Source of the DNA: a virus | Length of the DNA: 37,577 nt | Direction: 5' to 3' (one strand) | Virus record (IMG/VR): IMGVR_UViG_3300043419_001353 | Span: 1-37,577 of that record | Part shown: positions 1-37,577 of the stretch, in pieces | How positions within the stretch are numbered: position 1 is the first letter of the stretch | Layout of the letters: each line of letters begins with the position of its first letter | Translations under genes and position numbers: made by a program | The notes under the pieces: model-generated | What the model was told of the DNA's origin: nothing | Database searches by the model: none | What the model saw: the letters and a program-made list of their open reading frames with translations, nothing else

Positions 1-156
1 AGAATTTAGAGGGCGCACCTGCACCTTGTAAGTGTCTGAATCGGAATACCAGACATCATCATTTTTTTCTGCGGAGATAATTTCTCCCTTTACAGAATTT
101 GAGTAATACATTTTTCCCACTAGGAGATTTTCGACAGTATAGACATTTGCTGACAT
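1..156 (-). CDS. Small hypothetical protein, partial at window edge
   Basis: An open frame of 52 codons starts at the ATG at 156-154 and runs off the left edge. The protein begins MSANVYTVENLLVGKMYYSN and is followed by acidic and polar residues (KNDDVWYSDSD). The start is supported by a purine-rich ribosome site (GAAAGAAGG) 6 nt upstream. Its A overlaps the last base of the upstream gene's TAA stop (TAATG). A private promoter (190-212) lies inside the upstream gene. No family recognised; the content suggests a small beta-rich early protein, but that is a guess. Confidence 0.7.
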   Translation of the reverse strand, partial: MSANVYTVENLLVGKMYYSNSVKGEIISAEKNDDVWYSDSDTYKVQVRPLNS

Positions 157-275
157 TAGTTGCCTTCTTTCGTTGTTGTTGATACGGACATTGTAGCAGA
201 TAGCACTGACAAGGCTTCTGCCTTGCTTGCTTGACGGGTGGCGATTACATGCGCCTTGAATTCGTCTAGGTTCAT
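156..275 (-). CDS. Small hypothetical protein (39 aa)
   Basis: MNLDEFKAHVIATRQASKAE and onward, 39 residues, ending in a Ser/Thr-rich tail. It has a good ribosome site (GAAAGAAGG, 6 nt before ATG). Its stop overlaps the next gene's start as TAATG. Its last third contains the -10 and upstream box of promoter P2, so the DNA codes and regulates at once. The N-terminal half looks helical and charged. No family recognised. It is the first gene after promoter P1. Confidence 0.65.
   Translation of the reverse strand: MNLDEFKAHVIATRQASKAEALSVLSATMSVSTTTKEGN
190..212 (-). promoter_or_regulatory. Early promoter P2 (GTCAG-N10-TACAAT)
   Basis: On the minus strand, GTCAG (210-206) is followed by exactly 10 nt and TACAAT (195-190). 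The -10 is preceded by TGC, making it an extended -10. It drives the partial gene at 156. It shares box, spacing and downstream leader (ACAACAACGAAAGAAGG) with P1, although it lies inside a coding region. Confidence 0.6.
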
Positions 276-308
276 GAGTGACCTTCTTTCGTTGTTGTTA
301 TAGTAGAC

Positions 309-333
309 ATTATACATTAGGGGACTGACATTT
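309..333 (-). promoter_or_regulatory. Early promoter P1 (AAATGTCAG-N10-TATAAT)
   Basis: Minus-strand AAATGTCAG (333-325), a 10-nt spacer, then TATAAT (314-309). The predicted start near 302 gives a short leader with a ribosome site before the ATG at 275. There is no -35 hexamer at the usual 17-nt distance; the conserved box sits much closer to the -10. Confidence 0.6.
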
Positions 334-379
334 ATCTACCTACTAGCCAGTAAGTCCACATAGTAAGACGCTCAACTCA

Positions 380-395
380 TGTGATACTAATCACA
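380..395. promoter_or_regulatory. CRP-like palindrome TGTGA-N6-TCACA (copy 1)
   Basis: TGTGATACTAATCACA is a perfect palindrome in its half sites, with the spacing of a CRP/FNR-family operator. It lies 46 nt upstream of promoter P1's upstream box. A second copy (1662-1677) sits in the same relation to promoter P4. Confidence 0.5.
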
Positions 396-408
396 TAACG
401 CCTGTGGA

Positions 409-550
409 TGACACGCCCGAGATCTGTGGATAACCTTGTCAAATCGACACGCCGTAAATTTTCAGGGGATTTTATAACAAGTTCATAACGACACGCCCGA
501 CCCCGTGCTTTTGCGGGCCAGCTTGACTTTGTCAAGCCGACACGCCGTAG
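409..550. repeat. Four iteron-like GACACGCC repeats
   Basis: Copies at 409-420, 445-456, 489-500 and 538-550. Copies 1 and 3 continue CGA and copies 2 and 4 continue GTA(A/G)AT. Copies 2 and 4 are also preceded by TTGTCAA, so the homology extends over about 25 nt. Start-to-start spacing is 36, 44 and 49 nt, too irregular for a CRISPR array. Confidence 0.6.
425..433 (-). promoter_or_regulatory. DnaA box (TTATCCACA)
   Basis: The minus strand reads TTATCCACA, the consensus bacterial DnaA box. A near match (TCATCCACA) follows at 403-411. Both lie inside the iteron-like repeat cluster. Confidence 0.5.
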
Positions 551-555
551 ATTAT

Positions 556-726
556 TTATTTATTACAAGCCTCTAAAAATCTATCGGGGTCAAAGTTAGG
601 GTTATCCTCTGCAAACATTCCCGCAAAGTCTTCTACTAAATCATGATAGGTAAATTCATCACCGATTAAATCTTTATAAGATGAAAGGATCTCGGCGGTT
701 GCGGTGTAGTCCTTGCGTGTCATCAT
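556..726 (-). CDS. Small acidic protein (56 aa)
   Basis: MMTRKDYTATAEILSSYKDL and onward, ending with an acidic segment (EDNPNFDPDRFLEACNK). The pattern RKDY...EDNP.FD..RFLEAC resembles small conserved proteins of unknown function in many actinobacteriophages, which supports both the gene call and the host guess. That recognition is from memory. Two adjacent ATG codons are possible starts (726 or 723). There is no clear ribosome site; it follows the upstream stop by 0 nt, so translation is probably coupled. It is the last gene of the left operon before the origin-like stretch. Confidence 0.75.
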   Translation of the reverse strand: MMTRKDYTATAEILSSYKDLIGDEFTYHDLVEDFAGMFAEDNPNFDPDRFLEACNK

Positions 727-837
727 TTATTCTAATCCATTCTCTAAGAGGTCTTTTATTACAAGGCGCAACATAAGCAGGGCGGGAATACCGATACCTA
801 GTTGGACTAGCGTAGTTAGTATGCGATTAGTAGTCAT
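727..837 (-). CDS. Small membrane-associated peptide (36 aa)
   Basis: MTTNRILTTLVQLGIGIPAL and onward, 36 residues. Residues 5-25 are hydrophobic enough for one short membrane helix, followed by a charged tail (KDLLENGLE). Its ATG overlaps the upstream stop as TAATG. No ribosome site is needed if translation is coupled. No family recognised. Confidence 0.6.
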   Translation of the reverse strand: MTTNRILTTLVQLGIGIPALLMLRLVIKDLLENGLE

Positions 838-992
838 TATTTATTCTTCTTTCTCTTATAAATCTTATAGGCGGTTATTACTAGGGCGGTGATAATGATA
901 GTGTGCCAAGGTAGGTAGATAGCCCCTAAGAAACTATCTAACTCTAATCCGTAGTCGCTTGTTATGTATAACTCTAATCCGTCGGCTAGCAT
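837..992 (-). CDS. Small single-pass membrane protein (51 aa)
   Basis: A soluble N-terminus (MLADGLELYITSDYGLELDS) precedes one membrane helix around residues 22-42 (IYLPWHTIIITALVITAY) and a strongly basic tail (KIYKRKKNK). Basic residues after the helix predict N-out, C-in topology. The GLEL motif occurs twice, matching a 14-nt DNA repeat. Both ends overlap neighbours as TAATG. It could be a holin or superinfection factor, but nothing in the sequence decides this. Confidence 0.6.
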   Translation of the reverse strand: MLADGLELYITSDYGLELDSFLGAIYLPWHTIIITALVITAYKIYKRKKNK

Positions 993-1144
993 TACTTAAC
1001 CTCTACTCCTCTTACATTGTAGGTAAATCCTTTACCTAGTTTATTTAGTTCGGTCATTACATTTAGTAATTCATCTGCGCTATTAGCCTTGTTATCTACG
1101 CTTAGTAGTTGCGAGCCTTGCCATAGTGAGTAAGTGATAGTCAT
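992..1144 (-). CDS. Small hypothetical protein (50 aa)
   Basis: MTITYSLWQGSQLLSVDNKA and onward, 50 residues. The pattern (strand, amphipathic helix NSADELLNVMTELNKLGKG, strand FTYNVRGVEVK) suggests a compact alpha/beta fold. It starts 2 nt after the upstream stop (TAATAATG) and its own stop overlaps the next start. No family recognised. Confidence 0.65.
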   Translation of the reverse strand: MTITYSLWQGSQLLSVDNKANSADELLNVMTELNKLGKGFTYNVRGVEVK

Positions 1145-1146
1145 TA

Positions 1147-1329
1147 TTAGTTCTCCCAAGTTAGTGCGAATAGTTTTGCTAGTTGTTCATCATCTTCATC
1201 ATTGAAGTCATCTAGTGGCGGTTGTTCTTCATCTGCTTCATCTAGATAAGCGTATGCGTCTGCGACATCTTCTTGGATAGTATCCCACTTAGATACTGAG
1301 TTAGTTTGGTATGAGTAAGCGTATGACAT
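1147..1329 (-). CDS. Small acidic protein (60 aa)
   Basis: MSYAYSYQTNSVSKWDTIQE, then a very acidic region (residues about 20-52) with DEADEE and DDFNDEDDEQ. Such acidic small proteins in phage early regions are sometimes DNA mimics that block host DNA-binding proteins; that role is only a possibility. A ribosome site (GAAAGAAG) precedes the ATG and promoter P3 lies 34 nt upstream. Confidence 0.7.
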   Translation of the reverse strand: MSYAYSYQTNSVSKWDTIQEDVADAYAYLDEADEEQPPLDDFNDEDDEQLAKLFALTWEN

Positions 1330-1362
1330 TGAGTGCTTCTTTCTTTAGTAGGTTATTATGAA

Positions 1363-1387
1363 ATTGTAGCGTATAGGGCTGACATTT
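1363..1387 (-). promoter_or_regulatory. Early promoter P3 (AAATGTCAG-N10-TACAAT)
   Basis: Minus-strand AAATGTCAG (1387-1379), 10 nt, TACAAT (1368-1363). It drives the acidic protein at 1329. Same box and spacing as P1, P2 and P4. Confidence 0.6.
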
Positions 1388-1397
1388 ATGGGGAAGG

Positions 1398-1414
1398 CAC
1401 ACACTTAGTGTGTG
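1398..1414. terminator. Short hairpin after the 54-aa gene
   Basis: CACACAC (1398-1404) and GTGTGTG (1408-1414) form a 7-bp stem with a 3-nt loop, including the stop codon of the 1405-1569 gene. There is no T run, so it may be an RNA-stability hairpin or attenuator instead of a true terminator. Confidence 0.35.
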
Positions 1415-1569
1415 TGACCTTGCTCACATAGATTACAATAGGTAGGTAGGCTGAAGAGGTGCTTCAGCAGAGCCTTGCGCTCATAGGTAGTTAATTCAGG
1501 GTGGTTAGACTTAACGCCACCATGTTGGTATTCATAGACAATTTTGTCTAGTGTGTTTTGAGTGAGCAT
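1405..1569 (-). CDS. Small Cys/His protein (54 aa)
   Basis: MLTQNTLDKIVYEYQHGGVK and onward. The C-terminus CNLCEQGHTH has a CxxC and two His, a possible small zinc site. A strong ribosome site (GAAAGGAG) precedes the ATG, and promoter P4 lies just upstream. It is the first gene of the leftward early block, divergent from the rightward gene at 1826. No family recognised. Confidence 0.7.
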   Translation of the reverse strand: MLTQNTLDKIVYEYQHGGVKSNHPELTTYERKALLKHLFSLPTYCNLCEQGHTH

Positions 1570-1601
1570 TTATGGTGCTCCTTTCTTTTTGTTATACCTT
1601 A

Positions 1602-1626
1602 AGCATAGCAGGGGGGACTGACATTT
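1602..1626 (-). promoter_or_regulatory. Early promoter P4 (AAATGTCAG-N10-TATGCT)
   Basis: Minus-strand AAATGTCAG (1626-1618), 10 nt, TATGCT (1607-1602) preceded by TGC. It heads the leftward block and is followed by AAAGAAAGGAG and the ATG at 1569. Confidence 0.55.
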
Positions 1627-1661
1627 AAGGGGGTTACTCGCTAGTATTCTAAAAAAAGTTT

Positions 1662-1677
1662 TGTGAGGTCTATCACA
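1662..1677. promoter_or_regulatory. CRP-like palindrome TGTGA-N6-TCACA (copy 2)
   Basis: TGTGAGGTCTATCACA lies 35 nt upstream of the P4 box, in the divergent gap between the leftward and rightward genes. The half sites match copy 1 exactly. Confidence 0.45.
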
Positions 1678-1813
1678 TTCACGCTCAAGCCCTTAAGCCT
1701 ATGTGCGGACTATGTAGACAAAACGGACATTCTAAATACGTGTATCATACAAATTAAAAATTTATTAACATTTTATGAAATCTCAAATATCAGTCAACTA
1801 GGATCTATACTGC

Positions 1814-1819
1814 TATAAT
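1814..1819 (+). promoter_or_regulatory. Leaderless promoter -10 for the 1826 gene
   Basis: TATAAT with an extended TGC, 6 nt before the ATG. AGTCAACT lies upstream at 1793-1800. The predicted transcription start is at or next to the start codon. Confidence 0.6.
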
Positions 1820-1825
1820 TAACAT

Positions 1826-2434
1826 ATGTATGCAAAAACTATAGTTGTAAATTCTCCTCCAGGATCAGGCGGGATATTCTGTAGAGAGCTACTACGCAAT
1901 AATTTGGCGGCAGAGTTAGTTTGGCCATTACACGAAATAACTGGTTTCCAAAAAGACGATATTAATATATGCGTTATTAGAAATCCATACGATGTTTTGG
2001 CATCAGGTATAGAAGCTGGTTTTCTAGAAATACCAGAGCGCATAAGAGAATTCTACAATGATAATGTGGACCTAATGATAAGTGATCAGTTACCTTTGCA
2101 CCTATCTACGTACTATAGATTTTTAAACCTTGCTCAAAAAGTCGACTATATAACTCCAGTTACTTTTAAATTTTTGACGGAGCAACCAGAGAAATTTTTA
2201 AAATTGATATCCGATAAATTTGAAATTGATTTTCTAGACAAGAGGGTATCTGCTGAAGACACCAAATCTCTTATTAAGAGCCATAGTGGACATAGCACTA
2301 GAGCTCCTAGAGAAAAAACTGAGTTTAGAGAAAAGCTAGATCATATTGTAAAAAATTACGAACCACTTAAGCATGCACACCAAGAGTACTTATTATTTAA
2401 AGATACTATTCAGTCAACTGAAAATATGCTATAA
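1826..2434 (+). CDS. Sulfotransferase-like protein A (202 aa)
   Basis: Resembles P-loop sulfotransferases, which move sulfate from PAPS to a carbohydrate, lipid or protein hydroxyl. The 5'-phosphosulfate loop is PPGSGG (residues 11-16) and the 3'-phosphate motif is RNPYDVLASG (52-61). A C-terminal APREK segment (near residue 160) resembles the substrate/PAPS loop of this family. At 202 aa it is shorter than typical enzymes (250-300 aa), so it may be a minimal or nucleotide-binding version. It has no ribosome site; a TATAAT 6 nt before the ATG predicts leaderless translation. A paralogue with both motifs at almost the same residues lies at 2742. Family call is good; substrate unknown. Confidence 0.75.
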   Translation: MYAKTIVVNSPPGSGGIFCRELLRNNLAAELVWPLHEITGFQKDDINICVIRNPYDVLASGIEAGFLEIPERIREFYNDNVDLMISDQLPLHLSTYYRFLNLAQKVDYITPVTFKFLTEQPEKFLKLISDKFEIDFLDKRVSAEDTKSLIKSHSGHSTRAPREKTEFREKLDHIVKNYEPLKHAHQEYLLFKDTIQSTENML

Positions 2435-2435
2435 T
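2430..2435 (+). promoter_or_regulatory. Leaderless promoter -10 for the 2442 gene
   Basis: TATAAT with an extended TGC, overlapping the stop codon of the 1826 gene and 6 nt before the ATG at 2442. AGTCAACT lies 10 nt upstream (2412-2419). Confidence 0.6.
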
Positions 2436-2441
2436 AATAAT

Positions 2442-2564
2442 ATGAAATGTGACTTTTGCGAAAACCCAAAGTATGTGGAGCGAATTAACTCTAAAGGTAC
2501 TCTAGAAAATTTCTGCACTAAGTGTATAGAAAAAGTGGCACAGAAAACAAAGAGCGGTAAATGA
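2442..2564 (+). CDS. Small zinc-ribbon-like protein (40 aa)
   Basis: MKCDFCENPKYVERINSKGT, then an FCTKC knuckle. Two CxxC pairs about 25 residues apart (C3/C6 and C28/C31) form a typical zinc ribbon, likely binding one Zn ion. An upstream ATG in the same frame (2373) would overlap the previous gene. The internal ATG is chosen because TATAAT lies exactly 6 nt before it. It overlaps the next small gene by 4 nt (ATGA). Confidence 0.65.
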   Translation: MKCDFCENPKYVERINSKGTLENFCTKCIEKVAQKTKSGK

Positions 2565-2641
2565 AGACAATCATCTGGGTAGGCGTTATAGCTATCCTAG
2601 TTTATATATGCGGAATAATTCTGCAATTTAATATAAACTAG
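2561..2641 (+). CDS. 26-aa membrane peptide
   Basis: ATG at 2561 overlaps the upstream TGA (ATGA). The peptide is MKTIIWVGVIAILVYICGII followed by LQFNIN, one membrane helix with almost no tails. Its TAG stop ends on the first base of the tRNA gene at 2641, so message and tRNA abut with no gap. No function recognised; coupling and packing support a real gene, but the size makes it uncertain. Confidence 0.45.
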   Translation: MKTIIWVGVIAILVYICGIILQFNIN

Positions 2642-2715
2642 GGAGTATAGCTTAGTCTGGTGAAAGCATTTGTCTTATATACAAAAGATCCTGAGTTCAA
2701 ATCTCAGTGCTCCTA
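2641..2715 (+). tRNA. tRNA-Ile, anticodon UAU
   Basis: A full cloverleaf can be drawn. The acceptor stem pairs GGGAGTA with TGCTCCT (two wobbles). The D stem is GCTT/AAGC. The anticodon stem is TTTGT/ACAAA with loop CTTATAT, giving anticodon TAT. The T stem CTGAG/CTCAG is perfect with loop TTCAAAT. The discriminator is A and CCA is not encoded. A UAU anticodon reads the Ile codon ATA, which is common in this A+T-rich genome and usually rare in GC-richer hosts, so it probably supplements host decoding. Confidence 0.85.
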
Positions 2716-2729
2716 CAATTTAATGAGAG

Positions 2730-2735
2730 TATAAT
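2730..2735 (+). promoter_or_regulatory. Leaderless promoter -10 for the 2742 gene
   Basis: TATAAT 15 nt after the tRNA and exactly 6 nt before the ATG. Confidence 0.6.
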
Positions 2736-2741
2736 AAAAAT

Positions 2742-3359
2742 ATGAAGACCATAAGAATAGCATGCCCAGCTGGGTCGGGTTTAAACTTTGCACTAAATTT
2801 ACTTAGACCTTCATTCAACCATAAAGTAGAATTTCTTGCTGTTGGCCATGAAAGAAAAGACATACTGGAAGAATCTCCAACACTTGTTATATTGAGAGAT
2901 CCACATGATGCTATTGCATCTGGGGCTGAAAGATTTTTAAGGTCATCTGAGCATAGATACTTTTCTCATGGAATAGCGCTTCTAGAAGACGACAACATAC
3001 TGTCTGTAATTGATCAAATCATAAATGAAAAATCTAGATATATAAATTTTTTTACAAACATAGAAGACCTAAAACATGTTAAAATTCTAACCTTTGATAC
3101 ACTAACAAAAAATCCAGATTTATTTGTACAGCAAGTTGCTAAACATTTTAATATTAAAGAAGAAATTGTAAAAATCCCTGTACCAGAAGTAATAGAGGCG
3201 GTAAAAAATGAAGGCAATGAGAATAGGGTGCCTAGAGAATCGTCTCCTGGAAGAGTAAAAATAAATAGGTACGTACATGCAATATACCCAAGTAATGAAT
3301 TTGAAAGCTATAAAATGTATTTGTCGTTAAAAGAAAAAATAGATAAGGGACTAATATAA
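2742..3359 (+). CDS. Sulfotransferase-like protein B (205 aa)
   Basis: Paralogue of the protein at 1826. The phosphate loop is PAGSGLNF (residues 9-16) and the 3'-phosphate motif is RDPHDAIASG (52-61). A VPRESSPGR segment sits where protein A has APREK. The shared layout with divergent sequence suggests an old duplication. Expected role: PAPS-dependent sulfation or a related phosphate-loop activity; substrate unknown. Probably leaderless. One base separates its stop from the next gene's ATG, so the two are likely co-translated. Also short for the family. Confidence 0.75.
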   Translation: MKTIRIACPAGSGLNFALNLLRPSFNHKVEFLAVGHERKDILEESPTLVILRDPHDAIASGAERFLRSSEHRYFSHGIALLEDDNILSVIDQIINEKSRYINFFTNIEDLKHVKILTFDTLTKNPDLFVQQVAKHFNIKEEIVKIPVPEVIEAVKNEGNENRVPRESSPGRVKINRYVHAIYPSNEFESYKMYLSLKEKIDKGLI

Positions 3360-3360
3360 A

Positions 3361-4023
3361 ATGAAAAATGTATATATGATCAGCGATTGTCATTTGTCTA
3401 GGGCAATTGAACACTACTATCCAGAAAAGTATGACGTTACTTTTATACCTTGGCCTAAAGCTGCTAAGAAGATGCATGGATTTAGTATTGAGCAAATGCG
3501 GGAAGAAGATGAAATGTCTTCTGGTGTAGAAATTGCTAGAACTGTAGACCATAAGCCACAACCATTTTCAGTTATTAAAGATGACGGTGTATTGGCTCTA
3601 TGGATGGGGTATGTAGATACAAGAACATTTTTACCTAAGTATAAAAATGCAGATATCACAGTAAAAGCTTTTATAGAAAACATTAAGCTTAATTTTCCTA
3701 ATTCTAAAGTAGTTGTCATGGAGCCATTACCTCAGTTTACTGAGATGCTACTAAAGCATGAAGGCATTAGCCCATACTACACACATGAAGAAAGAATTGA
3801 TCAGAATCGTGAGTTTCTGGCTGCACTACATAAGTATTCAGAAGAAGCGGGATTTGAAATAGTTGTTACTCAGCAAGATATCCTAGATGCTCTTGGAGTA
3901 CCTGAGCTAACTCCATCTATGACACATACAGATGCTCCTCATCCAGTAGATGGATTAAAGCCTGAGCATATGGCTAAGATTTGGAAGCTATTTGCTGATA
4001 AGCTAAGTCCTTTAGCTATTTAG
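3361..4023 (+). CDS. SGNH-hydrolase-like protein (220 aa)
   Basis: An alpha/beta protein with the layout of SGNH/GDSL hydrolases, which remove acyl groups from lipids or sugars. An N-terminal MKNVYMISDCHLSR (1-14) matches block I, with Ser or Asp-Cys in place of GDS. VVVMEPLPQ (near 118) is a central strand. The C-terminal DAPHPVDG (191-198) fits the DxxH catalytic dyad. The oxyanion GxND motif seems replaced by GYVDTR, so activity is uncertain. It follows sulfotransferase B by 1 nt and overlaps the convergent methyltransferase by 8 nt. With those neighbours it may act on a glycan or surface polymer. Confidence 0.55.
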   Translation: MKNVYMISDCHLSRAIEHYYPEKYDVTFIPWPKAAKKMHGFSIEQMREEDEMSSGVEIARTVDHKPQPFSVIKDDGVLALWMGYVDTRTFLPKYKNADITVKAFIENIKLNFPNSKVVVMEPLPQFTEMLLKHEGISPYYTHEERIDQNREFLAALHKYSEEAGFEIVVTQQDILDALGVPELTPSMTHTDAPHPVDGLKPEHMAKIWKLFADKLSPLAI

Positions 4024-4657
4024 TAATTACTGCAATACCAGTAGGTAACATTTGAATCTCTTTACCTATTGCTGCAGCAAACTCTGTGATGGCTTTAGTA
4101 GCTCCAGTAGAGTAATTGTCATGTGTATCTACCATTAGAATACCATTGTCGACAATCTTAGACCATAATTGATCTAGTGAAATTTTTGTTGGCTCATATA
4201 GATTTACATCTACATATAGAAGAGATATCTGTTCTACTTTTTCAAAATTGGCGGGAACACGACCAACATTAATTGATACATTATCAAATTCAGCTAAGTT
4301 CTTAGCACAATCTTCTACAGAACACTTGTATGGATTCTCAACATAGTATTCGTTGTCAAACTCTCCAAGGTTTTCTGCTCCTTCAAAGGAGTCAAATAGA
4401 TACACAGTCTTGTCGGAGACATCTGCCATAAAATAGGCTTGGTCTCCCATGTAGACACCACATTGAACAAAATTTCCTGCAAGGTTTTTAGTTGCTTCTA
4501 AACCATTCCATAGAATGTAATATCTTTCCCATGGTGCACGGGATTTAATATCAAACTTACCTATTAGATTAAGATCTGTAGTAGATTGCTTCTGTAGTAT
4601 GTCCAGAAACCCTTGCTCTAATTGCTTGTCTGCCCATGGCTCAATTGTATAGTTCAT
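4016..4657 (-). CDS. TylF/MycF-type SAM methyltransferase (213 aa)
   Basis: Resembles macrocin-O-methyltransferase (TylF) enzymes, which methylate sugar hydroxyls with S-adenosylmethionine. Motifs: a glycine loop FVQCGVYMGDQA (63-74), LFDSFEG (87-93), and the family's metal/substrate signature YVDVNLYEPT (148-157) followed by DTHDNY. A start 11 codons earlier (4690) is possible. The internal ATG at 4657 is preferred because TATAAT lies exactly 6 nt upstream on the minus strand. Convergent with the SGNH gene and divergent from the small membrane genes. A sugar target is inferred from the family. Confidence 0.8.
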   Translation of the reverse strand: MNYTIEPWADKQLEQGFLDILQKQSTTDLNLIGKFDIKSRAPWERYYILWNGLEATKNLAGNFVQCGVYMGDQAYFMADVSDKTVYLFDSFEGAENLGEFDNEYYVENPYKCSVEDCAKNLAEFDNVSINVGRVPANFEKVEQISLLYVDVNLYEPTKISLDQLWSKIVDNGILMVDTHDNYSTGATKAITEFAAAIGKEIQMLPTGIAVITK

Positions 4658-4663
4658 ATAACT

Positions 4664-4669
4664 ATTATA
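4664..4669 (-). promoter_or_regulatory. Leaderless promoter -10 for the methyltransferase
   Basis: Minus-strand TATAAT, 6 nt before the ATG at 4657, with TTGACT (within AGTTGACT) 15 nt upstream of it. Divergent from the promoter at 4709. Confidence 0.55.
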
Positions 4670-4708
4670 CAGTATAAAATTACTAGTCAACTAGGATATT
4701 ATGTATAG

Positions 4709-4714
4709 TATAAT
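4709..4714 (+). promoter_or_regulatory. Leaderless promoter -10 for the 4721 gene
   Basis: TATAAT, 6 nt before the ATG at 4721. The shared palindrome CTAGTCAACTAG (4683-4694) lies between this promoter and the divergent methyltransferase promoter and could be an operator for both. Confidence 0.6.
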
Positions 4715-4720
4715 TACTAT

Positions 4721-4855
4721 ATGAAGAAAAAATATTTAAGAATGTTAATCCCTACTGTTCTATTTTTTTCTGTCAGCATATTTATGTATGATCAGATAAG
4801 AAGATTGGGCGGGATTAAAGATATCTTTGATATCGAGGACGAAGATGAACTATAA
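4721..4855 (+). CDS. Small membrane protein (44 aa)
   Basis: Starts MKKKYLRMLIPTVLFFSVSI; basic N-terminus, one helix at about residues 8-23, then an amphipathic segment and an acidic tail (DIEDEDEL). Positive-inside predicts N-in, C-out. It overlaps the next small membrane gene by 11 nt. Two overlapping tiny membrane genes resemble holin/antiholin or membrane-effector pairs, but they are far from the lysis enzyme, so the role stays open. Confidence 0.6.
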   Translation: MKKKYLRMLIPTVLFFSVSIFMYDQIRRLGGIKDIFDIEDEDEL

Positions 4856-4943
4856 GACATCTAAGGTATATATATTCACCGTCAAAGCTTCCTTGTTACT
4901 TATGGGTATATACGTCCTATTGATATCTCTTGGGAAAATCTAG
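4845..4943 (+). CDS. Small membrane protein (32 aa)
   Basis: MNYKTSKVYIFTVKASLLLM and onward, 32 residues with one membrane helix around residues 9-29. It starts inside the end of the upstream gene (overlap 11 nt, different frame), which implies coupled translation. No recognisable family. Confidence 0.45.
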   Translation: MNYKTSKVYIFTVKASLLLMGIYVLLISLGKI

Positions 4944-5054
4944 AATATCCACGTAAAGCCCTTTTTTGGCCCCTCCCTGTCCTTGGATAGGCAAAGAGCC
5001 TAGTAAAGGCTTAGAGAGCCTCTAGAGGACGACTACGGGGTATATCAGATAAGA

Positions 5055-5070
5055 TGTTTCACGTGGAACA
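5055..5070. promoter_or_regulatory. parS-like ParB binding site
   Basis: TGTTTCACGTGGAACA reads TGTTCCACGTGAAACA on the other strand, a match over 16 bp to the broadly conserved bacterial chromosomal parS consensus. The central CACGTG is intact and both arms fit. No ParA or ParB gene is in this window, so it would be bound by host ParB or a phage ParB elsewhere. Confidence 0.75.
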
Positions 5071-5151
5071 ATATGTTACAGTTGACTAAAATGTCTTCTT
5101 CTCGCCGACGCACTTTTTTTCGCACTATATGACACTGAATTTATCGAAAGG

Positions 5152-5157
5152 TATAAT
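5152..5157 (+). promoter_or_regulatory. Leaderless promoter -10 for the halogenase
   Basis: TATAAT, 6 nt before the ATG at 5164; no ribosome site. Confidence 0.6.
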
Positions 5158-5163
5158 ATAATC

Positions 5164-6663
5164 ATGAATAAAAAGAATATAGTTATAGTCGGAGGCGGAA
5201 CCGCTGGATGGCTAGCTGCTCTATTCGCTAAAAAAAGATTCCCAGACGAAAATATTATGCTAATAGAAAGTTTAGATATAGGCATCTTGGGTGCTGGCGA
5301 AGGAACTGTTCCAGCCCTGCTTAAATCATTTGACTATCTAGACATAAGTCTTAAAGACTTGATATCAAACACAAAGTCAACAATTAAAAACGGAATTAAG
5401 TTCACCAATTGGTCTGAAGATGGCGGCAGCTATATGCACGGCTTTACTTTTGAGCAAAACATATCGCCTTTCATCGAGTCTATTGAGTTTAAAGATAAGC
5501 ACTTCTTAAATTCAAGAATATTTGGATATGCACACAAAATGAAGGATGAAGATCATTGCTACTACACAATGATATCAGACCAAAACAGGGTACCTTATGG
5601 TAACGTAGACGTAGATTATGAATACTACTCTCAGCATGCTATTCATTTTGATGCTAGAGTTATGGCCAAGTTCCTCAAAGAAAAATCTTTAGAAAGAGGA
5701 GTCATCTACATAGAAAATGAAGTTGTAGACTGCCAAATTGATGGTGAAGACATAAAGTCAATTACATTAAAAGACAATACAATATTAGAGACTGATTTTT
5801 TAATAGATTGTACAGGATTTGCCAGGTATTTCTTAGGTGGCAAACTTGGTGGGGAATGGATTAGCTATTCTGATAGCCTACCAGCTAATTCTGCTCAGGC
5901 ATTTTTTATGGAGATGAATAACCCAGAAGAGATAGAGCCTTACACTGAATCAACCGCTATGGATTTTGGATGGGTATGGAAAATTCCTTTACAACATAGA
6001 TATGGTTGTGGATACGTATATGACTCAAGACTTATATCTAATGAGGATGTTAGAAAAGAAATTGTTGAAAAATATGGTGAAGTTCAGTTTGTAAAGCACT
6101 TTGTTTTTGATCCAGGAACATTTAAAAATATTTGGATTGGTAACTGCATGGCTGTAGGTCTAGCTGCAAACTTTGTTGAACCGCTAGAAGCTACTTCTCT
6201 GCAGATGACTGCGGCAGCTTTAAATAGAGCTTTTCACCCAGAGGTAGATATCTTTAACCCATTTAGCATGAAAGACAGGATTAATAGTCGCTCTTATACT
6301 GACTCTGAAATAGTTAAAGATTTTATATACTTACATTACATGACAAACAAGACAAATAATAGTTTTTGGAAAGACTTTACAATAAAAAATAAGATGCCAG
6401 ATTCACTAAAGCCAGTTTATGACAATATTGTAAATGTTGAGTTAATACATGAATATGACTTAATGTGGCCAGAGTATAGCTTTTATATAGTTGCATATGG
6501 GAATGGTATTATGGATCAGTCAAAGCTAATAGATTTTGCAGATAAAAACCTTAATATCTTTAGCAAACAAATTCACTCAAATTTTGATATTAAAAAGAAG
6601 TTGTCTAAAAAAAGCTGTAAGCATTATGAGTTCTTAAAGATAAACGGAGGGTTTAATGAATAA
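5164..6663 (+). CDS. Flavin-dependent halogenase homologue (499 aa)
   Basis: Belongs to the tryptophan halogenase family, in which FADH2 and O2 plus chloride or bromide make hypohalous acid for a bound substrate. Visible: FAD loop GGGTAGW (10-16), GEGTVP (45-50), candidate catalytic Lys75 (or Lys79) in TIKNGIKFTNW, the family signature WxWxIP as WVWKIP (270-275), and the flavin/chloride strap NFVEPLEATS (336-345). Length (499) is normal. The signature argues for a halogenase over a generic monooxygenase. It overlaps the next membrane gene by 8 nt. Related genes are known from cyanophages. The substrate may be free Trp or a protein side chain; it needs reduced flavin from the host. All key motifs appear intact. 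Confidence 0.85.
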   Translation: MNKKNIVIVGGGTAGWLAALFAKKRFPDENIMLIESLDIGILGAGEGTVPALLKSFDYLDISLKDLISNTKSTIKNGIKFTNWSEDGGSYMHGFTFEQNISPFIESIEFKDKHFLNSRIFGYAHKMKDEDHCYYTMISDQNRVPYGNVDVDYEYYSQHAIHFDARVMAKFLKEKSLERGVIYIENEVVDCQIDGEDIKSITLKDNTILETDFLIDCTGFARYFLGGKLGGEWISYSDSLPANSAQAFFMEMNNPEEIEPYTESTAMDFGWVWKIPLQHRYGCGYVYDSRLISNEDVRKEIVEKYGEVQFVKHFVFDPGTFKNIWIGNCMAVGLAANFVEPLEATSLQMTAAALNRAFHPEVDIFNPFSMKDRINSRSYTDSEIVKDFIYLHYMTNKTNNSFWKDFTIKNKMPDSLKPVYDNIVNVELIHEYDLMWPEYSFYIVAYGNGIMDQSKLIDFADKNLNIFSKQIHSNFDIKKKLSKKSCKHYEFLKINGGFNE

Positions 6664-6934
6664 TATACAGTACGTATTATCTAAAATGAAATCTAGATCA
6701 TACTGGAATATCACTAATACGATAGAGTTTATTTCTTTTATGACTAAGGTTACTATAATTGTCCCAGGCCTGCTTTTTGGCAAACAGTGGTGGTGGCTCT
6801 ACGTATTTGCACTTGCATCAAGTATGTCACTTATATGGACATCCACACGAAAGACTTTACCAACAATAATTGTCTTTAATATTATTTGGTGCTGCTTGGC
6901 AGCCGCCGCAATACTAAAACATTTCTTGTTTTAG
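6656..6934 (+). CDS. Membrane protein (92 aa)
   Basis: Basic N-terminus, then about three hydrophobic segments (roughly residues 26-42, 45-61 and 68-90), with a Trp-rich turn (KQWWWLY). Overlaps the halogenase by 8 nt, so co-translated. The convergent oxygenase ends 4 nt inside it. Function unknown; it could anchor or supply the halogenase, but that is only positional inference. Confidence 0.7.
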   Translation: MNNIQYVLSKMKSRSYWNITNTIEFISFMTKVTIIVPGLLFGKQWWWLYVFALASSMSLIWTSTRKTLPTIIVFNIIWCCLAAAAILKHFLF

Positions 6935-7779
6935 TGTTCTTTGAACTCGCCCATAAAGGCATCAGAAAGCTTTTCGCCCTCTAATCCAGAAGCCTTGTAC
7001 TTTTCAATTCTTTCTCTTGTAAATTGAGGATTTTCTTTGAGCGGCCTCATCCAAATATCAATAAAGTCTTTTAGAGAAAGATTGTCTTTATCTTTGATTT
7101 GCTCGTAATACTCTGGTGTCTTGTAATTATAGAATGTACCTGGATTATCTTCTGCCTTTAATACAAAGTTGGAGAACGCATATCTTCTTCCAGTAGTAAC
7201 TGGCTTTACTCCATGTGCATGTGGATTAAATGCACCATGGATTACAAGGTCTCCTCTTTCTGGCTTAATTGTAAGCTGATTGTCTTCTGGAGTCCCCATT
7301 GCCTTGTTTCCTTCAGCATCAATGTTGACATAAAAAATTTCTCCGCCTTCAAAATCTCCAAAGTATGCTACTAGGCCATAGTCTAATTCGCAGCAAGTTT
7401 TCCAAACATCTACCTGTGAAAGTCTGTGGCACTCTCCCTTCCCAGGTGAATCTGAATGAGTAAACATTCCCTCATTCATTTCTGGAGTAATTATTAAAAC
7501 ATTGCCTTGTGGATGCATTACGTATTCTGGGTAAATAAGCTCGCTTGCCTTTTCCCAAAGTGGGTGTATTGCTTTTAATGGTGGGCTAATTTTGTTTGAA
7601 TACCAACTTATAAGCGTATCCTTATATTTGTCTTTAAGATCATAGTCTTTTAATTCATCTTCTACTGTTTTACATTCTTCATCAGTGTAGAAACCTTTAA
7701 AAATAAAAACTCCGCTAGGTGTTCCGTAGTCATCTGGGAAAAAAGAAGCTTTAATGCAATCTTCTCTGTCGTAAAACAT
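6931..7779 (-). CDS. 2OG-Fe(II) oxygenase, prolyl-4-hydroxylase-like (282 aa)
   Basis: Iron and 2-oxoglutarate dependent dioxygenase. It has the facial triad H108-x-D110 (FTHSD) and H189 (NPHAHG), with Arg198/199 (TTGRRY) to bind 2-oxoglutarate. The jelly-roll strand pattern (GLVAYFGDFEGGEIFY, then GDLVIHGAFNPHAHG) is typical of P4H-like enzymes. It starts at TAATG, overlapping the 44-aa gene upstream. It lies far from the five-gene oxygenase cluster at 25263-29613 and is the most divergent. Proteins of this kind hydroxylate Pro or other side chains; substrate not shown. A unique N-terminal 95 residues may give specificity. Confidence 0.85.
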   Translation of the reverse strand: MFYDREDCIKASFFPDDYGTPSGVFIFKGFYTDEECKTVEDELKDYDLKDKYKDTLISWYSNKISPPLKAIHPLWEKASELIYPEYVMHPQGNVLIITPEMNEGMFTHSDSPGKGECHRLSQVDVWKTCCELDYGLVAYFGDFEGGEIFYVNIDAEGNKAMGTPEDNQLTIKPERGDLVIHGAFNPHAHGVKPVTTGRRYAFSNFVLKAEDNPGTFYNYKTPEYYEQIKDKDNLSLKDFIDIWMRPLKENPQFTRERIEKYKASGLEGEKLSDAFMGEFKEH

Positions 7780-7913
7780 TATTTTTTACCAACCTTTTCT
7801 AGTAGTCTTTTAAAAAATGACTTTTGGCTATGGTGATCTTTAATTTTACAAGATGCATCACAGCTATGATTAAATTGTGGACTTGCCATCCACTTTGCAA
7901 AATGGTGTGCCAT
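7779..7913 (-). CDS. Small Cys/His protein (44 aa)
   Basis: MAHHFAKWMASPQFNHSCDA, then SCKIKDHHSQK and a basic tail. Two Cys and several His (HSCDASCKIKDHH) look like a metal site. Its -10 (7923-7928) lies 9 nt upstream, so the leader is about 3 nt. The stop overlaps the oxygenase start (TAATG), implying joint expression; a metal-binding partner for the Fe enzyme is a speculative reading. Confidence 0.6.
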   Translation of the reverse strand: MAHHFAKWMASPQFNHSCDASCKIKDHHSQKSFFKRLLEKVGKK

Positions 7914-7922
7914 AGTAATTAT

Positions 7923-7928
7923 ATTATA
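7923..7928 (-). promoter_or_regulatory. Promoter -10 for the 7913 gene and oxygenase
   Basis: Minus-strand TATAAT with extended TGC, just downstream of the hairpin at 7934-7969. Leader of about 3 nt to the ATG. Confidence 0.5.
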
Positions 7929-7933
7929 GCATG

Positions 7934-7969
7934 CAATACCCCTACAGAGGCGGATCCGTAGGGGTATTG
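7934..7969. terminator. Strong hairpin, probable terminator
   Basis: CAATACCCCTAC pairs with GTAGGGGTATTG (12 bp, perfect) around a 12-nt loop containing GGATCC. It ends the leftward operon that includes 8053-8214. There is no good T run on either side, so it may instead block exonucleases or act as an operator. Confidence 0.55.
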
Positions 7970-8052
7970 TGCATCTTCATGCAATCAGGGAAACTTTACA
8001 ATCTCAACCTGAATGTTAATTGTATTATAACTTTATATCTAAGTCAAGGATT

Positions 8053-8214
8053 TTATTCTGGATCTTCTGGTGGGGAAAATGAGGGAACTGGACCAAGCAA
8101 GTATCCAGCCTCATGATAAGATATCATTTTTTGAGTATCTTCTGATCCTACGATTTTGTTTGATATAAGACTTAGTAAGTCATAAATTCTATGCAACATT
8201 ATATAATTAACCAT
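8053..8214 (-). CDS. Small hypothetical protein (53 aa)
   Basis: MVNYIMLHRIYDLLSLISNK and onward, ending in a Pro-rich tail (GPVPSFSPPEDPE). The frame is open upstream to 8295, but that extension overlaps the 36-aa gene at 8234-8344, so the internal ATG at 8214 is chosen. Helical N-terminal half, flexible tail. No family recognised. Last gene of the leftward lysozyme operon. Confidence 0.6.
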   Translation of the reverse strand: MVNYIMLHRIYDLLSLISNKIVGSEDTQKMISYHEAGYLLGPVPSFSPPEDPE

Positions 8215-8233
8215 TGGTAGGTTATCTTCTAAG

Positions 8234-8344
8234 TTACTCGTTTCCGCCTTCTGGTCGTCCTGCATCAAGCCACCATATTTCTCTACCCATAGCATCCGTC
8301 TCGGAAACTATGCCTGACTCAAACTCAAACTCTTTTTTGTTCAT
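8234..8344 (-). CDS. Small hypothetical protein (36 aa)
   Basis: MNKKEFEFESGIVSETDAMG followed by REIWWLDAGRPEGGNE. It starts inside the last codons of the upstream gene (20-nt overlap), which implies coupled translation. No family recognised. It is kept because it explains the DNA between two genes in a tight operon better than the alternative frame. Confidence 0.5.
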   Translation of the reverse strand: MNKKEFEFESGIVSETDAMGREIWWLDAGRPEGGNE

Positions 8345-8540
8345 CTACTAATTTTACTATATCTTCATACTTAGCTATACCAATTGTATTTTTATAATTG
8401 CATTCTATGCAATATAGGTATATTAAAGACTCTCCATCGCCATTGCATAAAAGAGAGCCTTGATCCTGTGGGCATAAAAGCTTGGGAACAAGGCCCTCTT
8501 CCGAAAGTTTAATGTAAGTAGACACATACTGTATCCTCAT
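8325..8540 (-). CDS. Small zinc-ribbon-like protein (71 aa)
   Basis: MRIQYVSTYIKLSEEGLVPK and onward. Cys pairs at LLCPQDQGSLLC and YCIEC could form a small zinc ribbon. A ribosome site (AGGAAG) precedes the ATG. It lies 12 nt after the lysozyme gene in the same operon. Function unknown; such ribbons often bind nucleic acid or proteins. Confidence 0.65.
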   Translation of the reverse strand: MRIQYVSTYIKLSEEGLVPKLLCPQDQGSLLCNGDGESLIYLYCIECNYKNTIGIAKYEDIVKLVDEQKRV

Positions 8541-8552
8541 TACACTTCCTTT

Positions 8553-9101
8553 CTAATTTGTTGGAAATTTTAAATAAAATTCCATTGCTTTTGGGGTTAA
8601 ACCTTTCCAAGCTGACCAATCTAAACCGCCATTGGTCATGTGATACGCTATCTCTGCATTTTTAGTTGGGTCAAATAACGAGTCATTTGACTTCAAGTTA
8701 AATTTTTCTTTACGATCTGTGCCGAGATTACCCAACATGTTGATCTGAAAAATTCCGTAAGAACTGTCTCCAGTATTCCTGTTACCATTATATGCTAGTG
8801 GTCGTCCGTTGGACTCCCTCTTTGCAATGGCCCAAGCCGTTTTAAGGGCTTTTCCTTCAAAGCCTACTGTTGCCAGTAGTTCAATCAGCTCTTCGTCTGA
8901 AAGCATTTCTGAAGGCTTATAAACAGTATTGCTGTACTTCTCTAAGGTTTCTTTCTTAAGTTGTACTTCTGTCTTTGGTTTTACTATTAGAGCTTCTGCG
9001 TGTGTTGCATTAACTGTGTTGGAAAACAAAAACATTACTGTAATTGCAATCGCAGCATATTGATGAACAATATCGCTTAAGCTTTTCTTTATATTCTCCA
9101 T
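8553..9101 (-). CDS. Secreted lytic transglycosylase-like endolysin (182 aa)
   Basis: Lysozyme-fold (SLT-like) enzyme that cuts peptidoglycan glycan strands. The catalytic Glu is E97 in AIAKRESNGRP; GDSSYGIFQINML (111-123) is the typical substrate-cleft motif. An N-terminal basic stretch and hydrophobic helix (about 15-30) followed by NATHA look like a signal peptide with cleavage near residue 35. The start at 9101 is chosen because AGGAGG lies 8 nt upstream; ATG 9107 is too close to it and the ORF start at 9164 has none. Signal-driven export would make host Sec deliver it. Could also be a virion or host-wall remodelling enzyme. Confidence 0.8.
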   Translation of the reverse strand: MENIKKSLSDIVHQYAAIAITVMFLFSNTVNATHAEALIVKPKTEVQLKKETLEKYSNTVYKPSEMLSDEELIELLATVGFEGKALKTAWAIAKRESNGRPLAYNGNRNTGDSSYGIFQINMLGNLGTDRKEKFNLKSNDSLFDPTKNAEIAYHMTNGGLDWSAWKGLTPKAMEFYLKFPTN

Positions 9102-9134
9102 TGGCATTTCCTCCTTTAGAGATAGCGAAGTATA

Positions 9135-9164
9135 ATCATACCATTGTAGATAAGAACATGTCAA
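9135..9164 (-). promoter_or_regulatory. Promoter of the lysozyme operon
   Basis: Minus-strand TTGACA (9164-9159), 18-nt spacer, TATGAT (9140-9135). Good vegetative-type promoter, divergent from the RNR promoter. Confidence 0.6.
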
Positions 9165-9176
9165 ATACTTTTCCTC

Positions 9177-9204
9177 TTGACATAGAATATCTATTTAGTA
9201 TAAT
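9177..9204 (+). promoter_or_regulatory. Promoter of the RNR operon
   Basis: TTGACA (9177-9182), 16-nt spacer, TATAAT (9199-9204). This near-consensus promoter predicts transcription starting near 9211, at a run of six G, and an RNR leader of about 190 nt. Confidence 0.65.
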
Positions 9205-9403
9205 TCCAATAGGGGGGTCGGGGGGTCAGCAAATCAACAAAATCAACATATATTATATATATACATATATAGAGTATTATATATTATAGTTAACTAAAAA
9301 ACAATAATAAAAATAATTTTTCTTTTCTTTTATAAAAAAGTTTGATACACTTAGACTTCACTCAAAAAACAATCAATCCGTCAGGCGGAAGAAAAGGCGA
9401 CAA
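9205..9403. other. Gene-free RNR leader, G-run and A+T-rich stretch
   Basis: With the divergent promoters, the 302 nt between lysozyme and RNR hold no gene. After the promoter come GGGGGGTC twice (9212-9227), then an A+T stretch (about 9245-9350) containing AGTTAACT, then a purine-rich ribosome site (GAAAAGG, 6 nt before ATG). No cobalamin riboswitch elements were recognised. Confidence 0.5.
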
Positions 9404-11338
9404 ATGAAAAATACTATCGAAAACCCTTATGAAAATTTTATTGCACTATCCAGATATGCTAAATGGGTAGAAGCAGAAGGACGTAGAGAAACATGGGGAG
9501 AGACAGTAGATAGATATTTTTCTTTCATGACTAACCACTTAGCAGAAAACCATAATTATATTCCAAATGAGAAGCTTGTTGCGGAATTAAAAGAGTTTGT
9601 ATTTGAACGAAATGTTATGCCATCCATGAGATCTGTTATGACTTCTGGCGCAGCACTTGAAAGAGATAATGTAGCGGGATATAACTGCGCTTTCTTGCCA
9701 GTAGATTCTCCACGTTCTTTTGATGAAACAATGTATGTTTTGATGTGCGGAACTGGTGTTGGATTCTCAGTAGAATATAAGTATATTAATAAACTTCCTG
9801 CCGTCCCAGAAAAACTTGAAAAATCTGACACTGTAATTGTAGTTGAAGATTCTAAGCAAGGTTGGGCAAAAGCATACCGAGAGCTTCTTGCACTTTTATG
9901 GACTGGACATATTCCAGCAATTGATGTTTCAAAGGTTCGCCCAGCAGGTGCAAGACTTAAAACAATGGGTGGAAGATCTTCTGGACCACAGCCACTTGTA
10001 AACCTTTTTGATTTTACAATTGCAAAATTTAAGAACGCAACTGGAAGAAACTTAAAGCCAATTGAGTGTCATGACATAATGTGCAAAATTGGTGAGGTTG
10101 TAGTTGTTGGCGGGGTAAGACGATCCGCAATGATCTCTTTGTCTAATATTAACGATATTGAAATGGCACAAGCCAAGTCAGGAAACTGGTGGGAGCAAAG
10201 TCCACAACGTGCATTATCAAATAATTCTGTTGCATACTCTCGTAAGCCAGAAATGGAACAATTCATTGCAGAATGGAAATCATTATACGATTCAAAATCT
10301 GGAGAACGTGGAATTTATAATGTTGCAGCAGCACAAGCGCAAGCAGCCAAGTTTGGTCGTAGAGACCCAGAGATTCATTATGGAACAAACCCTTGCTCTG
10401 AAATCATTCTTCGCCCTTATCAATTCTGTAATCTTTCAGAAGTTGTATTGCGTGAAAATGATACTAAAAAGCAAATTGAAAGAAAAGTAGAGCTAGCAAC
10501 TATCCTTGGAACATGGCAATCTACTCTTACTGATTTCAAATACTTGCGTAAGATTTGGAAAGACAATACAGAAGAAGAGAGACTACTTGGAGTTTCTTTA
10601 ACTGGACAGTTTGGTCACAAATTTATGTCTGGTAAAGAAGATTTGATTTCATTAGAAGCATTTCTTATGACATTGCGTGACAAGGCAAGAGAAGTTAATA
10701 GAGAAGAGTCTGGGAAAATTGGGATTCCTGAGTCTGCAGCAATTACATGCGTAAAGCCTTCTGGAACAGTTTCTCAATTGGTCGGTGTATCTTCAGGAAT
10801 GCATCCATGGCATTCACCATATTACATTCGTACAGTTCGTGGCTCAAAAGGAGATCCTATTTCTACCTTCCTAAAGGAAGTTGGAATTCCAGTTGAAGAC
10901 GACGTAATGAAGCCAAACGAAACTTATGTATTTTCGTTTCCAGTAAAGGCACCAGAAGGTGCAATTGTTAGAAATGATTTAACTGCAATTGATCATTTAA
11001 ATATTTGGCTAGTGTACCAACGTGCTTGGTGTGAGCACAAGCCCTCTATTACTGTTTCGGTAAAAGAAGACGAATGGATGGAAGTTGGAGCCTGGGTGTA
11101 TAAAAATTTTGATGAAGTATCTGGAATTTCATTCCTGCCTCATTCAGAGCACACATATAAGCAAGCCCCTTATCAAGAAATTTCAAAAGAAGAGTATGAT
11201 GATTTGGCAGCACAAATGCCAAAAAATATTCGATGGGAAGACCTATCATTCTACGAAACAGAAGATGGAACTTCTACAAATGCCACCCTGGCTTGCAGTT
11301 CAGATGGAAATTGTGAACTTGTGGATATTTCGGCTTAG
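9404..11338 (+). CDS. nrdJ: Class II (B12-dependent) ribonucleoside triphosphate reductase (644 aa)
   Basis: Converts ribonucleoside triphosphates to deoxy forms using adenosylcobalamin, feeding phage DNA synthesis; works with or without oxygen. It matches the monomeric RTPR type. Key residues: redox Cys95 (AGYNCAFLP), thiyl-radical Cys331 in NPCSEI with Asn329 and Glu333, second redox Cys342 (QFCNLSEV), the PSGTVSQLVGVSSG phosphate loop (about 452-465), and a C-terminal shuttle pair Cys631/Cys637 (ACSSDGNC). All catalytic residues look intact. Slightly shorter than the best-known enzyme (about 740 aa). Depends on host cobalamin. Followed by a holin gene and a terminator. Confidence 0.92.
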   Translation: MKNTIENPYENFIALSRYAKWVEAEGRRETWGETVDRYFSFMTNHLAENHNYIPNEKLVAELKEFVFERNVMPSMRSVMTSGAALERDNVAGYNCAFLPVDSPRSFDETMYVLMCGTGVGFSVEYKYINKLPAVPEKLEKSDTVIVVEDSKQGWAKAYRELLALLWTGHIPAIDVSKVRPAGARLKTMGGRSSGPQPLVNLFDFTIAKFKNATGRNLKPIECHDIMCKIGEVVVVGGVRRSAMISLSNINDIEMAQAKSGNWWEQSPQRALSNNSVAYSRKPEMEQFIAEWKSLYDSKSGERGIYNVAAAQAQAAKFGRRDPEIHYGTNPCSEIILRPYQFCNLSEVVLRENDTKKQIERKVELATILGTWQSTLTDFKYLRKIWKDNTEEERLLGVSLTGQFGHKFMSGKEDLISLEAFLMTLRDKAREVNREESGKIGIPESAAITCVKPSGTVSQLVGVSSGMHPWHSPYYIRTVRGSKGDPISTFLKEVGIPVEDDVMKPNETYVFSFPVKAPEGAIVRNDLTAIDHLNIWLVYQRAWCEHKPSITVSVKEDEWMEVGAWVYKNFDEVSGISFLPHSEHTYKQAPYQEISKEEYDDLAAQMPKNIRWEDLSFYETEDGTSTNATLACSSDGNCELVDISA

Positions 11339-11404
11339 TGGTAAACTTAAGTATTGGGTAAAACCAAAATTCATGGGCAACAAGGCCCAAATGGAGATGA
11401 TAAC

Positions 11405-11647
11405 ATGGCTATCAAAAAATTTGATAAAGCTGATTTAAATAAAGATGGGAAAGTAACTATGCAAGAGCAGATTTTAGCAGCAATTGGAACATACGGCAGA
11501 GCATTTTTGGCAGCAGCCACAGCTCTATATATGACTGGAAATACAAATCCAAAGGATTTGGTTGCGGCTGGCGTGGCAGCAATTGCTCCAGTAATCCTAA
11601 AGGCTTTGAGTCCAAGCAATAAAGAATTTGGATTTACAAGCAAGTAA
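11405..11647 (+). CDS. Holin-like protein with an EF-hand loop (80 aa)
   Basis: Two hydrophobic helices (about residues 22-43 and 52-71) with a short turn (GNTNPKD), and a Lys/Phe-rich tail, fit a small two-helix phage holin that permits cell lysis. Residues 7-18 (DLNKDGKVTMQE) form a complete EF-hand/dockerin-type calcium loop with D1, N3, D5, G6, T9 and E12. The frame is open to 11354, but the ATG at 11405 has GGAG 8 nt upstream. It follows the RNR and precedes a terminator, apart from the lysozyme operon. Holin is inferred from topology; a calcium-sensing membrane protein is the alternative. Confidence 0.6.
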   Translation: MAIKKFDKADLNKDGKVTMQEQILAAIGTYGRAFLAAATALYMTGNTNPKDLVAAGVAAIAPVILKALSPSNKEFGFTSK

Positions 11648-11663
11648 TTATTAGTCAATTGGG

Positions 11664-11702
11664 AATACCCTTATGCTAAAATAGTGTAAGGGTATTTTCT
11701 TT
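11664..11702 (+). terminator. Terminator after the RNR-holin operon
   Basis: AATACCCTTA pairs with TAAGGGTATT (10 bp, 13-nt loop), followed by TTTTCTTTTT. The loop contains TGCTAAAAT, a weak -10-like sequence that could also start the next transcript. Confidence 0.75.
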
Positions 11703-11715
11703 TTAGGGGTAAAAA

Positions 11716-12060
11716 ATGGCAGCTCAAAAAAATTTTCAGGTAGACGAGAATGCAACGTTTACTTTTGAGGTGCAATATCTTGATGAAGATAATCAACCAA
11801 TACAATTAAATCACCACACAGCAAAAATGCAAGTAAGAGATACTCAAGGTGGAAAAAAGTTAGCATTTACTCTTTCAGATGTAGACGGTATAACAATAAC
11901 ACCATCACTTGGAAAGCTTTCAGTTTCTGTTTCAGCAGAAAGAACTAAAAAGCTTTTTTACCCAAAGTCTGCATATGATCTAGTTTTAATTGATCCTAGC
12001 GTAAATGTAACAAGATTGCTAGAAGGATATTTAACATTAAATAGGGCGGTAACACTATAA
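11716..12060 (+). CDS. Beta-rich tail/baseplate protein (114 aa)
   Basis: FQVDENATFTFEVQYLDEDN and onward form alternating strands, much like the N-terminal fold of phage baseplate/receptor-binding spacer proteins (BppU-like). A GGGG ribosome site lies 6 nt upstream. Its stop overlaps the next ATG (TAATG), so both are made together. Likely a small baseplate or fibre-adaptor subunit; the family match is by fold pattern only. Confidence 0.6.
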   Translation: MAAQKNFQVDENATFTFEVQYLDEDNQPIQLNHHTAKMQVRDTQGGKKLAFTLSDVDGITITPSLGKLSVSVSAERTKKLFYPKSAYDLVLIDPSVNVTRLLEGYLTLNRAVTL

Positions 12061-12497
12061 TGGCAACCCGCTTAATTGTAACCGAAAATAATCCATTAGT
12101 AGTAGTAAGAGCTTCAGGTGCTCCTGGAAGAACAATTATCAGCGGGGAAGGCAATCCAATAAATTCCCTCGGAGTTCCTGGAGATTTTTATTTTGACACT
12201 TTGACCACAAGATTCTGGGGCCCAAAGTCTCTTATATCTGATGAATGGGATATAGAAGAAAGCTTTATCCTAGACAAGCAAATTTCATATATGTATTCTT
12301 GGGAAATGAGTCAAATTACTGGTCCAGTAAATGGAGTATATTCTGTGTCCATAAATCATAATTTACAGTTCCACCCAAATGTGTCCGTTAAGTCCAGTTC
12401 GGGAGACTTGTTAGAAACGGGAATAGACTATAATAGTATTAACCAAATAACATTGACAATGGCCCAGCCATTTTCGGGGACAGCATACCTGTCCTAA
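12060..12497 (+). CDS. Tail/fibre protein (145 aa)
   Basis: N-terminus MATRLIVTENNPLVVVRASG, then GVPGDFYFDTLTTRFWGPK (40-58), a motif common at phage fibre attachment regions. The C-terminal half (VSINHNLQFHPNVSVKSSSG) is beta-rich. It overlaps the upstream stop and is followed by a ribosome site for the next fibre gene. Probably a structural fibre or adaptor subunit. Confidence 0.65.
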   Translation: MATRLIVTENNPLVVVRASGAPGRTIISGEGNPINSLGVPGDFYFDTLTTRFWGPKSLISDEWDIEESFILDKQISYMYSWEMSQITGPVNGVYSVSINHNLQFHPNVSVKSSSGDLLETGIDYNSINQITLTMAQPFSGTAYLS

Positions 12498-12511
12498 AAA
12501 GGAGATAAAAG

Positions 12512-13483
12512 ATGGCAAGAAAATTTTTAGTTAGCATTGATCTAAACAAAAATGAGTTACTTAATGCTAGAATTCAAAACTTAGGCGCAGCGCCTTCAAG
12601 TCCAGTATCAGGTCAGGTTTACTACAACACTGGCGACAATATTCTATATTTCTGGAATGGTACAGAATGGATTTCCACATCTGGTTCTCTAGAAGTTATT
12701 ACAGACGCAATTGGGTCATATGTAGATGGCGGAGTTGGTTTAACAAAGGTATTTAACGATAGCACAAATGTAACAACAATAAATTTAGATGATACAGCAG
12801 TAACAGCTGGAACATATGGATCAATTACAAAAGTTCCAACATTTACAGTTGATCAGCAAGGTAGACTTACAGGCGCAAGCGAAGCAAATTTAGTTATTCC
12901 ACTAGACACACAAACTACTGGAGATTATGTAGCAACAATTGTTGGAACAGCAAATGAAGTTACTGTCTCTCCAAACAGTGGACATAATGCTGCAGTAACA
13001 ATTGGCTTGCCAGATAATGTTGAAATTACTGGTAACTTACAAGTTGGCGGAAACTTAAATGTAATTGGAACAGTTAACTCTGTAAATACAACACAGATTA
13101 ACATTGAAGATAATAAAGTAAAGCTTAACAGCGGATTTACTGGAACACCTACTACAGATGCAGGTATAGTTGTAGAGCGTGGATCAGAGCTAGATGCAGA
13201 AATTTTATGGAATGAAACATCAGACAAGTGGACATTAACTAATAATGGAACAAACTATCATGCAATTGCAAGAAAGTATGCCGAGACATTAGGTTCATCA
13301 GCAACATCATATACAGTTACACATAACCTTGGAACAACAGATGTAACTGTTCAGATTTTTGAAGCCGCAATCCCATTTGCACAAGTAGAAGCAGATGTTC
13401 AAAGATCAACTGCAAATGCTGTAGTTGTAAACTTTGCTTCCGCACCAGCTGCTGGAGAATATAGAGTAGTTGTAGTAGGATAA
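12512..13483 (+). CDS. Tail fibre protein (323 aa)
   Basis: N-terminal FLVSIDLNKNELLNARIQNL and VSGQVYYNTGDNILYFWNGTEW (32-53) is a repeated phage fibre attachment pattern. A central beta-repeat segment VGGNLNVIGTVNSVNTTQINIED (about 177-199) is shared with the 762-aa fibre at 21590. The C-terminus (SYTVTHNLGTTDVTVQIFEA) resembles a fibre knob domain. AGGAG lies 7 nt upstream. Structural; receptor unknown. Confidence 0.75.
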   Translation: MARKFLVSIDLNKNELLNARIQNLGAAPSSPVSGQVYYNTGDNILYFWNGTEWISTSGSLEVITDAIGSYVDGGVGLTKVFNDSTNVTTINLDDTAVTAGTYGSITKVPTFTVDQQGRLTGASEANLVIPLDTQTTGDYVATIVGTANEVTVSPNSGHNAAVTIGLPDNVEITGNLQVGGNLNVIGTVNSVNTTQINIEDNKVKLNSGFTGTPTTDAGIVVERGSELDAEILWNETSDKWTLTNNGTNYHAIARKYAETLGSSATSYTVTHNLGTTDVTVQIFEAAIPFAQVEADVQRSTANAVVVNFASAPAAGEYRVVVVG

Positions 13484-13485
13484 TC

Positions 13486-13944
13486 ATGTCAAGACAAATG
13501 CTAGTACCACTAAGACTCTTAGCTTTGTCAACAGACCCAGTGTTTGGACAAGTTGGTGAAATATACATTAACACGGTAACAAAAAATTTACGTGTTCATA
13601 ATGGAACTACTTGGATAGAGCTTACTCCACCAAGTACAGATCCAACGCCATTTTACATGCATACCCACACATTTGATGGAGATGTTCATACAATTGATAT
13701 TCAAAATCAAGTTGAATTTAAGTCTTTGTCTAACCCAGATACTCCAGGAACAGTACTACCAGAAATTATAGGATACGATGGCGGTAATCCAGACAATACT
13801 TTAAATAAGCCATCTTTTGTTGATGAGACACTATTTGATGCTGGATTATTTGATGGCACACAAGAATCAATAACAGAAATAGGAACAGGTGGCGGCGGTT
13901 CCGAAGACTTTGATGCACCATCACTTGACGGAGGAAATTCATAA
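13486..13944 (+). CDS. Tail fibre protein (152 aa)
   Basis: N-terminal LVPLRLLALSTDPVFGQVGE and IYINTVTKNLRVHNGTTWIEL follow the same pattern as the preceding fibre. HTHTFDGDVHTID and a Gly/Glu/Asp-rich C-terminus (GGGGSEDFDAPSLDGGNS) look flexible. It starts 2 nt after the upstream stop and overlaps the next gene as TAATG, so this fibre set is translationally coupled. Confidence 0.7.
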   Translation: MSRQMLVPLRLLALSTDPVFGQVGEIYINTVTKNLRVHNGTTWIELTPPSTDPTPFYMHTHTFDGDVHTIDIQNQVEFKSLSNPDTPGTVLPEIIGYDGGNPDNTLNKPSFVDETLFDAGLFDGTQESITEIGTGGGGSEDFDAPSLDGGNS

Positions 13945-15443
13945 TGGCACTAAAAATTCAACTAAGAAGAGACATAGCAGCAAACTGGACTACCAATAAC
14001 CCATTGCTTTTAAATGGCGAAATTGGAATTGAAACAGATACCCTTAAATTTAAAATTGGTAACGGTACACAAAGATGGAACTCTCTGTCTTCCTATGCTT
14101 TGAAGCCAGGAGAGCCAAATGGAGTTGCAACTCTAGACTCATCTGGTAAATTGCCTTTATCTCAACTACCAGATCAAATTTCATTAGATGCCGAAGCTGC
14201 AGCAGCATTACAAAATGCTATGTCTTCAATTTCAACGACAAATATAGCAGAAGGAACAAATTTATATTTTACTGGCACACGAGCACGATCTGCAGTAGAG
14301 GGACTATATGATCAGATTGGATCAGCAGCACAAGCTTTAAGTTCTGCCAATAGTCACACTGGAGTAAAATTCCAAGACGCAATAACTGCAGCTGCATCTG
14401 ATGCAACAGTAAAATCTAATAGCGCAGTAACTTTAGCTGGACAAAATGCAGATCAAAAAATTAACACAGCCATTTTAAGCCTTAGTACATCTGTAATACC
14501 AGAAGGAATCAACTTATACTTTACTAATCAAAGAGTTTCAGATATAGTAACTCCTTTAATTAATAACACAAGAACCTATATAGATGAATCATTGGCCAAC
14601 TTTGAAGCTCCATCTGCAATTACATCAACATCTCAATTGCGAGAAGGGTCAAACCTATATTTTACTAATGCTAGAGCAGTAACAGCAACAAATGCTGCAC
14701 GTACTGCTTCTTTAAATGCTGCACTTTCAGCCGTAGATGATTTGAGAACAGAGCTAAGAACTGATATAGATAGCAAGATACCTTACTCAGATCGCAATAC
14801 TCCTGGGGGAGTAGTTGGCTTAGACTTAAATAGCAAAATTCAAGATTCAATTATCCCATCTACAATTGCAAGAACTTCAGACATAACTTCTGCAATTGCG
14901 GATATTGTTAATCTTGCACCAGATTCTTTAAATACACTTGGAGAATTAGCAGCTGCTTTCCAAGCAGATCAAAATCAAAATGGATTAGCTGCATTAATAA
15001 CTACAGTTGGAACTAAACTAGATTCATCTATAGCAGCAACAATTTATGCTCCAATTGACTCTCCAACATTTACTGGAACTCCAGTAATTCCTGGTTACGC
15101 TACATCAATTAACCTTGCAGCTGCCTTAACAGAAGCAAAAGCTTATACTGACACAGCAAAAAATAGCATTGATAACTCATTAGGCGGGTATCAACCAGAA
15201 GCTGAAAAAAATCAAGCTGGGGGATACGCTGGCTTAGATTCTAGTAGTAAAATACTTGAATCTGTAATCCCAGAATCTATTACTACATCAATTGCATCAG
15301 CAACAGATAAAGCAAATACAAACATAAATGGAACGTATACTAACGGAAGTTCATCTTCTAATATAAATAAAATTACATATGGCACAGATTTGACACCACC
15401 TTCAAGCGGTAATTCTGCTGGAGATATTTACATACAATACTAA
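13944..15443 (+). CDS. Tail fibre with Mtd-like N-terminus (499 aa)
   Basis: Residues about 1-55 (LKIQLRRDIAANWTTNNPLL, GEIGIETDTLKFKIGNGTQRW) match the N-terminal domain of the major-tropism-determinant type, which attaches a fibre to the baseplate. Several Ala/Ser/Asn-rich coiled or beta-prism repeats follow, with EGTNLYFTGTRA-type motifs three times (about 105, 190 and 235) and SPTFTGTPV. The Ala-rich DATVKSNSAVT segments suggest trimeric rods. No variable/template repeat or reverse transcriptase of a diversity-generating element is seen. Confidence 0.75.
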   Translation: MALKIQLRRDIAANWTTNNPLLLNGEIGIETDTLKFKIGNGTQRWNSLSSYALKPGEPNGVATLDSSGKLPLSQLPDQISLDAEAAAALQNAMSSISTTNIAEGTNLYFTGTRARSAVEGLYDQIGSAAQALSSANSHTGVKFQDAITAAASDATVKSNSAVTLAGQNADQKINTAILSLSTSVIPEGINLYFTNQRVSDIVTPLINNTRTYIDESLANFEAPSAITSTSQLREGSNLYFTNARAVTATNAARTASLNAALSAVDDLRTELRTDIDSKIPYSDRNTPGGVVGLDLNSKIQDSIIPSTIARTSDITSAIADIVNLAPDSLNTLGELAAAFQADQNQNGLAALITTVGTKLDSSIAATIYAPIDSPTFTGTPVIPGYATSINLAAALTEAKAYTDTAKNSIDNSLGGYQPEAEKNQAGGYAGLDSSSKILESVIPESITTSIASATDKANTNINGTYTNGSSSSNINKITYGTDLTPPSSGNSAGDIYIQY

Positions 15444-15453
15444 GGAGCCTGGA

Positions 15454-18400
15454 ATGCCGCTAAACATTTTTGATGGTTCCAGCTGGAATCCTTTAAAGAA
15501 GATTCAAATCCATGATGGTGCATCTTGGAATGAATCAAAAGCGGCATATATATGGGACGGATCAGAGTGGAAGCCGTTACTTAGCTTACTTCCAAAAAAT
15601 ACAGCCTTGCCAGTTCTTTCTATACAGGGCCCTTCATTTTTTTATGCAGCACAAGAAACTGTTCAAACAACCAGTGGAAATTGGGAAAATTCCCCAACAC
15701 TTTTTGAATATCAATGGGAAAAATCTCCATATACACCATCTGGATATAATTGGACAAACATACTAGATAAAACATCTAGCACATTATTTTTAGATGAAGA
15801 TGAATGGAATACTCAACAAACTTTAAAATATGTTGGATACGTTGTTAGATGTAAAGTTACAGCAACAAATGCCGCTGGTAAAAATACTGATCCAGTATAT
15901 ACTTTACCTAGCCCAGTAATTGCACCTGAAAAACTTGGTGATATAAATGTAAACGTTGTTTCAAACGGAATAGTGGAGTTTACTTGGCAAAAGGTAAAGG
16001 GTGCTAACGACTATTATATGCAGTACCAGGGACCAGAAGTTCCATTTACAGAAATATCTAGCATGGTAAATAATTCTGATGCAGCAAAGGGAGTGTACAT
16101 TACACAAGGAACTACTTGCAAATTTACAATTGATACTGGCTCAGCTTCAGGAACTCTAGGAATATTAATTAACCCAATAAATACATCTAATGCATCTGGA
16201 ATGAATCTTAGCGGGTATGGTAAAAATGCAATAGTATATGATCTAAAGCCAATTAAACCTTCTGTAACCGCCACAATGACTTCATTTAGCTGGGGTGGAA
16301 GACTGACTTGGTCTAGTAATTTAATAACTCCAACTGGATGGACAGTATACAACAATGGTCAAGTATATGAATATTCTTTCCCATTCCATAGCGCTACAGA
16401 CACATCTTTAGATATTATGCAATTTGGTGTAGGCGGAACAACTTTCGGATCATTTACAGTACAAATTAATGGAACCTCTCCAAGATTTACAGAAACTTCT
16501 TGGACATCAACCCCACCATTAACAATTACATATCCAACAGTTGAGCTTCCAGTAAATACAACAGCACCAACTGTTTCTAGAAATGGCAGAGTAGTTACTT
16601 CAACAAATGGAACTTGGAGTAATTCAGATTCAATTTATTCATATATAACTGAATGGTATTCTAATGGATCGCCTATGAGTTTTGGAGTAGGTTCTTCAGT
16701 TGATTTTAGCACTAATACTTCTTATGATAATACAGAAATAACTTCATCCGTTTATGTTTTAACCACTGATTTAAGAACTACAGAAAAAACATTTAGCAGC
16801 AACTCAGTAACAATGGTTCCCTCTTCTGTAATTTGTGATTCAGCAGCACAATGTAACACTCCAGCATGTAAAGCATGTACATATGAATATAATATAAATA
16901 CAAACGTAGCAACTAGCGTATGCCCTTCTGGAACAATGGTCCAAAAGGTTTGCCTTACACCAGGAATTTGTGATAATATAACTACAAATGTTGGTTGCGT
17001 ACCAGTAGGAACAACTTGGTATTGTACCGAATCTTATAATGGTGGTGGAGTTGGCAACTGCGGAAAGACTACATCGAGTTTTAATAACTCTGGGTCTGGC
17101 TCTGGATACTCAAGAGCATGTTCAACAGTTGATTATCCAGCATGTCAATCAACTGGGCCAGCACCAACACTACTTTATTTATGCACAACATCTTCATCGG
17201 GTGCTGGAATTGGAAATTGTTCTTATACAACTTCAGCTACTAATATTTCTGCATCTGGTACTGGTTATAGCACAGCATGCAGAATTCAAGATACTGCTCT
17301 AGACTACACATATCCAGCATGCCAATCAACCGCTGCTCCATCGCTGCCTGCGTGTACTGGAACAATAACTAATGCTAATTCTTCAACATGTTCAGACTTA
17401 GGAAGAACATTATTGGGCGGATCTTCTTCTTATAATATTGCTTCCAACCAACAATGTTGTGGAGACGCACTTCCTGTTAATTCAGCTAATTGTGGTGGCA
17501 GCGTACCCTGCTCTAACTCAATATGCCAGGCTTGTAATCAGAGCCTAAGCTTTTCAGGTACTAGAGCATCGTCTGCATGCCCTTCTGGAATAACAAATTA
17601 TTCTGGATGCTATACACCAGGTACTTGTGAAAATATATTAACAGACACTACTTGCGTTGCCCCAGCAGCTATTTGGTACTGTACTACATCTGTACAATAT
17701 GCAGGAGTTGGCAACTGCGGACAATCAACTTCAGCAACAAACAGCTCTCAAACTGGATCTGGATACAATATAACATGTTCACAATCTGGATATCCAGCAT
17801 GCCAATCAACCGCTCCACAAGGCGGAGGTGGAGGAACAACCACTAATTGTTCAACTTGTGTTACACCTGAGTACTCTCGTGCTTGTGGTACAAATGGAAC
17901 ACAAACTGTTTGTATTACTCCTTCTGGATGTGCCGACATTATTGGTCCATGTGTTGAGCAGTCAACTTTTGCTCCACCCGCTTTCCCGTCGAAGTTCGCA
18001 CCACCAAGCTTCTTCGCACCACCAAGCTTCTTCGCACCACCAAGCTTCCCGTCGAAGTTCGCACCACCAAGCTTCTTCGCACCACCAAGCTTCTTCGCAC
18101 CACCAAGCTTCCCGTCGAAGTTCGCACCACCAAGCTTCTTCGCACCACCAAGCTTTAAGGCTAAGTGTCTAGCTCCTAACGCATTGGTATTGACTGTTAA
18201 TGGTCCAATAGAGGCTCAGAATATTAATGTTGGAGATTTATTGATAACAGTTAATGATCTTTATATGGATATTAATTCAATATCTACAGAAAAGAAATCT
18301 GCACCACTTTCAACAAGTGTCGGATTGACTAATACTGCAGTGGCTTCAGTAACGCTTAAGAATTCAACTTTAATTGGATTTAACAATATGGGTAAAAACT

Positions 18401-18627
18401 ATTCTATTACACAGCCGATATTTATTAAATCAGAAAATGGAATTGAGTATAAAAATGCTGGTGAAATAGAAATTGGTGAAATTATTATAAGCGTTGATGC
18501 TAAGGGTATTACCTCAGAAATACCAGTAAGCTCAATTGAAATAGATGATTTTGAATCAACAGTTTATGATATTAGAACCTCACCAGAACCTTGGTTTATT
18601 GTTAATTCAGCTCTAGTCATAGCTTAA
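15454..18627 (+). CDS. Large Cys-rich fibre with C-terminal Hint domain (1057 aa)
   Basis: Layout: N-terminal repeats of DGSSWNPL type (about 8-46), Ig-like beta domains (about 48-455), a Cys-rich region (about 460-833, roughly 38 Cys, with the module WYCT..GVGNCG...YPACQST repeated), Phe/Pro-rich repeats (839-901), then a 153-aa Hint (Hedgehog/intein) domain beginning at Cys905. The Cys modules could be disulfide knots after export or metal sites. The Hint domain could cut the chain before Cys905. The C-terminus lacks the intein HN and has no C-extein, so splicing is unlikely. AAGGAG lies 6 nt upstream. A second Hint fibre is at 23899. Likely a receptor-facing fibre; function inferred. Confidence 0.75.
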   Translation: MPLNIFDGSSWNPLKKIQIHDGASWNESKAAYIWDGSEWKPLLSLLPKNTALPVLSIQGPSFFYAAQETVQTTSGNWENSPTLFEYQWEKSPYTPSGYNWTNILDKTSSTLFLDEDEWNTQQTLKYVGYVVRCKVTATNAAGKNTDPVYTLPSPVIAPEKLGDINVNVVSNGIVEFTWQKVKGANDYYMQYQGPEVPFTEISSMVNNSDAAKGVYITQGTTCKFTIDTGSASGTLGILINPINTSNASGMNLSGYGKNAIVYDLKPIKPSVTATMTSFSWGGRLTWSSNLITPTGWTVYNNGQVYEYSFPFHSATDTSLDIMQFGVGGTTFGSFTVQINGTSPRFTETSWTSTPPLTITYPTVELPVNTTAPTVSRNGRVVTSTNGTWSNSDSIYSYITEWYSNGSPMSFGVGSSVDFSTNTSYDNTEITSSVYVLTTDLRTTEKTFSSNSVTMVPSSVICDSAAQCNTPACKACTYEYNINTNVATSVCPSGTMVQKVCLTPGICDNITTNVGCVPVGTTWYCTESYNGGGVGNCGKTTSSFNNSGSGSGYSRACSTVDYPACQSTGPAPTLLYLCTTSSSGAGIGNCSYTTSATNISASGTGYSTACRIQDTALDYTYPACQSTAAPSLPACTGTITNANSSTCSDLGRTLLGGSSSYNIASNQQCCGDALPVNSANCGGSVPCSNSICQACNQSLSFSGTRASSACPSGITNYSGCYTPGTCENILTDTTCVAPAAIWYCTTSVQYAGVGNCGQSTSATNSSQTGSGYNITCSQSGYPACQSTAPQGGGGGTTTNCSTCVTPEYSRACGTNGTQTVCITPSGCADIIGPCVEQSTFAPPAFPSKFAPPSFFAPPSFFAPPSFPSKFAPPSFFAPPSFFAPPSFPSKFAPPSFFAPPSFKAKCLAPNALVLTVNGPIEAQNINVGDLLITVNDLYMDINSISTEKKSAPLSTSVGLTNTAVASVTLKNSTLIGFNNMGKNYSITQPIFIKSENGIEYKNAGEIEIGEIIISVDAKGITSEIPVSSIEIDDFESTVYDIRTSPEPWFIVNSALVIA
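17968..18156 (+). repeat. FAPPSF coding repeat (63 aa)
   Basis: An 18-nt unit TTCGCACCACCAAGCTTC, encoding FAPPSF, is tandemly repeated and grouped in 63-nt superunits (FAPPSF three times plus PSK). Copies are near-identical, implying recent expansion or gene conversion. Residues 839-901 of the fibre. Confidence 0.85.
18166..18624 (+). other. Hint domain of the large fibre (153 aa)
   Basis: Starts at Cys905 in FKAKCLAPNALVL, like intein block A. The block-B-like strand is ITQPIFI, where the family often has TxxH/DHP; Gln replaces the expected His. The domain ends STVYDIRTSPEPWFIVNSAL, like block F, at the natural stop. Closely matches the Hint domain at 24718. Confidence 0.65.
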
Positions 18628-18636
18628 TAATTATGC

Positions 18637-18642
18637 TATAAT
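18637..18642 (+). promoter_or_regulatory. Extended -10 promoter before the 18664 gene
   Basis: TGCTATAAT, then a ribosome site (AAGGAG) and the ATG; short leader instead of leaderless. Confidence 0.5.
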
Positions 18643-18663
18643 TTATGAAAAAGGAGATTTAAC

Positions 18664-18894
18664 ATGTCTATAAAAGATGATATTGGCGGAGAAGTATTCT
18701 TGGTCCTTGTCGATAATGAGTATGCTGGTTGGTTTAGCATACCTGAAGGAAACTTAGAAACAGAAATATTAAGATCAGCTCTATCAAGCAACCCTAAAAT
18801 AGTAAACTTTACAAAGTTGCCATTAGAGATATCGCAACTTCCAGCACAAGCACAGGGCTGGAAATGGGACGGCACAACTTTTAATAAGGATTAA
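18664..18894 (+). CDS. Small hypothetical protein (76 aa)
   Basis: MSIKDDIGGEVFLVLVDNEY and onward, ending GWKWDGTTFNKD. A mixed alpha/beta protein with a possible fibre-like WDGTTF ending. AAGGAG lies upstream. It sits between two fibre genes and precedes the Cys-rich 79-aa gene. Possibly a fibre assembly factor. No family recognised. Confidence 0.65.
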   Translation: MSIKDDIGGEVFLVLVDNEYAGWFSIPEGNLETEILRSALSSNPKIVNFTKLPLEISQLPAQAQGWKWDGTTFNKD

Positions 18895-18896
18895 TA

Positions 18897-19136
18897 ATGA
18901 CCTCAAGATGGCAGACAATAAAAGAAAACCTACTTGATCCAAATGCTGTAAAGCCATGGGATATGGTTAATCCAAACACTGAGTGGACAACAGATGAAAA
19001 AAAGGAAGAACGCTACAGTATTTGTAAAGGGTGTCCAGAGTTTATATCTGCAACCACACAGTGTAAACAATGCGGATGCATAATGAAGATTAAAACTGGA
19101 ATGGAAAAAGCAGTTTGTCCTTTAGGTAAATGGTAA
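18897..19136 (+). CDS. Conserved zinc-binding phage protein (79 aa)
   Basis: Contains CKGCPEFISATTQCKQCGCI and a further MEKAVCPLGKW. The CxxC...CxxCxC...C layout (residues about 43-76) is a clear zinc-binding fold; the CPLGKW ending is characteristic of a small conserved protein of T4-like and other aquatic phages, from memory. It starts 2 nt after the upstream stop. Function unknown. Confidence 0.75.
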   Translation: MTSRWQTIKENLLDPNAVKPWDMVNPNTEWTTDEKKEERYSICKGCPEFISATTQCKQCGCIMKIKTGMEKAVCPLGKW

Positions 19137-19165
19137 ATAATCTCTGTCTGTAACAACTCCTAGGG

Positions 19166-19171
19166 TATAAT
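19166..19171 (+). promoter_or_regulatory. Promoter -10 before the 19209 gene
   Basis: GGGTATAAT followed by a leader of about 30 nt with an AGGGGG ribosome site. Confidence 0.45.
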
Positions 19172-19208
19172 TATCTAAGCAACATAATCACACATAGGGG
19201 GTAGTCAA

Positions 19209-19766
19209 TTGGCCACCAATTATCCAAACAGTATTGATCAGCTTGTTAATCCAAACGGATCAGACGCATTATCAGCACCTTCCCATTCTCAACAGCACTC
19301 AAATGCAAATGATGCTATTGAAGCACTAGAAATAAAGGTTGGTGTAGATGGCTCACAAGATCCAGATTCATTAACATACAAAGTCTCAACTATTGAGACT
19401 GCTTTAAATGATATCAGCAATAGCACAGATACAATCCAGGAGCTTCTTGGATTAGAAGGTAACAATGATCTTGCAGTTTATGGTATTGAGAATCCTACAA
19501 ACGTAGACTCGTTTGCAAAAAATACATGGAGAACCGCAAAGTACAATATGCAGGTTACAAAGGGTTCCGATGTCTATACATCAGAAATACTTGTTTCACA
19601 CGATGGTTCAAACATAATGGTTTCAGAGTCTAACATCATCTCAAACACAAACAACAATCTATTTACTTATACCTTTGAAGATAATTCAGGTATAATTAGT
19701 CTAAGAGTCACCCCTGTTTCTGGTTCTATCTCAGTTAGATATGTCAGAACAGCGCTTAAAGCATAA
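19209..19766 (+). CDS. Tail fibre-associated protein (185 aa), TTG start
   Basis: Starts at TTG (19209-19211) preceded by AGGGGG. N-terminal DALSAPSHSQQHSNANDAIE and ALEIKVGVDGSQDPDS (about 20-53) resemble the neck region of aquatic-phage fibres. The C-terminus (FAKNTWRTAKYNMQV through SVRYVRTALKA) is a beta domain also seen at the end of the 432-aa fibre at 19798. Structural, with a shared C-terminal domain. Confidence 0.75.
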   Translation: MATNYPNSIDQLVNPNGSDALSAPSHSQQHSNANDAIEALEIKVGVDGSQDPDSLTYKVSTIETALNDISNSTDTIQELLGLEGNNDLAVYGIENPTNVDSFAKNTWRTAKYNMQVTKGSDVYTSEILVSHDGSNIMVSESNIISNTNNNLFTYTFEDNSGIISLRVTPVSGSISVRYVRTALKA

Positions 19767-19797
19767 TAAAAAAAAGCAACAAGAGGAGTCATAAAAC

Positions 19798-21096
19798 ATG
19801 GCAACAGTAGTAAAAAACTTTAGAATTAAATCGGGCCTTATCGTTGAAGGCACATCAGCAACAATTGCTGGCAATGAAATACTTTCCCAAAACACACAGG
19901 CTGGCGATAGTTATATCCTCAACCTTGTTGGCGGTGCCACTCTTGTAAAGTCAGTTGACTCAGGCGTATTTTCAGTAGATGGCTCAGGCAACCTTACAGT
20001 CAATGCCAATACCTTTGATTCATACGGATCAGCTTCCGCCGCTGAATCTGCAGCAATTTCTGCAGCAGCAACAGATGCAACATCTAAGGCATCAGCAGCA
20101 CAGTCTGCAGCAATAACAGCAGCAGCAACAGATGCAACTACAAAGGTAGCAGCAGAAGCAGCACTTAGAGTATCAGGCGATGCAGCTTCAGTTTCAACTG
20201 CAGCGGCAGATGCAACATCTAAGGCTAACGCAGCACAGGCTGCAGCAGAAGCCACAGCATCAGCAGACGCTACTACAAAGGCAAACGCCGCTCAAGCAGC
20301 AGCAGAAGCAACTGCAGCATCAGCTCTTTCATCTGCAATATCAACAGAGGTTTCAAATCGTAATACAGCAATTTCAACTGCAGTAGATTCATTAGTAGAC
20401 GGTGCACCAGCACTTCTTAACACATTAAATGAATTGGCAGCAGCAATTAATGACGATGCTAATTACACAACAACTATTACAACAGCTCTTGGAACAAAGG
20501 CTAACTCAGCTGATGTTACTTCAGCAATATCAACAGCAGCTTCAAATGCAGCATCAGACGCTACAACTAAGGCTAACGCTGCTCAAGCAGCAGCAGAGGC
20601 TACAGCCTCAGCGGATGCTACATCTAAGGCCAACGCAGCACAGTCTGCAGCAGAGGCTACAGCTTCAGCAGATGCAGCATCTAAGGCTAACGCCGCTCAG
20701 GCAGCAGCGGAAGCAACTGCAGCAGCAGCCAATACAGCTCAGCAAAATGGTACAACAGCATTTACAGCACTAAATGTAAATGATCAAGCAAAGCAAATTG
20801 CAGCATCATCAACATCACTTGGATCAGTTGTAGTAACAGCTTACGAGTGGCCAAAGGCGGATTACCGCTCAGGAAAGTTTGTTGTTAAGATTGACAACGG
20901 AACACACAATGAAATATCAGAAATTCTAGTAACTCTAGATTCATCAGACAACGTAGCAATTACAGAGTATGCAATTGTTGGAACTAATGGATCAAGAGGA
21001 ACAATTACAGCATCAGTATCTGGCGCTAATGTTCAGCTAAGAGTAGATCCAGTAAATGATTCAACAATCAAGGTATCTGGAACACTTCTAAAATAA
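19798..21096 (+). CDS. Ala-rich coiled-coil tail fibre (432 aa)
   Basis: A short N-terminal domain (VVKNFRIKSGLIVEGTSATI), then 250 residues of Ala-rich repeats of DATSKANAAQAAAEATA type (about 80-320), a probable trimeric coiled-coil shaft, then a beta-rich C-terminal knob. GAGGAG precedes the ATG. The N-terminus matches the next gene (120 aa), so both likely attach to the same site. Codons are biased to GCA/GCT in the repeats. Confidence 0.8.
   Translation: MATVVKNFRIKSGLIVEGTSATIAGNEILSQNTQAGDSYILNLVGGATLVKSVDSGVFSVDGSGNLTVNANTFDSYGSASAAESAAISAAATDATSKASAAQSAAITAAATDATTKVAAEAALRVSGDAASVSTAAADATSKANAAQAAAEATASADATTKANAAQAAAEATAASALSSAISTEVSNRNTAISTAVDSLVDGAPALLNTLNELAAAINDDANYTTTITTALGTKANSADVTSAISTAASNAASDATTKANAAQAAAEATASADATSKANAAQSAAEATASADAASKANAAQAAAEATAAAANTAQQNGTTAFTALNVNDQAKQIAASSTSLGSVVVTAYEWPKADYRSGKFVVKIDNGTHNEISEILVTLDSSDNVAITEYAIVGTNGSRGTITASVSGANVQLRVDPVNDSTIKVSGTLLK
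20040..20740 (+). repeat. Ala-rich coiled-coil coding repeats
   Basis: Imperfect repeats of about 40-50 nt encode ADATSKANAAQAAAEATA-like units. They vary more than the FAPPSF repeats, suggesting an older expansion kept for the shaft structure. Confidence 0.65.
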
Positions 21097-21112
21097 TTAA
21101 ATAACAAGGTTA

Positions 21113-21135
21113 TGGGGTTCCTTTTAAAAACCCCA
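21113..21135 (+). terminator. Hairpin after the Ala-rich fibre
   Basis: TGGGGTT pairs with AACCCCA (7 bp, 9-nt loop). No T run follows, so it is a weak or partial terminator or an mRNA-end hairpin. Confidence 0.45.
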
Positions 21136-21165
21136 CCAAAACAATTAGGGGATATGTGAACTTAA

Positions 21166-21528
21166 ATGGCAACAGTAAATAAGAACTTTAAAGTAAAGAA
21201 TGGGTTAAATGTAGCTGGAACAGCAACGTTTGATTCTAATATTGTATTAGGAACAGCCCCACTATCTTTTGATACAGCAACAAATAGGCTACAAGTCCAA
21301 ATTGATGGAACTTGGCAGCCTATAGCTTTGTACTCAGAAATTCCAAATGAGAACACAATGTTATCATTCATGGATGTTGGTCTAGCTATTGATTACAATG
21401 GCCAGCCGACCTATATAATTCAGGCAAACGGAGTTACCCCATCAGGGACTAGCAAGTTTGTTGTTGGAGGAGATCCTTCAACTACTGAGTTTGGAATGAC
21501 TTTCGATTCAGGAGCATTGGTAGCATGA
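21166..21528 (+). CDS. Short tail fibre or fibre adaptor (120 aa)
   Basis: N-terminus VNKNFKVKNGLNVAGTATF is the same attachment module as the 432-aa fibre at 19798. The rest (TNRLQVQIDGTWQPIALYSE) is a beta-strand module common in phage fibres. A GGGG ribosome site is upstream. It may be an adaptor or a shortened fibre paralogue. Confidence 0.7.
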   Translation: MATVNKNFKVKNGLNVAGTATFDSNIVLGTAPLSFDTATNRLQVQIDGTWQPIALYSEIPNENTMLSFMDVGLAIDYNGQPTYIIQANGVTPSGTSKFVVGGDPSTTEFGMTFDSGALVA

Positions 21529-21553
21529 TGCTAAATCATAAAGGTTTAAATGC

Positions 21554-21559
21554 TATAAT
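21554..21559 (+). promoter_or_regulatory. Extended -10 promoter before the 762-aa fibre
   Basis: TGCTATAAT with a leader of about 25 nt carrying AAAGGGG. Confidence 0.5.
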
Positions 21560-21589
21560 TTCAATATATCAAATTAAAGGGGTGGCATA

Positions 21590-23878
21590 ATGTCAACAGT
21601 AAGAATTCAAGTACGTAGAGGTACATCCTCTGAATGGACCACAGCAAATCCAGTATTAGCTGCAGGTGAAATGGGTGTTGAAACAAACACTAATAAATTT
21701 AAGTTTGGTAATGGTACAGACGCATGGACTGCTCTATCATATGCCGCTTCAGATTCAGCAGCGATTGGTGAAATTTCCCAAGATGCTATTAATCAGGCCC
21801 TATCAGTAGGATCAGGATTAACAAAGACTTATAACGATGGTGCAAATACTATTACAGTAACAGTAGATTCAGATGTTATTGCTACTAAGGCATTTGCAAT
21901 TTCAGAAGCAGGCACAAGAGCGACAGCTGCTCAAACAGCAGCAGAAGCTTACACAGATGCCGCAATTAATGGAGTAAACAGCTCATTGTCAGGATATCTA
22001 GAGACAGGAGATAGAGGAACTGCAGGTGGAGTTGCTTCATTAGACAATAATGGAAAAGTTCCAGAATCACAATTAAAGCTAGATAATCTTTCAGCACATA
22101 TTACTACTAGCGGAAATATGGCAGCAGAAAATATTACTGTTGGTGGCAATTTAATAGTTAATGGCACAACCACAACTTTAAATACACAAAACTTTACAGT
22201 AGAAGATACACTTCTTTATATTGGAGCAGAGAATCAGTCGAGCCAGCTTGACCTAGGCTTTGTTGCATCACACAACACTGGCACATATAATCACACAGGT
22301 CTTGTAAGAGATGCTTCTGATAATAAGTGGAAGTTGTTCAAGGATGTAACAGATGAACCAACAACAACAGTAAACTTTGCTCAGGCAACACTAGACAATT
22401 TGGCACTATCCAATTTAGATTCAAACGGTATCAATACAGTAAATCTTACAGTGACTGGAGCTACAACACTTCCAGCTAATGCAATTCTTCCAGCTAATAT
22501 CGTAAGCGCAGCAATAACAGCTGAGAAGCTTGCAACAGATTCAGTTGAAAATGTAAAAATTAAAGATAGCGCAGTTAATGCGGCTAAGATTGAAAATGAT
22601 GCAGTAGTATCATCTAAGATCCAAGACAATGCAGTTATAACATCCAAGATTGCAAATAGCGCAGTTTCTACAGACAAGCTTGATACAAACGCAGTTACTT
22701 CTGATAAGATTGCAACAGATGCAGTTACAGAAGGTAAAATTGCAAATAACTCAATTACACCATCTAAGCTTTCAACAGGAGCAGTAACAGAAGCAAAGAT
22801 AGTAAATGGAGCAGTAACAACTGCAAAAATTGCTGATTCAGCAATTACTAATGCAAAGGTTGCAGATGCAGCACTTACAATTAGTAAGGTTGCAGACTTA
22901 GGAACATCCTTAGACTCTAAGGCTCCTTCAGCTTCACCAACATTTACAGGAACAGTAGTTCTTCCAAATACAACTTCAATTGGAACAGTTTCTTCTACAG
23001 AGATCGGTTACCTTGATGGAGTTACCTCATCTATTCAAACACAGATTGGTTCAGCAGCAACAGCACTTTCAAGCCACGAATCAGATACAACAAACATTCA
23101 TGGCATTGCAGATACTTCACTTCTAGCAACTACAGCAAATGTAGCAACAGCTAAGTCAGAAGCTATTACTGCAGCTGGAACAGCAGCAGATACAAAGGTT
23201 TCAACTGCAGTAGCAGCACTTACAAAGTCTTCAGTAGGACTTTCAAATGTTGACAATACAGCAGATTCAGCTAAGCCAGTATCTACAGCCCAGGCAACAG
23301 CAATTGCAACTGCAAAGTCAGAGGCTATTGCAGACGCAACAGCTCAGGTAAATGCAGTAATCGCATCAGCTCCAGCAGCCCTAAACACACTTGATGAACT
23401 TGCAGCAGCACTTGGAGATGACGCAAACTTTGCTTCAACAGTTACAACTGGACTTGCAGCAAAGGCACCAATCGCTAGCCCAACATTCACAGGAACAGTA
23501 ACAGTTGCAGCAGCGGGAGTAGCATTTACAGATAAGGTTCAAACAAAGGCTGGTATACCATCACTTACTACAATTGCAGGAGAAAAGTCATCAAGCACAA
23601 CACTTGATGCTCTTGGAACAGATGCAGAAGTAAGAGACTCACTAGTTCCTCTATCAGGGGCAGTAAACATAAGCTTTGAAGCAACAGGAAATGCTAAGTA
23701 CGCAGTTGGTTCTTCAATCAACTTCTACCAGTCAGCAGGAACTGGTGCTAATATAACTGGATCTGGAGTTACAATTCTTGCAACACCAGGTGCAACACTA
23801 AGAACAACAAACTCATCAGTAACAGCTACTAAGATTGCAGCAACAACTTGGTTGTTAGCTGGAGACTTAAAGGCATAA
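21590..23878 (+). CDS. Large Mtd-type tail fibre (762 aa)
   Basis: N-terminal RIQVRRGTSSEWTTANPVLA and GEMGVETNTNKFKFGNGTDAW (about 3-47) is a clear Mtd-like baseplate-attachment domain. A shared beta-repeat NLIVNGTTTTLNTQNFTVED (about 186-205) matches the fibre at 12512. About 12 short repeats of AVTSDKIATD form follow (about 305-430), then SPTFTGTV blocks twice, coiled-coil-like Ala/Thr stretches and a C-terminal beta domain. The 10-residue repeats predict a long beta-solenoid shaft. No reverse transcriptase or variable repeat is seen. Confidence 0.8.
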   Translation: MSTVRIQVRRGTSSEWTTANPVLAAGEMGVETNTNKFKFGNGTDAWTALSYAASDSAAIGEISQDAINQALSVGSGLTKTYNDGANTITVTVDSDVIATKAFAISEAGTRATAAQTAAEAYTDAAINGVNSSLSGYLETGDRGTAGGVASLDNNGKVPESQLKLDNLSAHITTSGNMAAENITVGGNLIVNGTTTTLNTQNFTVEDTLLYIGAENQSSQLDLGFVASHNTGTYNHTGLVRDASDNKWKLFKDVTDEPTTTVNFAQATLDNLALSNLDSNGINTVNLTVTGATTLPANAILPANIVSAAITAEKLATDSVENVKIKDSAVNAAKIENDAVVSSKIQDNAVITSKIANSAVSTDKLDTNAVTSDKIATDAVTEGKIANNSITPSKLSTGAVTEAKIVNGAVTTAKIADSAITNAKVADAALTISKVADLGTSLDSKAPSASPTFTGTVVLPNTTSIGTVSSTEIGYLDGVTSSIQTQIGSAATALSSHESDTTNIHGIADTSLLATTANVATAKSEAITAAGTAADTKVSTAVAALTKSSVGLSNVDNTADSAKPVSTAQATAIATAKSEAIADATAQVNAVIASAPAALNTLDELAAALGDDANFASTVTTGLAAKAPIASPTFTGTVTVAAAGVAFTDKVQTKAGIPSLTTIAGEKSSSTTLDALGTDAEVRDSLVPLSGAVNISFEATGNAKYAVGSSINFYQSAGTGANITGSGVTILATPGATLRTTNSSVTATKIAATTWLLAGDLKA

Positions 23879-23898
23879 TTGGGAAATAGGAGAATAAC

Positions 23899-25179
23899 AT
23901 GTCAAAGAATATAGGTAGAAAAGCCTCAGCCCAAGATAACTTTACTGGCCCAAATTCAGTAACAGGCGTCACAGCCTCAGATGTAGGTACTAATAGAGCT
24001 TTTAATAACGGAGCAATTGTTGTATCGTGGACGGCACCAGTTGGTGGAAATCAACCAACAGGATATAAGGTTTACGAAGGTGCAAATGTAGTTGCTACTG
24101 TAGCGTTTGGTACAAATACAGCTACAATAGAAGGACTTGCATCAAACTCATCTAGATCCTACTTGGTATCTTCATATGATTCATATTTAGATAACAATAG
24201 CAACGGCGTAGCCGCACCAACAGTTACAGCTACAACCGTTCCAGATGCCCCAGTTAGCCCAACTGCAACTGCAGGAGTAAATAGAAATACAATTTCATGG
24301 ACAGCGCCAAATAATGGTGGAAAAGCAATTACCAACTATTATATTACCGCTAATGATGGAAAGACTGCAAACTCAGCATCAACATCTGTAGGAATAGACG
24401 ATGAAGCAAACACTTCTCAATATTTCAATGTTTATGCAGACAATGCTAATGGCAGATCAGCAATATCAGCTAACACAGCAACTATTACTACTCAAGCACC
24501 ATTCTTCCCACCATTCTTCCCACCATTCTTTCCACCGAGCTTCTTCGCTCCACCAGGGTTCTTTGCCCCACCGAGCTTCTTTGCTCCACCAGGGTTCTTT
24601 GCCCCACCAGGGTTCTTTGCCCCACCAGGGTTCTTTGCCCCACCGAGCTTCTTCGCTCCACCATATTTCTGGTTTGCTCCACCAGGGTTCTTTGCCCCAC
24701 CGAGCTTTAAGGGCAAGTGTTTGTCACCAGATGCAGTAATACTTACTACAACTGGATGGACAAAAGCCAAGGATCTTAAAGTTGGAGATAAGGTAATTAC
24801 AATTGATGGAACACATATCAATATTGAATCCTTAACATCAGATAAAACATCTCAGGCTTTGCCAGAGACAGTATCTCTAACAAATTCAGAGGTTCTTTCA
24901 ATAACAGAAAAGACTTCAACCCTAATCGGGTTCAACTACAGAGGAAAAGATTACTCAATTACTCAGCCAATATTTGTAAAGACAGAAAATGGAATTACTT
25001 ATAAAAATGCTGGAGATATTGAGATTGGAGAAATCTTAATTAAGGTTGATAAGGATGGAATTATCTCAGAAGTTCCAGTAACCTCAATCGAAAAGGATGA
25101 TTCAGAATCTACAGTGTATGACGTAAGAACGTCTCCACAGCCTTGGTTCATCGTTAATAATTTCATAGCAATAGCCTAA
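23899..25179 (+). CDS. FN3 fibre with Pro-rich linker and Hint domain (426 aa)
   Basis: Two fibronectin-III-like domains (about residues 15-112 and 113-197, with SWTAP twice), a Phe/Pro-rich repeat (202-270, FFPPF then FFAPP(S/G)), and a 153-aa Hint domain starting at Cys274. The same arrangement as the 1057-aa fibre but with a different exposed N-terminus, so the repeat-Hint cassette seems modular. FN3 domains often bind sugars or cell surfaces. AGGAG lies upstream. The Hint block-B His is replaced by Gln (ITQPIFV), as in the paralogue. Self-cleavage at Cys274 would expose or release the FN3 part; this is inference. Confidence 0.78.
   Translation: MSKNIGRKASAQDNFTGPNSVTGVTASDVGTNRAFNNGAIVVSWTAPVGGNQPTGYKVYEGANVVATVAFGTNTATIEGLASNSSRSYLVSSYDSYLDNNSNGVAAPTVTATTVPDAPVSPTATAGVNRNTISWTAPNNGGKAITNYYITANDGKTANSASTSVGIDDEANTSQYFNVYADNANGRSAISANTATITTQAPFFPPFFPPFFPPSFFAPPGFFAPPSFFAPPGFFAPPGFFAPPGFFAPPSFFAPPYFWFAPPGFFAPPSFKGKCLSPDAVILTTTGWTKAKDLKVGDKVITIDGTHINIESLTSDKTSQALPETVSLTNSEVLSITEKTSTLIGFNYRGKDYSITQPIFVKTENGITYKNAGDIEIGEILIKVDKDGIISEVPVTSIEKDDSESTVYDVRTSPQPWFIVNNFIAIA
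24502..24708 (+). repeat. FFPP / FFAPP(S/G) coding repeat (69 aa)
   Basis: Tandem units of about 12-18 nt encoding FFPP, FFAPPS and FFAPPG. Like the repeat at 17968 in amino acids but using other codons (TTTGCCCCACCAGG), so the two tracts probably evolved separately or by convergence under protein-level selection. Confidence 0.8.
24718..25176 (+). other. Hint domain of the FN3 fibre (153 aa)
   Basis: Starts at Cys274 (FKGKCLSPDAVIL), contains VGDKVITIDG, YSITQPIFVKT, the KNAGDIEIGEI turn and VYDVRTSPQPWFIVNN. Same length as the other copy and similar throughout. Ends at the stop without His-Asn. Confidence 0.65.
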
Positions 25180-25189
25180 ATAGTTATAA

Positions 25190-25223
25190 AAAAGAGGGGT
25201 GGCACAAAATGCCCCCCTCTTTT
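25190..25223 (+). terminator. Strong terminator after the FN3-Hint fibre
   Basis: AAAAGAGGGGTGGCA pairs with TGCCCCCCTCTTTT (14 bp with one bulge, 5-nt loop). The stem ends in a short T run (TTTT). A-rich on the left arm, so it may work in both directions. Confidence 0.8.
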
Positions 25224-25250
25224 GCTATTGTGTTTGTAAATTCAAAATGA

Positions 25251-25256
25251 TACAAT
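25251..25256 (+). promoter_or_regulatory. Leaderless promoter -10 for the oxygenase cluster
   Basis: TACAAT, 6 nt before the ATG at 25263, directly after the terminator at 25190-25223. The hydroxylase cluster is therefore a separate transcription unit. Confidence 0.55.
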
Positions 25257-25262
25257 GAAGGT

Positions 25263-25976
25263 ATGACTACTATAAATAACGAATATGGATTTTCCTCAAA
25301 GGAAGAGCTTTTCCCAGGCGTATGGGTATATAGGGATGTAATCAAAAAAGACCTGGATGTAATTAATAGGCTTAATGAAATTGGCGAGTCCGCAATTAAA
25401 GACAATGACTCCAGATATGCTTGGACATTCGGCTTTGTAGGTTATAGCGAAAAGAGACCTTCATACAGAGACTGTGAAGATATTAAAATTGGCGAAATGG
25501 CTAATCCTTTAAATGACACTCAAAAGCTAGTAGGTAATTTGTGGTCTGATTTAAGAAAGGCCCAAGACTTAGCAGTTCAAGATTACTGCAATAGGTATAG
25601 CGTAAAGATGAATTATTGGGAAGTAATGAACTGCATTAGATATGGCAAGGGCCAACACTTTCAAGAACATGCAGATCATGGATTTTCTTATAGCGCTACA
25701 GTTTCATTGGTGGCATATGTTAACGATGATTATACAGGAGGCAACTTATTTTTCCCAAAGCTAGGGCTAGATATTAAACCTAGAGCTGGCGATCTTTACA
25801 TTTTCCCATCAACGTACTTGTTCTCTCATAGAGCAATGCCAGTAGAAGATGGAATGAAATTCTCTATTGTAACTATGTTGGACTACAATGATCATGCACA
25901 CAAGCAAGAGTTTTTTGAAGCCAGAGCCAGATGGGTTGAAGAAGACGCAAAAACTGGCAGAAACCCATATGCATAA
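25263..25976 (+). CDS. 2OG-Fe(II) oxygenase, P4H-like (237 aa)
   Basis: Iron/2-oxoglutarate dioxygenase of the prolyl-4-hydroxylase type. Metal triad H136-x-D138 (FQEHADHG) and H189 (FSHRAM). Lys199 (GMKFS) takes the usual 2-oxoglutarate Arg/Lys place. Jelly-roll strands ATVSLVAYVNDDYTGG and GDLYIFPS fit. First gene of a six-gene operon-like run, overlapping the next gene by 8 nt. Leaderless start. Likely hydroxylates a side chain; candidate substrates are the Pro-rich and collagen-like fibres on either side. Confidence 0.85.
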   Translation: MTTINNEYGFSSKEELFPGVWVYRDVIKKDLDVINRLNEIGESAIKDNDSRYAWTFGFVGYSEKRPSYRDCEDIKIGEMANPLNDTQKLVGNLWSDLRKAQDLAVQDYCNRYSVKMNYWEVMNCIRYGKGQHFQEHADHGFSYSATVSLVAYVNDDYTGGNLFFPKLGLDIKPRAGDLYIFPSTYLFSHRAMPVEDGMKFSIVTMLDYNDHAHKQEFFEARARWVEEDAKTGRNPYA

Positions 25977-26694
25977 AATTAAAGCCTATACTATTAGGGA
26001 AGGATATGGTGAAGTTACTCCCCTTTCTATTAAAAGAGACTGGATGGACAACACCTATGAAGCACATGCATATAAATGTTTCCCAGTTGGCCTTACCAAT
26101 CAATTAGGCTGGGGAATATCTTTTCCAGAGGATATATCCTTTATATGGGATGGTATTTCAGATAGCACTCCAGATCACGTTAAGATATTGTCTGGAGAAA
26201 AGTATGCGTACTCTGGTAGAGCTAACGGAACTATAAGTTTTAATACTGGACTAATGTTTACTACAGATGAAGATACTACAATGCTATCAATGCCAGTCCC
26301 AAATTTATTTGTTGATGGCGCAGTGCCATTTACAACTTTAGTAAGCACTTCATTTTTCCCTGGCGAGATCCCTTGTGCATGGATGATTACAAAGCCAAAT
26401 GAAATAATAACTATAAAGGCTGGAACACCAGTAATTGCAATTATGCCAATAAATCTAGAAGGTCTTCAGAACTCAGAGATTAACTTTGAGCCAGTTGAGT
26501 CTTTGCCAAAGCCAAAGTTTGATTCAAATGAGTACTCTAATGTAATTTATGAGTTAAATAGATCAGCAACATGGTCAAATTTTTATCGTGATGCGGTAGA
26601 CCATCTCAAAAATAATATTGGAAAACACCAGGTTAAAGCTATCAGGCTCAAGGTCAATGGATTGAATAATAGAAATGCTATAATAGATAAATGA
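25969..26694 (+). CDS. DUF6065-like protein (241 aa)
   Basis: A protein of unknown function that resembles the DUF6065 family from memory (LTNQLGWGISFPEDISFIWD, ISTSFFPGEIPCAW-like stretch, VIAIMPINL). Probably a double-stranded beta-helix fold related to oxygenases or cupins, but no intact HxD triad is seen. The frame is open to 25888; the ATG at 25969 is chosen because it overlaps the upstream stop by only 8 nt. It lies inside the oxygenase run and overlaps the next gene by 4 nt, so it may be an accessory subunit. Function unknown. Confidence 0.7.
   Translation: MHKIKAYTIREGYGEVTPLSIKRDWMDNTYEAHAYKCFPVGLTNQLGWGISFPEDISFIWDGISDSTPDHVKILSGEKYAYSGRANGTISFNTGLMFTTDEDTTMLSMPVPNLFVDGAVPFTTLVSTSFFPGEIPCAWMITKPNEIITIKAGTPVIAIMPINLEGLQNSEINFEPVESLPKPKFDSNEYSNVIYELNRSATWSNFYRDAVDHLKNNIGKHQVKAIRLKVNGLNNRNAIIDK
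26679..26684 (+). promoter_or_regulatory. Leaderless promoter -10 for the 26691 gene
   Basis: TGCTATAAT inside the end of the DUF6065-like gene, 6 nt before the ATG at 26691, a second promoter within the cluster. Confidence 0.5.
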
Positions 26695-27368
26695 AGCTAG
26701 CAAACGAATGGAACAAACAAGACCTACCAAAATCTATTACTCCATCTGGATTTTTTGGAGACTCTATAGATAACATTGTTGAAATAAAAGACTTCTTGAC
26801 AATAGAAGAACGCAAAAGACTTATGGACTTTGCTCGCAACAATAAGATATGGGATATTACTGAAACTCATAGAGACGAAGACGGACTGGTCCTTTATGAC
26901 CACACAGTATGGGAAGATAGAGTTTGTACATATAATTCATTAATGGCATCAGATCCAACAATATTAGATCTTATTTACAGCATGATTGCAAGATTAAAAA
27001 TTGAGGTAGATGCATTCTTTAATGTTGACGCAAAAGAAACAGGACCAGCAATTGTTAGATGGCCAGTAGGCGCAAGACAAGAGCCACATGCAGATAAAGA
27101 ATTTCACTCTGGTCCAGAAAAAGGAAGAGCAAACGACTTCCCTTGGTATGATTTAGCTGGACTATTTTATTTTAATGATGACTATGAGGGTGGAGAACTT
27201 TATTTCCCACAACATGGAATTGAATTCCAGCCAGTTGCAGGAGCAGCATATTTTTTCCCAGGAGACATGTATTATACGCATGGAGTCCGACCAGTAAAAT
27301 CAGGAAACAGATTTACATCTCCATTCTTTTGGACGATACATAAGCATACAGGAGAAAAACAACCATGA
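26691..27368 (+). CDS. 2OG-Fe(II) oxygenase, P4H-like (225 aa)
   Basis: Metal triad H133-x-D135 (QEPHADKE) and H197 (YYTHGVRP), with Arg207 (GNRFTS) for 2-oxoglutarate. Strands LAGLFYFNDDYEGGELYFPQ and GAAYFFPGD form the jelly roll. It overlaps its neighbours by 4 nt (ATGA) at both ends. Shares the NDDYxGG motif with the other cluster members, so all are probably duplicates of one ancestor. Confidence 0.87.
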   Translation: MKLANEWNKQDLPKSITPSGFFGDSIDNIVEIKDFLTIEERKRLMDFARNNKIWDITETHRDEDGLVLYDHTVWEDRVCTYNSLMASDPTILDLIYSMIARLKIEVDAFFNVDAKETGPAIVRWPVGARQEPHADKEFHSGPEKGRANDFPWYDLAGLFYFNDDYEGGELYFPQHGIEFQPVAGAAYFFPGDMYYTHGVRPVKSGNRFTSPFFWTIHKHTGEKQP

Positions 27369-28216
27369 GTGAATTAAACCATATAGAGCTTTACCCAAAG
27401 ATTGATGTGTATAGAGATGTATTAAAAGATCCAGCTCAGCTATACGAAGTAATGAATGCTTCAGAAAAAACATCAGGCGGACAGTACTTTCTAAAGACTT
27501 GGGACCCATGGGCGCATTTTGGAACGTATACTCAAAAGAAAGATTTAAGAGAAGTTTCTGCAGAAGTTCAAGATACAGAAATGTTCCTTAAAGAAAAAGC
27601 GTTTGTTGAAGAAGTAGAAGCTGCATATAACAAAGTAATTCTAGATTATGTTAAAAGACATAATGTTGATCTGCCAGAAGGATGGCATTTTAGCGGCTCT
27701 TCTTATTCTAAATATCACGCAGGTGTTGATAACCTGAAGACAAAGCTAACCATGCAATATCACACAGATCATATAACCTCACAAAGAGATATGCCTGGGG
27801 AAAAGTTTTATATAACATGCACAATGTATATTAATGACGATTACGATGGTGGCGACATTGAGTTTTATGTTGATGGCAAATTTATTAATCACAAGCCAAA
27901 AGCTGGAGATATTTTAGTATTTCCATCTACTCAGCCATACTATCATGGAGTAAAAACGATTAATACAAATGAAAAGTTTTTTGTTAGAAACTTTATCATG
28001 GTGCCTCATAATGGCACAGACGAATGGCTTGCAAATCAAAGAAAGTACGGCGCTTACAAGTGGGCCAAAATGGAATTAGAAAGAATAGAGCACGAAGATA
28101 AAAGAAATATGATTTACTTTAATGATGGAGAAGTAGTGTCATATGAACAGCACATTGAAAAGCAATTTGGTGGGACCTTTGACCCAAACTATAAAGATGA
28201 AAGCGGGATGAAGTAA
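27365..28216 (+). CDS. 2OG-Fe(II) oxygenase, P4H-like (283 aa)
   Basis: Longest of the cluster. Metal triad H133-x-D135 (QYHTDH) and H194 (YYHGVK); Lys204 (NEKFFVR) probably binds 2-oxoglutarate. A long C-terminal helix-rich tail (about 215-283) is unique and may add specificity or partner binding. It overlaps the upstream gene by 4 nt. Contains NDDYDGG as its relatives do. Confidence 0.85.
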   Translation: MSELNHIELYPKIDVYRDVLKDPAQLYEVMNASEKTSGGQYFLKTWDPWAHFGTYTQKKDLREVSAEVQDTEMFLKEKAFVEEVEAAYNKVILDYVKRHNVDLPEGWHFSGSSYSKYHAGVDNLKTKLTMQYHTDHITSQRDMPGEKFYITCTMYINDDYDGGDIEFYVDGKFINHKPKAGDILVFPSTQPYYHGVKTINTNEKFFVRNFIMVPHNGTDEWLANQRKYGAYKWAKMELERIEHEDKRNMIYFNDGEVVSYEQHIEKQFGGTFDPNYKDESGMK

Positions 28217-28217
28217 T

Positions 28218-28970
28218 ATGGAAAGAAATATGATTATAACTAGACACAAGCCAGATATTGTTCAGTATGATAATTTTTTAACCCCAGAAGAGTGTAAAGC
28301 TATCATCGATGTTTTAGAGATCAAGATGCAAAAAGAAGAATTAAAATGGATGCCAATTTCATTTTATGAATCATACTCGTCTGGAACACCAGAACAAGAC
28401 GACCCAGATACAATTTCTTTGGGATTACCAGCAGACTTTTTCCCAGTACTAAGACAAAGGGTTATTGATGTGACAGCAGAAATGGCTGGCAAAGATCCTA
28501 AGCAAATGTCTCAAATTAGCTTCCACTCACAAAGATGGGCGCCAGGAGCATTTGCAAATATGCACTCAGACAATACATCAAATGAAGGAGTATCTGGAGC
28601 ATTTACTAGAAGTCGATATGCAACGTTTCTTTATTTGAATGATGATTTCGAAGACGGAGTTTTAAATTTTAAGCACGGCCTAACTATTGTTCCAAAAACT
28701 GGAACTCTTGTAACATTTGCAGGCGGCTTTGACAATATGCATGAGGTAACTACAGTAAAGAAATCAATTAGATACACACTTGGATCATTCTGGGATGATA
28801 GAGAAGAGTCAGATTACCCACAGGAAGTTAGAGATGCTTGGGCAGCCGAGCTTGCAGAAGTAAGAGCTTATCAAAAAGTAGAAGCTACAGAGTGGGAAGA
28901 AATTAGAAACAAAGGGCTAAGAATTAAATCTAATGGCGAGCAATATCCAGCTGAAGAAGTAGAGGGATAA
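28218..28970 (+). CDS. 2OG-Fe(II) oxygenase, P4H-like (250 aa)
   Basis: Metal triad H116-x-D118 (NMHSDN), H175 (NMHEVTT), Arg185 (SIRYTL). The core motif is NDDFEDG instead of NDDYxGG, so it has diverged. C-terminal charged helix. Starts 1 nt after the upstream stop. The residues outside the core differ from the others, which suggests a different substrate. Confidence 0.85.
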   Translation: MERNMIITRHKPDIVQYDNFLTPEECKAIIDVLEIKMQKEELKWMPISFYESYSSGTPEQDDPDTISLGLPADFFPVLRQRVIDVTAEMAGKDPKQMSQISFHSQRWAPGAFANMHSDNTSNEGVSGAFTRSRYATFLYLNDDFEDGVLNFKHGLTIVPKTGTLVTFAGGFDNMHEVTTVKKSIRYTLGSFWDDREESDYPQEVRDAWAAELAEVRAYQKVEATEWEEIRNKGLRIKSNGEQYPAEEVEG

Positions 28971-28971
28971 C

Positions 28972-29613
28972 ATGGAGGAATTCAAGCAGTTCCAGATGTT
29001 TGAACTACAGGTTCTTGCACCAGATATTTGGTATTGGGAAAATGCGTTAAGCTTTCCAGAATATTTACCAGGGTTTATTAATGAAATAGACGAACACCCA
29101 GAATCCTATTCTAGAATATCTAAATGGGAAAACTGGACTGCCAGTAATGACACCAACCTTGTTTATGGCAAGACAAAGGTTATTAATAAAAGTGCCTTGA
29201 AGACTTCCACTGGATCAGACATTATAGATAAAAAAACATTGTATATAGCAAATAGCCTTTTAATGGCGTTTGAAATGTGCACTGAAAGATATCTAGCATC
29301 AAGAAACTTAGATAAGAATAACTACAACTTAAATCTAGATCAAGTAACAATTAAGGCCTGGAATGAGGGGCAGTCCATGGGCCCACATTTTGACGGTCAA
29401 GATGGCAACAAAGATTTAGCTTTTTCTTTGGTAGCCTACATCAATGATGATTATGATGGTGGCGAAATTAGCTTCCCAAATCATAACATTACCATTAAGC
29501 CAAAAGCTGGAAGCCTAATAATGTTCCCTTCTCAGCAGCCTTATATTCATGAGGTTAAGCCAATTACATCTGGCACAAGATACATGAGCCCCGCACACGT
29601 ATATATTAAGTAA
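28972..29613 (+). CDS. 2OG-Fe(II) oxygenase, P4H-like (213 aa)
   Basis: Metal triad H139-x-D141 (GPHFDGQ) and H193 (YIHEVKP), Arg203 (GTRYMS). NDDYDGGEISFP forms the typical strand turn. GAGGGA lies 4 nt upstream of the ATG, 1 nt after the previous stop. It is the last oxygenase; the collagen-like fibre gene begins 20 nt after it. That position makes the collagen-like fibre a leading substrate candidate. Confidence 0.87.
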   Translation: MEEFKQFQMFELQVLAPDIWYWENALSFPEYLPGFINEIDEHPESYSRISKWENWTASNDTNLVYGKTKVINKSALKTSTGSDIIDKKTLYIANSLLMAFEMCTERYLASRNLDKNNYNLNLDQVTIKAWNEGQSMGPHFDGQDGNKDLAFSLVAYINDDYDGGEISFPNHNITIKPKAGSLIMFPSQQPYIHEVKPITSGTRYMSPAHVYIK

Positions 29614-29621
29614 ATTGGTGG

Positions 29622-29627
29622 TATAAT
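29622..29627 (+). promoter_or_regulatory. Leaderless promoter -10 for the collagen-like fibre
   Basis: TATAAT, then six A, then ATG at 29634. Exact 6-nt spacing. Confidence 0.6.
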
Positions 29628-29633
29628 AAAAAA

Positions 29634-30746
29634 ATGAGCACAGGAGTAAATGGCTGGAGATTTCCAGACTACACAGACACCCCAGACGTCCCTAGAGACC
29701 TAGGAAACCTTGGCACTGACATTGCAGCATTCATTGCTGCTAATCCAGGCCCACAGGGCCCTTCAGGCACCTTATCGGTAGGTACTGTAACTACTGTTAG
29801 TGCATCTACTCCAGCATCAGTAGTTAATGTAGGAACACCATCTAATGCTATATTAAACCTAACATTACCAAGAGGTATCGACGGAATAATTGGTGGCCCA
29901 GGCCCATCAAATGTTTTACAAATTGGAACTGTGACTAGCGCTACTACAGCGGCTGCTACTATAACTGGTACAAGCCCAACACAAACCTTAAATTTAGTGC
30001 TTCCTCAAGGTCCACAAGGAATTCCTGGACCCCAAGGCCCACAGGGACCTACTACTTTGGCAATAGGCACAACCACTACTGGAAATGCTGGAACAAATGC
30101 ATCTGTAACAAATACTGGAACTGCAACAAATGCTGTATTTGCATTTACAATTCCACGTGGAGCAACAGGAGCAACTGGTGCGACAGGACCTCAAGGTATT
30201 CCTGGAGATAGCGCAACAATTGATCCAATTCCAACAACAATAAGTTTAAATATTCCAATTTCATCTGGATACGGAGTTAACTCCAACTGGTACCCTTTTG
30301 CAAACAATCTTTATTCAATGGGGCAGCCAATAGATTCAGCAAATGGAGTAGTTTCAAATAGATTTTGGAAAACAATATATTCTAATACTGGAACCATTAA
30401 CACATCAGATCAAAGATTAAAAACTGAAATTTCTCCATCCACACTCGGTCTTGATTTCATAAACAATTTGAATCCTGTAAAATATAAATTTATTGAAGGT
30501 GGGACAGAGATAATTGAGGGTGACCTTGTTTCTATCCCTGGAACAAGAACTCACTATGGTCTTATTGCACAAGAGGTAAAAGAAGCTTTAGATGAATCTG
30601 GAGTCGGAGATTTTGCTGGTTGGGTGCAGATGGACATGTCCCAAGAGGATTCCATGCAAGGACTAAGATATGACCAGTTTATATCACCATTAATTAAAGC
30701 AGTGCAAGAGCTTACAGCGAGAGTTAAAGCATTAGAAGAGCAGTAA
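29634..30746 (+). CDS. Collagen-like tail fibre with S74 self-cleaving chaperone (370 aa)
   Basis: Short Gly-X-Y tracts at about 39-44 (GPQGPS), 126-139 (GPQGIPGPQGPQGP) and 176-192 (GATGATGATGPQGIPGD) alternate with Thr/Ala-rich beta blocks. The C-terminus is an intramolecular chaperone (Peptidase S74): S258-D259-Q-R261-L-K263 (TSDQRLKTEI), then GLIAQEV and a terminal coiled coil (ELTARVKALEEQ). Cleavage just before Ser258 would free the last 113 residues after trimer folding, as in endosialidase-type fibres. GIPGP and GPQGP tracts are typical P4H targets. Likely a receptor-binding trimer. Leaderless start. Confidence 0.82.
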   Translation: MSTGVNGWRFPDYTDTPDVPRDLGNLGTDIAAFIAANPGPQGPSGTLSVGTVTTVSASTPASVVNVGTPSNAILNLTLPRGIDGIIGGPGPSNVLQIGTVTSATTAAATITGTSPTQTLNLVLPQGPQGIPGPQGPQGPTTLAIGTTTTGNAGTNASVTNTGTATNAVFAFTIPRGATGATGATGPQGIPGDSATIDPIPTTISLNIPISSGYGVNSNWYPFANNLYSMGQPIDSANGVVSNRFWKTIYSNTGTINTSDQRLKTEISPSTLGLDFINNLNPVKYKFIEGGTEIIEGDLVSIPGTRTHYGLIAQEVKEALDESGVGDFAGWVQMDMSQEDSMQGLRYDQFISPLIKAVQELTARVKALEEQ

Positions 30747-30749
30747 GAC

Positions 30750-32555
30750 ATGTCATACAAATATACTGTCTTAAAAGATAATCCCCTTTCTTTCTTTTTA
30801 TTGGACGAAGTTCGTTCTGGAACCGCTGGGGTATACGATAATTTAAGAACACTGTATGCCACATACGCAGATTTAAGAGATAATGGTATTTCATACGCAG
30901 CCATAAGTGGGCTTCCAATAAAAGATTATTCTGGTAACTCCATGGAAGGATATGCAATAGATGCCTCTGCAATGGAAGTTCTTCCTATTGTTGGTGCGGG
31001 AGTTAGAGGAACAGAAATAAATGAGAGTGTAGACTTAGCATTAAAGGCTTTGGGTGTAGCTACTAGCAAGAGACCAGATAGCCCATTTTCTTTTGAGGCA
31101 TGGTTTATTCCAAGCGCAGATGATCTTAATGAGTATTTAATAGTAGGAGATTCAGAAAATCAAATAGGTCTATTTTATGTAAATGAAAATGTTGTTTTTA
31201 AATGCAATGAGGACCAGTATGTTTTTGCTAAAGTCCCAATGAATCAAGCAATGCATATAGTCGGAACTTACTCTAAAGACGCAATATCTTTATATGTAAA
31301 CGGGTCTCTAATGTCACAAAAAAATATTTATGGTAGTGTTAAATTTTCTAATAGCGTGTTAAACTTAAAAATTGGTCCAGCTAATCCTGGTAAGATATTC
31401 CTGATTGATTCAGTTGCAATCTATGGGTATGAACTAGACAGCAATATATGTGCTAGTCATTACAAAGCTGGTTACAAAGAAACAAAATATTCTCAAATAG
31501 TTTATTCTAATGAGGGAATTCTATTTTCATTAAATTCGTCTAGCATTAAGCCAGCAGTTTCATACAGATACCCTGGCAACAAGCCACTATCAGAAATTGC
31601 TTCAGGTGAAGGATATTACAACCCAACATTTAGTAGGATAGAGTTTGCAAAGACTGAATTGCCAGAATCTAAATCATTTGTATTTGAGCAAAGACTGTAT
31701 GTGCCAAATCCAGAAAACATTGTGTCTTCAAGAATATCTTATGGGCAAGATGTAAAAAATGTTTTAGTAGAAATACAAGTGCCAGGAGAATCATGGGCGG
31801 AATGTAAAAATAACGCACCGCTCCCATACTACAATAAAAATGAAAACTCTATGAGTCCAATAATGGATATCCGTGTAACCATGACAACGGCAGACTCCTC
31901 ATTTGATCTTCCTTATTTTGATAAGCTTGAAATAGACTTATATTCAAATAAAGATTTTTACTCTGATAATAGTGGTGCTAAAATATATTCAAATTATGAT
32001 TACTCTCTGGGATACTATAACTCTCCAGTAAGAATGCAAAATAAATATAACGGACTTTCTATGTATTCTGGCCACGGCTTTTCGGTAGACATTGCAATTG
32101 AACCAAGAACTATCGAGATGTTTTTTACCCCAAGAGAAGGAAAGAATGTACTATTCTCATCAAGCTCTTCAAACTTAAGCTGGACAAATGGCGGGGTTAT
32201 TACTAAAAATGGAATTAGCGCAATATATGTAAATGGGGTCAACAGGACCGCCTCTACCAACATATCTGAATTTCTATTAAATGGGGTATCTCACCACATA
32301 ATGATAGTTTTATCCGCCGCTGCAACTAATATTAAGATAAATCAAAACCAGGATGACTCAAATTATGGTGGAGCAAATACATACAGCAACCTGGCCTTTT
32401 ATACAAAAGCTTTTTCTTCCGCAGAAGCAATTAAAAACTACAAGATGTATTGCTCAGATAACTCCTTTGCCGTGCAAGACCCTGGTATAATTTTTGGAGA
32501 AAGTGCTACTGGCGAAGACAATACCCCCTACTTCGTAAGATCTTTTGACTCTTAG
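30750..32555 (+). CDS. LamG/concanavalin-like virion protein (601 aa)
   Basis: Two laminin-G/lectin-like beta sandwiches: residues about 105-235 (SFEAWFIPSADDLNEYLIVG, with MHIVGTYSKDAISLYVNGSL) and about 450-570 (RTIEMFFTPREGKNVLFSSS, AIYVNGVNR). Lectin domains of this kind bind glycans. It starts 3 nt after the collagen fibre stop. The last structural gene before the portal region, so it may be a tail-tip or decoration protein. Confidence 0.65.
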   Translation: MSYKYTVLKDNPLSFFLLDEVRSGTAGVYDNLRTLYATYADLRDNGISYAAISGLPIKDYSGNSMEGYAIDASAMEVLPIVGAGVRGTEINESVDLALKALGVATSKRPDSPFSFEAWFIPSADDLNEYLIVGDSENQIGLFYVNENVVFKCNEDQYVFAKVPMNQAMHIVGTYSKDAISLYVNGSLMSQKNIYGSVKFSNSVLNLKIGPANPGKIFLIDSVAIYGYELDSNICASHYKAGYKETKYSQIVYSNEGILFSLNSSSIKPAVSYRYPGNKPLSEIASGEGYYNPTFSRIEFAKTELPESKSFVFEQRLYVPNPENIVSSRISYGQDVKNVLVEIQVPGESWAECKNNAPLPYYNKNENSMSPIMDIRVTMTTADSSFDLPYFDKLEIDLYSNKDFYSDNSGAKIYSNYDYSLGYYNSPVRMQNKYNGLSMYSGHGFSVDIAIEPRTIEMFFTPREGKNVLFSSSSSNLSWTNGGVITKNGISAIYVNGVNRTASTNISEFLLNGVSHHIMIVLSAAATNIKINQNQDDSNYGGANTYSNLAFYTKAFSSAEAIKNYKMYCSDNSFAVQDPGIIFGESATGEDNTPYFVRSFDS

Positions 32556-32620
32556 GCCCTAGTTTTTAAAAAATATTGTATTAAGTTGGTACAGAAGATG
32601 GACTTTTGTTAGGAATAATG

Positions 32621-32634
32621 GTAAACTGGTTTAC
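32621..32634. promoter_or_regulatory. Palindrome before the 32637 gene
   Basis: GTAAAC-TG-GTTTAC, a 6+6 perfect palindrome ending 2 nt before the ATG. It covers the place of a ribosome site and could be an operator or RNA structure. No -10 at the 6-nt spacing is present here. Confidence 0.4.
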
Positions 32635-32636
32635 AT

Positions 32637-32975
32637 ATGGAAATCTTAAATCAAAAAAGTCAGATCATTGAAGAGACACGCCTAGGCATATACGTATGGG
32701 AAATGCCAGATGGTCGTTGGATTGGAGACGATGATGGCAACTTTCTTTCTATAACATCTACAAAAGGCAATCGTTCCAGAATAGCCTCACTTGCAGATGC
32801 AGTTAGACATTATGGTATTACCGAAGGTCAACCTAAATTTCTTTCTGGCAGAAGAAAAATTGATGATGAAGAATTTGAACATCAGAATGAAAGACTTAAG
32901 TGGGGTCTTACTCCAGACCCTCTAGATATTGGAGAATACAAAGATTCAATCTTAAGAGGAGGAGCTGTAAAATGA
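32637..32975 (+). CDS. Small head-region protein (112 aa)
   Basis: MEILNQKSQIIEETRLGIYV, then WEMPDGRWIGDDDGNFLSIT and a charged C-terminal half (EEFEHQNERLKWGLTPDPLD). Its stop overlaps the portal start (ATGA). Small proteins with WxMPDGRWxGDxxGN patterns sit next to portal genes in other aquatic phages (from memory). Function unknown. Confidence 0.7.
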   Translation: MEILNQKSQIIEETRLGIYVWEMPDGRWIGDDDGNFLSITSTKGNRSRIASLADAVRHYGITEGQPKFLSGRRKIDDEEFEHQNERLKWGLTPDPLDIGEYKDSILRGGAVK

Positions 32976-34555
32976 CACAGTTTTTAGAAGACGGACCAGA
33001 AGATACATATGAGGTATCTGTTAAAAATAGCTCAGACCTATTTTCATTTAAGAAAGAAAAGGAACACGTAGACCCATTTGCTATTGGAATTGATGATCTT
33101 AAAAAAGTAAGAGGGCTAGGCACAAACTTTAAAAGAAAAGTAAACAGAGATTTTGCAAAATCATTTACTGGCAAAGACGGAGCAGGAACACAACAGAATT
33201 TATTACAGTCGGCGGTTACTGGATATGCAATGTTTGACCTTGTACAACCAGTATATAATCTAGAATATCTTTCACAAATATACGAAGTTTCAACATACAA
33301 TTATGCTGCTATCAATGCTAAGGTTGCAAACATTGTTGGACTTGGATATTCTTTTATGGAAACAAGAAAAACAAATGATGCTATTGATGCAATAACAGAT
33401 GATAAGCAGTTAGATAGAGCTCGCAGAAAGCTAAATAAATTAAAGCAAGATCTTCAGGACTGGCTAGACGCAACAAACGAAGAAGATACATTTACGGAAA
33501 CGTTAATAAAAGTATACACAGACCTAGAAGCAACTGGTAACGGATACATTGAAATTGGCAGAACTACAGGCGGAGACATTGGGTATATTGGACATATCCC
33601 AGCAAAGACTATGCGTGTTAGAAGACTTCGAGATGGGTTTATGCAATTGCTTTACGGCAAGGCAGTCTTTTTTAGAAATTTTGGAGATTCAGAAACACCA
33701 AACCCAATTGGGGATGTAGAAGATCGTCCAAATGAAATTATTCACTTAAAGAAATATACTCCAATGAATAACTACTACGGTATTCCAGATATCGTAGCAG
33801 CTCAGATGTCACTTGCTGGAAATGAATTTGCTGGCAGATACAACTTGGATTATTTTGAAAACAAAGCGGTACCAAGATATATTATCACTGTAAAGGGAGC
33901 CAAGCTCTCACCAGAATCAGAAAGAAAATTACTTGAATTTTTCCAAGTTGGTCTAAAAGGAAAGAATCACAGATCTCTGTATATCCCTCTACCAGCAGAT
34001 AGCCCAGACAATAAAGTTGAATTTAAGATGGAGCCAGTTGAAGCTGGTGCTCAAGAGTCCTCATTTAATATTTATAGACAGTCAAATAGAGATGAAATTC
34101 TATTGGCCCATAGAGTTCCAATTAATAAAATTGGTGTTCCAGAAGGAGTGTCTTTGGCAAATGCCAGAGATGCAGATAAAACATTTAAAGAGCAGGTTTG
34201 CCGACCAGCTCAAATGAGACTTGAAAAAAGAATTAATTCAATAATAGAAGAAAAGACAGATGCATTAAAAATTAAATTCGAAGAGCTTACTTTGACTGAC
34301 GAAGATACCCAGTCACAAATAGACGAGAGATATTTAAGAATGCAGGTAATTACTCCAAACGAAGTTAGAATTAGAAAGGGTATGATTCCCGTAGACGGCG
34401 GAGATGAAATGGTTGAATTAAAGCCACAGCAAGCTGCTGACCAAAAAGCAACCGCTGGTAAAACCAGGGCTAGGGATTCAGAAAGATCTGCCGCCTCTTC
34501 CGATAAAGTCGGAGAAGGCAGAAATGCAAAAGGCGACGGCAAAAAGGTTGACTAA
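32972..34555 (+). CDS. Portal protein (527 aa)
   Basis: Dodecameric ring at the capsid vertex for DNA passage. The core matches HK97-type portals: long helices, YNYAAINAKVANIVGLGYS (about 109-127), TDLEATGNGYIEIGR (about 183-197), the wing/stem region DIVAAQMSLAGNEFAGRYNLDYFENKAVPRYII and QSNRDEILLAHRVPINKIGV (about 372-391). Length is typical. The frame is open 24 codons earlier (32900), but that start overlaps the previous gene. The ATG at 32972 has GAGGAG upstream and overlaps the stop (ATGA). Ends with a Lys/Ala-rich tail. Confidence 0.85.
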   Translation: MTQFLEDGPEDTYEVSVKNSSDLFSFKKEKEHVDPFAIGIDDLKKVRGLGTNFKRKVNRDFAKSFTGKDGAGTQQNLLQSAVTGYAMFDLVQPVYNLEYLSQIYEVSTYNYAAINAKVANIVGLGYSFMETRKTNDAIDAITDDKQLDRARRKLNKLKQDLQDWLDATNEEDTFTETLIKVYTDLEATGNGYIEIGRTTGGDIGYIGHIPAKTMRVRRLRDGFMQLLYGKAVFFRNFGDSETPNPIGDVEDRPNEIIHLKKYTPMNNYYGIPDIVAAQMSLAGNEFAGRYNLDYFENKAVPRYIITVKGAKLSPESERKLLEFFQVGLKGKNHRSLYIPLPADSPDNKVEFKMEPVEAGAQESSFNIYRQSNRDEILLAHRVPINKIGVPEGVSLANARDADKTFKEQVCRPAQMRLEKRINSIIEEKTDALKIKFEELTLTDEDTQSQIDERYLRMQVITPNEVRIRKGMIPVDGGDEMVELKPQQAADQKATAGKTRARDSERSAASSDKVGEGRNAKGDGKKVD

Positions 34556-34608
34556 ACCTAATCAACTGCTATTTGCATTATAGTAGATAAACCATTAAAA
34601 TTAAGCAT

Positions 34609-35958
34609 ATGAACATTGAAAAAGCCCAGTGGTCCTCCGACGGCCAAAACATTCATTTATCTGTCCCGTTCACAAAAGTGAATAGGGAAAATAGAACTGT
34701 TTCTGGCTTTGCTACATTAGACAATGTAGATCAAACAGGAGACGTAGTTACCGCAGAAGCAAGCATTAAAGCGTTTGAAAGTTTTAGAGGAAACCTAAGA
34801 GAGATGCATCAGCCTTTAGCTGTTGGCAAAGTAGTTTCATTTAAGCCAGAAACATACTATGATCAAAAGTCTCAAACTTTTTACAATGGAGTTTACGTAA
34901 CATCATACATTTCAAAGGGTGCACAAGATACTTGGGAAAAAGTTCTTGATGGCACTCTTTCTGGTTTTTCAATCGGCGGAAAGATTAAGGATTCAGATAA
35001 TGAAGTTAACAAAGCAACAGGAGAAGCAGTTCGATTCATTAAGGACTATGATCTTGTAGAGCTATCTATTGTAGACTCTCCAGCAAATGAAATGTGCAAT
35101 ATCGTTTCAATTGAAAAAATGAATGGTCAGCTTATATTCAAGGGCATGGCCGCAGATGTAGTTACAGAAAATATTTTTTATTGTGAAGAAAGCGATTCTG
35201 TTTTTATCTCAACAGACAAGACATACTCTTCTCCAGTTACTGGAAAAGAAGCTACGCTAATTGGCTGGGTTGAAAGCTCAGACATAAATAAATCAAAAGA
35301 GATAGATAAGATTCTTGCTTCATTTAAGAAGTCAAGAGTTCCGTTGCCTGGAATACAAACAATAGCAAAACAGGTAAACGTACAAGGAGGTAATGAAGTG
35401 GAAAAACTAAACGCAACTAGCACAGACGCAGCAGCTGTAGAAACAGCAGTTGAAGAAGTAGCAATCGTTGAAGAGACCCCAGTAGCATCTGATGCTCCTG
35501 TTGTCGAAGATGCACCAGCTGCTGATTCAGCAGAAGATGCAGACTCTGCTTCTGTAGATGTCTTTAAGTCAGTTGATGCTCCTCAAGCAGAAGCTGCAGT
35601 TGAAGAACCTGATTTTGCAAAAATGTTAGTAGACCTAAAGGGATTCTTTGCAGATACTCTTAGCAAGGCTACAGAGGCAAATGCAGTACAGGTTTCAGAA
35701 ATCAAAGAAACTGTAGAGACTTTTAGCAAGAGCGTAAATGCTCAAATTACAGAGTTAGCAGAAAAGCACAGTGCACTTAGTGCCGCTGTCACAGAAATCA
35801 AGGGCACCATTGATGGTGTTCAAAAGCGTGTAGATGCCGTAGAAGGCGATACAGCAATTAAGAAGTCCTCAGACCTTGGCGGGTCTGTTGCACCAGCAGT
35901 AAACAAATCAAAATGGAACGGTTCTTTCCTCGGTTCCGTAAACGAAATATTTAACTAG
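34609..35958 (+). CDS. Prohead protease fused to scaffold-like domain (449 aa)
   Basis: N-terminal domain (about 1-170) resembles XkdF/HK97-type prohead serine protease: His in REMHQPLAVGK (66 area), Ser in SGFSIGGKI (about 120-127) and the end motif LVELSIVDSPANEM (about 145-158). The second half is acidic and Ala/Val-rich (about 262-330), then a coiled coil (about 340-420) and a short basic C-terminus, as in internal scaffolds that the protease later removes. It directly precedes the major capsid protein. A start near 34609 is supported by a near-leaderless TAAAAT 7 nt upstream. Confidence 0.8.
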   Translation: MNIEKAQWSSDGQNIHLSVPFTKVNRENRTVSGFATLDNVDQTGDVVTAEASIKAFESFRGNLREMHQPLAVGKVVSFKPETYYDQKSQTFYNGVYVTSYISKGAQDTWEKVLDGTLSGFSIGGKIKDSDNEVNKATGEAVRFIKDYDLVELSIVDSPANEMCNIVSIEKMNGQLIFKGMAADVVTENIFYCEESDSVFISTDKTYSSPVTGKEATLIGWVESSDINKSKEIDKILASFKKSRVPLPGIQTIAKQVNVQGGNEVEKLNATSTDAAAVETAVEEVAIVEETPVASDAPVVEDAPAADSAEDADSASVDVFKSVDAPQAEAAVEEPDFAKMLVDLKGFFADTLSKATEANAVQVSEIKETVETFSKSVNAQITELAEKHSALSAAVTEIKGTIDGVQKRVDAVEGDTAIKKSSDLGGSVAPAVNKSKWNGSFLGSVNEIFN

Positions 35959-35972
35959 GGTAGGTGAATTAT

Positions 35973-37022
35973 ATGAGCAATGAAACATTAGAAAAAGCAA
36001 TCGCAGCAGGCACAACCGCCTCAACTGGTTTTGCATCAACAGCAGGTGGAGCAGGAGTACACACAGCGTCTGAAAACGGCAATGGTGGTCTTCTAAATCC
36101 AGAACAATCAGCTCGCTTCCTAGACTATATGTTCGATTCAACCGTAATTGGAAAAGTCGCACGTACAGTCCGAATGAAGTCAGACACAACAGAGATTGAT
36201 CGTATGTCAGTAGGAGAAAAGCTTGTTAAGCTTGCAACCGAAGGAGACAATACAGGTGTTAACTCAGCTGTAACTTTCTCAAAGATCTCTCTAACAACAA
36301 AGAAGCTTCGCATGGATTGGGAACTTTCAACTGAGTCTCTAGAAGACAATATTGAAGGTGCCGATCTTGAAGATCACATTGCACGTTTGATGGCAACACA
36401 GGCAGGAAATGACATCGAAGATGTTATTCTTAACGGTGACACAGCTCTTTCAAGCGATGCACTATACAAGTCATTTGACGGTGTAGTAAAGAAGGCTAAG
36501 ACTTCAGGTCGTGTAGTTGATGCAGCAGGAGCTAATATCTCCCGTGCAGTATTCAACTCAGCACTTAAGGCTTTGCCACGTAAGTACAAGCAACGTCGCA
36601 CAGACCTTCGCTTCCTTGCAGGATCAAACTTGATCCAAGATTACCTATACTCAAACTCACAGAACATTCAGAATGTTACTCCACAAGATATTGCTTCTGG
36701 CATTATCCGTGGTGATGTTCCTGTTCTAGGAGGTCCTGCAGGATATGTAGCTCCATACGCATTTGGTATTCCAATCGTTGAAGTTCCACTTCTTCCAGAG
36801 ACACAAGCTGGTACATACGCAAGCCCATCAGGCTCACACGGAGATGTCCACTTGACATTCCCTAATAACGTCGTAATTGGCGTAAAGCGTGACGTAACAG
36901 TTTACCGCTTCTTCTGGCCACGTAAGGACTCAATCGAGTACACAATGTATACTCGTGTTGGCGTTCAAATCGAGCAGGCAGACGCTTGGGTAGTTGTAAA
37001 GAACGTTAAGGTTGCTTCCTAA
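35973..37022 (+). CDS. Major capsid protein, HK97 fold (349 aa)
   Basis: Matches HK97-type capsid proteins: an N-terminal arm, then VGEKLVKLATEGDNTGVNSA (about 72-90), TTKKLRMDWELSTESLEDNI (about 107-126), MATQAGNDIEDVILNGD (about 137-153), FGIPIVEVPLLPE, and a C-terminal IGVKRDVTVYRFFWPRKDS and YTMYTRVGVQIEQADAWVV. The GTG at 35964 is in frame but the ATG at 35973 has AGGTGA upstream. Codon use differs: Arg is often CGT/CGC here, AGA elsewhere, which fits high expression. A strong terminator follows. No N-terminal delta domain is visible, consistent with the separate scaffold gene. Confidence 0.88.
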   Translation: MSNETLEKAIAAGTTASTGFASTAGGAGVHTASENGNGGLLNPEQSARFLDYMFDSTVIGKVARTVRMKSDTTEIDRMSVGEKLVKLATEGDNTGVNSAVTFSKISLTTKKLRMDWELSTESLEDNIEGADLEDHIARLMATQAGNDIEDVILNGDTALSSDALYKSFDGVVKKAKTSGRVVDAAGANISRAVFNSALKALPRKYKQRRTDLRFLAGSNLIQDYLYSNSQNIQNVTPQDIASGIIRGDVPVLGGPAGYVAPYAFGIPIVEVPLLPETQAGTYASPSGSHGDVHLTFPNNVVIGVKRDVTVYRFFWPRKDSIEYTMYTRVGVQIEQADAWVVVKNVKVAS

Positions 37023-37038
37023 TTAGGAATTAATCTCG

Positions 37039-37070
37039 GAAAAGCCCCCAATTAATTTTGGGGGCTTTTC
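37039..37070 (+). terminator. Strong terminator after the major capsid gene
   Basis: GAAAAGCCCCCAA pairs with TTGGGGGCTTTTC (13 bp, 6-nt loop TTAATT). Classic intrinsic terminator, A-rich on the left arm so bidirectional in principle. Confidence 0.85.
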
Positions 37071-37088
37071 ATTTTAATTATACAATGC

Positions 37089-37094
37089 TATAAT
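37089..37094 (+). promoter_or_regulatory. Extended -10 promoter after the capsid terminator
   Basis: TGCTATAAT, then a 28-nt stretch with GGAG before the ATG at 37123. It restarts transcription after the terminator. Confidence 0.55.
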
Positions 37095-37122
37095 GGTTAT
37101 TACCTAGAAAAAGGAGTAGTAA

Positions 37123-37518
37123 ATGTCTTTTGACACATTAAAGGTCGGAGAGCTAAAAGCAATTGCAGAAGACTTTGCAGTTGAGACAGAAGGACTTAAG
37201 AACAAGCAAGACATAATCGCAGCACTAACAGAAGAGGGTGTCACATACGAAGTGTATGCAAAGACACTTAAAGATGTAGAAGATGCAAAAGAGGAAATTG
37301 AAATCCTCCCAGTATTTGATCCAAAGGCAGAACGCACAGAAGATACTGTGCTAGTTAGAATGACAAGAGCAAACTTTAGATACGACATTTTGGGACACAC
37401 GTTCACACAGGACCACCCATTTGTAGCAATGCATAAAGATTCTGCTCAAGCAATTTTTGATATAGAGGAGGGGTTTCGTTTAGCCACACCAAAAGAAGTA
37501 CAGGATTATTACGGCTAA
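37123..37518 (+). CDS. Head-completion-like protein with HeH/SAP-type N-terminus (131 aa)
   Basis: N-terminal helices TLKVGELKAIAEDFAVETEG followed by LKNKQDIIAALTEEG (about 5-39) resemble a HeH/SAP/LEM-like domain that in phages binds DNA or subunits. The C-terminal half (TVLVRMTRANFRYDILGHTF) is beta-rich. Position after the capsid gene suggests a head-completion or connector protein. GGAG lies upstream. Confidence 0.65.
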   Translation: MSFDTLKVGELKAIAEDFAVETEGLKNKQDIIAALTEEGVTYEVYAKTLKDVEDAKEEIEILPVFDPKAERTEDTVLVRMTRANFRYDILGHTFTQDHPFVAMHKDSAQAIFDIEEGFRLATPKEVQDYYG

Positions 37519-37533
37519 TCTTAACCACACAAA

Positions 37534-37577
37534 ATGGAAATTATAGTAGGAACAAATGCTCCAGTAAAGCAAAGAGT
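37534..37577 (+). CDS. Start of a further gene, partial at window edge
   Basis: ATG at 37534 opens a frame (MEIIVGTNAPVKQR) with no stop before the edge. No clear ribosome site is present, and only 14 codons are visible, so the call is weak. Downstream of capsid and head-completion genes, it is likely another head-tail gene. Confidence 0.35.
   Translation, partial: MEIIVGTNAPVKQR

Follow-up and report, generated by a model that had tools for sequence, protein, structure and literature searches.

A chromosomal-type parS site within a conserved non-coding block of parAB-less phages, and its possible use of host ParB

Introduction

Theft of a partition site has been described for SGI1, which carries stolen parS sites and parasitises the parABS system of the IncC plasmid, with a demonstrated effect on stability (PMC10954446). 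Phages that possess a parABS system of their own are also known; RedRock, for example, encodes parA and parB, carries repeats of an 8-bp motif and is maintained as an extrachromosomal prophage (PMC7157519). A different solution is represented by AlpC, an actin-like protein of the Corynebacterium prophage CGP3, whose filament makes replication efficient and positions the element within the cell (PMC4446434). On phage lambda, parS has been employed as an engineered tag (PMC13190303). Hence parS itself, its parasitic use by SGI1, and phages with their own parABS are already known; natural phages with an orphan host-type parS are, as far as we found, unreported, searches of the open-access literature (preprints excluded) having yielded no such case.

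Here, we describe such a site in a stretch of viral DNA of 37,577 bp (IMG/VR record IMGVR_UViG_3300043419_001353), which in its entirety is referred to as the window, and compare it with related phages, with bacterial chromosomes and with the wider IMG/VR collection.

Results

The window is a virus record of 37.6 kb and 38% GC that is classed as linear, and it is therefore probably a fragment. Its major capsid protein and portal have their closest named counterparts in Streptomyces phages of the Stanwilliamsviridae (~55-56% identity), and relatives of the capsid protein are encoded in more than 590 IMG/VR stretches. One relative of 113 kb, G039, gave matches to WhiB, RecA, a DnaB-like helicase, primase domains and Pol III alpha; in the literature, WhiB counts as an actinophage marker (PMC6802176, PMC10202952). 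The resemblance of capsid and portal to those of Streptomyces phages, combined with the WhiB match, makes a low-GC freshwater actinobacterial host likely. Elsewhere in the window, two large proteins (15454-18627 and 23899-25179) carry FAPPSFFAPP-type repeats and have ends that read like a Hint/intein-type domain; the protein at 15454-18627 had no Pfam match.

The sequence TGTTTCACGTGGAACA stands at positions 5055-5070 (no strand assigned). The initial annotation had seen in it a near-perfect match to the 16-bp parS consensus, which we confirm: it is an exact copy of a variant of TGTTTCACGTGAAACA that is used by a bacterial chromosome, standing at parA in an actinobacterial metagenome-assembled genome (MAG) described below, and its slot is kept in relatives. 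No other match occurs in the window, even with three mismatches allowed (a second listed match is the same position on the opposite strand). From base composition, 1.6e-5 exact matches are expected on both strands of the 37,577-bp window, and dinucleotide shuffles of the window gave 0.26 matches at up to three mismatches. The earlier judgement that a chance match is very unlikely is thus borne out, with the qualification that the symmetry on which it also drew is imperfect: the inverted repeat comprises 7 of 8 pairs, the mismatch being T5 against G12.

Neither parAB nor a replication origin of the kind associated with chromosomal parS was found nearby. The window has no ParB_N match, and in 14 relatives, several of them of 105-120 kb, searches with TIGR00180 (parB_part), AAA_31/ParA and Phage_integrase matched nothing, the controls having matched; a PF02195 search of the relatives likewise found no ParB_N. 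The absence of ParAB noted at the outset is thus confirmed. The accompanying idea of a phage-plasmid gained no support: parA and parB were found neither in the window, itself a fragment, nor in the relatives of 105-120 kb, and the 113-kb relative has replication genes of its own. We rejected a phage-plasmid with its own parABS, as the searches, which covered ParA, ParB and tyrosine integrases, found none of the three in the 14 relatives.

The site lies in a non-coding block of ~200 bp (4945-5140; no strand) that aligns in relatives (L322-L324, L339-L351) and has no DNA match among annotated phage records. Within the block, a CAGTTGACT box (5079-5087; no strand) follows at a distance of 8 bp from the site, and a CGCACTTTTTTTCGCACTATAT motif (5109-5130; minus strand), which we used as a search anchor, reads TATAGTGCG... 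on the minus strand. This motif and its variants recur at many loci of related phages, by our own reading just upstream of minus-strand reading frames, and it looks like a candidate minus-strand promoter or leader. Beyond the block are a tryptophan halogenase gene (5164-6663, plus strand; PF04820, E=1.6e-103) and a 2OG-Fe(II) oxygenase-like gene (6931-7779, minus strand), the latter assigned from a PF13640 match below the curated cut-off and, by gene order, the convergent neighbour of the block in relatives G039, G010 and G067. In the window, the halogenase and the 92-aa ORF after it (5164-6934) separate the conserved block from the oxygenase, and both are absent at that point in these three relatives.

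Absence of the site from relatives had been named initially, beside a failure of host ParB to bind, as what would refute the proposal; the site is, in fact, present in a number of them, so that this check did not refute it. In two relatives whose halogenase is 76% identical, the same 16-mer, TGTTTCACGTGGAACA, precedes the halogenase gene at the corresponding place, and in G039, G010, G025 and G040 this non-coding block also contains a parS-type site, with no halogenase following. In G039, G010 and G067, the block is situated between convergent genes, with rightward genes (accompanied by short ORFs where inspected) on its left and the leftward 2OG oxygenase on its right. The wider family is less uniform, since most sampled members lack the site, as do all 10 full genomes of Streptomyces and Rhodococcus relatives; it is not, therefore, essential to such phages. 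More distant family members, reached via the 2OG gene, yielded genes of 25-50% identity as best local matches, and the regions inspected had no parS block.

In order to view the slot independently of its contents, blocks were collected from IMG/VR with a site-free anchor (CGCACTTTTTN0-4CGCACTATAT), which returned 38 copies. Three of these end inside or before the slot, leaving 35 that are at least partly readable, one of them cut. Of these 35 slots, 23 contain a parS-type site, 11 an unrelated sequence and one something else. Among the 23, the commonest variant is TGTTTCACATGAAACA (11 blocks), followed by TGTTTCACGTGGAACA (5), TGTTTCATGTGAAACA and TGTTCCACGTGAAACC (3 each), and TGTTTCACGTGAAACC (1); near-copy contigs contribute to these counts, there being 14 distinct sequences in the 21 blocks long enough on both sides. 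In every one of the 23, exactly 8 bp separate the site from the box, C[AT]GTTGACT. The per-column conservation is partly forced by the search expression. Upstream of the site, the block differs in both length and letters. Furthermore, the site is found in both orientations among related blocks, and in the lineage of G056, TGTTTCACATGAAACA has the neighbouring motif on its opposite flank. Such a combination of a fixed slot with variable upstream sequence, two orientations and the G056 placement fits DNA that a symmetric dimer recognises.

The palindrome could also be the stem of a transcript, forming an RNA or terminator hairpin, and the inverted repeat of the site and the further repeats in the block would accord with this. 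However, the block has no Rfam match, its fold score is weak (z -1.59), and, since the T5/G12 mismatch occurs in both orientations, a paired stem is kept on neither strand across all variants. We therefore rejected an RNA element as very improbable.

The 11 non-parS slots mostly contain an ATGGATCN6-7GATCYAT palindrome (L342, L346, L350, L352, L356, L365, L373, L377, L384, L387 and L388). Four non-parS slots were checked and lie at least six mismatches from parS, so that the slot contents look bimodal. We also considered this second palindrome as a host centromere and discarded it, as it occurs in only 4 of 79 Actinomycetes genomes, at one scattered place each, and is not enriched.

The same letters are found on bacterial chromosomes. 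In G077, a 1.3-Mb MAG labelled 'uncultured Micrococcales bacterium', parA (MFHVEQ...) has its start within TGTTTCACGTGGAACA, the adjoining parB matches solved Spo0J/ParB structures, and an rsmG-like gene has TGTTTCACGTGAAACA at its start; the names parA and rsmG were assigned by reading the sequences. An organism like G077 is a possible host of the phage. The CACATG variant, TGTTTCACATGAAACA, which is the commonest in the phages, also belongs to the parS cluster of Rothia amarae and to one in a 9.7-Mb genome from the same class sample. From these three matches, it follows that the letters of the phage sites are letters used by bacterial centromeres, and the phages thus carry the parS of another replicon without parAB.

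These data bear on the main rival reading, that of an operator, according to which a phage or host transcription factor would recognise the parS-like palindrome and control the adjacent minus-strand promoter-like motif. The proximity of this motif, the constant distance of 8 bp between site and CAGTTGACT box and the position of the G056 site upstream of the motif are all in its favour, and an exchange of operator specificity would explain the 11 blocks with another palindrome in the slot. Conversely, the site letters, those of the CACATG variant included, are those of bacterial parS, G039 has a single parS-type site in its 113 kb, and the place between convergent genes in G039, G010 and G067 is a poor one for an operator. 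We consider an operator unlikely, and a DNA-binding centromere fits better than either an operator or an RNA element.

Exact parS palindromes were found in at least 120 IMG/VR stretches, as against 21 in the whole collection for an arm-swapped control, TCTTYCACGTGRAAGA. One abundance comparison between parS and a control is void, as both reached at least 120; the intergenic, multi-site and second-control comparisons are unaffected by this. Among the matches listed, a simple ORF call placed 77 of 147 parS palindromes between genes; for the control TGTTYCAGCTGRAACA, the figure was 6 of 120. Under a stricter criterion, by which no 50-codon open frame may run through the site, 25 of 147 remained compared to 1 of 120. 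Loci with multiple sites numbered 17 for parS and none for the control, again among the matches listed. The arm-swapped control has an intergenic share too (6 of 21). No ParB homologue was found by phmmer among the matches listed, and TIGR00180 revealed no ParB in 30 whole records that carry them; many records are fragments, and with one ParB query and one ParB model, distant ParBs can be missed.

Several of these carriers are plainly phages, including L084 and L031, where five exact TGTTTCACGTGAAACA sites each (L084:10535-11462 and L031:2657-3444) stand beside a gene for the terminase large subunit, with no ParB found in the stretch. These are arrays of orphan parS in other phages. A 15/16 match, CGTTTCACGTGAAACA, is present in the cultured Pelagibacter phage HTVC027P (MN698241.1; L597:10942-10957), at a place with no annotated gene and with 0.0012 matches expected in the locus; we do not count it as an orphan parS, as in our own reading the surrounding sequence is an open coding frame.

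A functionless chance resemblance might be argued from the fact that the pattern was chosen after being seen and from the majority of sampled family members that are without the site. The low expectation in the window, the recurrence of such sites in numerous relatives and the excess across IMG/VR oppose this, and on the statistics and the conservation of the slot we rejected chance, which we regard as extremely improbable.

Discussion

It is quite probable, judging from sequence comparison, that the site recruits host ParB. Our preferred explanation, to which we would assign a probability of roughly 0.6, is that an orphan host-type parS loads host ParB and that the phage gains positioning or segregation of its DNA. 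The initial proposal that the phage borrows host ParB is thereby upheld in part: the conserved and fixed non-coding context, the identity of the letters to actinobacterial chromosomal parS and the failure to find parAB speak for it, and its phage-plasmid version is left unsupported. Counting against the explanation are the lack of the site in most sampled family members, the other palindrome in 11 related slots and the fact that the phage site is usually single, whereas bacterial chromosomes often possess several parS sites.

On infection, ParB of an actinobacterial host would load at the phage parS, close into a CTP-dependent clamp and slide onto the phage DNA on either side. In consequence, the phage genome would be handled like a part of the host origin region, tethered via ParA/ParB (in actinobacteria often near the pole) and possibly loaded with SMC, and it might stay within the nucleoid or, should the host divide ahead of lysis, be distributed to both daughter cells. 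The phage could gain placement, retention when the host divides, compaction or shielding. We infer the binding of ParB, its CTP-dependent spreading and its contact with ParA and SMC from established ParB biology, and, with them, a benefit to the phage.

ParB might also be recruited for another gain, such as SMC loading and compaction, DNA protection, titration of ParB off the host chromosome, or silencing of neighbouring genes by ParB. All evidence for recruitment is shared by this alternative, and both SMC loading at parS and spreading over kilobases are known properties of ParB. For titration, one or two sites would seem a small number, though, and the present results do not separate these outcomes from one another; we deem such a gain rather improbable as the principal one.

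Should positioning or segregation through host ParB be correct, phages would exploit the chromosome-segregation machinery of their hosts by means of a mere 16-bp site, which might explain how some phage genomes keep a fixed cellular place or survive host division. Phage placement could be tested with existing ParB-fluorescent strains. Furthermore, parS would be unsafe as a marker of bacterial chromosomes in metagenomes, and the letters of a phage parS may hint at the centromere sequence of its hosts. We propose only tentatively, and short of thinking it probable, that orphan host-type parS is a general phage strategy, in which many unrelated ParB-less phages carry one to five centromere copies and host ParB (and SMC) would treat the incoming genome as host origin region.

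Compared with the chromosomal ParABS systems of bacteria, the 16-bp site is identical and the phage variants use chromosomal parS letters, but here the site is on a phage genome, in a single or few copies, with parA and parB absent. RedRock likewise infects an actinobacterium and has a centromere site; it differs in encoding its own parA and parB, in its repeats of an 8-bp motif and in its extrachromosomal prophage maintenance. AlpC of CGP3 also belongs to an actinobacterial phage element and serves intracellular positioning and efficient replication through a filament, yet it is a phage-encoded protein rather than a borrowed host centromere protein. The nearest precedent is SGI1, a mobile element that has no parAB of its own and carries the parS of another replicon; there, the system exploited is that of a helper plasmid and the effect has been shown, whereas the sites of the phages described here match the host chromosome, and their effect is one that we infer.
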